Origin: Gracilaria domingensis
Taxonomy: Eukaryota; Rhodophyta; Florideophyceae; Gracilariales; Gracilariaceae
DNA length: 64,000 nt
Direction of reading: 5' to 3'
NCBI GenBank assembly: GCA_022539475.1
Contig: VCMS01000043.1
Location: forward strand, 124,001 to 188,000
A model generated the notes under the pieces. The model worked only from the letters and a program-made list of their open reading frames with translations. It did not search any database and was not told the DNA's origin. The translations under genes and the position numbers were made by a program. Position 1 is the first letter of the stretch. Each line of letters begins with the position of its first letter. This document shows, one piece after another, positions 1-64,000 of the stretch.

Positions 1-2919
1 AGGGCGCTAAAATCATTCGCCGTGGCAGACACTTTTTTTTGCTGAGCATTCCCGTACAGGTATCTCGATGATGTACTTTTGAGTCCAACACATGGAATGG
101 ATGGAAAGAAGGTGTGTGTAGTGCAACCCGAAATAGAAAACCTATTCACAGGATTGCTCCAGACCTCAGTCAGAAAGAGACCGTGTCAGGACATCATAGA
201 ACAGGGAAAAACGGCGACATTCATGGGAAGGCACCCTTAACGTACCTTACGAGTAGCGCACAAAACAAAATGTTGGGGGCATATCGCGTCGCTTCGCGGT
301 GCAACTGTGTTCTCCGCAATGGATGCAAACTGAAAAAAACTAGCAGAAACTCCCGTTACAATCTTCGCTGGGGTGTTTCGGAAGTGCAGAACAGGTTTCT
401 GTTTCGAACAAAACGAAACAGATGCTGGGCAGCTCTGTATAATGAGTACTACATCGACGACCAAATTGTCGGGAACAACGAAGAAATCATTACTTTTGTG
501 CTGATTAAACATGAACTTTGTCGGGTGTCGAAGAATGCTGTCCGTGCTGCTCTTGATTAATTTGAAAGAAGAACCGCATTCGACATGAAAAGCGCGGCCG
601 TCTCGGTGAGTTGGTGTGGTACCGCAGCGTGTGCTGCACTGGGGTGAATGTGACTGAAATCGATCAGAAGTTTGTGATATCGCTCATCACAGAACGAGTT
701 CAACGCTCAGAAGTTTGCTGTTTTGCAAGTCCAAGATGATTTGTTTTAGCTATTCTCATTGTTTTTTGTCCGGAAGGTTGGGATGAGCTTGCCCGGTTTG
801 TTGAGAACACCTCTTTAGCTGGAAAGTTGCTGTTTTTGCATGTCCGGCGTATAATGAAGTTTGTCTGACCTGAAAGGTTGCTGCGATTCGATTTGCTTGT
901 TTGGACTTTCGAGAATTCTACACCAACTTGGACCAATTCATGCCAAACTTACTTTCAAGACTCCTTCGCCAATATTCCAAGGTCTGGATCATATTCGTCA
1001 TCCAAAGATTCCTGGACTCCCCCAATACTGCTCTGCGGAACATCTGCTTAGCTCCTATGAGCATATGTGAACGTACGAAACGGGTTGTTGTTTGCATGTG
1101 CGATATCCAAGCCTAGAATATGACGCTGCATCAAAGTAAGCAGGGACCGACTGCAGGAAAAGCCAGCGGACGATTACGACGAAAGCTGTCTTGTGCGCCA
1201 CTAGTCAATCCACCGGTATCCCGCTATCACCAAGAGATACCGCAGTTTTTCTCACATAATCTAAGACCATCGGGGAGGACAAAGTACGTCGAGTGTGCCA
1301 TAATGAACACGTTCCTAATCGGGATCGAATATTTCGGCGACCGTGACGCCCTTTCTCATCGGATATGGAATTAGAGTGACCCGGTTGCACAACCTTTGTT
1401 GGGAGGCGATTGGAAACCGCACCGGATGTCTAGCAATGTGTGTGAGTGCGTGCTGTACAGGTTCTTAGGTGATGTTCACCGAGAATCCTAAGAAGTCGAC
1501 CTATCTGCGTCTTGTAGTCGAGCAGTTATTTCGACATTCATCCAAACAGTGTGAGTCAACCTTTTCTGTGAAATAGGCGAGGTTTGCTATAGAATACATT
1601 AAAAGATGTTGAAACGCATGTGGGTATCGACTAGGTTCCCAAAATTATTCGATGCCCATGGTGCACACACCAGTTCTTGGCTTTCTTCAATACTGCTAGT
1701 ACATCGCAATTGTTGGAAACGCTCCGGGTGTAGGGCTGCAGAAGAGTTTCAACAACCACGTTTTTGCGAAACACCTGTATCTATCAGAGAAGCGAGACAC
1801 ATCTCAGCGTGTCGAGTATGTTCGCATCTCAAGACGCGACAGTTCTGCAGTACCAACGGTATCGATAAATACTTCCTCAGAGAGATTGGCCGCTGTTAGG
1901 AGGAGAGAGGACATGATACTTTCAAGCACGTACAGTGATTGCAAATCGAACGCAACGTATGTTAGAAGGATAGCCCTTTCAAGCTGAAAGTACAGTACGC
2001 TGGTTCTATTTGCTCGTGAAGCACAGTATGGTTTGTCACTTAAGCGCTTGTGCCATCAATGCAACAATGTTGTTGTTCTCATGAGAAGAAGAACCAGCAT
2101 GTAAGAAGCCACATTTAATGGCATTGAAAAGCCTCTGCTGTACTGATTCGCGGCGAAGACGAGAGTAGCATGACATTCCCTAACAATGGGAGTGCTTCCT
2201 ATCCAGTCTGCCTCCTCCCGGATATTGTTATTCACAATGAAAACCATATGCATGGGTAAGCCTGTCTCTCCGTGAAAGAAACACATTGCTGATAATTCTC
2301 CGTACAACTTTGACAACCGCACATTGAAAGCTTAGCACATGCGACGTGAGAGATGAGTTCTCAAGTTCTCTGAGTGGTATATTTTAATGAAGAATCCTAA
2401 TCGGGGAATGCAACAGTGGTACCTTTTGAAACTTTGATGATCTCGAATGCAGCGTTTGTTGGAATTAATCAGCGTGGGGGTCCCACTGTTACGTCAATTG
2501 TAAGCTCCTGGTAAGATACATGGGGGGCTCGTTCACATCACTAACACGACGAATGTGTTGTTGTCCGAGCTACTTCTTTTATTACTTTTTGCCTCAATTC
2601 GAACGAATAGCCTCTATACCTCTTGCCGTTCTCCGCTGAGCTGTCGGTACAATCTTTCGGTACCGTCTAAAAAGACGGGCAGGTTAAACGGGCAATCATT
2701 CGCGAACCCCGGAAACTCCTCGTTCTCTTCCACGCAAGCAGCAATCTAGCCTGTCTGAGTTCTTCTCCGCGTTCTCGTTATCTCTAGTTGGGGTCCTTAA
2801 GCTTTCGCTATCCTGGGATCATAAAGCGCTTAGGAATCTGTGTTCGGCGCTGGAAATCATACTGTTTGACTCTCGATCAACTCGCTTTTGGTTCATCTTC
2901 CAAGAATTGTGCTTTCATT
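1..2919. other. Gene-poor left end, no supported gene
   Basis: Only short overlapping reading frames are present (longest about 148 codons at 114-560), and none resembles a known family or is joined by convincing splice sites. Between about 700 and 890 a few loosely similar segments (GAAGTTTGCTG, GAAAGTTGCTG, GAAAGGTTGCTG) recur, probably a decayed repeat. The last few hundred bases are presumably the promoter of the SANT-protein gene. Confidence 0.5.
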
Positions 2920-4173
2920 ATGAACAATCTGGACTTGTTATTTCAAGCGTCGCTGCTCGTGGAGCAAGAAAAGCTGCACGAAGTGGACAAGTTCTCTGTG
3001 GTGAGCAAAGACCTGAAGACATCCATTGGGCGAAGAATGGCCGCTTGGACTATCGTTCGGGAGCTACTTTATTCAGCCGAATGCACTATTAATTCCACCA
3101 GGGAGGTACCAAAGGGGCGGATTGACGAAAACCAACTCAAGAGGTATCTCGGAGAATTTTCAGACATGGTTTCGGTTACCCTACAGCTGTATACTCAGGA
3201 AGTGGACTTCCTTCACGCTGTGAAACGCGAAATAGTTGATTTGTTCGCTGCCAAGAATGAGCTACTTTCTACTTATGGTAAGCAGAATTTCGCGGGGAGA
3301 CAGGAGGGCAAGGTGGAGGAAGATGACAAAAACAATAATGCAGTGAAGGGTGAGTGTAAGCAGGAGCCATGCGCCCGGCTTGAGCCGCATGAGCTAACTG
3401 ATTTTGGTGCATGCGATGCAAAGAGCACTGCTTGTAAGGAAGATGCGAAACCTCAAAACTCGAAGGACGAAAAAACACTGGCGCAGCCATTAAAGGGAGG
3501 AAATGGCAGGCTGACTATTAGAATTCCATTGAACGGCGCGAGCAGAACGGAAAAGGAGGGTAACGAGAGAGTGCAAACGGTGGGCGAGGAAGCAGGTAAG
3601 GGTAAACTGGAGGGAAAACGCAGTGTTGGCCGCAATGATGCAGGCACTGACAGCGTTGTCCAAAAGACAAAGGAGACGGAAGGTACTAGAGCACAAAAGG
3701 AGCTAGAGGGGCGCAGGTGGAACGGAAAGAACTTCAGCGGTGCCAAAAAAGTGGAGAGCGAAGTATGTGGAGCCACCACTCGATCGCTGAGGAGGAATCG
3801 TAAAAGACGCACTCTCGAGACGGATCACGAGGTTGTTGCTACGAAGCGTCGAAGGATCAATTGGACGGTGGAAGAAAACAAGGTGTTTATTGGTCTTGTG
3901 AGCAAATTTCAGCCGCTGGGAGAAGCGGAGATGAGACGACGTGTGGCGCGACATTTCTCGCCCCGTCGCACGCACGAACAATGCGCAAATCACCTGCGCA
4001 TCCTGAGAGCCAAGGGGGTGATACAGAGCGGCGACGAGCAGGGCGGCGGCGCCGGCGACGGGGGCGGCGGCGGCGGCGTTGGCGGCGGCGGCGGCGGCGG
4101 CGGAGGCGGGGGCGGAGGCCACGGGAGCCGGGACACGTCCGTGACGCTGTCGAAGGGAAGCCACAGCTCGTAG
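2920..4173 (+). CDS. SANT/Myb-like domain protein with glycine-rich tail
   Basis: A 417-residue protein, counted from the first ATG (MNNLDLLF...); the frame stays open upstream without an ATG. Residues 1-120 are predicted mostly helical. Residues 120-300 are highly charged, Lys/Glu/Gly-rich and probably disordered. A SANT/Myb-like module lies at about 308-365, with the sequence INWTVEENKVF, a central helix and HEQCANHLRIL as third helix. The tail (about 373-405) is almost pure glycine encoded by GGC repeats. SANT domains bind DNA or histone tails, so a nuclear chromatin or transcription role is likely. The exact family is not recognised. The GGC run marks the start of the GC-rich segment that covers the next two genes. 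Confidence 0.7.
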   Translation: MNNLDLLFQASLLVEQEKLHEVDKFSVVSKDLKTSIGRRMAAWTIVRELLYSAECTINSTREVPKGRIDENQLKRYLGEFSDMVSVTLQLYTQEVDFLHAVKREIVDLFAAKNELLSTYGKQNFAGRQEGKVEEDDKNNNAVKGECKQEPCARLEPHELTDFGACDAKSTACKEDAKPQNSKDEKTLAQPLKGGNGRLTIRIPLNGASRTEKEGNERVQTVGEEAGKGKLEGKRSVGRNDAGTDSVVQKTKETEGTRAQKELEGRRWNGKNFSGAKKVESEVCGATTRSLRRNRKRRTLETDHEVVATKRRRINWTVEENKVFIGLVSKFQPLGEAEMRRRVARHFSPRRTHEQCANHLRILRAKGVIQSGDEQGGGAGDGGGGGGVGGGGGGGGGGGGGHGSRDTSVTLSKGSHSS

Positions 4174-4620
4174 AGGTTAGAGTTTAGATAGATGGACGAG
4201 TCGGGGAAGACAGCACGTGAACAGCTGCGCCGAAAAGACGCGCGCGGTGAAGGTAAAAGCGGCGAAAAAAGCAACGCCAAACAGCAAACTGTAAAGGGCG
4301 GCGGCGCCATTTCGCGCGCGGCCGCCGCGTCAAAAATAGGGCGCCGAATGCACTCGCTGCTCGCCGCGCGCGTACGCCTATCTACCCGTATTCGCTTTGC
4401 GTGCGCCCGTCGCTGCCGCGCGCGCTCCTCAGCCCGCGCCCGCGCCCGCGCCCGCGCCCAGCCCCCCCCCCCCCGCCCCCCATTTCATATACTCCCCTCT
4501 GCGCCCACCACATATCCCCCCCCCACCCCCCCCCCCTCCCCAACCCCCCTACCCCCTCTCCCCCTCCCCCCCTTGATCGTTCCCTCTCCTGCTGCGCGCG
4601 CGCGCGCCCCATGAGCGGTG
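4174..4620. other. GC-rich intergenic segment with long C tracts
   Basis: This stretch is extremely GC-rich, with CG-dinucleotide runs and, at about 4460-4580, long uninterrupted cytosine tracts (G tracts on the minus strand, a potential G-quadruplex/i-motif). It should contain the promoter and leader of the PAP2 gene. An ATG at 4611 lies ten bases upstream of the chosen start and is out of frame with it. Confidence 0.6.
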
Positions 4621-5754
4621 ATGGACGCTTCCAAGCAACAGCGGCCGTCGTCCCCCCGCGCGCCGTCCGAGTGCGACGACGACGCCGCGCGCGCGTCCCC
4701 GCCCGTCCGCACGCGCTTCATTCTGCCGCCTCGCACGCGCTTTCAACTGCCGTTTCCGTCCTTGTTGGAGCGAGCGTTCGCCGCGTTTGACGATCGCGTG
4801 GTCGCGCTCTGTCAGCGCCGCACCGACGGGCTTGTACATGTATTCAGTATGGGGCTGACCTTCTTCACCTCCATCGAGGTGTCTCTCGTGGCGCCGCCCA
4901 CTCTCTACGCGCTGGGGTACGACATCGCGGCCGCGCTGTGCTCGTCCGTGCTGCTGGTGCTGGGCATCGTGAGCCAGGTGCCCAAGAAGTTCATCTACCG
5001 GCCGCGGCCGTGGATGGTCGGGCGCGCGCTGCCCATCCGCCAGGACCGCACGTCGTCGTTCCCGTCGCGCGCCGTCGTGTGCGCGGTGGTGTTCTCGTGG
5101 CTCATCGCGCAGTCGCTGCAGCTGGAGGGGCTGCTGCCGCAGCCGCTGAGCCGCGTCAAGCTGTGGCTGGCCATCCTGGGCGCGGCGAGCCTCACGGCGT
5201 TCGCGCGCATCAACGTGGGCGCGCATTACCCGTCCGACACCATTCTGGGCTTCGTGCTGGGCGTGCTGGTCATCTGGTGCGGCAGCCGGCTGGAGCGGCA
5301 GGTGTGGCAGCGCGCGTGCCCGCTGGCGGGCGCGGCGGCGGACGCGGCGGCGGCGGACGCGCTGCCGGCGTGGGACGACGTGCGGTGGGGCGTGGCGCGG
5401 CGGAAAATGGCGCTGATGACGGCGGCGGCGTACGGCATGGCGCTGGTGTCGATGCAGGGCTTCTGGGTCAAGTGCAGCTATGTGTACGGGCTGCTGCTGT
5501 CGTGCGCCACGTTCCGCGCGGCGGTGCTGTGCGGCGGCGCGCGCGCGGCGGCGGCGGCGGCGCGCGCGGCGGCGGCGGGCGGCGCGCGCGGCGCGTCGGC
5601 GCGGCAGCACGTGGGCGCGGTGGCGCCGTTCGCGGCGCTGCTGCTGTTCGGCATGGCCACGCGCGCGCGCGGCGGCGCGTTCCGCGTGCTGTCCTTCTCG
5701 CTCATCTACGGCGGCACGCTGGGCGCGCTGCTGCTGTGGCGGCTTCAACATTAA
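4621..5754 (+). CDS. PAP2-family lipid phosphatase-like membrane protein, catalytic motif 2 altered
   Basis: A 377-residue multi-pass membrane protein starting MDASKQQRPSS. Phosphatase motif 1 is visible as KKFIYRPRP (122-130). Motif 3 is RINVGAHYPSD, with Arg196, nucleophile His202 and Asp206 all present. Motif 2 should read PSGHxxR, but here residues 147-151 are FPSRA: the Gly-His and two following residues appear to be missing, so the leaving-group-protonating histidine is absent. Relatives (PLPP6-like type 2 phosphatases) dephosphorylate isoprenoid or lipid phosphates at the ER. Without that histidine the protein may be inactive or carry a recent small deletion. The C-terminal third is very rich in Ala, Gly and Arg, reflecting extreme GC content. 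An out-of-frame ATG at 4611 suggests leaky scanning. Confidence 0.75.
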   Translation: MDASKQQRPSSPRAPSECDDDAARASPPVRTRFILPPRTRFQLPFPSLLERAFAAFDDRVVALCQRRTDGLVHVFSMGLTFFTSIEVSLVAPPTLYALGYDIAAALCSSVLLVLGIVSQVPKKFIYRPRPWMVGRALPIRQDRTSSFPSRAVVCAVVFSWLIAQSLQLEGLLPQPLSRVKLWLAILGAASLTAFARINVGAHYPSDTILGFVLGVLVIWCGSRLERQVWQRACPLAGAAADAAAADALPAWDDVRWGVARRKMALMTAAAYGMALVSMQGFWVKCSYVYGLLLSCATFRAAVLCGGARAAAAAARAAAAGGARGASARQHVGAVAPFAALLLFGMATRARGGAFRVLSFSLIYGGTLGALLLWRLQH

Positions 5755-5997
5755 AAACGCGCCCCGCGCGCGGACCAGCGCCGCCCCGATTTTGCGCCAT
5801 AACGGCGCGCCCCCGGCGCGCGCCCCGATCTCGCCCGATCCGCGCCGCGTAAGGCGCCTCCGTCCGGCCGCCGCCCCCCCCCCCCCGCGCACGTTATGGC
5901 ACGCGCGCCCGCCGCACATAAGCGTCATCTCCCCGCCGCCGCGCTCTGCGCCGTCCTCCCCCCCGCCGTCCCCCCCCGCCGCCCGCCGCCCGCCGCC

Positions 5998-7881
5998 ATG
6001 ACCGCCCCCACCTGGGTCTCCGCCGTCGACGACAAGCGCCCCATCATCGGCCTGCCCGAGGGCGTCCCCCACCAGACCTTCCCCGCCGCCATCGCCCAGG
6101 CCGTCCGCGAGCGCGGCCACGTGCAGCAGTACTTTGCCGCAGATGGCTCCGCCTACACCCTCGCCGAGTTCTACGACATGGCCCGCAAAGTCGCCAAGGC
6201 CATGATCCATCTGGGACTGCAGCCGTTTGACGGCGTCAGCATTCTGGGCTTCAACTCGCTGCAGTGGTTTGCCGCCGACGTCGGCGCCACGCTGGCCGGC
6301 TGCTTGCCTGCCGGAATCTACACCACCAACAAGCCTGCAATCGTGGCCTACATCATCAAGCACAGCCGCAGCCGCGTCATTTTGGTCGATGATGAAACCG
6401 CGTTGGAAAAGGTGTTGTCTGTTGTCGATCAGTGCCCAGAGCTCAACGCTGTCGTCGTATGGGGCAGTGTCGACCAGTCAAAGTACTCGAAACATGCAGA
6501 TCTCGTGCACACCTTTGACCAGTTCCTCGCCTTGTCGGAACACGTGCCGGACTCGGACCTCGATGCTAGGATCGATGCGCAGAGCCCGGAGAACGTTTGC
6601 AAGCTCATTTATACTAGTGGCACCACGGGGCCGCCAAAGGCCGTCATGATCTCACACGATAACATTGTCTTTACCGCCATCGTCACGGGAAGACTTGTCA
6701 ACGCAGGCGTCGATGACCACCTCGTCTCGTTCTTACCGTGCTCACACATTGCTGCCAACATGGTTGACATTGCTGGCTCCATTTTAAGGGGCATAAAGAT
6801 TACATTTGGCGAACCTGATGCTCTGAAAGGCTCTTTGGTAAAGACTTTGAAGAAGGTACGCCCTACATTGTTTCTGGCCGTTCCGCGCGTGTTCGAGAAG
6901 ATTCAGGAGAAGTTGTTGCAGATTGGTGCTGAAAACGGCCCGATCAAGCGAGCCATTTCGTCATGGGCCAAGTCGATTGGAACCGCCGCTTCGCACGCTC
7001 GCGATGGCGGCGATGAGCTTATGCCGTGGGGATACAAGTTGGCCAAACTACTCGTGTTCAACAACGTAGCAAAGGCCCTTGGCCTCGATAGTTGCAGGCT
7101 CATCTTTAACGCCGCTGCTCCGTTGCAAAAGGCTACCGAGTCGTATTTCAAAAGCCTGGATATCCGTATCCACGACATTTACGGAATGAGTGAAGGAACG
7201 GGCCCGATAACGGCCAATGTTAACGGGTACAAGGCTGGCACTTCTGGTAAGATGATACCTGGCGGTGAGGTAAAGCTCATCAATAAGGACGAGACTGGAG
7301 AGGGTGAGCTTTGTTTCCGCGGACGCAATGTGTTTGTGGGCTACCTAGACAATCCAGAAGAGACCTCGAAAACAATTGATGAGGATGGCTTTATTCATTC
7401 TGGTGATTTAGGGCGCGTTGATGAGGATGGTTATGTGTCTATAACGGGTCGAGTGAAGGAACTCATTGTGACTGCTGGCGGCGAAAATGTTGCGCCGGCA
7501 CTGACTGAGGGTTCACTCGGGGAAGAATTGAATGCCATTTCTCGTGTGTTTGTTGTTGGTGATAAGAAGAAATTCATCTCTTGTCTGCTCATTCCGTACA
7601 TTGATGAGGAGGGCAACTTGATCGGGCCCGCTTCAACGGTGAATCCTAACGTGAAGACAGCGGTGGACGCAGTGAATGACCCTGTTTGGTTGAAATACAT
7701 CAACGAAGGTGTTGAACGGGCCAATACGCACGCCATCAGTAATGCTGCAAAAGTACGAAAGTTTAGGTTGCTTTCGAAAGACTTTACCGTGGAGGGTGGA
7801 GAGCTCACCCCCACAATGAAGGTGAAGAGAAAGATCGTTGTCCAAAAGTATGACGCCGTGATTGACGAAATGTACTCTTAG
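5998..7881 (+). CDS. Long-chain acyl-CoA synthetase, bubblegum (ACSBG) type
   Basis: A 627-residue ANL-superfamily enzyme that activates fatty acids to acyl-CoA with ATP, placed in the long-chain/bubblegum group by overall sequence. The AMP-binding P-loop YTSGTTGPPK is at 205-214, the adenylate-binding segment DIYGMSEGTGP is near 390, GDLGRVDEDG lies near 467-478, and the hinge/A10-type region GRVKELIVTAGGENVAP follows at about 484-500. The start chosen is the ATG at 5998 in GCCGCCATGA; an in-frame upstream ATG at 5896 would add 34 low-complexity Arg/Pro/Ala residues. Codon use changes sharply inside the gene: roughly the first 110 codons are almost entirely G/C-ending, while the rest resemble the surrounding genes. 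It is convergent with the next gene, 137 bp away. Confidence 0.93.
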   Translation: MTAPTWVSAVDDKRPIIGLPEGVPHQTFPAAIAQAVRERGHVQQYFAADGSAYTLAEFYDMARKVAKAMIHLGLQPFDGVSILGFNSLQWFAADVGATLAGCLPAGIYTTNKPAIVAYIIKHSRSRVILVDDETALEKVLSVVDQCPELNAVVVWGSVDQSKYSKHADLVHTFDQFLALSEHVPDSDLDARIDAQSPENVCKLIYTSGTTGPPKAVMISHDNIVFTAIVTGRLVNAGVDDHLVSFLPCSHIAANMVDIAGSILRGIKITFGEPDALKGSLVKTLKKVRPTLFLAVPRVFEKIQEKLLQIGAENGPIKRAISSWAKSIGTAASHARDGGDELMPWGYKLAKLLVFNNVAKALGLDSCRLIFNAAAPLQKATESYFKSLDIRIHDIYGMSEGTGPITANVNGYKAGTSGKMIPGGEVKLINKDETGEGELCFRGRNVFVGYLDNPEETSKTIDEDGFIHSGDLGRVDEDGYVSITGRVKELIVTAGGENVAPALTEGSLGEELNAISRVFVVGDKKKFISCLLIPYIDEEGNLIGPASTVNPNVKTAVDAVNDPVWLKYINEGVERANTHAISNAAKVRKFRLLSKDFTVEGGELTPTMKVKRKIVVQKYDAVIDEMYS

Positions 7882-8018
7882 GTGTTTCGAAGGAAACCCT
7901 GACTTGGGATCAATTACGGCAGCTTTGATGCAACCGAGCCTCAGTTTCAGATGCTTCGCGTATGCACGTCACTTTGATCGCCTGTGTAAAGCAACCCAGC
8001 GCGATATTTTCCCTGGGA

Positions 8019-8744
8019 TTATTTGCGTTGGTCTTCTGCTGCAGATTCTGAGATTGCCTGCTCCGTTTTTGTGACTGTGATTACTGCTTGCGGATCTCTG
8101 AGGATCGCTGGGAGGCAATACAGTAGTAGGAAGCAAAGCAAAGCGAACAGCCAGTAAACGATGTTGAGGATTGCTGCCGCCTGCGTCAATGGAAGGGCTG
8201 CTGGTGGGAGAAGTGCTGCGTCCTCTGAACGAGCATACTGTTCGGCCTGTCGATACCACTCAAATGCGACAGGTAAGCGGTACACGACAAACGCAACAGT
8301 AATACCGAAGCGCACATAGAGTGTAAATATCGTAGAAAAGATGAAGCCCACAGTCTCAACTAGGATTTGGCAGATCATGAGAAACAAATGTGGAGCAAGA
8401 ATCGGGTACAGTCGCGTCTGGGTACCATCAGCACGGGATTTTCCTGCTGTAATCAGCAGTAACGTTGGCACGCTTAGTGAAAACACAAAAGTAAACGGAA
8501 AGAGTAGTCGGACTGAGTTACGCATTGGGGCGAGAGTACGAGCGCTAAGTGATGCAAATGGTAAGGAGTCGTACGTGCGTCGGACGTAGAAGTTGGCGAT
8601 GACGGCATATAAAGAGGCGAGAATGACGAAGGCAACGTGCTCCACCGGCACTGCTTCGCAGCTCAACACGAGATAGGAAGCAGCAGAGGTCAACGCAGCA
8701 CAGAAAGTTAGAGGTTTTGGACGTAGTCTTGACTGGCGATTCAT
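8019..8744 (-). CDS. Polytopic membrane protein of unknown function
   Basis: A 241-residue protein starting MNRQSRLRPK. About five to six hydrophobic segments are visible, including VEHVAFVILASLYAVIANFY, a pair around the middle (VRLLFPFTFVFSLSVPTLLL; LFLMICQILVETVGFIFS), and a strongly hydrophobic one near the C-terminus (IVYWLFALLCFLLLYCL). The short cytosolic tail is polar. I do not recognise a family; the pattern is a small polytopic protein of the endomembrane system or plasma membrane. The gene is convergent with the acyl-CoA synthetase gene. The coding call rests on length, uniform hydrophobic pattern and an ATG start. Confidence 0.65.
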   Translation of the reverse strand: MNRQSRLRPKPLTFCAALTSAASYLVLSCEAVPVEHVAFVILASLYAVIANFYVRRTYDSLPFASLSARTLAPMRNSVRLLFPFTFVFSLSVPTLLLITAGKSRADGTQTRLYPILAPHLFLMICQILVETVGFIFSTIFTLYVRFGITVAFVVYRLPVAFEWYRQAEQYARSEDAALLPPAALPLTQAAAILNIVYWLFALLCFLLLYCLPAILRDPQAVITVTKTEQAISESAAEDQRK

Positions 8745-10220
8745 GTTTGGTTGCAGACCTTCGAATCAGTGACGTGCGTAGCGTTGCGACTCTCAACTTG
8801 AGAGCATGGGGTGCCCCAATTCCCTTCGGACGAACCGGTTCCGTGAACTGAAGCGATGCGGAGGTACACCAGCTCTGGACTGCAGATAGGACGCACGCGC
8901 ACGTAGAATAGGCCCTTTAGCAGCCTTGCCGTGTGCTCGTTCTTCGAAGAAATCCTCGCTGCAGATTGTTTGAGTCCCAGTAATTATGAAAGCAAGAAAA
9001 CGCTAAAGTACTTGTCTCTGGAACAAGTAGAGGTAAAATGCTATCCCTTGGAGGGAAAGGTCGAGGCAGGACCGAAAGGCTATGGATGAATGGTCTTCTA
9101 CCTGATCATCAGCTCATGATCTGACACAAGCAGAGCCGTTACCGCTGTTCCGCAAGGAAACTGCCTGCTCGGATTGTACCAACTTCGTAGTATAAGTGTA
9201 CTATCTACCAAGGGTATGAGCCCTCTGGGCTACAGTAGATTCTACATACAAAGAGGGCGTATCTAAGGGCTATTCTTAGCCCTTGTACTGCAAAATATCC
9301 CAGATATCTATGGTTCATAACCTAATGAGACTCCTTGGAAAACGCGCGTAACAGACTTTTCTTCTGATTCTTCTTCGAAACCGATGAAGATTCGGGTGTG
9401 CTGCACATTGGTGCAGAGTAAGAGTGATAGCCCGGATATCGTCAAAACTCTGGCGTGTGGGCTACGTTATGAAAAAAAACTTCGGGACGGGAGCTGGAGC
9501 TTTGCGACGAGTTGAATCTCGATTCCCCTTCAGTTGTTTCCGAAAGTTCCTGCCTTAACTTGTATACGTAGCCCAAGGGTGTCGAAGGCCGTTGGCAAAA
9601 TTGCGGTGGAGCCTTCAGAAAGGCAGTACGGATGCCACTGCGCACGCTCACGTTACGATGAAAATTATAACGATAGACAGGGGCCACTCGCAGTTTCTGT
9701 TCTTGGCGGTTTCCACTAGGGTCCGTTATGTCTCCACCTCGCTTGCCCCAAACCAAATACCCCTCCGGCCCCACCCCCAGCAACGTCGAGGAACTTTCCC
9801 ATGAGAGAGGGAGAGAGAGAAAATGGGACCTCCTATGTTTGAAGTCCTCCTGGAGTTACTGCCACATCCCGCACACTGCATCCAGCCACGTACCGCCGCA
9901 ATAACATTTGACAGTGGTCTGTCCCAGCTGCCGGCAATACTCTTTGCCTCTTGTCTTGGTTATCTGCCCCATGTTTTTCCTGCGTGTGACGTGATCTCCG
10001 TGGTGCTGTTCGTATTCCATTCCACATATTCGCGTCATTAGTCCTTTTAGCTTTGCTGCAGAACTCGCGTGGCATTGTTCGTTCTACTCTCAGAAAGTCT
10101 TGGGTAGAGCCAAGCTGCAACTGAGCGCAACTAAGAAAATCTTTCGCATTCTTTGTATATCCATCTTATCCGTGCAAGAAAGAAGTCACAGTCGGGTGAG
10201 GCAATTCAGTGTCATTACTA
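8745..10220. other. Intergenic region, no supported gene
   Basis: About 1.5 kb between a leftward and a rightward gene, so it should contain both promoters. Reading frames of up to 113 codons occur (for example 9442-9783, minus strand) but look random. A short hairpin-forming sequence, AAGGGCTATTCTTAGCCCTT, lies near 9269-9288. Nothing else is recognisable. Confidence 0.45.
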
Positions 10221-11450
10221 ATGTTGTCTACATTTCTTTTGCTCAGCTGTGTTATTCACGTTTTGCTCTTCTTCCCGACACTCGTAAACGCCGGTATTCC
10301 TACATTTTCCTACATTGGCAAATCGAGACATACACCGGTATCGGGTCAAGACATCCCTCATCATATCCACCAACATCGTTGGACTCTAGAAAATGTTACA
10401 CGCCTCTCTGACGCAACAGAAGAAGCAGCAATAGCCTTTTTCGTGCAAATCTCCGAGTCTTCCCTACCCCTGACGCCACGGCTGCTGGCAAGAATTCATC
10501 ACCCCGGAAACTTTTATGCGCTGCATTTCGACAAGAAGATCCCTGCTCATCGTGTAGTTTCTATCTCTTCCGATATAAGGAAGGACCCCCGCTACTCCAA
10601 TGTTTTTATAATGCCTCGTGAGCATGTCACATATCGCGGTGTGACAATGATATTGAATAATATGGCCGCCATATCTCATCTTCTCGCTGCGGGGCATTGG
10701 GATTACTTTATCAACCTCTCTGGTTCTGACTATCCTCTAGTAGCACCAGATGTGCCGCGAAAAATCCTAGCAATGCCTCATGTACGTGATCGGCGTTCAA
10801 ATTTCTTTATTGTCTCGCCAAAGGAGCAATGGTCTCAAACTATGGAATATCGTTTTGAAAGGATTGCAGTGGATACTGCCTTAGGCATGTCTGAAAAGCC
10901 TGAAGACTCACAACTAGTCATTCTTGACCAAACCACCCCGTTGTTCTCAAAGATCAATTACGAATTCGTTAAAGGTGAAGGTTGGCTGATTCTAACTCGT
11001 GAAGCTTGCAAATTCATGACCGCAAGTCCGTATGCTCGGAAAATGTTATTGTCTATGGCCTTTTCACAAGATGCTTCTGAACACTTTTATGTGTCTTTGT
11101 TTTGGAACCATCCAGATTTTAATAAGACTATCATTCCACATTCTTTACGCACCGTGTACTGGAGTATCGATGGAAAGAATTCAGGACAGCATCCATACAC
11201 AATAGATCAGGTGCGCGACCCGGACGGAAGCTATACTGTATGGAAATGGCTTCGAACTTCTCCCCATTGGTTTGCCAGGAAATTCTCGGTTCCAGAGAGT
11301 GAAATAATGGACTGGATAGACAATGAAATGAGTGGAGTGGGAAAAGACGTCAATGAGGCTGCTGTCGAGGAAAGCACGAGGAGAATGGAAGGCCATCTCC
11401 ACTGGTTGTATGGGATGATGCCACCAGCAGAAGACAACGCAACACGGTGA
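10221..11450 (+). CDS. GT14-family glycosyltransferase (core-2/I-branching enzyme or xylosyltransferase-like)
   Basis: A 409-residue protein with an N-terminal hydrophobic stretch (residues 1-25, ending in VNAG) that is either a cleaved signal peptide or a Golgi signal anchor. The catalytic domain begins at about residue 70 with the family pattern AIAFFVQISESSLPLTPRLL and continues through NFYALHFDKK, the YRGVTMILNNMAAI segment and DYFINLSGSDYPL, all typical of the Branch (GT14) domain. Family members transfer GlcNAc or xylose to O-glycans or proteoglycans in the Golgi lumen; plant relatives act on arabinogalactan proteins. The donor and acceptor cannot be read from sequence. The start is the first in-frame ATG; the frame is open a few codons upstream. 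Confidence 0.9.
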   Translation: MLSTFLLLSCVIHVLLFFPTLVNAGIPTFSYIGKSRHTPVSGQDIPHHIHQHRWTLENVTRLSDATEEAAIAFFVQISESSLPLTPRLLARIHHPGNFYALHFDKKIPAHRVVSISSDIRKDPRYSNVFIMPREHVTYRGVTMILNNMAAISHLLAAGHWDYFINLSGSDYPLVAPDVPRKILAMPHVRDRRSNFFIVSPKEQWSQTMEYRFERIAVDTALGMSEKPEDSQLVILDQTTPLFSKINYEFVKGEGWLILTREACKFMTASPYARKMLLSMAFSQDASEHFYVSLFWNHPDFNKTIIPHSLRTVYWSIDGKNSGQHPYTIDQVRDPDGSYTVWKWLRTSPHWFARKFSVPESEIMDWIDNEMSGVGKDVNEAAVEESTRRMEGHLHWLYGMMPPAEDNATR

Positions 11451-11854
11451 ATATGAGAACGGATTGGTCTGTCAGAATTTTAGGAAGTTCTTCGTAAGCT
11501 CTTCAGATCGATAGAGCATAACAAGATGTGTGAAAACGACAACTTTACCCCTTGTAGAACAACAATAGATAGAATCTGCCGACCGCCAAGTTTGTAATTG
11601 AAATCTTAGGACGCAATGTGAACATCTTACTGGCCCATGATTGCTAGGTTGCGTAACAGAACGGATGAAGCCGTTGAGAACCAGCACGTCTAGGTGAAAA
11701 GCAGAAAAAGAATTAAAACGAACTCTGTATGTATATCACAATAGCTTTGGGGTTCCTTAGTTCGCAACGATGGAGGAACAAGCAGCGAGAAAACAATTCA
11801 GTTCGATGATTCGGTTGAAACTCGGTGCAGGGAGACAATTATTCACAGCCAAAA
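11451..11854. other. Convergent intergenic region
   Basis: A 404 bp stretch between the 3' ends of the glycosyltransferase and kinase genes. It is expected to hold both poly(A) sites. No gene or repeat is seen. Confidence 0.5.
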
Positions 11855-13684
11855 TTACTTTCCCTTCTTGCTGAGAAAGGCAGCCAGTTTTTTGAAGCTT
11901 GATGAAGGAGGAGCTTGTACGTCTTCTGGTGATTCCTGTGTTCTTTGACAAAAGTTATCAGTTGAATCAGTTGAAACTTTAGTGGCGTTAGGCGGAGTTT
12001 GGCCCTCAAAGGACTTCTTCCTCTTCGCAGGTCGCGACCTTAGTCGCAGGATTGCAGCTCTCGGCGAACTGACTGAAGTAGGAGAGTCGGCAAAAAGCGT
12101 ACCAAACACTTTACCACGAGAAGAGGGTTCCAAATCATCCGGCCGTCCTGGATTGGATGAATCTGTCTCCTGAGCTCCAACGTTTCTCAAAGATCGAACC
12201 ACAGCGCCGAATGGACTCTTTAGAAGATCTCGAAACGAAACTGGATTTTCGCCGTCGTTGTCCACATCCTTCAGACGGAGAGGCTTCAACGAGAACGGTC
12301 CGAGCTTGGATCTTTGAGGATTCGTTTTATGGAAAGGCAATCCGCTTTCCGTGATGCTTCTAGAGTCTTCCTGTTCTCGAGGGCTAAAAACATTTTCGCC
12401 AGGGAGACAAACGATTTCATGGAGTTCAGTTTCATCATTGTCAAGCGTAGAGAGGCCAGCAAGAGACAGATTTGGCTTTGGTCTACCCTTGGGTTTTGGT
12501 CGAAGAGCCAATTCCTTTCCTCCCGTTTTGCTTTCTTGCAGTACCAGAGTTCCATCCTTAAACTTCTCGGTCAATCGCATACCAGCACGCGATCTCCTAG
12601 TTCTGTTGGAGATGCTACCATTCTGTACTCGATGAAGATTAGCCTTGGATCTTCTTTGGGTTTCTTTGAATTGAGTTTCGCGAGTAACTGGAAGCTGATG
12701 AGTAAGTCTCATGCTTAACTGCCTTCGTGTAGCAGCCGTTAGATCTCCAACATCGTCACGGTCCGCATCTCCAACGTTTGGTCGAGAATTGGAATGAATA
12801 TTGAGATAGGATTGATTCATGGCAGCGGTCGCCATCATCCACGCGTGTTGTTCTTTCCCTTTGTAATCTTTAAGAAACCATGGATGATTCCGTATTTCAT
12901 GAAGACTAGCACGCTGGGATGGGTCCTTTTGAAGCAACTTGGATATAACATCGCAGGCCATTGGCGGGAAGTGGTCTGGAAACACCACTTCACCTCTCAG
13001 CACAGATTGGAATACTGAAACATCATCGTCCCCTCTAAAGGGCAAATAACCGGCGAGTAGAGCAAACAGAACAACGCCACATTCCCAGGCATCAATTTTC
13101 TCACCATCATATCCGTCCGGGGCTCTAAGGATAATCTCGGGGGCCATATACTTTGGTGTACCACATTGTGTCTTAAGCAACTGCTTCGAATGAACCTCAG
13201 GGTCTATAGCGTCTCGCATCCAAGACATCCCAAAGTCCGTAATCTTAATGTTTCCATAATTATCGAGAAGCAAGTTCTCTGGTTTGAGATCTCTGTGAAC
13301 GACTCCTCGTCTGTGGCAGTACACTAGAGCATCGACTATTTGCTGAAAATACTTTCGGGATGTTGCCTCATCTAGACGCCTATTGCGCACAATCTCTTCG
13401 TATAGTTCTCCCCCCGTTACAAGTTCCATCACTATATATATTTTCGTCGGAGTTACTAGTACGGTGTTCATGCGGACTATGTTTGGGTGGTTTAAATACG
13501 TCATGATCCGAATTTCCTTTCGAATATCGTTTTCAAAGTCGGGTCTTGGAAAACGAGCTTTGTCAAAGATCTTTACAGCAAATTTCTCTCCAGACTCTTG
13601 ATGCACAGCGATTCGAACTTCTGCGAATGCTCCTTCTCCTATCTTCTTCTTTATAATGTACTTTCCAACACGAAAATACCCCAT
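11855..13684 (-). CDS. CAMK/SnRK-like serine/threonine protein kinase
   Basis: A 609-residue kinase starting MGYFRVGKYIIKKK; stop codons precede this ATG in frame. The kinase domain fills residues 8-265: glycine loop GEGAFAEV, ATP-anchoring Lys38 (FAVKIF), HRDLKPEN (130-137), DFG (150-152) and APE (181-183). In subdomain IX the usual DVWSxG is DAWECG. The domain most resembles SnRK/AMPK/CIPK-type kinases. The C-terminal half is basic, Ser/Pro-rich and apparently disordered. I cannot find the NAF motif that would make it a calcineurin-B-like-interacting kinase, nor an obvious UBA or KA1 domain, so regulation is unknown. It probably phosphorylates substrates in a stress or nutrient pathway. Confidence 0.92.
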   Translation of the reverse strand: MGYFRVGKYIIKKKIGEGAFAEVRIAVHQESGEKFAVKIFDKARFPRPDFENDIRKEIRIMTYLNHPNIVRMNTVLVTPTKIYIVMELVTGGELYEEIVRNRRLDEATSRKYFQQIVDALVYCHRRGVVHRDLKPENLLLDNYGNIKITDFGMSWMRDAIDPEVHSKQLLKTQCGTPKYMAPEIILRAPDGYDGEKIDAWECGVVLFALLAGYLPFRGDDDVSVFQSVLRGEVVFPDHFPPMACDVISKLLQKDPSQRASLHEIRNHPWFLKDYKGKEQHAWMMATAAMNQSYLNIHSNSRPNVGDADRDDVGDLTAATRRQLSMRLTHQLPVTRETQFKETQRRSKANLHRVQNGSISNRTRRSRAGMRLTEKFKDGTLVLQESKTGGKELALRPKPKGRPKPNLSLAGLSTLDNDETELHEIVCLPGENVFSPREQEDSRSITESGLPFHKTNPQRSKLGPFSLKPLRLKDVDNDGENPVSFRDLLKSPFGAVVRSLRNVGAQETDSSNPGRPDDLEPSSRGKVFGTLFADSPTSVSSPRAAILRLRSRPAKRKKSFEGQTPPNATKVSTDSTDNFCQRTQESPEDVQAPPSSSFKKLAAFLSKKGK

Positions 13685-14473
13685 GGTTCTGTTGGACTCC
13701 ACAGGCAGATATCCGCGTTTCTTCACTTATTACGAAAACCTTGAGGGGGTACGACCTCAACGTCTGACGGGTTGTTTACAACCAATTCTCCGTCCTTTCT
13801 AGTCACATCTGTCGTCTTCTAGACCGTCATTTTTTCCAGTACATCGGTTGGTACTCTAGTGAAGAACGTCACAATATGCAGAAAACACACATACCCATTT
13901 CAAGCGCTCTCTAACCTCTGGTACTATGTGGACATTCTCATTTAACACGTGAGATAGTTTCAACAATCCTTACGTGGCGTATTCGCGGTGGACAAAAAAT
14001 GAGATTAGAATCAAGACTAAAGGAGCAAGCTCTCCACACAGGGAACGCGTTCGCCATCCGTGTACGTTTGGTAGCAAAAGCGGGTCTGACGCAAAAAGGA
14101 GATTGCTGAAACAAACAATCGCTTTGTTACAAGATGAACCAAACAAGTATGCCTGCGTGCAGAGTTGAAGAGCAGGGCGCACCACAACCCTGAAACAGAA
14201 ACAACATAAATCGAATTTGGGGGTTACTATCATAAGTGTTAACGCGTATGACTAAATGATGACAAGCGTTCGAAGAAATATTCGGAGGGTGACGAGCAAT
14301 TTACATGTACATCAATTGCGTGGCAGAACGCTCTTCACAACACACAGCGCTTAGAGCGAATAGCAAGCGTGAGCCCTTCTGCAGCTGGAAGGTACATGTT
14401 CTCAATTATAGTTGACAGATGCAACTTTAAAAGGCATTACATACTGCAGCTTGAAAATACGAAGCGAGTTGTT
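13685..14473. other. Kinase gene upstream region
   Basis: A 789 bp stretch between two leftward genes, expected to hold the kinase promoter and the 3' end of the 14474-15181 gene. No gene, RNA or strong repeat is recognised. Confidence 0.45.
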
Positions 14474-15181
14474 CTAACTTGGCTTCGATCCAGATGTAGG
14501 TTCTGACGCTGGTGGGTCACTCTTCGGGGCACTTGCTGAGGTATTGGTGGATGGGCTTTCCGGGGTGGGGGTATCGGGTGCTGGCAGTTCACTCTTTGGG
14601 GCACTTGTTGATGCAGTCGCTGAAGAGTTTTCCGGGGCGGGGGTATCAGGTACTGGCAGTTCACTCTTTGGGGCACTTGTTGATGCAGTCGTTGAAGAGT
14701 TTTCCGGGACGGGAGTGGCAGGGCCTTCAAGTTGAGGAGCTTTCTTCGATTTAAACGGCTTCATTACCGCATCCATTGATGCACATCCAAGGCGGATTGT
14801 CTTCTTAGCCGTGGCATTGGATAACTCCTTAATGAGCAGCCACGTGAGCGTGATGGTTGGGGGATTGAGCAATACACTGAAGCAGGCGATTCTAGACGCG
14901 TTTCGCTTCCCAGCGACAAGAAGAACCCATGAAAGAGGGATGGTAGCGATATTGGCAGCAGAAAGCAACAGACCGAAAACTCTACTTGGTGCGTACCAGG
15001 GCAATCGCTTGCGATAAACTTGACGATGGAAACGGGCTTGAGCGTCAGGAAGGATCAATAGATACCACAAAGTGGCAATCGTTTTGGCGAGCAAGTTCGG
15101 ACGACCTCCATCCGGTGCGATCAGAGCTGTGGCAACCTGGCCCAGACAGCGATTCGTTGTCGAGCGATAACGATCTGACAT
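14474..15181 (-). CDS. Small membrane protein with a repeated Pro/Ser/Thr C-terminal tail
   Basis: A 235-residue protein. The N-terminal 130 residues contain about three to four hydrophobic segments (for example TIATLWYLLILP and VFGLLLSAANIATIPLSWVLLVAG). The tail from about residue 150 is built of three 24-residue repeats of the type ENSSATASTSAPKSELP. These come from three consecutive 72 bp DNA repeats. No family is recognised. The tail could be an O-glycosylated or flexible spacer. The coding call is supported by the ATG, the hydrophobic pattern and the fact that the repeat unit length is a multiple of three. Confidence 0.65.
   Translation of the reverse strand: MSDRYRSTTNRCLGQVATALIAPDGGRPNLLAKTIATLWYLLILPDAQARFHRQVYRKRLPWYAPSRVFGLLLSAANIATIPLSWVLLVAGKRNASRIACFSVLLNPPTITLTWLLIKELSNATAKKTIRLGCASMDAVMKPFKSKKAPQLEGPATPVPENSSTTASTSAPKSELPVPDTPAPENSSATASTSAPKSELPAPDTPTPESPSTNTSASAPKSDPPASEPTSGSKPS
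14509..14724. repeat. Three 72 bp tandem repeats inside a gene
   Basis: Units run 14509-14580, 14581-14652 and 14653-14724. The second and third are nearly identical, the first more diverged, indicating recent expansion. They encode the repeated tail of the gene at 14474-15181 and keep its frame. Confidence 0.9.
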
Positions 15182-15896
15182 GTTCGGTGCGGACGATGTT
15201 GGTCACGATCCGACGCGAGAGGGAAAGCTTGCAAAGAAGGGGACGTAGAGAGGCGGGGAGATGCAGAAATGTTCGAAGTCGGTGAGACTTGTGGTTAGCT
15301 AGCTTCGTACCCACATGATGTCACGCATTCAGTCGCAGCCCGAAACAACACGTGCGGTTGTGGCGCATGGCACTTTGAGAACTGAATGGCCGTTGGGCGA
15401 AGTCTCCGAAGCGACAAGTGTCGGGACACGGCTGACACGTGCTCAATGATCATTAATGATGCTCCTATATCATACTGGTAGCCCTTCTGGCCCTCGTTGA
15501 ACGACACTTTGGAAAGAAGCAACTTCAAGCTTAGGATTACTTTCTAACTTCAGAATGTCTTTTTCTTCTTCTTTCTTGGAGGCTTTCTCTCAACACATCA
15601 TGATGAACGTAAAACGAGTCCTTTGGACGCTGCCTATAGAAGGCAGAAAGGCCAAGAACCCCCGTGGACCGTTTCTAATAAAAAAACTGCACCGACTCTT
15701 TTTCATCGCTTTGCTGGCCTGCAATCAGCTGTCTTCTTCATATGCTTGTCAGAGGGCATCGCAGTAGTGTGCTCAAAGACTCTTTCTTCGAAATCCATTG
15801 CATTTTATCTTTCGTTTGATCTTTCTCGTTCCCTCTGTTGCATAACGTATGAAACAAGCAAACGTGTCACTCTTCGTAGATGCCTGAAGCTTCCAG
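15182..15896. other. Intergenic region left of the hAT-like element
   Basis: A 715 bp stretch that should contain the promoter of the leftward gene at 14474-15181. No further gene is supported. It ends with the octamer GCTTCCAG (15889-15896), the left target-site copy of the neighbouring transposon. Confidence 0.5.
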
Positions 15897-16554
15897 CAGG
15901 GGTAGGACCAATCTGATTGCTATCGATTGCATCAATTGCAATCAATCCGGCAATCAATCGAGCTTCTAAGAAAAGCTGCAATCGGGATTGCAATATGTAT
16001 TTGCTTTGCAATCGGGATTGCAATATGTATTTGCATTGCAATCGAGATTGCAATATGCATTTGCTTTGCAATCGCGATTGCGATTGCGTACTCATTTGCA
16101 ATCCCGATTACAATTGCACACTCATTTGCAATCAAGAGTGCAATCACGAACTGCAAAACCACAATCAAAACAACACAATGTTTACTCAAGATATGTCAAA
16201 GTCCTCTACAGTTCCTAACAGCAAACCAGACATACTTGAAGAATTAATACGAATAGCATGCAGAGCATCACGGACAGTATACATGTCCAAGAAGCGAGAT
16301 TTCACGCGCAAAAAGATCAAAGCTGCAACAATTCAAGTTCTGTTAACACGTTTACTCCAATCGCAATCAAAAATGAATTGAGATTACTAGAACTCTTGCA
16401 ATCGCGATTGCGATTGCAAAGAGATCTTCAATCGCGATTGCGACTGTAAGAGTTCTTTGCAATCTAGATTGCAATACGCTATCTTTTTGCAATCGGAGAT
16501 TGCAGGGTGCAATCGCAATCGATTGCCCAAGCAATCGATTGCGTCCTACCCCTG
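15897..16554. mobile_element. Non-autonomous hAT-like DNA transposon (MITE), 658 bp
   Basis: The element begins CAGGGGTAGGAC and ends with its exact reverse complement GTCCTACCCCTG. The terminal similarity continues inward through GATTGC/ATCGATTGC blocks. It is flanked by 8 bp direct repeats GCTTCCAG (15889-15896) and CCTTCCAG (16555-16562), matching at 7 of 8 positions, as expected for hAT target-site duplications; CAGGG-type ends also fit hAT. The interior has no transposase; it is packed with palindromic GCAATCNNGATTGC cores, including six 30 bp tandem units. Reading frames across it are by-products of the repeats. The matching ends suggest fairly recent movement by a transposase encoded elsewhere. 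Confidence 0.85.
15978..16157. repeat. Six 30 bp tandem repeats inside the hAT-like element
   Basis: Units start at 15978, 16008, 16038, 16068, 16098 and 16128. Each starts GCAATC and most carry the palindrome GCAATCNNGATTGC followed by a short TATG/ATTTGC spacer. Similar palindromes recur without strict spacing at about 16398-16505. They could be subterminal transposase-binding sites or a young satellite. Confidence 0.9.
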
Positions 16555-16562
16555 CCTTCCAG

Positions 16563-17053
16563 GTTGGAATACATAAAGACTCCGCACCAAGTCTGTATCA
16601 AGTTCTCTCATAGGGAATCAAATCAGGACATAATCAATCTTTCTTTCTATCTAATGGATACAATGATGGTAGACGTGTGGCGCCGACTCTTATTTGACAT
16701 GAGGGCGAAAGTTTACTAGGGCTACGGATATCACCATTACAACAGTGTAAAGGGCACATGTGATCCGCCTTCTCGTGGTGGGCCTGACTTTCCCTTAGGA
16801 AAGCGAAACGGATCGCGTTCGGGCCTCCAAAGGAGACCAACACTTTTAGTGTTGGCCTTTCTGGTGAGGGAGCGATTCTTTCAGGATCGCTCTGCATTTA
16901 GTTCTCGTGAAACTAGCTAGAGTGCCCATAAAAGAGAGAGGGAACAGCGTAAAGAGGCAGAGGATTCTTGTACTTTTACGTCTTTTGCACTACAGTATGA
17001 TATGAAGAGGCGCACGCTCCCCTTTGGGGGTAGATTTTGATCTCTGCCCTTCG
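16563..17053. other. Intergenic region right of the hAT-like element
   Basis: No gene is seen. It contains two strong hairpins at 16837-16892, described separately as a member of a small repeat family. It also lies at the 3' side of the peptidase gene and should hold its poly(A) site. Confidence 0.5.
16837..16892 (+). repeat. Two-hairpin repeat, copy 1
   Basis: CCAACACT-TTT-AGTGTTGG (16837-16855) is a perfect 8 bp stem. It is followed by a linker CCTTTCTGGTGAGG and a second stem built from GAGCGAT...GATCGCTC (16870-16892). The linker and the layout match copies at 31919-31976 (minus) and 62613-62671 (plus), although the stem sequences differ. Confidence 0.5.
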
Positions 17054-19051
17054 TCATATTCGATGATAACCGCGTCTGCTAGATCCTTTCAGCCCCGAAC
17101 ATCCAAGCACGTAAAAGCAAACAGACAGGAACGAGCCTACTACTACACCAGAGAAAAATGCCAAGACAGACCACGGCAATGGTCTGAGGATATAGAACTC
17201 TCTTTGCTTCAAGTCACGCTCAAAACTTGAATCGTAGGTACCACCAGTCTCTCGAGCTGAAAAGTACCCAACATTCCTCAACCACCATTCCGGATAGAAA
17301 ACTGATTTCATCTCAACCTTTGGAGCGTTTGCGTCTTGCATCACATAACCATCATGAAACCGAGCAACCAGTTGCCAAAAGAACTCTGAATATCGGGCTT
17401 TCGATATAGATGATAAAGTCTCGCTATAGTTGCGCAAGAGGGAAATTGCTTCCCTCTTTTCTCCCTCTTGAAGCAGTGCCGATGCTTCTACATCAACCTC
17501 TTCCACTCTATAGCTCTCAATCTCGTTTTGCAGAGCCCTTAAATCGTCCAAAGCATGCTTGTAATACCTGTGTACCCAATTAGAAACTAAAGCAACAGCC
17601 CAGAACATAGATTCGTTTTCATATCTGAAAAGAGACCCCCTGCTGAAGACCTTTGGAATCGACTGCACCGACACATAAAGAGGTACAAACACGCTAGAAC
17701 TTGGCTGTTGCTGCGAATAGTACATCATAGACCCAACCTCTCGAGGGAGATTCGGATTTGAACGGGAAATGGTCGTATAACTTGTGCGAAACAAGGAAAC
17801 CGCGCGCCCAAACTCGCCACTTCTAGCTCTGGCGCGTGACATATTCCCATCATATGCAATGTCGTATCTATTCGGATCTCCATAAGGACCACCAGCTTCA
17901 CCAGCAGTCAGATCAAACGGAGTGCCTTCAAAGTGATCCCTGTACATGCGAAAAATGTTTTCTCGGTTTAGCCTTGATTTAGGTGTCACTGAAAAAGGAT
18001 AACCATCTAGACGGGTGTTCGGATGAGGATTTAGAACCCCAACAAGATCTGGATTTGCGAGGGTAAATAATCTCCACACCCTTAAGTTAGAATAAGAACT
18101 ATGGGGCGGGTGTGTCTGACTACTAAACGCCTGCGAGAAATCAAGTCTGGTGCCAGGTTTCCATAGACCATTCCGCAATGCAGTCTCATACAAGTTTGTA
18201 GAGTACATGAAGTCATCACTTGTGGAATCAATTGCTCGGATTATAAAGGAATTTGCCACAACAGTCATGTCAGAATCTGGGACGCGCTGTGCCGCCCAAA
18301 CAGAGCTTCTTCCCGTGTCATCCGGGGTGACATGAAACACCCAAGATTCCCGTCTGTCAGCTACCATTAGAGACTCTCCAGCTTCGTTAAACATATCATG
18401 TTCATCATCCCAATACCCACCATAGTAACCATATTGTTCAGAGAGTTGACCCATGATTTTTATCGCTTCTCTCGCTGTGGTGGACCGTTCTAGAGCGACT
18501 TGAGAAAGAGAGGCAATATCGAACAAAGCGTGTCCCCCTTGTGTGCGAGGTTTTGCTACAAATCTTCCCGGACAGGTGCTTTCCGACATTGACACGCCGT
18601 GCTCATTTATTATTCCATACCCAGCTCCTCCTTCGAACATAGCAAAAGTGTGAGGGACTTGCGGGATTTTCCCAATAGGTTGTGATCTCTCCCAGGTTTG
18701 TAGTTGCGACGGGGAGCCTTGGAGATTCAATGGATGCCAAGTAAGGGCGCGGTCATGGCTTATTACATGAGGATACGCATCCTGCATGAGAAATATTGGT
18801 CTAGTAGAATTCGGGGGATGGTCCCGAGCGGGCACTTTAGCAAGACGGAAATCACAGCCAGAACAATCTACTGAGCCCCCTGTGTAAGTGCTCTCGTCTG
18901 CTGTGGAGAGCCTTCCAAATATTGTCGCAGTACATGCGGTGGTGTGTGAAATGCAAGAGAGCACTCCAAAAACAAACAAAAGCACGCGGCAACAAACCGT
19001 TCTTGCAGCATTGCTTTGGGCAGCGCTCGGAAGTCGCCGCGATGCACTCAT
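17054..19051 (-). CDS. Peptidase family C69 (dipeptidase/secernin-like), secreted and membrane-anchored
   Basis: A 665-residue protein of the N-terminal-nucleophile hydrolase superfamily. Residues 18-39 form a hydrophobic signal peptide, and the following Cys40 (TTA|CTATIFGR) is in the position of the family's catalytic N-terminal cysteine, so signal cleavage would itself expose the nucleophile. The conserved C69 core follows: FEGGAGYGIINEHGVSMSES, the AREAI segment near residue 200, and ESWVFHVTPDD. A single transmembrane helix near the C-terminus (PWSVLAFFSGVVVGSFLSVC) and a short basic tail give a type I topology, with the peptidase in the lumen or outside the cell. It probably hydrolyses dipeptides or related amide bonds. 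The gene is divergent from the gamma-CA-like gene. Confidence 0.9.
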   Translation of the reverse strand: MSASRRLPSAAQSNAARTVCCRVLLFVFGVLSCISHTTACTATIFGRLSTADESTYTGGSVDCSGCDFRLAKVPARDHPPNSTRPIFLMQDAYPHVISHDRALTWHPLNLQGSPSQLQTWERSQPIGKIPQVPHTFAMFEGGAGYGIINEHGVSMSESTCPGRFVAKPRTQGGHALFDIASLSQVALERSTTAREAIKIMGQLSEQYGYYGGYWDDEHDMFNEAGESLMVADRRESWVFHVTPDDTGRSSVWAAQRVPDSDMTVVANSFIIRAIDSTSDDFMYSTNLYETALRNGLWKPGTRLDFSQAFSSQTHPPHSSYSNLRVWRLFTLANPDLVGVLNPHPNTRLDGYPFSVTPKSRLNRENIFRMYRDHFEGTPFDLTAGEAGGPYGDPNRYDIAYDGNMSRARARSGEFGRAVSLFRTSYTTISRSNPNLPREVGSMMYYSQQQPSSSVFVPLYVSVQSIPKVFSRGSLFRYENESMFWAVALVSNWVHRYYKHALDDLRALQNEIESYRVEEVDVEASALLQEGEKREAISLLRNYSETLSSISKARYSEFFWQLVARFHDGYVMQDANAPKVEMKSVFYPEWWLRNVGYFSARETGGTYDSSFERDLKQREFYILRPLPWSVLAFFSGVVVGSFLSVCFYVLGCSGLKGSSRRGYHRI

Positions 19052-20012
19052 TGCGGGCTAAGCAAAGACTGCTTTGATGTGAGTTGTTGCACAGGAACGA
19101 TTTATAGGCAGATCAGTTCGTTAGGTCAGTGCGATAACCAGATGGTTGGCAGCACGGTAGGGGATTGCGCCACTCCGAACGACCACTGCTTGCTGAGTAT
19201 CAGTTTCAAATGCTCGACAACATTTATCTAAGAAATCGAATTGCTTCAGCTGCGCTCCAAAACAGGTTGCCCTCGGCAATGAGCTGAGTACAACGAACTC
19301 AAAATTGCAAAGGTTGTCGCTGCAAGTTGTGCGTGTCTTCCAAAGTGTCCAAGAGGGACGCCGGACAACCACAGATTGGTCGGATTTGTGTGATTCGCAT
19401 TGTGGAAGGTTGGAAGCTGTCATGTCCAGGACTGAACCCCATCGACGTGTCGGTTGCTCACGGCGGGTTGGGTGATAGCAAACTCATTTCAGGCGTAACG
19501 CCGCTCTTCAGGCAACCGTACCTGGCAACTTGATCGCTCGTAGGTCTCCGTTTTCCTTCGCTTTCCCAATGAAACGGAATCGATGACAACTTCTTGCTGG
19601 TCTTCGCGCCACGAAAGACGAATCGTTGCATTGCGACATTACCGATTCGCTTTGCGACTTCGCTGGCTGTGGATAGGCTGCACCATTGATGATCAATGAT
19701 TGATCGCGGCGGGGTTCTGGCAACAGAATCACGCTCACAGTTGGACGCCAGTTTAATTCAGTTTGAAACAATGGCCACCTGTGACCTTGAGTGACCTCGC
19801 GTGACCTCGCGTGACCTACCGGATCAACTCAGAGACATATGGAGCTTTTAGTAGCCTAAGTATCCCATACAGAACTGAAGCGTGCGGAGTGCAGAGGCGA
19901 GTTGCTCTCCGAGTCGAACCGACGATGCATGATCACACGTCCTCATACCCCTGAACGCAGGGCTCCCTTTCTTGCTCGGCAACTACACAGCTCTCCGTCA
20001 GCGATATTCGTG
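19052..20012. other. Divergent promoter region
   Basis: A 961 bp stretch between the leftward peptidase gene and the rightward gamma-CA-like gene; both promoters must lie here. The only distinctive element is the 10 bp repeat array at 19781-19820. An in-frame ATG at 19929 could extend the gamma-CA-like protein by 28 residues. Confidence 0.55.
19781..19820 (+). promoter_or_regulatory. Four 10 bp GTGACC direct repeats, possible regulatory array
   Basis: Four consecutive decamers, GTGACCTTGA, GTGACCTCGC, GTGACCTCGC and GTGACCTACC, lie 193 bp upstream of the gamma-CA-like start codon. Spacing of one helical turn puts four TGAC cores on the same DNA face, a layout typical of clustered factor-binding sites (TGAC is a bZIP/homeodomain half-site core). 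The function is inferred. Confidence 0.4.
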
Positions 20013-20738
20013 ATGCAGAGACTCATCCTACGACGAGCAACGCGTCATCTCCGTCACTTATGCACCACTCCTGCGCCACCAGGAAATGGTCCCAATCATC
20101 GTTCGATAATGGCGTTGGACGCCAATACCATTAGGCCATACGTTCAACCAAATGCTTTCGTGGCGCCTTCAGCTTCTGTGATCGGATCGGTCGTCATTAA
20201 CGACAAAACTGCTATAATGTACGGCGCGGTGGTACGCGGTGATCTGGCTCTCATACAGATTGGTGCGCTCACAGTCATTGGCGAAAACTCCGTACTCACA
20301 GCCGGGGCGGTTGATGGCACCATGTCACCGACCGATGCTGTAGCTACTGGTCTTACCATTGAACCGGAACTGTGGGTTGGAGATTACTGCTTGATTGGTG
20401 CCAACGTAACTTTGAAGGGTTGTCGAATAGAGGGGTGTAATATAATTGGTCACTGTTCTACGGTTGCGGAAGGTGCTGTTGTAGGTAGATACTCCGTTCT
20501 AGAGCCTGGGACATACGTTGGAGAGGGTGTCATTATTCCGGATGGAGAGTTGTGGGCAGGATCGCCTGCCCGGAAAGTGCGCGACGTAACTGCTGATGAG
20601 CAACTGAAAATGAAACAAGAGGCGGAGCGTCGTTATGCAGTTACAAGTTCACATGCGTATGAGTTCTTGCCTGTTGGCTTCGGCTACTTGGAAAAGGAAG
20701 CTATAGAATCCGGCAAAGCAGCTACGGTTCCTAATTAG
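20013..20738 (+). CDS. Gamma-carbonic-anhydrase-like protein (mitochondrial complex I, CAL type)
   Basis: A 241-residue left-handed beta-helix protein with hexapeptide repeats. The N-terminus MQRLILRRATRHLRHLCTTP is Arg-rich and amphipathic, typical of a mitochondrial targeting peptide, which is why I chose this ATG over the one at 19929. The core contains YVQPNAFVAPSASVIGSV, the family VVRGD motif and NVTLKGCRIEG. In active gamma-CAs two zinc-binding histidines occur in GHxAxLHGC; here the segment is GANVTLKGC, so both are replaced. This matches the CA-like (CAL) subunits that build the membrane-attached CA domain of complex I in plants and many protists. The role is probably structural rather than catalytic. 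Confidence 0.88.
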   Translation: MQRLILRRATRHLRHLCTTPAPPGNGPNHRSIMALDANTIRPYVQPNAFVAPSASVIGSVVINDKTAIMYGAVVRGDLALIQIGALTVIGENSVLTAGAVDGTMSPTDAVATGLTIEPELWVGDYCLIGANVTLKGCRIEGCNIIGHCSTVAEGAVVGRYSVLEPGTYVGEGVIIPDGELWAGSPARKVRDVTADEQLKMKQEAERRYAVTSSHAYEFLPVGFGYLEKEAIESGKAATVPN

Positions 20739-21576
20739 CTCATTTCGCATTACTTTTTTCCAAGGGGTAAAAGCCTGTCGGTCGCGCGTCATAATTCTTT
20801 CTTGGTTGCTGGTCAGCGCTATTGAAGGGAATTGGGGTTGTGCTTTATCTCGTCTTAGCATCCGGTCGCCGAATACATGATGCGAATTTCGCCGTATCTG
20901 TTAAATTACTTCCCCGAAAGTTTTAAAACAGGGCGTCAATTCGTCGGTATCTGACGAGAATGGCTTTCAGGAGTGGTTCCAGCAAACATACTAACAAGCT
21001 CATGGTCGATTCGCCTTTGTACTCCATTCTCATTGTTGGCAGTATTTGCTTTCTAGTTTTGTTGAATCAAGACAAACAGCTTTCGAAATGGGAATAGATA
21101 AAGGAACAATGTCTGATCTACTAGGAAGACTAGCCACTTAACTTCTCCGGCAGTTTTCCTCTTTTCATGCAGCGACATGTCGAGTCTCAACTCTAGTCCT
21201 CTAGCGTGCTATCAAAGTGCCCTCTCGTACCAATGGTGCGAGGGATACATCGCAACGTTGTACTCCCTACTTCCAGCGTGCTCAGTGAGCACTGCTCAGG
21301 TAGTGAGCATCATGCTCACTCACTACACGTCATCATGGGATTTACCATTTCAGAAATGGATCATCAACGATACAGTTGCTGTCCACTTGTATTGCCGTTA
21401 CCAAGTTAGATAACTTCAGAAATGGGCAATGCCATTACGTCTATTTTGTGGAAGTGTCGCCAAAGATTGGAGGCCAAGCGTCATGCCAAAGCTGTTTGCG
21501 TTGTGCCTTGCAGGTGTGATATCCTACATGTCTTCCACCGAGTTCAATCACCGCAGCAACTTGCTTCCTATCCGTG
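20739..21576. other. Intergenic region
   Basis: An 838 bp stretch between two rightward genes. It contains a short inverted repeat TAGTGAGCAT/ATGCTCACT at 21301-21320 with further GTGAGCA motifs just upstream, perhaps a repeat remnant or binding site for the following gene. No gene is supported. Confidence 0.45.
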
Positions 21577-22578
21577 ATGGCGGTAGTTGACTCCGTCTCG
21601 GACTCGGCTGATACCCTCTTTTCTAATTTCAATGAATACGCGGCATCTCATCAAGATGGGATCGTCGCGTTGCTTCTCTTCGTCGGAGTCATTGTAACTT
21701 TTGCTGGTCGCGTTCTTTTAACCCCTACAGTTTTTCTCTTGGGCTTCATCCCGTCTTCTACAGCCATTACCGCCTTCGCATTTGCCTTCATTGAGGATCG
21801 CAAACCCAGTCATCCCCGCGTCCTTGGTGGAGTTTCAATGGTCGTTGCTGCTGCCACTGGGACACTTGTAGGTATCATTATGCTTCGTCTACTCTTTCGA
21901 ATCGCGACATTCGTACTGTGTGCGGGTTTCGGTGCTGTGATTGTACTGGTTGTTCATCTCTTCCTCTTGGAACCTTCAGTGGGTTCAAATGCGCTTATTA
22001 TTTTGTACTCTATTGTTATTCTTTGCGCATTGCTTTCCGGGCTCTTCTCGGTGAGCTACCCAGAGCCCGCGATCATTCTCGGCACTTCCTTTGATGGTGC
22101 CGCCGTAGCCGTCTTTTCTTTGGCTCGCTTTCTTGGACACCGGCCAAAGCTACTTGCGGAAGTTCCAGAAGGTTCCCAGATACCTGCAGTATGGGCAATT
22201 GGATACGCATCAGCGACATTGCTTCTTGGCATATTTGGCGCTATGACTCAGTGGCAAGTTGCTTTAGCTGACCGGATAGTTGCCGCTGCAGCTCAAAAAG
22301 CAAATCCTACAAATGCGGGAGGAAGCAAAGATAATGACACGACTGGATACAGTTTGCAAGGCGACCAGCACCAAATATTACTATCATCAGAACCTCCCCG
22401 TACACCCACGTATGAGAGGGAGCCTTTACATAGTCCTATAGGTACAAGTACATATGGGGCTGTTGAACAAGAAGATCAGTATACAGTCCTTCACAATATT
22501 GGCGCTGGGCCGCTTCCAGACAACCTTGAGATGCTCAAAAATGCAAAGGATACGAAACTGTCACACACACCTCTTTGA
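21577..22578 (+). CDS. TMEM198-like (DUF4203) multi-pass membrane protein
   Basis: A 333-residue protein starting MAVVDSVSDSAD. After a short polar N-terminus there are about seven hydrophobic helices between residues 24 and 230, including GIVALLLFVGVIVTFAGRVL, the Gly-rich TGTLVGIIMLRLL and a final YASATLLLGIFGAM. The helix arrangement resembles TMEM198/DUF4203 proteins. The C-terminal 100 residues are polar with TPTYERE and SPIGTSTYG segments, likely a cytosolic regulatory tail. In animals TMEM198 promotes LRP6 phosphorylation, but that role should not be transferred here. The subcellular location is not evident. Confidence 0.8.
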   Translation: MAVVDSVSDSADTLFSNFNEYAASHQDGIVALLLFVGVIVTFAGRVLLTPTVFLLGFIPSSTAITAFAFAFIEDRKPSHPRVLGGVSMVVAAATGTLVGIIMLRLLFRIATFVLCAGFGAVIVLVVHLFLLEPSVGSNALIILYSIVILCALLSGLFSVSYPEPAIILGTSFDGAAVAVFSLARFLGHRPKLLAEVPEGSQIPAVWAIGYASATLLLGIFGAMTQWQVALADRIVAAAAQKANPTNAGGSKDNDTTGYSLQGDQHQILLSSEPPRTPTYEREPLHSPIGTSTYGAVEQEDQYTVLHNIGAGPLPDNLEMLKNAKDTKLSHTPL

Positions 22579-22743
22579 AGTCTCCAATTAACCGAAGCGG
22601 CTTTCCTTTATCTAACTTACTCCCATATTTTAACAGGCGTTTCCAATGATAACGAACGCAGAATTAGGTATGGGTCATCTCTTGTAAACCAACACAGCCT
22701 TGATCTTAACGTATCGATCAATATACTAAGCCTGGCATACTTT

Positions 22744-23451
22744 CTATCTTCTCTTCCGGTGCCTTCTTTTCTTGAATGCAGGATCCACAATGCGCCGATT
22801 ATCAATGCGTTGTTTCTGTAACTTGCTGAATCTGCTAGTAGCATACTGCACAGTTTTCTCGCTTGAAAGGACTTGGTCAATTATTCGCGCACGTCTGTCT
22901 TTCTTCGACAAGCGGCTAGAGTAGAACTCATGGGCTCCTGACAGAATAGTACCGACTTGAACTCGCGACGGGAGCTCACCCTTCTTTCGACCTGTGCCAG
23001 ATGACTTGTAAAACCGTTTAGGGTCCAAGTATTGGCGGTTCTCAATAACTCGCAAGTCTCGCTGAAGTTCAGGAGTAAGGTCCGCTACAGGCATATCATG
23101 CCAATTTTCATCTTCGTCGCCCTTTCTTGCCGATTGTGCTTTTTCCCGCGGGATACACTGCTCTAGTTTGCTCCAGTCTGGTTCATACTGGTTGGCAGTC
23201 TCACGCCGCTGCCGTCGTTTTTGAGATGGGCGAAGAAAGTCAAGGTCTTGTTTCACAAATGTTTCGGCTCTATCAAGGTCTGTGGTTTCATCAAGGAGGG
23301 CGTTACTAGCCGGAAGCTTGAACCCCCTGGGATCAATAAGTCGGGATCTCTTCATCTTCTCGTCTTTGTTCACCATCCCCTCAATGAGAGATTTCGATTT
23401 GGTACGATGTTCGTGAGGAGTCGTCGGTAGACCGATTTGTGGCCTGGTCAT
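22744..23451 (-). CDS. FCF2: Fcf2-family pre-rRNA processing protein
   Basis: A 235-residue basic protein. The Fcf2 core (about residues 115-215) is clear: WHDMPVADLTPELQRDLRVI, then the LDPKRFYK block, VQVGTILSG and HEFYSSRLSKKDR, followed by a Lys/Arg-rich C-terminus resembling a nucleolar signal. In yeast Fcf2 belongs to the small-subunit processome and is needed for early 35S pre-rRNA cleavages; animal DNTTIP2 carries the same domain. The N-terminal 110 residues are charged and variable. The protein starts at an ATG (MTRPQIGLP). It is convergent with the TMEM198-like gene (165 bp) and divergent from the complex I subunit gene. Confidence 0.92.
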   Translation of the reverse strand: MTRPQIGLPTTPHEHRTKSKSLIEGMVNKDEKMKRSRLIDPRGFKLPASNALLDETTDLDRAETFVKQDLDFLRPSQKRRQRRETANQYEPDWSKLEQCIPREKAQSARKGDEDENWHDMPVADLTPELQRDLRVIENRQYLDPKRFYKSSGTGRKKGELPSRVQVGTILSGAHEFYSSRLSKKDRRARIIDQVLSSEKTVQYATSRFSKLQKQRIDNRRIVDPAFKKRRHRKRR

Positions 23452-24077
23452 TGACCAGTGGTCAAGTTATCGTCGGTACAGTCCTGAAAGAAGCCGTTCA
23501 CAGAGGCCAACAGGCAAGCGTGAGCATGCGCAGATCCGTGTTCGTCTGCGAAGAATTGCTACCCTTGCACCATGGATTGAGCATTGAAACTGCCCATCAT
23601 ATGATACTACGTGTACGGGTGTCCAATTGTACCTTCTTAGCAGCTGTAGCTCACTGAGTAGCCCTCTACCCCTTGCAATGCAAGGCTTGCATCGGCTTGC
23701 ATGCGTCACACAAGTTGTGTGAAAACGGCACCAGAGATCTGCAGGAAGAGCGATCAGCCGGATGCAGTGAGGGATAAACAAATATCCTGTGGCAACACAT
23801 ACATCTCTAATCGATCTTCGAACTAAACAAGCGTCTCTCTCTTCGAAACACGCGACCATCACACGAGTACAAAGAGTAATACTTATCCCTCGCTTTCGAT
23901 AAGCACACTCGTTTCATGACCTTGCGAATTCAGTAATAAGCTCCGCAGACGAGCAGAGATTGCCAGAGTCGGACTTCATCTGCTTTTACGCAGACTTTGC
24001 TCACATTTGATCAATACGAGCACCTGTACTTGAACTAGTTTCTTTCGTTTAAGTTCCTATCATCCACCCCGTCAAGT
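23452..24077. other. Divergent promoter region between FCF2 and a complex I subunit gene
   Basis: A 626 bp stretch with no gene. It is expected to contain both promoters. No clear TATA box or repeat stands out. Confidence 0.5.
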
Positions 24078-24507
24078 ATGGCTCATCCCATCAACGATCC
24101 CACGTTCCCAGTTGTCGACAGTGATCCTTCCTTTGGGAAGGTAATGTCATCCCTTCGACCCAGTGATTGGCAAAATGCAGCTCTTGCAACTTTTGTGTCC
24201 ATCCCGTTTGGATACGCAGCAGGTTCGTTTCGACATTCAATCCGGGCTTTGTACGAGAATATTGCGATAACATACGAGCCGGAGAGACTGACTGACCAAG
24301 AAATGTGTACACATTGGGAATTATTCTCTGTCAGGACGTCCACTTGTCATGCGCCCATCAATGTACATGGCAGGTGTGCTTGGAGCTACTTTTGGTTTGT
24401 TCTTAGGTTTTCAGAATTCGTTTGCAAGAATCACTGGGTACAAGGACAACGAAGTAGAAATTGCGAAGTATGGAGCTCAAACTGTGATGTCGGAGTCCTC
24501 GGCGTAG
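24078..24507 (+). CDS. NADH-ubiquinone oxidoreductase 21 kDa-type accessory subunit, two exons
   Basis: Exons 24078-24222 and 24335-24507 give a 105-residue protein. The reading frame changes between the halves, and a 112 nt GT...AG intron (24223-24334) with a CTGAC branch-site candidate joins them exactly. Exon 1 encodes FPVVDSDPSFGKVMSSLRPSD and IPFGYAAG; exon 2 encodes RPLVMRPSMYMAGVLG, LGFQNSFARITGY and NEVEIAKYG. This parallels the plant complex I 21 kDa-type subunit (YPVIDRNPPF..., VGYLSG, GPSM, AYQNSAGRLMGF, EVARY), which is of similar length. One or two membrane helices are present. It acts in the inner mitochondrial membrane as an accessory subunit of respiratory complex I. The 3' end faces the DOP1 gene about 100 bp away. 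Confidence 0.88.
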
Positions 24508-24610
24508 TAAACATTATTCAGACGTGGGCCTCACATGTGCTTCGAGTGAGTTTCTCAGAAACACTGCTAAAGTTATGATGTTTAGATTTATTGACATGAT
24601 TGCCAGTTAG

Positions 24611-27600
24611 TTACATGAGAAATTCTAACTCGAATTCTCCACAGATTGCTGCCGTTTCAACTGGTGAAGCTTTCATCTTTGGCAACGAGTTTCTTACAGC
24701 GAGTGCGCTTGCATACCGCCCCAAGAAGTTATTATCTACATCAACGGACGTTTGTCCGCAAAACACGGTAAACCCAGGTTTCAGACGAAACGGCGGGTGG
24801 AAGATTTTCTCCAGGCACTTGTCCTCTTCCTCCCAGAGCGACACTATCGTCCTAACCAGAGGTTCAAATGGCTTGTGTGTGCCTTTAGAGGCCTTTGTGA
24901 GAAGGTCTTTCTCCCCGAAGAAAAAACAAGTGTCATAACCATAGTCGGGAGGGGATAACAAGGTGATAAGATCAAGGAACTTCAGAGCAGCAAGAGTGGC
25001 ATTCAGATCTTCCATAGGATTCAGCGCAATTCGAAAGAGTTCTGACAGTGTGGACGCTCTAAACGCAGAAACAGAAGAAGCTCCAGTCCTCAAAAGTAAA
25101 GCACGAAGGCACGTCATACATTCAACAACTAACAAGGGCTCCGCCATTCGAAGAGCATCGCGAATCCTCTCCAAGATAGTCGGTAGCTGCAGAGAATAGA
25201 AGTCTGGCTCGGATACAAATACACAGTACGCAAGCCTCCTGATTGCCCTGGCTCGCAATGCCGTCTCGGAATCCCTTCCAACGAAGATGCTTGGGAGTCC
25301 TGGAGTCCCGTTTGACACAGACTTACAAATAGAGGAGAAGAGAAATCCTGCACCCCCACCAGCAACTACTTCACGAACGATCGCAGACATATTTTCAAGA
25401 ACACGACCTTGTTTCCCATAGAAGAAATTTGGGTCCTCCAAGAGCGCCAGCATCTCTCTCCGAACATGTTTGGTACCCCAATCTCGACTACTTATGTTCA
25501 GAATTAAATCCGTCGCCGCGACACATGCTTCAGTTTCGACTTGGTCTGGGGAGGCATTAGTCTCTGAGCTGGATCCTCGTAATCTACGACGGTTTTCTGT
25601 CGCATTACGCGTCGCAACCGCTCGTGCAGCGGCTTTTCTCAGGACCATGACAGCTGGCGAAAGACTTGACGTGGTGGAAGTTAGGACCTGAGGCCTCTCA
25701 TCAAGGAATGCTGAATCGATGACAACGGGTACATTGGAGGCTAATGTTCGAAGAGCAGAAACAGATAGTCTCCTCTTGAAGTCATCATTGTCGTTGTGTT
25801 CTTCTTTGGACAAATCAGCCACGCCAGATGCAATTTGTCCACACGAATCAATAGCCATAGTCGCTCTAGACATGATCTCAGTCTTGTACCGTCGGTCTGG
25901 AAAAGGACTTGGATGCTTCGACACATATGTACCGAGAATGCGCAACACTGCCGGAACGTTGCGCTTACGACGCCCTGATGCAAGTGATTCCCTGAAAATA
26001 TTGTTTAGGGTGGGCCATGCCGAAAGCACATCGTCCCCATCGCTGCAAGTCCCCAAGAAACAATCAAGGAAGTTCAAACATGCAGTCTCGATGGATGCGG
26101 AAGAGAAGTGAGCGAAATAATCTCCCCAGTGAAACAAACTCTGATGACCTACAAAGCTTCCATTCAGTGGAAACCCAGCTTGATTGAGATCAAGACCAGT
26201 TGAACCTCCTGGAAGAGTAGAGGCCTGACCAGCTGGGGCGTTCTGGCCAATCGATTTCAGTTCCTCAGCTATAAGTTTCTCCGTTGATCCACTCGCAATG
26301 AGTTTCTTAACAGCAGTCAGCGATTTGTTCCGGATCGCTTGCTGAACTCGGCCTTCTGAAGCATCCACGCTTCCTGCTCCCCAGTGCACGGCTTTCTCGT
26401 AGATCGATTTCACCCCATTTACCACTACATCCGGTGTAGCATAATCCATGGCGTGCAGCATATGGACTGCCATCTTAGAAGGGTCATTCGCTTTGGCTTC
26501 TCGAGTAAGACCAACTTCATCAAGTTCTCTGGTGAACAGCGCAATGACCGCCGCAATTACGTCCATAGAGCGAAGCTCAAATATTGGTTCAAGAACAGAA
26601 AGAACAGCGGAACGTTGAGCCTGCCTTCGTTCTCGAGGTAACTCTGTGGAAAGCCGAGAAGGTGGGAGGGCGTCCTCGTTCGCAATATGATGTTTTGATC
26701 GCGTTCCCTCAACCATCTGAGCCTCCTTCGAAGGACCCCAAACTATGGCTATGTTCTCAACGAGACCAGGAAGAATACAGAACAAAAGCCGTGCCGCGCC
26801 TCTTCTTGGATCATACAGTCGAAGAGTCCCATCCGAACCACTTCCGCTCAATACATCTTTCACAAAGTCATTGATCATACGCAGCGGATTCATAGCGCTT
26901 ATCATCGATGTAGTAGCGGCGACGGGATTTGACGGGCGTTCTGATGTTGCGCTTTTCCCTGAATATCCATTTTCCGATGTACGAACCCGCGGGTCTTGCT
27001 GATTTCCATGCTGAACCGAGTAAACATCTGGGCGAGGTGCAGTTTCAATCATTCCTGACGGATCCAAAGTTCCATGAGGCTTGGACGCATCATCATTTAA
27101 TTCCTGGCTCGACAATGCGTGCTCGAAAGACCACAGTAGATTTGACGACACAACGCCAATTCCTTCCAGTAAGACTAAGGTCTCGTCTACTCTTGAAAAT
27201 TCGCTATCGCCCGTGAATCTTTCGTCAGCGGATACTTCATTCTGGACCTTCAGATATTCACAAAGAACAAGTAGAAGTCCTTCCGCTATTATCGGTAATG
27301 AAGCTCCGACATATCGCATCCCTGTTTCAATGAAACGAATCCATCTTCGTCGTACTCCTAAAACTTCCTGAGATCCGCTTGTATGATCAACGTTGTTTGT
27401 CCGACAGGTCCTCGACACTCCATCCAAAATCCACGGCACAAATTGTTCGAGAGATTCAATGGCTCCGGGTTGGACCGCAACTGAGGACGTTTCCGGTGCT
27501 CTTGCAATACCCAACTGAAGTTGAGGTTCTGAGAACGACAATCTGATTCTACCGGTATCGGATTTTGTGAAAGTGTCTTTTCCTTGTATTGATGAAAGGT

Positions 27601-30600
27601 AACAAGGTCCATCGGCTGTAATCAAGAAGGTCATGACATCCATGAAGTGCAATTCGAGCACGGGATCGGGGTTCGCAATATGTTTGCGCACTAGGTTCAA
27701 CACAGGTCTTGCAAATGCATTGGACATCGTAGCACTCAACTGACTCGGAACTGGTATGGCCGTGAACAATGTCGCCAAGCATTCCGCTGCCGCGGCGCAG
27801 ACCCCGGCATGAAGTTCTCTGAACGATTTTATACCAAGGCCTGCCAGGACCCATTCCAAGTCTTCCATCCGGGAGGATTTTCCGGGATCATTGGCGCATT
27901 CGTCACTGGTTGCTTCTCTGATCTTCGATCTCGAATCGAATTCAGGGGAAATGTTTCCTCGCAGATATCCAAGGCATGTTATACCTATGGTAGTCACGTA
28001 TGTATCCGCAGGTAGGAGGAGTGATAGAGAAACTGGTCCCTCGTCTATTGTCTGACCCGAACTACTAGAGGTCCTTTCTTGCAAGGACTGTCCTATGGCG
28101 AAAACCTGAGCTAGGAGTTGTACTGTCCTTGGTGATGGAGCCGACGACGCCAGTGCTCGGATGCCTGTCCTTCCACGCTTCCCGTCCTTCTTCGACACTT
28201 GCGGTGATGAAGAGAATATATACACCCCTTCATGAGTCGAACTCATAATTGTAGGGCAGCTTTCGAGAATACCTCGTAGTATCTGGAAACCGTACAATGC
28301 TCTTGGCGCATCGTAGACGTTCTTGAAATCGTGAGCTCTACCAACATTCCTGGCTTCCCGTGTTAGCAATAGACGCAATGGGGCATCTAGCACTGAGGCT
28401 GCATCCACTTCCAACGCATCAGATAACCAGGATCTTGCGAGCATTTTCGGTCCCCAGTCTTCGTCTGTGAGCGCATCGAGCATCAGAAACAATCCATCGT
28501 CAGATGGAAGTGGTAGCAAACGATGCTCGACTGCTAAGCGCCACAAACAGGCGAAACGCTCTAGATTCCTTAAACGCCGAGAAAGCTCACTGGAGAGGAT
28601 ACCGTCTGCTACGGTAACTTTAGCTTCTTCCGGAAATCTGTGTTGCAGACTCAAAAACGCTTGAGCGCTTTGAGCAGTTGCAGTCTGTAGAGAAGGATGC
28701 ATTTGTCTCCAACACCTTCTTATGACGCGAAGAATCTGTTCCGTGCTCTCCGGTGCAAATAGCTCATCTCGGTCCATGAAAGCTGCAATGTCAGCGAATG
28801 CCTTCGCTCCAGCCAAAGAAATACGGACATCTGCAGAACTTGCACATTTGGCGGTGGATTGAAGAGCCAAACGAAGGGATTCACGGTCTGCGAATCCAGA
28901 TGAAGCTACTGCTTTGAAAAACGCACATGCTCCCTTTGCGAGGCTCACAAACTCTTTCTGAGATTCATACACAGCCGACATGCGCATCTCAGCAGCATAC
29001 TCATCTGCTACAGAGACATCTCGATATGCTCGCCCAACCTCAACCGGTGCCTGTTCTACCGCGTGAGCCAGCCAGCCTACAAAAACTGAAGCAAATGAAG
29101 CGATTGTGTCCTTAATATGTGATGCCAATTCGCTGCTCATGCTTCTATTACTTGCCTTCCCCATTGCTAGAACAGCCCCGCTACAGAAAACTACTGCTTT
29201 GTCCAAAGTCTTCAAGTCTGTAGACTCAACGTTGACGGAATTCACAACTTCTCGAAGTAAAACAGGTAAATGCTCTCGTCGAACAAATTCATTCTGATTG
29301 GGGAACATAGAAAGCGCAAAAGTAAGCAGCTCAAAATCTTCTTGTCGCCTTTCGGGGTCAGCGGTAAGCATTCTTTCTAACTCTCCAAAGACTCTGGCGC
29401 TCCCAATGTCCTGCAGCAAGTCTGCAATCAGACCCCGCAAATCGTGATCATGGTCACCTGTCCCATATGCTAAAGCCTTCATTCCAAACTTGAGAATTCG
29501 CAGGGCAAAGTGGTGACCTAGGCAATCAGAAATTTCATCTCGGTCGAGAAGCGCTCCAACAATTCTGCATGGCTTTGTAAGTATTTTCACGTTCCCTCCA
29601 AGTTGCCGAAGTGAAGCATTCACCTCTAAGTCCAGAGCATGCAACACAAGATCCTTGGAGTATTTGGAACAAAAGACTTCACCCGCTCTGCCGTCTTGAC
29701 CCCCAAGCAACCAAGCATGCACTCGTTTAGTGAGGCTTACCTCCCGCTTTATCAGGGCTCCAAAGACGCCGCCCATGACAGAAACAGCTGCGCCCTGTTC
29801 TTCGGCGTCTTTACATTCGAAGAACGCAGAGTTGAGAGCCAATTCTCCCATGAGTAGGTCCAAAACGTTTCTTTGTGACAGGGCATTCTCGTCGGAAACA
29901 GCTGCGGTTATCGCATATGCAACAAGAGTCATATCGCTTACCATCTCAGCCCGAAGTTCGACATCGCCTCCGGAAAGCTTAGAACGCAAATAGTGCGCCG
30001 CTGCAAAGCGTGTCGGTGGTGACACTAAGAGCGCTCTCCAAAGGGCTCTCGCAAAAATCCCTTGGTCCGCCACGGCCCTGCCAACATTTTCGAGAAGTGT
30101 GAGAGATCTGCCATAGAATTCAGAACCTTCGTCTTCCAGCCCTGGCAGTATCGCCAGAATGAAACCATCCAAGACCGGACAGAGGGCGGGTCCCAGTGGT
30201 ATGAAGTACGTTTCGTAAAGTGACAACAAGGGGGCTTTCAACGTAGTTGAGCAATGAGAAAACAGAGGAAAGAGTCCTCCTGCGTACAGGGGCAAATCTC
30301 GCGCAAGTCGAGCAGGTCCAATTCGCTTGAATACCGTCTGATATGTCTCAAGTGCTTTCAGATGCACCCCTGAAGGAAGAAAAGAAGTTAAGCATTGTGC
30401 GAGACGTTTTGCAAGTAGAGATTTCTCGGGAAGAAATATGTGGCCTTCATGTTTGCCAAGAATCCTGATTACTCTCAGGAGGTCATGAATAAGGTCCTGG
30501 GAATGTCATCGCAGTGATAATCAATTAGTTAGGCCCTGGCGTCAAGAACTACGTTTTGCGTGCTACAGGCAATGGCACCAGGCGTGTACAAAGGATGCAT

Positions 30601-30727
30601 GTGCTTTACTTACCGCCCAATCTTGTGCGCGATCGAAGGCCGAGAGCGCTGCTGAAAGATCTGCGCGAAGAGCTGCGTACTGGCGGCTGTTCTTTTCAAT
30701 CAGTTGTTGCTCCTCTTCCGACTCCAT
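24611..30727 (-). CDS. DOP1: Dopey/DOP1-family membrane-traffic scaffold, two exons
   Basis: Exon 1 is 30727-30614 and exon 2 is 30496-24611, separated by a 117 nt intron (GTAAGT...CCCAG). The protein is about 1,999 residues. The Dopey N-terminal domain is evident: FDRAQDWA at the splice point, then DLIHDLLRVIRIL, AKRLAQCLTSFLPSGVHLKALETY, a LARDLPLYAGGLFPLF block, ILPGLEDEGSEFY and PPTRFAAAHYLRSKL. The remainder is a long alpha-helical repeat protein with conserved C-terminal helices, interrupted by polar loops. In yeast and animals Dop1 works with Mon2 in Golgi/endosome recycling and organelle positioning. The start is the ATG of MESEEEQQL; an ATG at 30820 in the same frame would add 31 residues. 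Confidence 0.92.
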
Positions 30728-31263
30728 GGTAACATTTCTTACGCTCGATACCGAGGACTTTCGCAATGGGTCTGTGATGTGCTCCGAGGCAAAAACTGCG
30801 GGTAAAAGTGAACGATGCATAAGCACAGAAGTCCGTGTCCTGGTGTTACTGAAAGCTTGTCTCGATGAACACCTTCCGTTTGAAACGGAGCAGTCAGCAT
30901 TGGCGAGCAGGAATCATATGATTACAGGTATAACAAAAATTTATTTGTTCAATTCTCAGAGCCCGAGTTCAAAGTTTGAACATTCCGAAAGAGCTGCATT
31001 CATCAGATTGGCCAAACCGCTTTATTCAGCATTTGAGTCCGCGGGCTTCGATGGGAATGTCCCTCGTTCTTCGTTGTAATGGGCATTCTCTAGCTAGGAG
31101 CTTTCATCTGGGCTCCGTACCCTTTGTAGGAGTCATACGAGAAAGTCAAATGAGCTGCTCATCAATTCGAGAGTCGTTCAATGACTTCACGGCCTTAGCC
31201 ATCTTACCCGTGGTAATATGAAGACAGCTTTCATTCAGAATTTTGATTCAGTTGTCACCACAC
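30728..31263. other. Intergenic region upstream of DOP1
   Basis: A 536 bp stretch that should contain the DOP1 promoter and the 3' end of the orphan gene to the right. No gene or repeat is recognised. Confidence 0.45.
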
Positions 31264-31900
31264 TTAAGAACGCTTTCCATTCATAGCACAAAGTAGTTCT
31301 CCTTTCATGATTTCGCCTACGAGACTGTAAACATCATGGGCCGTGAATGTTTTTCCATGTCCCATACTGGTCCCAAATTGAGACTCACAATACGCAACGG
31401 GTTGGCCTGAGCAAAATTTCACTCTGTACTCGATATCCTCTTCTTTGACTTGGACTGAATGTGTAGCGTCCTTGTTACTAAGCTTAAGCGAACCATCAAA
31501 GGAAATTATCTCTTAGAACAGACGTACCTAATCAGGATACTTACAAAGATGCTGGCCTTCTTTGTCAGAGACTATTCCTTTTAGTAGAATCCTTCTGTTT
31601 AAGTCGGAATTAATCTTACAACAGTTTCGCATCTCTTGACAGACCAGCGAGCAGTACAGGGCTTCAAGAGAGGATGTCGTAGAACAATCCATGCAATCTA
31701 TGCTCGGCATAGAACTTGGAGCTCGCAAATCTATTTCTTCGTCTATAAAGAAGGAAGCGAAAGACAAATATCTAAAATGAATACTGGACTGAAAGAAGAT
31801 CCCGTCAGAAGCAGTTGAGTGGCTACAGCACCAAACCTGTGTAGCCAACTCTCACTTTATGTAGTAGCTGTTGTTCCTTCTTCTTCTTTACCTCGGACAT
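31264..31900 (-). CDS. Orphan three-exon gene, hypothetical protein
   Basis: Proposed exons are 31900-31892, 31788-31545 and 31454-31264 (147 residues). The introns are 103 nt (GTAAAG...TTTCAG) and 90 nt (GTAAGT...ATTCAG), sizes like the other introns here; the first has a CTGAC and the second a TAGTAAC branch-site candidate. The predicted protein starts MSESSIHFRYLSFASFFID, contains a Cys-rich middle (CMDCSTTSSLEALYCSLVC) and ends in a well-formed segment (EEDIEYRVKFCSGQPVAYC, MGHGKTFTAHDVYSLVGEI). I recognise no family. Codon structure and splice sites suggest a real gene, but the nine-base first exon is a guess; the true 5' end could lie further upstream. Confidence 0.5.
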
Positions 31901-31918
31901 CGACCTCTAATTCCTGTG

Positions 31919-31976
31919 TCGAAGTAGAACTTTCTTTTTACAGAAAGATCTCTCTCGTCAGAAAGGCCAACAATCT
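31919..31976 (-). repeat. Two-hairpin repeat, copy 2
   Basis: On the minus strand this reads AGATTGTTGGCCTTTCTGACGAGAGAG, matching the plus strand at 62613-62671 at roughly nine of ten positions. It ends in the stem CTTTCT...AGAAAG. It lies just upstream of the proposed start of the orphan gene. Confidence 0.7.
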
Positions 31977-33860
31977 ATGCGGATGTTGTCTAATCAATTC
32001 TTGGATTGTTGTTCCTCTTTATGGTCGGTTACCACCAGTTCCGAAGCAGTAGTAAGAAAACCTGCAAGCCAAAAATTCTAACATCAGAAAAGGACAAAAA
32101 CTAGGCCTCGGCCAATGCTTAACCATTTCGGTCATGTTTTGCTCTTACCTCTTTTCTGGGAAGCTGATAGTTCGTTTCGTTGTGACACGTTCGTATGCGG
32201 ACACCGAAATAATACAAGATGAACGTCGTTCTTGATGATAGTTCGACAATCGCGACGTACGGGTTTTGTTCTAGACATGTGATACTCCTAGATGCAGTGT
32301 ACTTACAAGTAAGGTAGTCAGATTAAAAAGTTTGTTGTTCTCGCACCTATACCGGTTGGTGTGACGCATCAAGTGAGGCAGTCTCAATATGTATTTCCCA
32401 GTTGGGGTGGAGTTTCACAGCTCAAAGAATGTTTCCAGAGAATTGTAACAGATGTTGGAAACGACAGGGGGGTTAAGGGTGAAAGTCTTAACCTGACGAG
32501 GGCTCCCGCTTCCTTGTCGGAGTTAATGAGTGTCTCAAAATGAATTGTGGGACACATTTCTTGTGCCCCATGTGATTGACTGAACAAAGAAGGACTAAAC
32601 AAAGAAGGTCAACAAGAACACGCTGAGATATGTGATGCTCTTCTCTGTTGTTTCCTAAACTCAGTGTAGATGTAACACCTTACTTGCATATCCTGAGAAA
32701 GACACAATCAACAAAACACTTAGTATCGCAGACAACAACATGTAGAACGAAAAAGATCTTTGTTCTTGGAGTGAACGGAAGGACCGCCTCGTATCTACAG
32801 CGCGCCTTGCCCCAGCAAGCCCCACTCATTCTTAAATCTCACCTGACGACGACTGCTGCCTGAGTGTGTGGGGTGGGTACCAAGCAAGGCGACATCCCAG
32901 AGGGAGCAGAGCCGGTGGTGGCAAAGTGCGACGGAGGGGAGCGGCGGAGGGAGACGTTGGCGGGAGCAGGGGCTCCAGCCTTTGTGTGACCTCCGTGCAG
33001 GCGTGTACTCCGTGCAATCCAATTCATCAGCTCTGCTCTTCGATAAATCGTCTTCTGCATTCCTTGAAATTCTATACATAGTGTACAGCAGCTTCTGGAA
33101 AAAATCCGTTTACGATCTTGCTAACAGAAGACTGATGAAGTGGAATGAGCAAGCGATCAATGCTCCAGCGTTGTAGCCTGAATCGCATGTTCCTTAAACC
33201 GATGCAAGGGATAAGAGTTTTCGCTACATAAGAGGTTTGATTAGAAGGTAGAGGTACATATTCCGCTTCTGATACAGCAGAAGTTCGATTGTGAAGGACA
33301 CTGCTAGAAGTGATGAACCTCAGCTCTTTGTGCAGCGCCCCTCAACTTGATGAAACTGCCAGCAGTTCGCACAGACCAATGTGACACAAGGGAGCATACC
33401 TTTCAAGTATGTATCTCTTGCGATGTGGCACATTTTGTCCAAAAACAGACGCAGCGGCGAGAGAAAAGCTTCCGAACTCAACGAAAAAGAGGAACTCAGC
33501 TTCTTTTGTTTTATCGGGCTTGCAGGCTTGAGAGAGAAGGCCGCAGAGCAGATACCCAGACACGCATTTATAAGTTTGCAGGAGCCCGTGATGGCGCTTT
33601 AGAAGAGGAAAACGCCATCTGTGAAGGGTTGCTCAGATTCCTTAGATTGTGTTACTAGTACCAGAGTTTCTTCGCCTCGATTGTTTAGCACCATAAGAGC
33701 GAAGACAACCGAAAATGATCCTGCCCTTGACTCTTCAAATCGATATATAAAGACAGAACATCTGGGTTTTGAAAATCGGAGGCACTCAAGATCGTGTTGC
33801 GTGCAAAGTCTATATCGCGATTCTCCTATCTCTTGATTAAGCGTCTGCAGACCGTTGGCT
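31977..33860. other. Intergenic region, no supported gene
   Basis: About 1.9 kb with short random reading frames only. A GC-rich patch at about 32870-32960 gives overlapping frames on both strands but no recognisable protein. No RNA gene was identified. Confidence 0.45.
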
Positions 33861-34133
33861 GTTAGGTCCAAATGAAAATGGCAGGAACGCTAACAGTATC
33901 GTACATCAGCATAGAATACAATAGGTCCATGGCTCCAAAATCAAATAGATGCCTGCGGCAGATGGACAAATGGAAGCTGTCTGACCAAAAAGAAAATATC
34001 TTGTTAGGTCCATATAAACATGGTAGGAACAGCTAACGGTATCAGCATAGTATACAATAGGTCCATGGCTCCAAAATCGAATACATGCCTAAGGCAGATC
34101 GCCAAATGGAAGCTGTCTGACCAAAAAGAAAAT
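33861..34133. repeat. Direct duplication of the 3' end of the RING-CH gene (142 bp period)
   Basis: Copy A runs from 33861 and copy B from 34003, both starting GTTAGGTCCA and running through GGTCCATGGCTCCAAAATC to GACCAAAAAGAAAAT. Copy B contains the last codons and stop of the RING-CH gene. Copy A repeats the codons for FFLVRQLPF but has lost the stop context. Several substitutions separate them, so the event is not very recent. Confidence 0.9.
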
Positions 34134-34769
34134 CTCAGCAGCCGCCACTACGGATAGAAATATTCCGAGCAAAACTTGGTAAACGAAACGACCGGGTCTT
34201 TGATTTCGTGACAATGAAACCGATGCTTCCACATCAGGAACAAAGGATGCATTAGCGAGAGCAAACAGAAAATCGCTCTCTCTTAACCATCGACTGACAA
34301 CTCGTTGCACTAGCACCAACACGCTTAAGGTAAGGACTGCGTTTCCAACTGCGAGGGCCAACCGCTGGACCGAGTATTCTGTGGGGTCTGCAGCTGCCTT
34401 GTACATTCCGAGAACGAACAGAATATGTCCCATAGTCGCGAGCACAAAAAGAAATAAAAGCAAACATCCTTCAACCGTGAGGAGATAGTTGCAACTAGAA
34501 GTGAACCATTCTGATACACGTGCACCACAGCCTCCAGCTTGGGGCGGTTTGTCCTCAACCTGTAACGCATCTTGGAAAAAAGGTTGGTTGCATACTTCGC
34601 AAACAATACTCTCCGCCGGGGAGAGCAGCGGGAATTGGGCATCTGCGCGGTAGGAAAGCCAGCGGTTCAGACATTTAGGATGCACATGCGTATTGCAGCG
34701 ACACGAAAGATGCAGTGGGGGACATTCATCACGACAAATGCGGCATTCTGCGACGGGGGAGCTGCTCAT
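34089..34769 (-). CDS. RING-CH (MARCH-type) membrane E3 ubiquitin ligase
   Basis: A 226-residue protein starting MSSSPVAECRICRDE. The RING-CH (RINGv) zinc domain occupies residues 9-65 in the C4HC3 order: CRIC, CRC, HVHPKC with the typical following Trp, and CEVC. At least three transmembrane segments follow: YLLTVEGCLLLFLFVLATMG, ALAVGNAVLTLSVLVLVQRV and VYQVLLGIFLSVVAAAEIFF. Family members ubiquitinate membrane proteins to direct their sorting and degradation. The C-terminal codons lie in the 142 bp duplicated segment. The ATG chosen is the first in this frame. Confidence 0.9.
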   Translation of the reverse strand: MSSSPVAECRICRDECPPLHLSCRCNTHVHPKCLNRWLSYRADAQFPLLSPAESIVCEVCNQPFFQDALQVEDKPPQAGGCGARVSEWFTSSCNYLLTVEGCLLLFLFVLATMGHILFVLGMYKAAADPTEYSVQRLALAVGNAVLTLSVLVLVQRVVSRWLRESDFLFALANASFVPDVEASVSLSRNQRPGRFVYQVLLGIFLSVVAAAEIFFLVRQLPFGDLP

Positions 34770-35184
34770 GGTAGAAACGGAACTAATGAGCGGCAGCGGC
34801 TCCGCACAGCTCAATGGCTGTGGGCGTCATAGGCAGGGCGGCAAACAGACTGGCAGTCTTTCCCTGGATGGGAGGAGTTGTGTAGCGGGCGGAAGTAACT
34901 GAAGGACGTCGGTACAGTAACGACAACGACGAAGGCTCTGGCAAGGGAGGTATAACGTGCGTGAGGTGCAACGCGTCGGTCTGGTCGGGGGCCTCTTGAC
35001 GCCTGCGTCAACTCTCCCGTGCATCATCGAAGCATTTGCTGACGTTCTTCTGTAAACGCAGAGTTGCGAGAGTTCGACAAAGTTTTACAACTTTCGTAAC
35101 GCAACGCCGTTCAATGAAACAAGTTCCACGTGTCCACGTATTAAGTCGTGTGTCGAATTATAAAATACTTCAACCGTGTACGTG
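34770..35184. other. Upstream region of the RING-CH gene
   Basis: A 415 bp stretch likely to contain the gene's promoter. No other gene is seen. Confidence 0.45.
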
Positions 35185-35186
35185 TA

Positions 35187-35805
35187 CAGTTACAGAGGAG
35201 TATGCTCGATACAGTGCACCCCTTGGCAGTGCACTTCCTCTGCATTGCACTGAAAACTCAATGGCACAATGCATACACGTGGCCACGCTTTGAGGTTGCA
35301 GGGGTGCATACTGTCACACAGCGGCTTGCAGCTCGATCTCGAGGCCCATTGTTGCGGAAAGAGTCTCGTTTTGCTTGTCAAAGCAACCTTCCATCGCCAT
35401 GCCCCTCGGATCAGTAGAGAAGAAACGACGAACGCAGCTCACGCAATCTACCAAGCTCCAAATTGCCAACGAATTGACAACCAGCATGTCAGTAGAGGGC
35501 ATAATTTGTAAGTACAATGTATCGCGACGAACGGTATTTAGCATCAAACGCGTAGCATTGGTGCCATCTCAGATATGTTCGCTCCTCTGGAGCAACTTGA
35601 AGCAGAATATGAGCTTGATAGCTTCAGTTTCCTGTTGCGTGCCGCAAAGAGAGGCAATGAGCATCTCTACGTCTCAATCTAGAGAATGCCAGAGACAAAC
35701 AACTCTGACGGAGTGCTTCAGGTAAACCACCATAGACTGCACTATCCTTATAGTGCACGGATGTGACCCCTGACACAGGGGTGCACTATATCGTGGGGTC
35801 GACTG
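35187..35805 (+). mobile_element. Pogo/Tigger-like (Tc1/mariner superfamily) DNA transposon, internally deleted
   Basis: The element is flanked by TA dinucleotides (35185-35186 and 35806-35807). Both ends begin CAGT and carry an inverted block CGATA(C/T)AGTGCACCCCT (left 35207-35223; right, reversed, 35777-35793). Between them is a frame coding a psq/CENP-B-type helix-turn-helix, the DNA-binding domain of Tigger/pogo transposases, but no DDE catalytic domain. At 619 bp it is too short for a full element (usually 2-3 kb), so it is a deletion derivative. Confidence 0.7.
35399..35725 (+). pseudogene. Transposase fragment with psq/CENP-B-type HTH
   Basis: A 108-residue frame starting MPLGSVEKKRRTQLTQSTK. 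Residues 8-50 match the Tigger/pogo N-terminal helix-turn-helix pattern: basic start, TKLQIANELTTSMSVEGI, then KYNVSRRTVFSIKR as recognition helix. After about residue 55 there is no similarity and the frame stops before the right terminal repeat. The second HTH and the DDE domain are absent, so it cannot be an active transposase; it could at most bind element ends. Confidence 0.65.
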
Positions 35806-35818
35806 TACCTCCATCATA

Positions 35819-36055
35819 CAGGCCGTGCGGCGCACGCCGTGCGCGATAAAGTGCCTAATTTAGTAGTGCTTTCCTCCCAATAGTGCTACCCTGAGCTCCT
35901 TCCATCAACTTTACCGCCAAACAACAAGATGATGATGCATTGCTACTCTCTACTAGTAGTATCTTCTATATAGTGCTATCCTTCTGATGCATCGCACTGC
36001 ACGATTCCTAGATCATGTATGACCAGGGGTGGCACTATATCGCGACCTAAACCGG
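35819..36055. mobile_element. Short TIR element related to the pogo-like ends (MITE candidate)
   Basis: Inverted blocks CGCGATAAAGTGCC (left, near 35842) and CGCGATATAGTGCC (right, reversed, near 36031-36044) lie inside ends bordered by TA dinucleotides. They resemble the CGATATAGTGCACC block of the preceding element, so this 237 bp sequence is probably a non-autonomous relative. It has no coding capacity. Confidence 0.5.
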
Positions 36056-36057
36056 TA

Positions 36058-36685
36058 ATAGTAATAATCTCTTGTTCGTAACGAAAAGTAAAAAAAATCA
36101 CGTACAGAATCTGTAGTACAGATACAGTACCCAGGGGTACTGTCGTACCGTGGCCAATGGTACCGTGGTACGGTAACCAAGGGTACTCTTCTGGATATCG
36201 CTCTGGTCTCTGCGTGCTAGGCGCACTGATCCCTTACTTGAACCAGAACCCCTCAGCAACGATTCTCAAGCAGAGCGAGGGTTTGACTTGCGTGAGAGAC
36301 GGCCGTAGCACTGACTTATTTCGTGCAAGCCGTGCATGCCATTCGTCACCTTGCGTACGTCAGACAGACAGCTTCGCACCTCACGACCCAGCACCACGAT
36401 ACAGAGGAGCACTTTCCATCATAGGGGCTTCCAGATGATCCCTGTCGTACGCCTGTAGACGTCTTGTTCTTGCTTGGAGGAATCACGAAGAGGTTTTCGT
36501 TCTGGGGAGACACAACTTGGGCAATCGCGGAGGACGCAGCATTGCTCCTTATCAGTGAACGTCACGCCGCTGGCGTGAGGAACGCCACCAAACCTTTGCA
36601 CTGAGGATTTTCGACCATCGCCATCGAAGCTTTTCAGCCATCAACTGGAATAGGATTGTTATCATCTGCGTCGCATGCTGCTGCT
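36058..36685. other. Intergenic region upstream of the MoeA gene
   Basis: At about 36117-36185 several self-complementary GGTACC/CCGTGGTACGG motifs cluster, perhaps the end of another decayed inverted-repeat element. The rest shows nothing recognisable and should contain the MoeA promoter. Confidence 0.45.
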
Positions 36686-38036
36686 ATGGCTCCGTCTCCT
36701 GAACGCTCTCGATACCCTCTCTTACCGATGGACCAGGCGCTTGAGAAGATATCTGCCACACTTTCAGCTCTGCCAATCACGTCGGTACCTACAGCACACG
36801 CCCTTCATCGCCTTCTAGCTGTTGATGTTCACGCCTCACGCCCACATCCTCCGTTTCGTGCTTCCGTCAAAGATGGTTATGCTGTTACAATACCACTTGC
36901 TGCGTCCCTTAGAGTTATAGCATCGTCCCATGCAGGATCGAATGCCCCTCTCAGAATAGCCACGGGTACCGCAGCATATGTCGCTACAGGGGCACCCATC
37001 CCGGAAGGCGCAGACGCTGTGGTCATGGTAGAACACTGCTTGTGTGAAGGAGATGAACTCACGTTTACAAAACAATTAGATTTAGAACAAGGGCATGACA
37101 TTCGAGAGATCGGATGTGATGTGGCAGCAGGGGAGCTGGTGCTCTCAGAAGGCACATATCTTGGAGCGGCTGAGATCGGTATTCTTGCCAGCTGTTGTGT
37201 AACGTTCGTTGAGGTATACGATCGTCCAGTTATCGGAGTGTTTTCGAGCGGTGATGAGATTCTAGACGTAAACAAGCTGCCGGAGAATATGCCCTACGGT
37301 TCAATCATTGACTGCAATCGACCAATGCTACTTGCTTCCGTCCAAGAAGCTCTTCCGTTTTGTACACCACTTGATCTCGGTGTGGTGCCAGATAGCGAGT
37401 CAGTGGTAACAGAAGCGCTTCGTGAGGCAATAAAGAAGTGCCACATTGTCATTACCACTGGCGGAGTATCCATGGGAAGACGGGATTTCATCAAACCTGT
37501 GTTGGAGAAGATTGCCACAGTGCATTTTGGACGCGTATTGATGAAGCCTGGAAAGCCGCTTACGTACGCCACCATGTCAGAACACAGGTGCTTTTTAGCG
37601 TTACCAGGCAACCCAGTGAGCTGCTTCGTATGTTTCCATCTTGCAGTTGCAGTGGCAGCCAGAAAACTTGCTGGATGGAAAGGGGAGAGTGTGAATGGCG
37701 TACAAGTGGATGTTACCATTGCACACGACATTAAGCTTGATAAGCAAAGGCCAGAGTACCATCGAGCTACCCTGCAGGTATGTCGTCCATGTTGTTAACA
37801 ATGCAGTTTTGTAACGTCTGAAGTCTTCAGAACAAACTGACGCTTTCTTTGTTTTCGAAAAGCATATCGCTGGACAGGGCTACGTTGGTACCTCAACTGG
37901 GAAGCAAGCAAGCTCAAGGCTGCTTTCGACAAGATCTGCAGATGCTCTTCTGATGTTACCGAAGAGAGAGGGTTCTCTTTCGGCAGGGACCACGGTAAGA
38001 GCTTTATTATTGGCCCACTTCATGTACTCTAGTTGA
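36686..38036 (+). CDS. moeA: Molybdopterin molybdenumtransferase (MoeA / Cnx1E / gephyrin E domain), two exons
   Basis: Exons 36686-37777 and 37863-38036 give 421 residues; the 85 nt intron runs GTATGT...AAAAG with a CTGAC branch-site candidate. The order of MoeA blocks is standard: ALHRLLAVDVHASRPHPPF, SVKDGYAV, IATGTAAYVATGAPIPEGAD, VGVFSSGDE-like IGVFSSGDEIL, ITTGGVSMGRRDFI, MKPGKPLTYA and LALPGNPVSC, then the C-terminal barrel domain IV across exon 2 (GQGYVGTSTGKQASSRLLS, SADALLMLP, AGTTVRALLL). It inserts molybdate into adenylylated molybdopterin, the last step of Moco synthesis, in the cytosol. Unlike plant Cnx1 or gephyrin there is no fused G (MogA) domain in this gene; that enzyme should be encoded elsewhere. 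Confidence 0.92.
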
Positions 38037-39242
38037 TAGCATTAGGGCTTCGTTGTCTTGCAAAGACTAGAGTTTGTGTTGTAGTGCATCTCTCTGCGTT
38101 TTTGTCCTGAATATGGATCATCACTATGTCTGTTGGCGGTACGGTGCAATTCCTTTCCCCCTCGGAGCTTCTCTGAATATACATTGGGACCTACTTGTTT
38201 TGATCAAAACGGTACATTCCGCTTTGCCGTAGAGGCAATGAAAAGGTGGCTGGCGTAAGTTTTTATCTGTAAGAGTGCACAACTCTTCGGAAAGAAGATT
38301 CTATGGTGCGAGATCCATATTCAGAGGATCACAGGAACATGCAGGGGTGGAAGGGGAAAAGGACACGTTCATGAATCTATCACTCACAAACTCTCGTCAT
38401 TCACCGTGACCATCACCGAGAAGTTAAAGATGGAACGAAATTCATCTTACGGAAGTGAACCGGAAGGCAGTAGTTTTCCAACGTGGAACAACTGTGAGGA
38501 CATATCTCTCTAAGTGCCTATCAAACTACTAAGCGGTCCTGACTGAAACTGAGCAAACAGAGTTTGGTGTTGAGAAGAGGGACAGTGCAGGGTTCAGTCG
38601 AGACGCTCCCTTTGTTCGTTCGTTCAACACATCGTTAAGAGTCCACCAGAGTATCTGGAATTGACCTTTGAAACAATTACTGTCTTTCCTTCGCAATCGG
38701 CATATTCTCCTTCTTTCATTTTCTCCAGTACAGCATGTTGAACTTTGGAATGTCACTCTTGAGCCATCTCAAGCAATTAATCTTGTCCAACAATATTTGT
38801 ATCGTTTGAGTGCAAACTCTCGCAGTATGTTTCCGGCACAGAGCATTAATCTCGGAATAGGAAAGCCAGTCTCAAAAACAGTACGACGTCGGTCGCTAGA
38901 AAACGAGGGTGGACCAAAAGGAGTCGCATATGAAAGAAATGATAAACGGAAAGGCCGATAGGGATCAGCATACATCCGAGCATCCAAAGTCACGCATTGA
39001 GTCAAAGAAAAGTGAATCGATAGAAGCAATTGTTGACTCATTTCCCCTTTCACCGTTTTCAGTCCTCCAGGATTTGTTGTTTTGTTTAAACGGTCTACAC
39101 AAGGAAACACGAGATATCTGAACAATCTCAGAATAAGACAGGAATCAGACAGAAGTTCATAATAGCCCCTAGGCAGAATTGTTGAACTTTGAATTTCCAT
39201 GCATGAACTGGTGAATGATGTTCTTAGGACACCATTCAACAG
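38037..39242. other. Intergenic region, no supported gene
   Basis: A 1.2 kb stretch between convergent genes. One minus-strand frame of 156 codons (38769-39239) has no protein-like pattern that I trust. No repeat or RNA was recognised. Confidence 0.45.
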
Positions 39243-39725
39243 TTACTTCGTGCTGAGGGAATTGGAAGGTGGAGATGAGTGGATGGGGGCAGAACCGGAT
39301 GCTGCGGCAGTTTGGTTCTTCTCTCTTTCCATTTCTTCCTTCACCTGGCGGCGTTTCGCCGCCTTGCGGGCTGCGTCCTTCTTTCGCGCCTCCGCGCGTT
39401 GCTCAGGAGTTTGGTTCATACGCTGCTCACGTTTACGTTGGGCGTCCAGGATCTGGCGTCGTTCTTTCTGCGCCGGAGTGAGATTGCGACGCCATTGACG
39501 TTTCTTCTCAGACTGAATTTTGCGCTTCTGACGAAGCACCTCCTCTTTCGATGGACCATCAGTTTCATTTGGTAGCGAGTGTGATGGGGTTGAGGACATC
39601 GAGGAAGATGGGACATTGGAGTACGAACCAGCAGAATTCCGGCCGTCTGGGTTGAGCAGGTTGTAAATGCTCATAAGGTCCTGACTTTTGGGACGGGACG
39701 ATGACGACGGACCAGAAGCAGACAT
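39243..39725 (-). CDS. Small basic helical protein, unknown function
   Basis: A 160-residue protein. The N-terminal 60 residues are Ser/Pro-rich and include a possible short helix QDLMSIYNLLNPD. Residues 62-140 are extremely rich in Lys, Arg, Gln and Glu, with two similar segments, NLTPAQKERRQILDAQRKRE and NQTPEQRAEARKKDAARKAA. These look like an internal repeat, T-P-x-Q-(K/R)-x-x-R followed by a basic helix. This (L/Q)TPxQ repeat type occurs in uncharacterised eukaryotic nuclear proteins. A nucleic-acid-binding role is plausible but unproven. The call rests on the ATG start and the internal repeat. Confidence 0.6.
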   Translation of the reverse strand: MSASGPSSSSRPKSQDLMSIYNLLNPDGRNSAGSYSNVPSSSMSSTPSHSLPNETDGPSKEEVLRQKRKIQSEKKRQWRRNLTPAQKERRQILDAQRKREQRMNQTPEQRAEARKKDAARKAAKRRQVKEEMEREKNQTAAASGSAPIHSSPPSNSLSTK

Positions 39726-42505
39726 ACTTAGAATTGTGTCAGGAGTGGTAATGGTAGTACAGAGGGTGAAGCACAGTGTGGAAGGAGTGGCCCAAAACCG
39801 TTTTGCGAGGAACGGAGGAAGAAGCTATGATAGGAATCAAGCGAGAGAGAAGATCAAGGCATAGCTGCCGTGCAGGGATGAGTTTGTTGTGAGAGACGGA
39901 CTAAATGTGAGAATAGGGGGGTTTTATATGGGATTTTAGAGAGCCGAGGTAGTGGAGGTCTCGATAAGGCTACGAGTACAGAATACGTCACGACATATTG
40001 CGCGAGCGGCGTGACGTTCACCACGAACCACATATTATCATCGTATCTCCGTATGGCATGTGAAGGCCCGGATCAGTGCACAGTATTCACTGCAATGCCG
40101 AGAGCGTTATGGGCGCGGCGGCAAGCACCGTCGGTATGGTGATAACCCTCGTATATGGGCAGTTCTATCACCTTCCTCCGGGCAGCCGCCAGTGGTTGTC
40201 ATGCGCATGGCGGCGTATGCTGGAATCTACGAGAATATAAAGTAATGCCGGTCTCACACCAACCTGTGCGATCGCACGTACTATTACCACGGCGGAAGAG
40301 CAGCAGCGGACTGCCACCTCACGTGTACGTGACGTGTTCGTTTGTATGCGCTGCTAGTGTCGGTGGATGGATGTCGCTGCCATTCGTGCGCGTGCGAATC
40401 ACGTTGGCACTGACCGACTCGTGCGTCCCTGCGATGAAGGTACCATGCAGTGAGCATCCGCAGCTCTCGTGAGAGACGAACTTGTAATTTGTTATCGTGG
40501 CTCGGCATACAATTGGCAGTGCGGATGGATGGTAGTAGTAATTCGCCCACGCGATGAACGCTTGTTTGGAACAGCGTCAAGGTGAGTTCCTTGATGGAGA
40601 GATGGTCTCCGTACTGGTACCGCAACAGGAGCGTCCGGTGAGCAGGTCTCGAGACCGAGAAGGAGATACAGTTGGTTGTTGTGTGCATCTAATGAAGTGG
40701 TTTGAGCTCACTGTCTATCCCGATCAGGATCTCGAGCGGAACCTTGCAGCTCGTTTTAGCGTTTGCTGTTATTGTTAGGGCCACACACAAGCTGCACACG
40801 GTGGAGCTTGGTTGCAATTGTGTGTCTGAGAGTTTCAGACGAGTGATACGCAGGCCCAGGGTTGCGTACGGACAGTACAGCCCACAGATGCAGCTGTGCT
40901 TGCGCGTGCTGAGCCTGGCCCGATCAGGACTGAATCAGGCAGTGGGGATGGGCGCCTGGCTCACAAGTGCACCCGAACTCCATCAGTATCGAAAAAGGGG
41001 GGGGGAGGGGGGGAGGAGGGTACCGTGGGAAGTAGATGCGTATTGTACGACGAAAGAAGAAGCGTTGGTATTTGTAGCGTTCTAACTGCTTGGCAATGAA
41101 TATTATCAGACATGGAAGCGTGATACAAGTGACAGTTTCCACTGACCGGTAAACGAGCTACGAAAGTAATAGCTGGCAGATCAAATATGTTACATGCGTT
41201 GTGAAGAGCAGCGTACGGACACTTCACCTGCAATCATGTGAGGGCGCAAGTCCCTTCGGGGCGAGTTAACGGTCGAGTACCTTACCTAGCTTCTGGCTTC
41301 TGTGCAGCAAGGCACTATCGTGAAGAAGTAACGGCTGGCCAGCCGGAACGTCGCTTTGGTTTGGCTTTTCGCGCGCGAAGAGTCATCTTCACCTCAGTAT
41401 TAATAATAACCTTGTGTACACAAACCACACGCCTGAAGTTAAACGTCGAAATTGCCTAGATTGGTAGTCGGGAAAGATTGCTTTCATTCCGCATATACGG
41501 AAGGTAAACATATTCGGCGAGCTTACATGTTTGCTGGCCTCTGACGAAGATATCAAACCGATACACTAAAACCTGAATGGCGCAACCGTGAGACAATAGT
41601 TAATCGTAACCAAGGGGCAAATTTAATTAGATTGCCAATCGTACAGTATTCACGTCGCCGTTTGTGCGTTGGCAGCGTGTGATTTGTTGCTTCAAATGGG
41701 TAGCCATTGTGTTGCTTGGCTGAAACGCCGCGGTTTGCGGGATTCACGACGTTTCGCGTTGGGCCCCGCGCCGTGGCCCCGACGAATGATCTTTCAAGTT
41801 GGAAGCGATGAGTCCTCGGCATCGACGGTTCCATCCGGTGGAATCAAACCACCTCTAAGCCAGGCGGATTCTTTGGGCTACCGATTCGCCTTACAGCGCC
41901 TGTCGTTTCATTTCTCACGCTTTGGATTTTGGATCCCATGTTTTGCGTGATTTTGAGCTTGTGGTCCCCGGTCCGCATATCAGCCTCATTGACCAGGCCT
42001 GGGCCAGAAGCTTGCGCCGCCGGCTGCCGGCCGCTTCCTGCGGAAGCGGCCGGCAGCCATGTTGCATGCATCGACATCATAGCGGTTACCGCCGTCCATC
42101 ATCACGGTCTCCGTCACAACCTCCCGCATCCGTTGCATCGGCCACCGCCGAGGGGTGCAGCCCTTTGAACCGCATCATGAGCGATCTGCAGAGTGCTGCT
42201 TGCGCCTCGGCGCCCGATCCAAACTAATCGGTACGTCATTTGCCATTCCCGGCCGCGCTTACCGCAAAGCTGCCAAGATGGGATGAACACTATAACCTCT
42301 TTCAAAACGACTTCTTCTTCCTATGAATACGCTTGGCTTCGTTTCATACGTCGCCTGCGCATATGTTTCGATCTATGGTTATGACGCTGATCTGCAGCGC
42401 CGCAAAGCAATATTTCAAACGTAGCTGACATTGTTCCATCGCATCCTTTCCCATGATTCGTATCTTTTCAGTAATCGACACACCTCCCTTAACACACAGT
42501 CAGGA
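39726..42505. other. 2.8 kb gene-poor region with structured DNA
   Basis: No reading frame here looks like a protein. Notable elements are a guanine-rich tract at 40997-41020, a 12 bp palindrome GGCTGGCCAGCC at 41333-41344, and a perfect 17 bp stem hairpin at 42022-42058. The last part should contain the promoter of the transporter gene. An unannotated structured RNA gene is possible, but I could not match one. Confidence 0.45.
42022..42058. repeat. Perfect 17 bp GC-rich hairpin with 3-base loop
   Basis: GGCTGCCGGCCGCTTCC is followed by TGC and then its exact reverse complement, GGAAGCGGCCGGCAGCC. No T tract follows, so it is not a bacterial-style terminator. It is isolated in ordinary-composition DNA 450 bp upstream of the transporter gene. 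Confidence 0.9.
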
Positions 42506-43588
42506 ATGCCATCAAGTCTTTTTCGACCTCCTTCGTCGCCAGGTATGTGCCCAAGGTTGAGGGTGGCGCTCCTCATCATTTTTTGGTTTTCATCTTCCTC
42601 CCTCGCTGTGCTGGTGACAAAAGCCCTTTTTTCTGGAATTGGTCACCACGTCCCACCGTTTCCATTCGCATTGACGCTCACGGCTACGAACAATGTTGTT
42701 GCTTCCCTCGCATCCTACTCTTTCTCAAGTCGTACTCAGCATATCTCCAGAGATGAAGGTGCAACCCGCGTTGCATTCATCATCGGGGCCGCAACCGCTG
42801 TGGAGATCGGGTTGTCCAATATTGCACTTACTCTTTTAACGGTGTCATTCTCCACTGTGCTCAAGGGTATAGCTCCTTTTTTTGTTCTTGGATGGGGTGT
42901 TGTCCTACGCATTCACACGTTGAGATTTAGTATTGCCGCTTCACTTTTTGCAATGGCTGTGGGCCTCATCCTTGCTGTGACTGGCGAGCATAACAAGGCC
43001 AGCCCGGCTCTTTCACACCTTTTGCGAGTTGGTTTTCTTGCCCAGCTTCTGTCAGGGCTGTTCTCGGGATTTCGTTGGGTTCTTACGCAAATTTTCATTA
43101 AGGGCGAAGCAGTTCTTGATGAAAGAGCCACCGGCCTGTTAAGGCATCGATCTAATAGCACAGGATGGTCTGCTATTGAAACCGTTAGACAGGTTTCGCC
43201 TTTTACTCTAATGTGGGTGCTACCATTTGTTTTCATCATGGAAGGGTTAAAGCTTTTTTCTTGGCTTCGGGATGCTTCATTTCAGGAAAGCTCGAAACTT
43301 TTTGTGGTCCTGTGGATCATTGGTGGGTCCGTTTTTCTTCTTCTTTGGTGTGAATATGAGCTGGTGAGGATCACATCGTCGTTAACTGTGTCAGTGACTT
43401 TTGTTCTCAAAGAAGTTCTCGTAATTTTTGCTGGCGCTTTGATATTCCGTGATCGCCTTTCATGGCTCACTTGTGTCGGGTTTATTATTGTGCAAGGAGG
43501 TGTATTAGCTTATGCGTCGGAAAGCAATCGGGAGTCTGGGAAGCAAACAACGGCAAAGGAACAAATACTTGATCACGAGATCCCTTAA
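42506..43588 (+). CDS. Nucleotide-sugar/triose-phosphate transporter family (SLC35C2-like)
   Basis: A 360-residue DMT-superfamily transporter with about ten hydrophobic helices, starting MPSSLFRPPSS. Diagnostic stretches are IIFWFSSSSLAVLVTKALFS (first helix), VGAATAVEIGLSN-like AATAVEIGLSNIALTLLTVS, STVLKGIAPFFVL in the fourth helix, GFRWVLTQIFI, and the paired C-terminal helices ITSSLTVSVTFVLKEVLVIF and LTCVGFIIVQGGVLAY. This arrangement, in particular FSTVLKG and GFRWVLTQ, is closest to the SLC35C2/plant At-TPT-like Golgi group. It probably exchanges nucleotide sugars or phosphorylated sugars across the Golgi membrane. The substrate cannot be assigned. No plastid transit peptide is obvious. 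Confidence 0.88.
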   Translation: MPSSLFRPPSSPGMCPRLRVALLIIFWFSSSSLAVLVTKALFSGIGHHVPPFPFALTLTATNNVVASLASYSFSSRTQHISRDEGATRVAFIIGAATAVEIGLSNIALTLLTVSFSTVLKGIAPFFVLGWGVVLRIHTLRFSIAASLFAMAVGLILAVTGEHNKASPALSHLLRVGFLAQLLSGLFSGFRWVLTQIFIKGEAVLDERATGLLRHRSNSTGWSAIETVRQVSPFTLMWVLPFVFIMEGLKLFSWLRDASFQESSKLFVVLWIIGGSVFLLLWCEYELVRITSSLTVSVTFVLKEVLVIFAGALIFRDRLSWLTCVGFIIVQGGVLAYASESNRESGKQTTAKEQILDHEIP

Positions 43589-44460
43589 TGGCTAACATCC
43601 ATTGATGAAGAAACGAGAGCCACATTACGTTGTATCGTTGCTAAAGGGACATTGCAGGTTCTAGAACCAGATTCAGTATGTACCAACTGTTCACTAGCGG
43701 GCACTTCGCCGCAAAGAATTTGTCTGACAACGAAGTACGCAGTAATCGTTTCTTTTGCTAATGCTGACCAGCGCATGAAGCATTGGTGCACCCGATGCAT
43801 TTCCATTCAGTCATGGCGATCCCAGAGCTGGGTCTTTTGAGCTACGTAATTAGCTTCGATATTTTTGGGAGTCCTAATTCTTGATAAAGAAAGAAGATTG
43901 TTCATTGACGCAGTCGTGAGTTAACCCAGGGACTATAGCGTTAAGACACCAGGATTGTTGAAGAGACAGTCTAGGACCTTGTCAACAAGTACCTTCTTCG
44001 GCTAACATGTCTCCAAGGACTGTGATGCAGTGGTAACGAGGGACAAAGGCTAGCCCTCCCTCAACGAGGGCTAAGAAGATAGTTGCTCCGCGCCCGAGTG
44101 AGAGCTAGCTCACCTTGCATTTGCTCTTTGAAAAGGCGCTCTGGATTCCAGGACCTTGGAGTCTGCATCGCAGTCGGCATCGGTCTGCACCTGGAGAGTC
44201 TCCATTATTGTTACAGACCCTATAATTTTACATATTATGCATCCAGTAGTTGGAAAGGTATCATAGGGTGTTGTTCTCAGCACAGGGGTTACGGGATGTG
44301 AACCTGATATTTCAATAATATTATTGAATTTCCAGAAGGTGGTGGTTCTGAGAATCTATCTTTAGCCGAATATGGGGCCTGTCTCGGGTTGCTCTGCACC
44401 GGGGTACGGTACGAACATCATGGATGACGAACGTCCAGCGCCATTCCGCCCGACGTCGAT
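43589..44460. other. Intergenic region, no supported gene
   Basis: An 872 bp stretch between two rightward genes, probably holding the promoter of the iminopeptidase. Near 44040-44075 the sequence GGCTAGCCCTC...GAGGGCTA can fold into a small hairpin. Nothing else is recognised. Confidence 0.45.
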
Positions 44461-45775
44461 ATGCTCGGCTCTGTACCGCTCAACTCTATCGCGTTTTCCT
44501 CGGCTCTAAAGCTTACATTTCGTCCACTTCGTTCCATTTGTTCTGAGATCTTTGGAAATTATTCTCCTCAGCGTAAGCTTTCGCAGTCCGAGACTAGTTC
44601 ACTTACAATGGCCAGCACTTATGGTCATCGTGCTCACAACAACGAGACTCCGTTCGTTTCGAACCGCACAATCTATCCACGTATAGAGCCATACTGCAAG
44701 GATTACCTACAAGTTTCGGAGACTCACAAAGTGTATTACGAGGTCTCAGGAAATCAGAACGGGTTACCAATCTGCTTCGTGCACGGCGGACCTGGGGGTG
44801 GCACCGTTCCGGCACACCGCAGTTTTTTTGATCCAAGAGGTAAGCAAGACATTATTTGATGCGCTCTAGATACCGGTTTTTTTCAGGCGTTTCTTAAGTA
44901 ATGAGAACCCGATGAACTGCAATGAATCTGATTTTGATACTCTATGAATTGCAGTGTACAAAATTGTCCTATTTGATCAAAGAGGATGTGGCAAGTCACA
45001 ACCGTTCGCCTGTCTTGAAGAAAACACGACTTGGGATCTTGTTGAAGACATGGAACGTGTTCGAGAGGCGGCTGGAATTGAAAGTTGGATATTATTTGGC
45101 GGAAGCTGGGGATCAACTTTATCGATTGCGTATGCCCAAGAGCATCCTCATCGTGTTCTAGGCATGATTCTTCGAGGTATCTTTTTGTCGCGCAAACAGG
45201 AATTAGACTGGTTGTATGGGCCAAACGGTGCAGCGATGTTGTTTCCAGAAGCATATGACGCCTTTTTGTCTGGTCTTCCAGAAGTAATGAGGGACTCGGA
45301 AGACGTCATCGACACGTTCTATACCATTCTGAGCCAAGAGGAAAACAATGAGGAACGGCGCATTGCGGCAAACGCGTGGAGCAACTGGGAACGCAGCCTT
45401 TCTAGTTTTCAGCGAACGGATGCTCCGGAGGACATTGATAATGACTACTGCGATGATGAAAATCTTGCTTTTGCCCGTATTGAGGCTCACTACTTTGTCA
45501 ACAAAGGCTTTCTAACGGAGGACGATTACTTGGTGAAAGAATCGCAGATGCAGAAGATCAAATGCATCAAGACGTGCATCATACAGGGGCGATGGGATAC
45601 TGTCTGTCCCCGGAAGAGCGCGTATGATCTTGCGGGCATGTTTGACCCTCGATGCGTTGAAGTGATTCTCATCGATAACGCTGGACACTCTACGTTTGAG
45701 CCGGGCATTGAAGCGGCATTGTTAGATGCTACGGACGCTTTCGGGAAGGAATTTGGGTCACTTGCTAACAGGTGA
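44461..45775 (+). CDS. Proline iminopeptidase (alpha/beta hydrolase, family S33), two exons
   Basis: Exons 44461-44839 and 44955-45775 give 399 residues; the 115 nt intron (GTAAGC...TTGCAG) is needed to join FFDPR to VYKIVLFDQRGCGKS. The oxyanion-hole motif HGGPGGG lies in exon 1. The nucleophile elbow GGSWGS has Ser177, followed by Asp341 (GRWDTV) and His371 (AGHSTF), completing the catalytic triad. The enzyme removes N-terminal proline from peptides. Residues 1-49 precede a second in-frame ATG (MASTYGHRAHNNE) and look like an organelle presequence (few acids, Ser/Arg/Leu-rich), so alternative starts could give organellar and cytosolic forms. Confidence 0.93.
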
Positions 45776-46623
45776 AATTCACGTCTATGAATCCTTGTCA
45801 GAATGCGTCAAATTAGTTCTTGAACTAAGGTTGTTTGTCTGATCTACGAAAGCAGCAAGGATTGCCAGTGGGAGGCGAGGTTTTAGGCATGGTGCAGAAG
45901 TTAGGTGGACCACTAGAACATTGGTTTCCGGCTTGAACCCATGTCATTATGGGAGTCCACACCTCGGACAGTGTATGATATGCAAGAGATCAAATTTGAG
46001 TTTCGGTTCTTCTTGTGTGAACTTGATGTTCTGTGCCGTTGATGTTCTGTGCCCGGTGGAATGGAATAAGATATAATATATTGGTAGACGTAGATTGCTT
46101 ACTTAAGAACATGCAATATGAAGCATAACTGTTGGACTGGTTCGTCAAAAGGGCTGCAAAAGGAGTCGTGTCCTGAATCAGGACTCCTGATACTGCGGGG
46201 AAAGAGCGTTCTGTACCTGGAAGGGAAGGCTCTCCTATAACCCTACTGTCGAACGGTACAGTGTGATAGTTGTTACATGTTACATGCGATGTTTGCAAAC
46301 ATCGCACCACACTTTGGTGACCACAGTACGTTTGCTGATTTATTGATAGCAACTCGTGAGCGCGAAATCCAGAAAATAAGTTCGCTGCGCATTTGCTTCC
46401 TGCTCGTTTTCAGGCCTCTATGTAACTCGTGTTGCTTTGGTGATAGGTTTCTTACAGCGCTGGAATGGCTCGCCGAGCGACATATATCTGAACTTCGATT
46501 CTGCGTTCAGGGCGTCCGTGTGAATCTTCCCTCAGCTACAGGCCTGCTGGCGATTCCCTGTTACCTAGTAACTGTTGAAGCAGCGGAGCCTGTGATACGA
46601 GTGGTAATCCACCTGGCGCCGCA
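45776..46623. other. Intergenic region upstream of the kinase fusion
   Basis: An 848 bp stretch. A frame at 46277-46735 overlaps the next gene out of frame and is not convincing. It probably contains the kinase-fusion promoter. No repeat is recognised. Confidence 0.45.
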
Positions 46624-49600
46624 ATGGCATGGGGTAACCGAGGGGATTCGGAAACCTTGGAAGGTGCTTCAGGACGAACATGGACATTGCGATTTGAGAG
46701 ACGCCTGGCTCCGCGTGAGACGGCTGATGTTGTGAACCCGGCCTCGACGGTCTGGCTTGTGCGCGACGAGAAATCAGCTCGACTTTATGCTGCTAAACGT
46801 CAGAACCTCGCTTCTCTGACAGAAGTCGATGCGCTAGTCGATGAGGCCGCTGCATGGCGTGGCGCCTGCCTTGCAGACCCTGAGAAGCATATCATAGAGC
46901 TCGAAGACGTTTTCGTTTTGAGAGAAGCTCCATTTGCCGTCATTTTTCTGGCGGAGTTCTGTTCGCGTGGTCTTTTGCCGAAGCGTCCGCCACTTTCAGA
47001 AGCCGTCTTGTTGACGATCGCTGCCGATCTTGCTAAGGCAGCTGCTACGATTCCTTCACCTCACGCACACATTGCCTATGATTCTCTTCTTGTCGATCAG
47101 GACGGCAGAATCCGTGTTGCAGGATTTGGTGCCCATCGGTCGGCAATCTTACGCGATAATCCAGGTCTCACTCCCAACGATGATGCGTTTGATATTGGAT
47201 TGTTGCTCTACGAGCTGATCTTCGGAATTCAACCACCGGAGAATCTTGATATCCCCGAGTCCTCTCCGTATTCCCCGCAACTGACCGAACTGATATCTTT
47301 CGCGTTCTCCCATCCTCACCCCACAGAGTTGTTCAACCGAGCTGTGGCTGCAGGCGGGGAACCTCTAGGCCCTGTGGTAAACATAAACATAAACAAGGAA
47401 AGCGCAGCGCAACCCGCAGTCCCAGAATTCGTCGAGAAAGCAACAGAACGCAACGTTGAGAACCTCGTCACGGGTGTTGACATAGCTTCGTCATTCTCCG
47501 CTCTGCTTCAAGACCTTAATGCAGACCCGCAGGCGATGTCTCAAGGCATTTTTAAAACTTTGTTCAAGAAACCAGTAAGTACAGATCCGCTTTGCGCGAT
47601 GCGAGTGTTGACGATGTTGCACAATTTGATTCTAGACGGCCCTGATGGTGTCATTGTCGGGGTTCGGAAGAACGATAAGTTCATGGAATGGGTGGAGTCG
47701 TCATGGACGAGAGAAGCAATCGAGGCATCTCATAACAGCGAGAAACACCCAGCTACGTTCTCCTTTGCCGGCGGTGAGCTAGCATTCTATGCCGCGTTTT
47801 TGAGAAGAAAAGCAAAGTTTCATTTGCTTGCAGCAGGCGGATTCACAGGACGGTGGGCTAGAACTGGCGCTCTGAGTCCAGAAGGGCGAGATGTTCTTAC
47901 TACAAGACGTCGGAAGGTCATTTCCGGGATGGCAGATGTTATCGAAATGGCTTCGGAGCTCGGTTGCCGCTTTGCATCTGCGAGGGATAATGAAGCCCCA
48001 GTTAAGCAGACTGCACTTGGAGCCCTTGTTAGCGACTGTTGCTTAGCGTTTAAGGCTGCAGAGGAATTAGCGTACGAGGTCGAAACGATTCATGCCGCGC
48101 AGAAATTAGTAGAAAGCATATCTAGACTTTACAATGCTTCCAGGGGTCTTGTTTTTGCTGTGGAACACGTTCCGTCGGCAGGGGGAGAAGAATGGGTACA
48201 GCATTTTGCATCTGAGACACCTCCCGACCTCATCAACGAAGCTAGTATGAAGGAAAGCCGGGTGCAAGAGCTACACGATGAAGTCAGGAAAGAACAAGAA
48301 AGAAAGGAAAAGGAGAAGATGCAGAGGAAGGAAGAGAAGAGGAAGAGAAGAGAGGAGAAGGAGCAAAAGAGAGCCTTAAAAAAGAAAGAACAACAAGAGA
48401 AAGAAATATCTGCAGAAGATGGTGCACTAGTTGTCCATGGTGCGGATGAAGCTTCAAAGGCGGTTACAACATTGTTTGGAGATCTTCTTTCCCTCGACAA
48501 CGACAATCCCGAAAACGAGAACCACGCCGCCAATGATGATGAAGTCCCCTCTGGGGTTTCAAACGCCCAAGCACTTGCTTCTGCGTTTGGGGTTCCAGAG
48601 GAGGCAGTTTCAACGCAATATGGTCCTCCCCCATCAGATGATGATCGCGATGATTATGACGATGACGGGGCGTATAACGACTACCAGGCTCGACAAAGTC
48701 AGAAACAACATGTAGTTGGTCCAAGGCAGGGTTCTATGACGGCAGCATGGGCTGCCCGTTCAGGCTTTGTAAGCCAGGCCTTGGTTGTCAGTGAACGGGT
48801 CAATAGTACCAATAAGACCCATCCAGTGTTTTGCCAATGCGGTATTTGTCAGAGAGAGGAACAACAAGCTGCAGCCCACGAGGCGCAAAACACAGGACAA
48901 GCGCCTAAGCTTCGCTCGGATCCAGGTTCAATTTCAGACGGCCTTCAACCTGGAACGGAGCACGTACCACGGTCATACGCTTCTGGAGCAAACCAGCAGT
49001 CAAAACCACAAACTGTACCTGAGGTTTTTACAGAAAAGCCATCGTCATACTACTACGATGATGCTGACTCTCTTGATGAAGGGGATGGTCTACAATATGG
49101 TATGCCGAACAAAGTTGAAAACACGAGGAAAGCAAATAAGGACTATTATGAAGACGGCTATGACTCATATGAAAGTGTCACGTATAGTGTGGATGATAAC
49201 CCAAAGGCGGAAGGAGCAGAATTTCGTTCGAATCCTCCTCCTCAAAATCCCAGGGCCCCACTCGCGAGCCAAGCTTCACATCTGGAATCTATGCTCCCCT
49301 TTGAAATTGACAAGAAGAGAGTTTTGAACCTAAAGAGATTGCGGCTGGGGGACAAAATCTCTCACACGACAAATGTTCTGGTATACAAAGGTGAATACAA
49401 TCGAGAATCTGTGGCAATCAAGAAGCTCTCTAAAGCCGGCCTGCAATCGGAGGAGGCGAGGCAGGATTTTTCAAATGAAGTCAGAATCATGCGGTATGAA
49501 CCACTCGCGGGTAATGAAATGTGTCGTTGCAGCCCTGACGGACTCAAATTTTATTTTCATAACAGAGTACATGAAGAGAGGAACCTTGTTTGATGTTTTG

Positions 49601-50104
49601 CACAAGCAAAGAATCAAGCTTACTTGGGCGCTCGTCCGTAAAATTTGCTTGCAGATCGCGGAAGGAATGCATCACGTTCATGAGGCTGGCTTCATCCATC
49701 AGGATTTGAAATCTCTCAACATATTTGTTGACGGCAGTTTCAACGTCAAAGTTGGAGACTTTGGTTTAGCCCGTCACAAAGCGGACAGCATTGGTCGGGG
49801 TGTGTCTGGAACATATCAATACATGGCCCCTGAAGTAGTTCGCGGTGAGCCGCATTCGGAAAAGTCTGATGTATACTCATACGGAATACTTCTGTGTGAA
49901 ATGGTATCTGGCGTACCGCCATTTCATGGTATTGAAGCCAGACAAGTTGCGGAACGAATTGTTGAGGAAGACATACGACCACCGATTCCTATGAATTGCC
50001 AACGCGCATATGTTAACTTGATCCAAATGTGCTGGGGCACAGTGCCTTCCACACGTCCTTCTTTTTCTGATGTGATTGGACTCATTAATTCTACGACGAA
50101 GTAG
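46624..50104 (+). CDS. Pseudokinase-ANTH-coiled-coil-TKL kinase fusion, with a frame change
   Basis: About 1,160 residues if the two frames are one gene. Residues 20-230 resemble an AAK1/GAK (NAK) kinase fold: STVWLVRD and the ATP lysine in YAAKR are kept, but HRD is replaced by HAHIAYD and DFG by GFG, so it is probably a pseudokinase. Residues 275-470 resemble an ANTH/AP180 clathrin-adaptor fold (AMRVLTMLHNLILDG; FLRRKAKFHLL). Residues 542-598 are a Lys/Glu coiled coil. A long acidic, Tyr-rich linker follows. A TKL-type kinase domain starts near 908: VAIKKL, FSNEVRIM, then in another frame MNHSRV, HQDLKSLN (HRD as HQD), DFGLAR, APEVV and SDVYSYGILL. The frames switch at 49492-49496 with no room for an intron. 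It is probably an endocytic or signalling kinase; the role is inferred. Confidence 0.75.
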
Positions 50105-50886
50105 CACTTTCAGCAGTACGTGCGAAGGCAATAATTGAACACAACGCATGCGCACTTCTCTACCACCTCAGTCGATAGAGGCCCCGCTCCGTTCGTTTGT
50201 TCGTTCGTTCAATCGAAAAAGTCGCAATGTTAAAGCAGCAGCGTTGGGTGCCGAACTCGAAGAGGCAAAAATTCTTGTCCACCCTTCTTCTCAAATCCCC
50301 CTCACTTCGACTGATAACTGAACAGCAACGCAGCTGTTTCATGTGGAAAGTTCTGTTACAATATTGTCTGTTGATGTACTACTGTCAAGAACCTAAGGTT
50401 TCAGAGCATATGGGTATCCAAGGATGCCATGTAAGAGTATTATTGGATGTGATATCAGTGACGCTTGACATAAAGCATTGTCACCATTGAGATGTGGTAC
50501 CTTTGTACTACCTCTATCCGACAGCGTGAACGTGCTTACAAGAACGCGTACGAAATTTCTAATGTCTCACAAAATTGAATGGACAAAATGATAGGCTTCT
50601 ACTCTAGACAACTTTCGAGACGAAAGTGGTTAACTCGTACAGTTGTCGTAGCGAGAAACGATTTCGGCCAGTTTGACTGTGACGATTTTCCTCTAGACCA
50701 TCGGGATCATATCAAATAAGCGTCGCTTCGCTCCCCAGAATAGAATCAAAAAGATGTTCTGCATCTCAGACGAATCATTATCTCGTCGGCTTTACAAACA
50801 AGAGTTCATTTGATGCAAGTAGTAGAAATTGTCCACGACCAGTGAAGTCCCAGATGGATATATATGAGAGATTGTAAATAATGTTC
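50105..50886. other. Convergent intergenic region
   Basis: A 782 bp stretch between the 3' ends of the kinase-fusion and UMP synthase genes. No gene, RNA or transposon is recognised. Confidence 0.5.
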
Positions 50887-52353
50887 TTATTTCACACCAC
50901 TGCAACGCTTTTCATACGCCTTCCATCCGGCAAGACGATACGCCTTCGCCGCTTTCAATCTGTCGTCAGCTTGGTAAACACCGCGTCCAACGATGATTAC
51001 ATCAGAACATTTTTCGGTAATGACAAGTTCTGGCGTCAGGTACTGTTGTCCAAGTCCATCAACCCCTGGGACTAGCTTCACCCCTGGAGTCATGTACACA
51101 AAACTATCATCCGCTACTTTTCCCATGCTGATGAAGCCGAACACAAAACGTTTGGCCTCTTGCGCCATCTCCACAGTTTTGTCTCGGTAACCTGGCAAGG
51201 CAGAAGCCAAGTTTCCCTTGCTGCTCATTTCCGCCAGTAGAAGTAAACCCATGGATGCTTCTCTATGTTCGCGAACGGATTCAAGGGCTTTTTCAAGCCC
51301 TGAGATGATCCCAGGACCGGGCACCGAATGCGCATTGATAACGTCAGCCCAATTGCAAATTGTATGGACACCACCAACTGCTTGATGATGCACAGTGTTA
51401 CCAATGTCAGCGAACTTTCTGTCCTCAAACAGCATGAAGTTTAAACGCTTCGCGATTTCTTTCAGAGCCGTACCCGTATCACGATCCCAGTCTTCAACAA
51501 TGTCAGCATGGGTTTTCAGGAGACAGATTTCTGGACCTACTGCTTCTGCCAGTTCAAAGAGTTCAGCCTTCGTTGTTACGTCTGCAGAGACTGCAAGATT
51601 CGTCTTCTTTGCAACCATGAGCTCCAGCAAACGACGACCAACAGGGTTCTCCATCTTCGCAAGTTTCTCCTCATACGAAAAACCGGAATTTAGTGCAGTG
51701 GAACTAGGGGTAGGCTTCTGGGAAACCTGGTTTTCTTGGATAAACTTCAAGACCATGTCTTTCACATCTGGTTCAATCCGCTTAGATTCCAAAAGGACAT
51801 CTAAAACGGTAGTTAAAGTAAAAGCGGAATGCAAGTTAAGTCCATTTGATTTCAGATTCTCGCGAGCGCCCTGTTGTCGGTCGAGGAGGACTACGACATC
51901 TTTCACGAGCAAGCCCTCCTTGACAAGAGGGTCTACAGTCTCCTGCACACTTAATCCGCTCGTAACTAAGTCCTCAACGATGAGACATTTTTGATCTTTG
52001 TGGAACTCCCCTTCAATAATTTTCTTAGTGCCGTAACTCTTGATTTCCTTTCGACGCATTACCATCGGTTTGGAAGAAGAAAGACTCATAGCAGTAGCAA
52101 ATGGGAGCGCTGTGTAAGGCACACCACAAACGATATCATACTCGACGCTTGAGATGGTATGTAGGAGCTCATCGGCTATCTGGGATAACAAATCTGGATG
52201 AGAAACTGAAACTCGCAAGTCAACGTAGATGGGAGACTTTATCCCAGACTTGAGGGTGAATTCCCCGAACTTGAAGGCATCTACTTCATGAAGTTTAAGA
52301 ATTATGTTCTTCTGCCGGAGGTTCGCATCGGTTTTAGATTCTTGCACAGTCAT
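50887..52353 (-). CDS. UMPS: UMP synthase (orotate phosphoribosyltransferase fused to OMP decarboxylase)
   Basis: A 488-residue bifunctional enzyme for the last two steps of de novo UMP synthesis, in the OPRT-first order seen in animals and plants. The OPRT domain (about 15-210) has [16 protein letters not shown] and the PRPP loop [11 protein letters not shown] (123-133). The decarboxylase domain (about 225-480) has the catalytic charge network: Lys280 in LLKTH, then Asp311, Lys313 and Asp316 in [12 protein letters not shown]. The phosphate-binding end is MTPGVKL and VGRGVY. The order argues against a stramenopile or kinetoplastid source, where the fusion is reversed. The start is the first ATG (MTVQESK). 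Both active sites look intact. Confidence 0.96.
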
Positions 52354-53915
52354 CTGAGCGTTCAATTCGACAGCTTTACTGACTTAATTGTTGCTTTCTA
52401 CTCCAAGAACCGCTCTGAATCTTTCCAAAACAACCGGGAAGATGGAACTTCAACTTCGCATTCAAATGTAGGCTCCGGATACAAGACCTGGTGTTGTGGG
52501 ATCAGAGGATCCCGCCGCCGACCCAGTCGGATCAAGATCAGCTTTACAGCATTCTGTAATGCTATGTATTTCATGATGCGCGTTTTACTAAAAACTTCAT
52601 AGAACCTGTAACCGAAATTGCATTGTTCGAAAGTACCACACACTCTTTCTCGACCTCACCTCCAGGCTCTTGCGAGTCTGAAGGAGAGAGGTACCTGAAG
52701 AAAAAGATTGGAAGTCTAATTCAGAATTATTTATATATATATATATATATGTTTATGTTGACGGGAAGCAAGAAGTATTTTCTATATTTTAAATATAAAG
52801 CTTTCTTCTAATCTGAGTTATTCAATACGCTGTTTGAAGAACTGTTGGCTTATATATTTGCTATCACCCTATATCAAGAATACATCATTATCAAGCCATT
52901 ATTTTGTTACAATTGTTGGCGAACGATGATAGCAAATATAACTGGATAAAAAGTAATGTGCTGTTTCCAAAGTTGTTTGTAGCTCCAAGAAAAAGATGTG
53001 AGCTCGTACAATGTTAACGATGATGAAAAATACTGCAAGAAGAGCGATTTTGTAAGTGGAAGAGATTCTGTTACATTCGGAATAGTAACTCTATACGTGG
53101 AAGAGGAGCTACTCCAAAACTTGATATAGAACATGAGCTGCATTGCATGTCATATTAGGGTCTAAATCCCCCAATAATCCAGTATTATATTTAGTAACAT
53201 AATCTGCAAGGGCATGTTTCTTTAATCCTTGGCATAGATTATCCTTCAAATATTTTCTTACCAGAATTATGGGACTCTGAGCGGTTCAAAAATTGGGATT
53301 ATTGAGTTATAGATCTGTTATAGATCTGTTACAGATCCTGACTGCCAAGGGTAGGCTTTTTCTAAATTTTATCAATTGTGTGGAAAAACAATTGTTTCTT
53401 CCCCCTGGTTTCTTCCCCACCCCACACGCAGTCAAGTCAATTCGGCTTTCATTATATATTTTTATCATGTAGAACATATTTTGTAGAACAGTTTTTGATT
53501 TTTTCATTTTTTGAAATGTTTAGTGATTTATTTGCGATCTTGGCCCAGCATTTCATGTGTTCTTGCCCGCGGAAGGATGCGCTCGCCTCTCGACGTTGCT
53601 GTTGTCCCTTGCATTTCAAGTCCATCCCTGAACCACCACCAGCCCTCGTGACCCAGTAGATACCGTCCGTGGCCTGAACTATCACGTTTCAACGGTCCGG
53701 AGAGCCCGTTTGTAAGAGGGGACATTTGCTATGAGAACGACGTGAGGTGCAACTTGCGAACACCCGCCCCTGCTCCCCGACTTCAGAGGGTTTACGCTAC
53801 GCCGCTACAATTTCGCACTTTTGGCTGTCACTGAACTTCCTAGAAATACGTATTTCTTGGTTTGAGCCTGTTGGCAGAAGACGTCCGGGCTGAAGGTGGG
53901 CGCTTTGTTCTTACA
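52354..53915. other. AT-rich divergent promoter region
   Basis: A 1.56 kb stretch between the leftward UMPS gene and the rightward SAC3-family gene. From about 52700 to 53560 it is markedly AT-rich, including a TA microsatellite at 52731-52750. No gene is supported. Confidence 0.5.
52731..52750. repeat. TA dinucleotide microsatellite
   Basis: About ten consecutive TA units in the AT-rich intergenic region. Confidence 0.9.
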
Positions 53916-56033
53916 ATGGTACGTCTACCTGACGTCGAAGGAGAATGGGAAGCACACACGCATACTTCCGGGCGCGTCTTCCTTACTAACGTGTCTACAA
54001 AAGAGACGCGATGGCTGTGGCAGAAGTGGGATGCGAATGGTCGAATGTTCGTACGAAACGCAGTCGATCCAAGACTGCAGATTTGGGTAGATCGCATGGA
54101 CGAGCCAACGCGACTACAGACAGGAACCGCATCCCCTGACGAGATTGCTCGTTACCAAGCATCTCAAGCATGCCCACCTCACCCCTACGCACGGAATCAA
54201 GTTGTACCCCCTTCACAACCCCCTCTACCACCACCACCCCCACCACCCCCACCCCCACATAGGTTTCCGCCCCCACCGCCACCGCCACCGCCGCCTCCGC
54301 CTCCAACAAGCTCTTCTCAGCCGTTCCATTCTCTTTCAGCACCTCTAAGTTCAGCTCCTCTTTACCCCCCGGTTTCCCAATTGTCTTATTCTCCAAATTC
54401 TTCCCGTCCGTATTCCCCTTCGCGAAAGGATTCTGATGCGTATGGAAGAGTTGGATCCGAGGCTGCTCACTACGATCCGAGTTCTCGACCTAGATTCGAT
54501 CACTTTCCTAGTCGAAATCACAATGGGTATCCCCATCTACCTCACGTAAATGGCTATTCTAATCGTCAACCGTTTGTTCCTCCTTCTCATAATCCTAATT
54601 TCGACAGCGATCCCTTGAGAGCAGCGCCGCCATTCGCTCGCAAAACATATCCATCAACGCGTGGGAGAAAGCGCACACAGCAGGGCGACCGTTATTGGAA
54701 CTATAACGACCATTCCAAGAAGCGCTCGAAGCAAACATACGACGAGACCGTCAAGAGACAAGATTCACGTGGTCCAGTCGTCTTCCAATCTTCGCGCTCA
54801 CAACCCTTTCCACCACGTCCAAAACCTTCCCCTATCCTTCCCTCCACGCTGTCCGGTGATCGCTATGTTTCACACCTTCCCTTCTCTAACGCGGCTAAAG
54901 CGATATGGAACGCTTGTAGAGTCCAGAATACCACAGTCGGTTTGCTTCACGACAGAGACTTCCGAATTCGTGAAACCAATCAGAGTTCCCCGAATCATAT
55001 CCATTCCGTTGCTGACCCAGATGATGAATCTCGTTTTGAACCAATTGTAGGAACTTCGCAGAATATCGAAAAGGAGTATCTTCGGCTAACTTCAGCGCCG
55101 AAGTCAGAGGAAGTTCGTCCACCAGGTGTGCTCGTCAAGGCACTCGCCCACATCAAAGCGTCTTGGCAAAGGTCTTTGCAAGACTATGACTGGGTGTGCC
55201 GACAGATTAAGGCAGTCCGTCAAGACTACAAAGTGCAGCATATTTCAACCTCTGATGTGGTCGATGTCTATCAAACTCATGCCCGGATCGCGTTGGCAAA
55301 TAACGACTTAGGCGAATTTAATACTTGCGTAGCACAGCTTCAAGAGCTCTTCGACAAGATCGAAGTTAACGACCATATCCAAGATGAATTCTTGGCCTAC
55401 AGAATCGTGTACAACATCATTGTCCAGGCTCCCGAATGGGAACAGGCGAAGATGCTTTCTAAATTGTCGTTGTCGGAAAGAAATAGACCTGCGACTGGAA
55501 CAGCACTGCAGGTCCGAGACTTGGTCATCACAGGTAACTACTACAAGTTTTTCAAGATTTGCTCTAATCCCCCCAAGAATACAATGCTTTCATACTTGTT
55601 TTTCCACCTATACGATCGAATGCGTTTCCATGGTCTGTCCGTCATGGCAATTGCTTATGGTTCCGTGCCAAAGGCTTGTGTTCCCTCATCTTACATTCTG
55701 GAGTTGTTGGGATGGGGTCCGAGTTCTGCGAGCGAAGGATCCAAGACGACTGTTAGTATAAAGGACTTTTTCTCTTCTGATGATGAACGGATACTCATTC
55801 AGCTAAGAACTCTTAATGTAATGTCGGAACGACGATGGGTCTATGAAGCGCTCTCTTTCCTAATTAATGCCAATGTGGCGTTTATCAAAAGTGAGCATGC
55901 TGATGAGCAGGAACCAGTCAAAACTCTGATTATAGACCTCACCGCCACGAAATCTCGTGGCGTTCGTCGCCCAAAGACCTCGACAAAGCTTATCACTCAC
56001 GCTGGAACGGACTCTGTTGACCTTCTGAAATGA
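53916..56033 (+). CDS. SAC3/GANP/LENG8-family protein with N-terminal WW-like domain
   Basis: A 705-residue protein. Residues 9-36 (EWEAHTHTSGRVFLTNVSTKETRW, core pattern W...G..F..N..T..T.W) form a WW-like module. A proline-rich region with two long proline runs follows at about 95-150, then a Ser/Pro/Arg-rich linker with a basic patch (GRKRTQQGDRYWNYNDHSKKR). From about residue 400 comes the SAC3/GANP domain: EEVRPPGVLVKALAHIKASW, DYDWVCRQIKAVRQDY, YQTHARIALANNDLGEFN and FLAYRIVYNI, as in LENG8 and yeast Thp3. Those relatives join TREX-2-like complexes acting in mRNA splicing and export. The WW domain and proline tracts suggest spliceosome contact. The start is the first in-frame ATG. Confidence 0.92.
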   Translation: MVRLPDVEGEWEAHTHTSGRVFLTNVSTKETRWLWQKWDANGRMFVRNAVDPRLQIWVDRMDEPTRLQTGTASPDEIARYQASQACPPHPYARNQVVPPSQPPLPPPPPPPPPPHRFPPPPPPPPPPPPPTSSSQPFHSLSAPLSSAPLYPPVSQLSYSPNSSRPYSPSRKDSDAYGRVGSEAAHYDPSSRPRFDHFPSRNHNGYPHLPHVNGYSNRQPFVPPSHNPNFDSDPLRAAPPFARKTYPSTRGRKRTQQGDRYWNYNDHSKKRSKQTYDETVKRQDSRGPVVFQSSRSQPFPPRPKPSPILPSTLSGDRYVSHLPFSNAAKAIWNACRVQNTTVGLLHDRDFRIRETNQSSPNHIHSVADPDDESRFEPIVGTSQNIEKEYLRLTSAPKSEEVRPPGVLVKALAHIKASWQRSLQDYDWVCRQIKAVRQDYKVQHISTSDVVDVYQTHARIALANNDLGEFNTCVAQLQELFDKIEVNDHIQDEFLAYRIVYNIIVQAPEWEQAKMLSKLSLSERNRPATGTALQVRDLVITGNYYKFFKICSNPPKNTMLSYLFFHLYDRMRFHGLSVMAIAYGSVPKACVPSSYILELLGWGPSSASEGSKTTVSIKDFFSSDDERILIQLRTLNVMSERRWVYEALSFLINANVAFIKSEHADEQEPVKTLIIDLTATKSRGVRRPKTSTKLITHAGTDSVDLLK

Positions 56034-56563
56034 GGTGCAGATTCCTTCATGAATATGGCTCCCTGTAATAGGAAGAAAACTCGGTTGCTAGTCTTACCGC
56101 TCAAATTGCTTCCGGGTTACACGTCCGGGAGCAGAGGAAATTTCTTGTGGAAAGAAGATCCTATGAAAAGGTTGCAGAGAAAAAGAGAAGAACAACTTGA
56201 TTAGACGAATATGGATAGTACAGAAGCGTTGCCTTCTTTATATAGTGAGCCGACAAGTAGTCTTATCAAGAGAATAAGAGTAATAAACGCAATCACGTGA
56301 ACATCCTGTCCAATTTTAAAATGAACAACGCGTTGCCGCCTCGGGAGGATCGCAGGAGTTGCGCATGCACCTGTTGTTGGGGCGCGACAGTTTGGCGGCT
56401 GTGCAACATGATTATGAGCAATGGTAGTTCAAAAACATCGCTACCTTCCGGCCATTCTAACTCTCCGACAAGTTTCCGACTCGTTCGTCATCACACCAGC
56501 AGGAGATTACCTTGTCTTTCATATACATATTTAACTACCTTTACTGCGGTACATGTAAACGAA
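56034..56563. other. Convergent intergenic region
   Basis: A 530 bp stretch between the SAC3-family and ATPase genes. Nothing but expected 3' ends is seen. Confidence 0.5.
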
Positions 56564-59500
56564 CTACCATAACGTAAAGTCGTGCACCCATCGCGCTGCT
56601 TTCTCTTTCCATCCTCGTCCTGGCACTGAAACCCCGCTTTCGTTTTCAATGTGTCTCCGAATGAACCATTTGCGGCATTCGTCGTAACATAGCATGAACA
56701 CTCCAAATGGAACGCTTATCAGCCAGTGACTCCACCGCAGCGGACGAACATCAAATCCAAGGCGGAAAATGGGGACGTTGACCAGCGCTAAAGAAAGGAC
56801 AATTTCAATAGCGAGTGCTAATACAAGAGCAGAATTGGTTATTCCTGTCTCAAAGAGACTTTGAATCCTTGTCTTGCAAGCAAGAACTGTAAAAACTTGG
56901 GCAACGACTATGGCCGCGAAAAATGCTGTTTGGGCGCGAAGTAGAATTTCTCTTTCTCTCTTGGGAGTCCACAAATCGAAACAACCTTGCATAGGGCCAC
57001 GTCCTTCTCGGACTCTTGAATTGGGGTAGTTCTTAGAAGCCTTGATGAGAGTCACAGGCCCCTGGTTGTGAGAAGGGTCAAAACACGCAAAGCTGTTGTC
57101 AATGAGCATAGTTGGGGTACTATTCTTCAAGTTACATGTGAAAGCCCTGCAGGGTGGCTTCTTCAGTTCATGGCCCACTATCTTCAACATATTGTTGAAC
57201 TGAGCTTGATTACCTTGAGCATTAAGCCTTGTCGAGACTAGTACTCGATTGTAAACGTCTTCTTCTTGTTTTATAAACCCCAATTGTTGCGATTCGAAGT
57301 ACTTACCAAACTTTCCGTTTTCTCTTGAGAACCAGTTTGCATCGTAGGCCAATCCCCTTCCGTGCTCCTGCACAGAAAACATCCACCTCTGATTTGACGC
57401 TCGTTCTGATCCGAAGTGTAGGCCAATATCCAAAAAGTTTAAGCTCATCGGAGATAGTCCGTAATCGGCCATGACGAAGTAATAAGCGAAGAAACCTGCA
57501 GCCGTCTGCATAATACCAAGTTGAAGTGTAGAAAATGATATTAGTCGAGGATTCAACAAACGTTCACGGGTTGAGTCCCGCGGAGGTCTTCGCATGATGT
57601 CGTTTTCTGGTTTTTCATAGGCCAATGCAATTGCAGGGAAGATATCTGTTCCTAGATCAACCGACAAGATCAATATCGTTGTAAGCGGTAGGGGGATTCT
57701 TAGCGTTATAAACGCCAGAAAAGGGATGAGTTGCGGAACATTGCTCGTTAATGTATACGCAATGCTCTTCTTCAAGTTATCAAAGATTAGCCGTCCTTCT
57801 TCCACACCCTGTACGATAGAGGAGAAATTGTCATCCAGAATCACAATCTTAGCAGCTTCTCGGGACACATCTGAACCTGAGATGCCCATGGCAACGCCGG
57901 TGTTGGCCTGCCGTAGAGCAGGGGCATCATTGCAGCCATCTCCAGTGACAGTAACTATTTCGCCTATTCGCTGCAAATTATTGACAATCTCAAGTTTCTG
58001 CTGTGGTGAAGTTCTAGCAAACACAATCTCTGGGTGGCGAAAGGTTTCATCCCAATGGTTCGCGTCAAACTCTTCCAAATCCATACCAGTGACAATGACT
58101 GCATCATCCGCTTTCGCAGTCGATTCGTTGTCACCGGCAACTTCGCGTGTGATTATCCCAACTTGTTGAGCAATTGATCGTGCCGTATCCGGATGATCAC
58201 CGGTAACCATGATAACCTTGATTCCAGCATTCTTGCACTTTTGTACAGCGAGCGGAACTGCAGGACGTGGAGGATCGATCATGGATATCAAACCTACAAA
58301 AGACATGTTACTTGTCGGAATAGCGTCCAAATCTGGAGCAGAATTCGGATGTGACAAGATAAGAGAAGACTTCTGCGGGGACAGCTGCATCTCGGCATAT
58401 GCAATTACTCTTTCTCCCCTTCCTGCAAGATAGTTCACTTGCTTCCCAATGAGCATCATATCCCGTTCGGTTATGTCGCGTACACCATCTGTACTTAGAA
58501 TGCGTTCGCATCGAGCTAATATCTTCTCTGGGGCACCTTTCATCACGACACGAAGAATATGTTCTGAGTCGGGACATCTACGTACGGTCACCATGTACTT
58601 CCTCTTGGAATTGAAGGGAATCGAAGCTACCAAAGGGTTGTCTCTCCGAAAACCTTCGACATTGTGAATCGTCTCAGTAAATCGAAATATTCCTGTTTCC
58701 GATGCGTCACCGAAGATCTTTCGTGATTCGATTGATGCCCCCGGATTGAAGGACATAGCAGTGCGATCATAAACTGCTGTGGAGCACACAGATGCACCGT
58801 ATATTAGAGAGTCCAAGCATTTCAAAACCCCACCCTCTCGATGGTCCATCTCTACGCGTCGTTGATTGGGAGGTTCCCAGTTCGAAGACACTTCTTCTAC
58901 ACGACCTCCACACACAATATGAGCGACAGTCATACGGTTTTGAGTTAAAGTCCCAGTTTTATCTGAGCATATGACCGTGGTCGATCCAAGTGATTCCACG
59001 GCATCAAGTTGTTTCACGAGAACATTCTTGCGAGCCATGCGCCTTGCAGAAGCTGTCAAAGAAACAGTAACAGTAGCAATAAGTCCTTCCGGAATATTAC
59101 TAACAATAATTCCGATGCTGTAAACGATGTTGTGAATGAGCTTAGTTCCTTGAAGCAGCCCAAATACGAAGAAAAGAAGCCCGACTAGAACTGCGAATAC
59201 TGATATATTGATGACAAAGTGATTAATATCTCTCTGCAATGTTGTCTTACATTTCTCTATTTCACATCTCGTAGTCATCCTGGCAATCTGTCCGAAAACG
59301 GTGTTATCGCCGGTTGCTATAACAACGCCGTCACATGACCCGTCGATCGCAAGGCATCCAAAAAATGCAAGGTTTGATGCTTCTAAAGGCGGAGAGTGAT
59401 ATACGCCAGCGTCAAGTTCAACCGGTTCACTTTCACCCGTCAAAGAAGAATTATCCACGGTGAATCTAGAACTTTGAAGCAAGCGGATATCTGCTGGGAT

Positions 59501-60079
59501 CTTGTCCCCAAGTCTAAGCTGAATCACATCACCTACGACAAGTTCTGACGCGTTTATGACACACGTCTGGCCGTTATCGCGCAAAACCGTAGCCTTTGGC
59601 GGCAAGAAGTGCTGGAACTCTCGCAATGTTTGATCGGACTTGTACTGTTGAAGAAACGAGAAGAGGGATGTGGCAATAACAACAGAGTACAGAAAACCGC
59701 CCAGGTATAGATGCATTGGTTCATCCGGCTCAGTTGCAAACGCAACAAAACACAATATTGCCGCAAACTGTAACATAAGTGAAAAGAAATCCGTGAAGTG
59801 ACCGAATACTTTCTTCCACCATGGGTTCTGATGAGGGGGCGTAAGCTCATTTGACCCATATTTCTGAAGTCTCAATCCAGCCTCCAAGGAAGTCAAGCCA
59901 AGAGTTCTACTTGTTCCCAAGTGAACAAGAACCTCGTCGGAACTCTTTCTGTGATGCCATACTGGTGCAGCCTGACTATTGGACTTCTCCTCTGTTGCTC
60001 CGTCGTGATCCTGTGGAGCAAATCTCTTTATGCCTTCCATGTTGCGCTGTGTAGCATGTTTCGCAAGAACTGAACCCAT
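56564..60079 (-). CDS. P-type ATPase of subfamily IIC (Na+/K+-ATPase alpha-like)
   Basis: A 1,171-residue single-exon pump; animal alpha subunits are about 1,020. Landmarks are the actuator SLTGESEPV, M4 SNIPEGLIATVTV, phosphorylation site SDKTGTLTQN with Asp373, nucleotide-domain KGAPEKIL, and hinge GDGCNDAPALR. M5-M6 read YTLTSNVPQLIPF and SVDLGTDIFPAIALAYE. The M6 acidic pair matches Na+/K+-ATPase. In M5 the position of the cation-ligating glutamate (Glu779 in animals) is Gln783. The loop between M7 and M8 is expanded to roughly 180 residues and Cys-containing, where animals contact the beta subunit. It probably exports Na+ at the plasma membrane; the ion pair is uncertain. Such ATPases are known from red algae and other protists. 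Confidence 0.95.
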   Translation of the reverse strand: MGSVLAKHATQRNMEGIKRFAPQDHDGATEEKSNSQAAPVWHHRKSSDEVLVHLGTSRTLGLTSLEAGLRLQKYGSNELTPPHQNPWWKKVFGHFTDFFSLMLQFAAILCFVAFATEPDEPMHLYLGGFLYSVVIATSLFSFLQQYKSDQTLREFQHFLPPKATVLRDNGQTCVINASELVVGDVIQLRLGDKIPADIRLLQSSRFTVDNSSLTGESEPVELDAGVYHSPPLEASNLAFFGCLAIDGSCDGVVIATGDNTVFGQIARMTTRCEIEKCKTTLQRDINHFVINISVFAVLVGLLFFVFGLLQGTKLIHNIVYSIGIIVSNIPEGLIATVTVSLTASARRMARKNVLVKQLDAVESLGSTTVICSDKTGTLTQNRMTVAHIVCGGRVEEVSSNWEPPNQRRVEMDHREGGVLKCLDSLIYGASVCSTAVYDRTAMSFNPGASIESRKIFGDASETGIFRFTETIHNVEGFRRDNPLVASIPFNSKRKYMVTVRRCPDSEHILRVVMKGAPEKILARCERILSTDGVRDITERDMMLIGKQVNYLAGRGERVIAYAEMQLSPQKSSLILSHPNSAPDLDAIPTSNMSFVGLISMIDPPRPAVPLAVQKCKNAGIKVIMVTGDHPDTARSIAQQVGIITREVAGDNESTAKADDAVIVTGMDLEEFDANHWDETFRHPEIVFARTSPQQKLEIVNNLQRIGEIVTVTGDGCNDAPALRQANTGVAMGISGSDVSREAAKIVILDDNFSSIVQGVEEGRLIFDNLKKSIAYTLTSNVPQLIPFLAFITLRIPLPLTTILILSVDLGTDIFPAIALAYEKPENDIMRRPPRDSTRERLLNPRLISFSTLQLGIMQTAAGFFAYYFVMADYGLSPMSLNFLDIGLHFGSERASNQRWMFSVQEHGRGLAYDANWFSRENGKFGKYFESQQLGFIKQEEDVYNRVLVSTRLNAQGNQAQFNNMLKIVGHELKKPPCRAFTCNLKNSTPTMLIDNSFACFDPSHNQGPVTLIKASKNYPNSRVREGRGPMQGCFDLWTPKREREILLRAQTAFFAAIVVAQVFTVLACKTRIQSLFETGITNSALVLALAIEIVLSLALVNVPIFRLGFDVRPLRWSHWLISVPFGVFMLCYDECRKWFIRRHIENESGVSVPGRGWKEKAARWVHDFTLW

Positions 60080-60720
60080 CGAATGGGCAAAACGCCAATA
60101 CAGGAGAGTATTGGACTGGTTGTGGACGTGTCACTTGCTAAAGAAGGTCAAAATGATCCTAGGCGAAGCTTCCTCCACTTCTGTGTCATCGAAAAGACAA
60201 CAATAAAGTATACACTGCCTTCAAAAGTCTAGAAGTAGTTCGTACTTCTATGTACTTCGAGGCAGCGAAGGTATTCCTTAGCTAAGCTGGGTACACGCGT
60301 GTATTCCAGACATATCTTACCAAGACATGACACGACCCTTGTTTGAATACTCGATTATTACTGTTAAGACCGTAGTGCATACATTCATCGCCAAGGTAAT
60401 AATGGAAGCTGTTTCACGAGAATGCGTTCATAAACATTGCATTACGATCCCCATAATAAGACAAGAAATGCAATCACCCCAACCTAAGACAGACACTAGT
60501 AGCAGTTGAGGTTGAATTCATTTCCAGCAGACACCAAATGAAACACGAAGTTAAATTGCAAACCATGCAAGCGCGCAAACTTGGAATTTCGGTTTGGACT
60601 TCACGGCGCATGCCAAACATGCGCATGTAAGAAGCGCTCGTGAGGAGAGCCAACTTCCGTCATCATACCTCAAAGACTCGACGACTAACTCTCGGTTGAA
60701 GCCTTCCTGAGGCCTAGTCT
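60080..60720. other. Upstream region of the ATPase gene
   Basis: A 641 bp stretch that should contain the ATPase promoter and the 3' end of the next leftward gene. No gene or repeat is recognised. Confidence 0.45.
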
Positions 60721-61395
60721 TCACTTTTGTTCTTCCGATGGTGAGTTTCTCGCACGAACACGACTGAGAAAGTTGCGAAAAGGTTTCACAACACGACGGT
60801 CTACGACGGGGGCAAGAGCAAACGCACCGGCGATGCGAAACGGGCGGCTGAAATTGTTAATACCCCACATGAGAGCGAGAACCTGAGAAAAACGAAAGGA
60901 GGTGAGAAACTGTAGAACGACACATGTTCATGGTGACGGCAAGAATTTTGGGATTGCCACTGATGCAAGACGTACCTGTGGCAATGTTTTCCATGTAAGA
61001 ACCTTTCCCGCTGCAAGGTAAGTCCGCAAACTAATTAGAAAGCTGATAGAATAAGTGAGTGCATCAAAGAAGCCGTAAGATATGATCGCAGCTATTCCGT
61101 AGTTGCGAAGTACACGAGCCTTGAGGTTTTGGCGCTTTGACATGGCATTCCTGTACCACGCTTTGAGAAAGAACAGCGGAGTTCTTTCGGGAGTTTGAGG
61201 CACATCACTTCCTGACGAGTGGTTATCGTTTTCCATTGAAACGAATCTTCGCCTTACACCATGACGACTGAACGTACTTGGCGAAATTGGTCTTGGAATA
61301 TTGCGGATTCCCGGCTGATATGCTGATCGCAAGCTCTTCGGAACCCGAGTAACAGAAAATCTTGATGGTACCAATGGGATGAAAGCTGATAACAT
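60721..61395 (-). CDS. Putative plastid or mitochondrial membrane protein, two exons
   Basis: Exon 1 is 61395-60976 and exon 2 is 60882-60721, with a 93 nt intron (GTACGT...CTCAG); the protein has 193 residues. The first 60 residues are Ser/Arg/Pro-rich with no acidic residues (MLSAFIPLVPSRFSVTRVPK), as in an organelle targeting peptide. The mature part has a hydrophobic pair, NYGIAAIISYGFFDALTYSI and SFLISLRTYLAAG, then VLALMWGINNFSRPFRIAGA followed by APVVDRRVVKPF. The pattern YGxxAxxSYGxxxxxxY...NNFxRPxRxAxxxAxAPxxDR resembles conserved plant and cyanobacterial-type plastid membrane proteins and, more distantly, DUF1279 proteins. The function is unknown. If plastid-targeted, it supports a photosynthetic lineage. 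Confidence 0.75.
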
Positions 61396-62612
61396 TTTTG
61401 TAATCAACAGATTAACAGTCGTTGGGACGACTTTTATGATAATCGCAGGGACACAGCCGTGACCTGCCTGGAAGATATATACACCCGAAGACGCAGAATT
61501 CCGCTAAAGCGTGCCTGCAGCTGTGCGAAGTTTCTAAGAGAGTATTTTGGGGGAAGTTCCTATCTTTGCGCGCATATAAGAAGTGTCCAGTCCTCGTTGT
61601 GGGGTGTACGAAACCAGTGATCTCTTGAAAACTATGAAGAATCTCAGCGAGAATCTGACGTCAAGATTGATCTCTTACAAGACGACGGTCGCTCGAAACG
61701 TGGTGCAGACTACTCCCGGAGTAACTTTTCCGCTCCACAAAGCTGTCTTGCATGCAAGATCTTCCGTAAAGACAACTTTTGCGGTGCACTTACAGGAATA
61801 GAGTATATATGGTACAAGCATTGACGCCTTTACAGAGTAAAATATAGAGTCCCGATGCCGGTGAACCGCCTATCCACGATTGTGACTTCACCAACTGTAC
61901 CTTTGTATGGTACGAACGAACAATAGAACCGGAGGTAAGGGTTACCTTCGTAGATACCGGGAGTAGCACGATCCGGGCATTCGAGGTGGAAAGTGCACCG
62001 TGCAATCGAAATTCTGTATCTCGTGTCTCAAAAAGTCGATCTGGAGTTCTTTTTTACCTATCCAGCAGATCCAATGGCACCGTTATTCGTTCGTTCTGCG
62101 CAAGGCTCCCAGCTGCTGCTCTTCCTATCCTTCTCTTTCTCTCTTGTATGAATATACCGTCGGTAACTCTACCTCTCTGATGGCGACGTTGCGTTGAGTC
62201 ATTCTGTTCAAGGAAGCGTTCTCTCACAACGTGGGACAGCTCCCTATGAGGCATCTTGTCATTATCTCGTCTACATGTAACTAACCTGACCTTCCCGAAA
62301 AAGGGAAAGCGCCATATGCCGTGTGTCTTCGTTTCACGTTCGGTAGTGGTCAGTCCACACAGAAGGCCATAATTTCTTCTCACATCTCGCCCTTGTTTCG
62401 CGGGCGGAATCCATAGGGGTCTGTCTGTGATGGAGACATGGCAGCTGTAAACTGCCACTAGAGGTAGACTCTTATGATTTCTTCCGGTCACCTAAGGTTG
62501 ATGATTGGCGTGTAGAGTGGACTACGACGTCGAGCAATGCTTTGGAAACACTGAGGAGTGAAATTTGAAACCGGGCATCATCAATATGAACGAAGACGCC
62601 CACACAACCGCA
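61396..62612. other. Gene-poor region
   Basis: A 1.2 kb stretch with only short frames. The 5' part should contain the promoter of the putative organelle protein. Nothing else is recognised. Confidence 0.45.
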
Positions 62613-62671
62613 AAGATTGTTGGCGTTTCTGACGAGAGAGAACTTTCTGTCAAGAAAGTTCTACTTCAACC
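62613..62671 (+). repeat. Two-hairpin repeat, copy 3
   Basis: AGATTGTTGGCGTTTCTGACGAGAGAG is followed by the near-perfect hairpin GAACTTTCT-GTCA-AGAAAGTTC. It matches the minus strand at 31919-31976 closely and 16837-16892 in layout. It has no coding potential. Confidence 0.7.
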
Positions 62672-63355
62672 TAGGTTTTTCTACAAGTGGTTCTCGCTCG
62701 CTACTAATACTACGAACTGATGAGGATGATCTCTAGTCAATGTAGAATATCTAAATACAGGTATCTTTGCGTATGTTGGATGTCACGAGTCATCTTTCGG
62801 TTAAACAAAAGCGGACTCGCTCTGTCAGGAGCGTGCCAAGTTTCTCACGGACGATAGAGCTGCCTGGAAAGGCTGAAGTTACAATGGCACATTTCGTTTT
62901 TTAACGAGACATGTGCCATCATTTAACCTTGTACCCCTTACCGTCGGTACATGCAGCTGCATATGTGGAAGACAAGACTTTGCAGTGCCAAACTTTGGCA
63001 ACAAGAAATTACAGTACCGACGGTACAGTACTGTCCGAAACAACAGGAAGGGCGATCGCGACGCTGTGCTAGAAAGCCAGGAGTTTCTGTGTCGTTAAAG
63101 CGTTGTTCAGAGGCACTCCGGGGCACAACATGCTACTCGTCCTTCTTAGCGCTCAAGTCACCATCGCATCTTAATATCTCCTTTTGCGCATAAAACGCTG
63201 GCAGGATAAAGAAACGAAACACGACAAGTGTGAAACTAAGCGAGCAATCAACTTTGCTTCTCTTGCTTTATCAAAGGATTGCATAAGCTCGGACACGCCG
63301 CGCCGCAAAGATGAGACCGTTTTGCATTTGCTTTCACACCCAAGCGCCTTTTGGG
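62672..63355. other. Gene-poor region with GTACCG palindromes
   Basis: TACCGTCGGTAC (62939-62950) and GTACCGACGGTAC (63014-63026) are each self-complementary and about 75 bp apart, possibly ends of a small decayed element. No gene is supported. Confidence 0.4.
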
Positions 63356-64000
63356 CAGGGGTGAGACGCAATCGATTGCTCGTACATCTATAGCGATTTG
63401 CACTTCAAAAATCTAGATTGCAAAACAACCATCACAACTGCAACGGCAAAGATTGATGCAGTCACAATCTCGATTGAAACGATTCATGCAATGCTACTCC
63501 TGTTGTATGAATGGGTTTGGGCCGTGCAACCCCTGGTACATGCTATTCACGTTGACTTGTCGTCGTCTCCTTTGGGCGTCTACTTTACATTGCGTTTTCT
63601 TAAGCTTGATTGTAAAGTGCTTTTTATTGGCTTGTTGATTTCGAAGCGGACTGCGATTGCTGCTGGATTCGCAAATCACAGAAATTTGCAATGTCCATCA
63701 GGGTTGCAAATGAGTGATGTGATGCAAGCGTGATTGGCATCCAAGACTGATTCTGCCATTGATTGCAACAGATGCAATCAGCAACAGTCGGGTTGGTGCT
63801 ATCTACGCGTGCCAAGCTGTCGATAATAATTATGCATGCAATGCAAGGATGAATGAGCTTTTGATTGGAGAATAAAGCGTATATTGTAACGGTGTAAGTT
63901 TGGAGTGCCACAAAGTGGCGAAGACGGTTTTGTTCCCTCTACTAGCTAGGCTATAGCTATTATAAAAGTGGGCACCTTTGACAGCGGCAGCCGTCTGATT
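63356..64000. mobile_element. Partial second copy of the hAT-like element
   Basis: The segment starting at 63356 reads CAGGGGTGAGACGCAATCGATTGCT over 25 bp. It differs at only two positions from the reversed right end of the element at 15897-16554. Downstream DNA to about 63780 keeps the family's GATTGCA/TGCAATC motif richness. No second end or clear target-site duplication is found, so the copy is truncated, diverged, or continues past the window. Confidence 0.5.

Follow-up and report, generated by a model that had tools for sequence, protein, structure and literature searches.

A predicted pseudokinase, ANTH and TKL kinase fusion, present in two copies, in the red alga Gracilaria domingensis

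Introduction

The locus at 46624-50104 (+) of the window raises the question of whether a kinase-like domain, an ANTH-related domain, and a TKL kinase are joined in one polypeptide and, if so, what such a protein could do. The window is the whole stretch of 64,000 nucleotides analysed here (G000:C43:124001-188000), taken from the 77.9 Mb, 680-contig assembly of the red alga Gracilaria domingensis. Such a protein would combine a signalling kinase, an NAK pseudokinase, and a clathrin-adaptor fold within a single polypeptide, and would do so in a group of organisms in which endocytosis has, to our knowledge, been little studied.

Domain Order and the Paralogous Copy

The gene is arranged, from its start, as a pseudokinase, an ANTH-related domain, a charged helix, an acidic Tyr-rich linker, and a TKL kinase, and is read from two overlapping ORFs in different frames, one of 989 aa running from the ATG at 46624 to 49593 and the other of 243 aa at 49373-50104. 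Against the Pfam cut-offs (23.1 bits for PK_Tyr_Ser-Thr, 31.7 for Pkinase, and 21.5 for ANTH), only the downstream piece of the second kinase passes in the window gene, with 163 bits to PK_Tyr_Ser-Thr.

A paralogue on another contig (G000:C4, locus L007:2141-5704) repeats the same domain order in a single ORF of 1187 aa, with Pfam matches, in order, to Pkinase (40.2 bits for the N-terminal fragment), to ANTH (28.8 bits for the fragment and 25.1 for the whole protein), and to PK_Tyr_Ser-Thr (265.9 bits). The two proteins are 31% identical from the start codon through the ANTH domain, and searches of the genome with the window domains reached C4 both with the N-terminal kinase (E 1.9e-10) and with the ANTH region, aa 266-568 (E 1.5e-22). 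Moreover, when the genome was searched for ANTH, contig C22, with an ordinary ANTH protein (115.9 bits), and C4 (27.9 bits) were the two matches, and a search with the C4 ANTH domain returned C4 and the window. Since each of these ANTH-related searches returns C4 or the window, and since the paralogue shows the order in its Pfam matches, the fused order is present twice in the genome. Taken alone, the N-terminal domains of the window find no sufficient support in Pfam (the kinase is sub-threshold and ANTH gives no match), and it is through C4 that they gain it. The original prediction that a pseudokinase, an ANTH relationship, and a TKL kinase coexist in one polypeptide is thus borne out by a paralogue that repeats the order unbroken.

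As far as can be judged from sequence, the window gene and C4 are the two paralogues that represent a family of fused proteins in this alga, and the fusion is real and duplicated, with modules that are all known. Its parts are familiar and their combination looks new; no paper on a protein of this architecture was among the matches listed in literature searches of open-licence PMC texts, a limited test. A further trace of the family lies on contig C162 (L053, ~4670-4982, minus strand), where a decayed fragment of the C4 N-terminal kinase, about 50% identical, is interrupted by stops. Among viruses, bacteria, and archaea, 53 pattern matches for homologues in viral_contigs and 89 in genome_contigs yielded no confirmed homologue, a result that says nothing about other algae.

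The N-Terminal Kinase-Like Domain

The first domain (46666..47358 (+), about aa 15-245) scores 11.5 bits to PK_Tyr_Ser-Thr in the window alone, below the cut-off, and its recognition as a kinase fold comes from the 31% identical paralogue domain, which passes Pkinase, and from profile searches of the PDB. The beta-3 Lys and the Glu at the C-helix position are kept in both copies (aa 58 and aa 74 in the window), HRD is replaced by HAH in the window (aa 147) and by HAN in C4, DFG has become GFG in both (aa 167 in the window), and no APE motif was seen in either N-terminal kinase. A retained ATP lysine and the loss of HRD and DFG had both been predicted, and both are confirmed. With these catalytic motifs absent, the domain could be a pseudokinase relative of the NAK family at most.

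The affinity to NAK kinases is less uniform. A whole-domain profile built from the two sequences placed BIKE first in the PDB (39.5 bits) and PAK4 immediately after (39.2 bits), with AAK1 at 34.3 bits among the best 30 of 234 matches, and a profile of the C-lobe only retrieved nine PDB sequences at E<=10, all of them NAK (three BIKE and six AAK1; best E 0.003). The C4 domain alone had PAK first and no NAK among the best 60 of 404 matches, and the window domain alone had nothing better than E 0.35. In addition, the GAK-like NAK encoded by the genome itself ranked 13th (whole domain) or 5th (C-lobe) among 39 kinase ORFs; these derive from 44 loci that were the best matches of own-genome searches rather than all kinases of the genome, once ORFs without a kinase-profile match, duplicates, and the two fusion genes themselves had been removed. 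The NAK-like character originally proposed is therefore favoured by the NAK-only result of the C-lobe profile and opposed by the near-tie with PAK4, the first place of PAK for C4, and the modest rank of the alga's own NAK. These comparisons suggest a fair affinity to NAK kinases, and the assignment is not decisive. The fusion resembles AAK1, BIKE, and GAK in having an N-terminal kinase-like domain with a NAK-like C-lobe and a putative clathrin connection, and differs from them in that the catalytic residues are lost and an ANTH domain and a second kinase come after.

The ANTH-Related Domain

The second domain (47419..48231 (+), about aa 266-536) owes its ANTH homology to a chain that leads from the window to C4 and from C4 to Pfam ANTH, as the window protein itself gave no match to Pfam ANTH at E<=10. 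A direct profile-profile comparison with hhalign was weak (E 0.02, probability 2.4), and AlphaFold2, run on single window sequences of two domains, returned poor models (mean pLDDT 36.8 and 51.0). The low-confidence model of the ANTH region is all-helical and, when submitted to Foldseek, had CALM ANTH among its weak matches, at ranks 3, 5, 29, and 50 (best 50 of 631), with none of the 631 matches at E<=0.001. The ANTH-like region of the original prediction thus stands by way of the paralogue, which passes Pfam and to which the window is homologous, and obtains little from the direct tests on the window.

ANTH domains bind phosphoinositides through a motif of the form KATx6PKxKH. The ordinary, CALM-like ANTH protein on C22 carries KATNRESAAPKGKH, which fits this motif, and a scan found the motif in neither the window nor the C4 ANTH domain. 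In the window, a lone KAT occurs at aa 272, the basic residues after it being missing, and in C4 the Pfam ANTH match begins only at position 49 or 50 of the profile, which is probably past the part where CALM has the motif. Hence, the membrane binding through phosphoinositides that had been foreseen for this domain receives no support, the motif being absent from both fused ANTH domains and present in C22. Like AP180/CALM proteins, the fusion has a flexible, clathrin-box-containing linker downstream of an ANTH-related domain; however, it has no phosphoinositide motif and is flanked by kinase folds on both sides.

Charged Helix, Linker, and Clathrin-Box Motifs

At least 85% of the residues in the segment at 48259..48420 (+), aa 546-599, are E, K, R, Q, D, or A. 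Hydrophobic residues occupy only one to four of the 15-16 heptad positions, whichever register is chosen, and so the segment is probably a single charged alpha helix and not a coiled coil; of the charged coiled coil once proposed, the charge is borne out and the coil probably is not. The linker that follows (48541..49308 (+)) agrees in composition with the acidic, Tyr-rich description given beforehand. Such a linker is absent from C4, whose own linker is mostly basic, with an RS-rich stretch.

A clathrin-box motif, LLSLD, lies at aa 621-625 of the window protein (48484..48498 (+)), where one was found against 0.06 expected in shuffles of the linker (aa 550-900) and 0.68 in shuffles of the whole protein. 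In C4, the corresponding motif is LLNLD, which begins at aa 575 on the margin of the ANTH domain, with 0.04 expected over aa 575-920, a range whose bounds were chosen by us and which begins at the motif itself, and 0.74 over the whole protein. The ANTH protein of C22 has LLGID at 663 (0.25 expected). From these counts, the clathrin box of the window appears suggestive, and that of C4 could be due to chance. The motifs DP[FW], NPF, and PWxxW do not occur in either fusion.

The Second Kinase and Its Frame Change

The C-terminal kinase is split between the two ORFs. Its start, from beta-1 to the C-helix (49330..49494 (+)), belongs to the 989-aa ORF and covers positions 3-56 of the PK_Tyr_Ser-Thr profile, to which this ORF as a whole scores 18.7 bits, below the cut-off; the segment contains the VAIK lysine codon at 49420 and has lost the glycine loop. 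The frame changes at 49492..49498, between the C-helix and strand beta-4, and the remainder continues in the second frame to the stop (49496..50104 (+)), 40% identical to the second kinase of the paralogue, with HQD at 49697, DFG at 49757, and APE at 49826. The C-helix Glu is also present, and C4 has HRD, DFG, and AVE. Both the PK_Tyr_Ser-Thr scores and the catalytic motifs place the domain among TKL kinases. The glycine loop reads GSGGFG in C4 and SHTTNV in the window (aligned by eye), so that C4 has a glycine loop and a continuous frame and the window copy has neither. The usable active site that had been predicted is matched by the presence of VAIK, HQD, DFG, and APE, whereas its usability is doubtful because the glycine loop is missing and the frame is interrupted.

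Among 11 given loci, the piece after the break matched C4 best (181 bits; next 128), which favours the pairing of the two copies. In the reverse search, with the C4 kinase, the window came only 5th of 135 own-genome matches, which speaks against it, although the window match covers only residues 57-260 because of the frame break. In a tree, the window kinase groups with nine TKL kinases of this genome against four others (100/99), with C4 as its nearest row and a sister pairing that lacks strong support. Thus, the C-terminal domain of the fusion belongs with the TKL kinases of this genome and differs from them in being joined to endocytic modules and, in the window copy, in lacking the glycine loop.

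An intron within 49300-49600 had been implied. In total, 162 GT/GC-AG candidates of at least 21 nt between 49300 and 49760 that would join the two frames were scored on a TKL profile of nine own-genome kinases. The best of them, 22 nt long (207.5 bits), is also the sole candidate under which the C-helix and the beta-5 sequence both survive; the best candidate of at least 50 nt removes 49511-49565 (199.7 bits), and no candidate of at least 40 nt retains both elements. Scored apart, the two kinase pieces give 24.8 and 188.1 bits. Very short introns are possible in principle, but an intron is an unlikely explanation, and since only one 22-nt candidate fits, an assembly error or damage is likelier. 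Within its second kinase, the window copy is either damaged or misread.

How this break arose can be weighed from its surroundings. Two ORFs in two frames could mean a chimeric assembly or two adjacent genes read as one, a reading that is very improbable and largely refuted by the paralogue, with its same order in one frame on a different contig. An assembly or sequencing error, with the window encoding a full-length protein like C4, stands about an even chance: both flanking frames fit the kinase profile up to the break, but there is no homopolymer run at 49492-49498 and the glycine loop has been lost independently. A decaying duplicate, in which C4 works and the window has lost its second kinase by a real frame change and encodes at most a truncated protein of 989 aa, falls somewhat short of an even chance. 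It would account for a frame change without a plausible intron and for a glycine loop lost in the window and kept in C4, and the fragment on C162 indicates that members of this family do decay. Nevertheless, no stop interrupts the frame for some 200 codons after the break, and this stretch retains HQD, DFG, APE, and its identity to the paralogue, so any break must be recent.

Clathrin and Adaptor Genes in the Genome

The genome also holds the usual components as separate genes, namely a GAK-like NAK, a CALM-like ANTH protein, and clathrin heavy chain. The ordinary NAK is a GAK/AAK1-like kinase on C3 (L066), so called because its 12 best PDB matches are all GAK, AAK1, or BIKE; its tail contains possible clathrin or adaptor motifs, noticed by eye. 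Clathrin heavy chain is represented by two long ORFs (1773 aa and 1729 aa) on contigs C37 and C32. Stretches that resemble the heavy chain but are interrupted by stops or frame breaks also occur on C56, C294, C428, and C211 and are possible pseudogene copies or haplotypes.

A mu-homology search gave only three matches (L067, L068, and L069, on C21, C25, and C26). One is AP-1 mu (543 bits against 325 for AP-2), another is AP-3 mu (255 bits against 126 for AP-2), and the third resembles delta-COP; neither AP-2 mu nor AP-4 mu was seen among these three in this assembly. An alpha-adaptin appendage was not found in a six-frame search, of a kind that can miss split genes, run without a positive control. 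From these searches, AP-2 may be missing from this alga. A paucity of subunits of TSET, another endocytic complex, has been described in red algae in the sections available of one report (PMC12167817).

Proposed Role of the Fusion

With the domain order found in two copies, the motif losses, and the clathrin-box motif of the window as starting points, the fusion is best read as a putative scaffold at clathrin coats, the likeliest role although a proposal that we regard as evenly poised. Its pseudokinase, related to NAK kinases, and its ANTH-derived domain would have given up their ancestral catalytic and lipid-binding jobs, respectively, and would serve as protein-binding modules; the clathrin box in the flexible linker would tether the fusion to clathrin, and the TKL kinase at the C-terminus would be delivered to the coat as an effector. 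In the window copy, this kinase would be weakened or lost (glycine loop gone and frame broken), through assembly error or real decay.

A parallel exists in Trypanosoma brucei, which has no AP-2 and in which the NAK relative AAK1L1, a putative pseudokinase whose motifs read DFN and HRN, reportedly interacts with clathrin and, when lost, alters cargo uptake (sections available of PMC10952953; PMC5399782). AAK1L1 is thus likewise a NAK relative without the HRD and DFG aspartates and tied to clathrin endocytosis; in contrast, no ANTH or TKL part is mentioned in the sections available, and 'ANTH' occurs 0 times in the main text (PMC10952953). A clathrin-associated kinase, presumably AAK1L1, is described with an N-terminal kinase domain and a disordered C-terminus in the sections available (PMC5399782). 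Similarly, two processes that involve SEL-5/AAK1 in C. elegans need no kinase activity, according to the portion available (PMC11333045).

The NAK and ANTH folds might instead have been reused as generic binding modules in another TKL pathway, outside the clathrin system. Such a role would fit the loss of the lipid motif and the catalytic residues, as well as the basic, RS-rich linker of C4, so unlike the acidic linker of the window, but the clathrin box in the window linker speaks against it, as does the role in clathrin traffic of those ANTH and NAK proteins whose function is known (sections available of PMC4780864; PMC4450294). On balance, this role outside the clathrin system seems rather unlikely.

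The AP-2 mu subunit is the classic NAK substrate. If AP-2 has been lost, as it appears, the NAK pseudokinase, ANTH domain, and TKL kinase of the scaffold proposed above might have been fused into a new, AP-2-independent coat regulator, a speculative extension that we consider improbable. If true, TKL signalling would control clathrin uptake within a single molecule, and the alga would join the trypanosomes as a second case, of independent origin, in which a NAK kinase has become a scaffold after the disappearance of AP-2. In combination with the apparent lack of AP-2 mu, the fusion would make it possible to test how cells lacking AP-2 regulate clathrin uptake and whether the change of NAK kinases into non-catalytic coat scaffolds is a recurrent one.

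Other Genes in the Window and the Assembly

For comparison with the 22-nt intron candidate, a neighbouring gene contains, as noticed by eye, an apparent ordinary intron of ~115 nt (GTAAGC...TTGCAG, 44840-44954). A UMP synthase-like ORF, with a phosphoribosyltransferase followed by an OMP decarboxylase, lies at 50887-52365 on the minus strand of the window. At 4001-6000, the GC fraction rises to 0.73, whereas the remaining 2-kb bins of the window range from 0.42 to 0.54, and several long frames overlap there. Elsewhere in the assembly, contig C680 carries rbcL, with rbcS-like and cbbX-like ORFs beside it and a thioredoxin-like ORF on its other side (the last three by eye). The best PDB match of this rbcL is 8bdb (1070 bits), which, like the next matches, we take to be a red-type RuBisCO, and the gene order around it is presumably that of red-lineage plastids.
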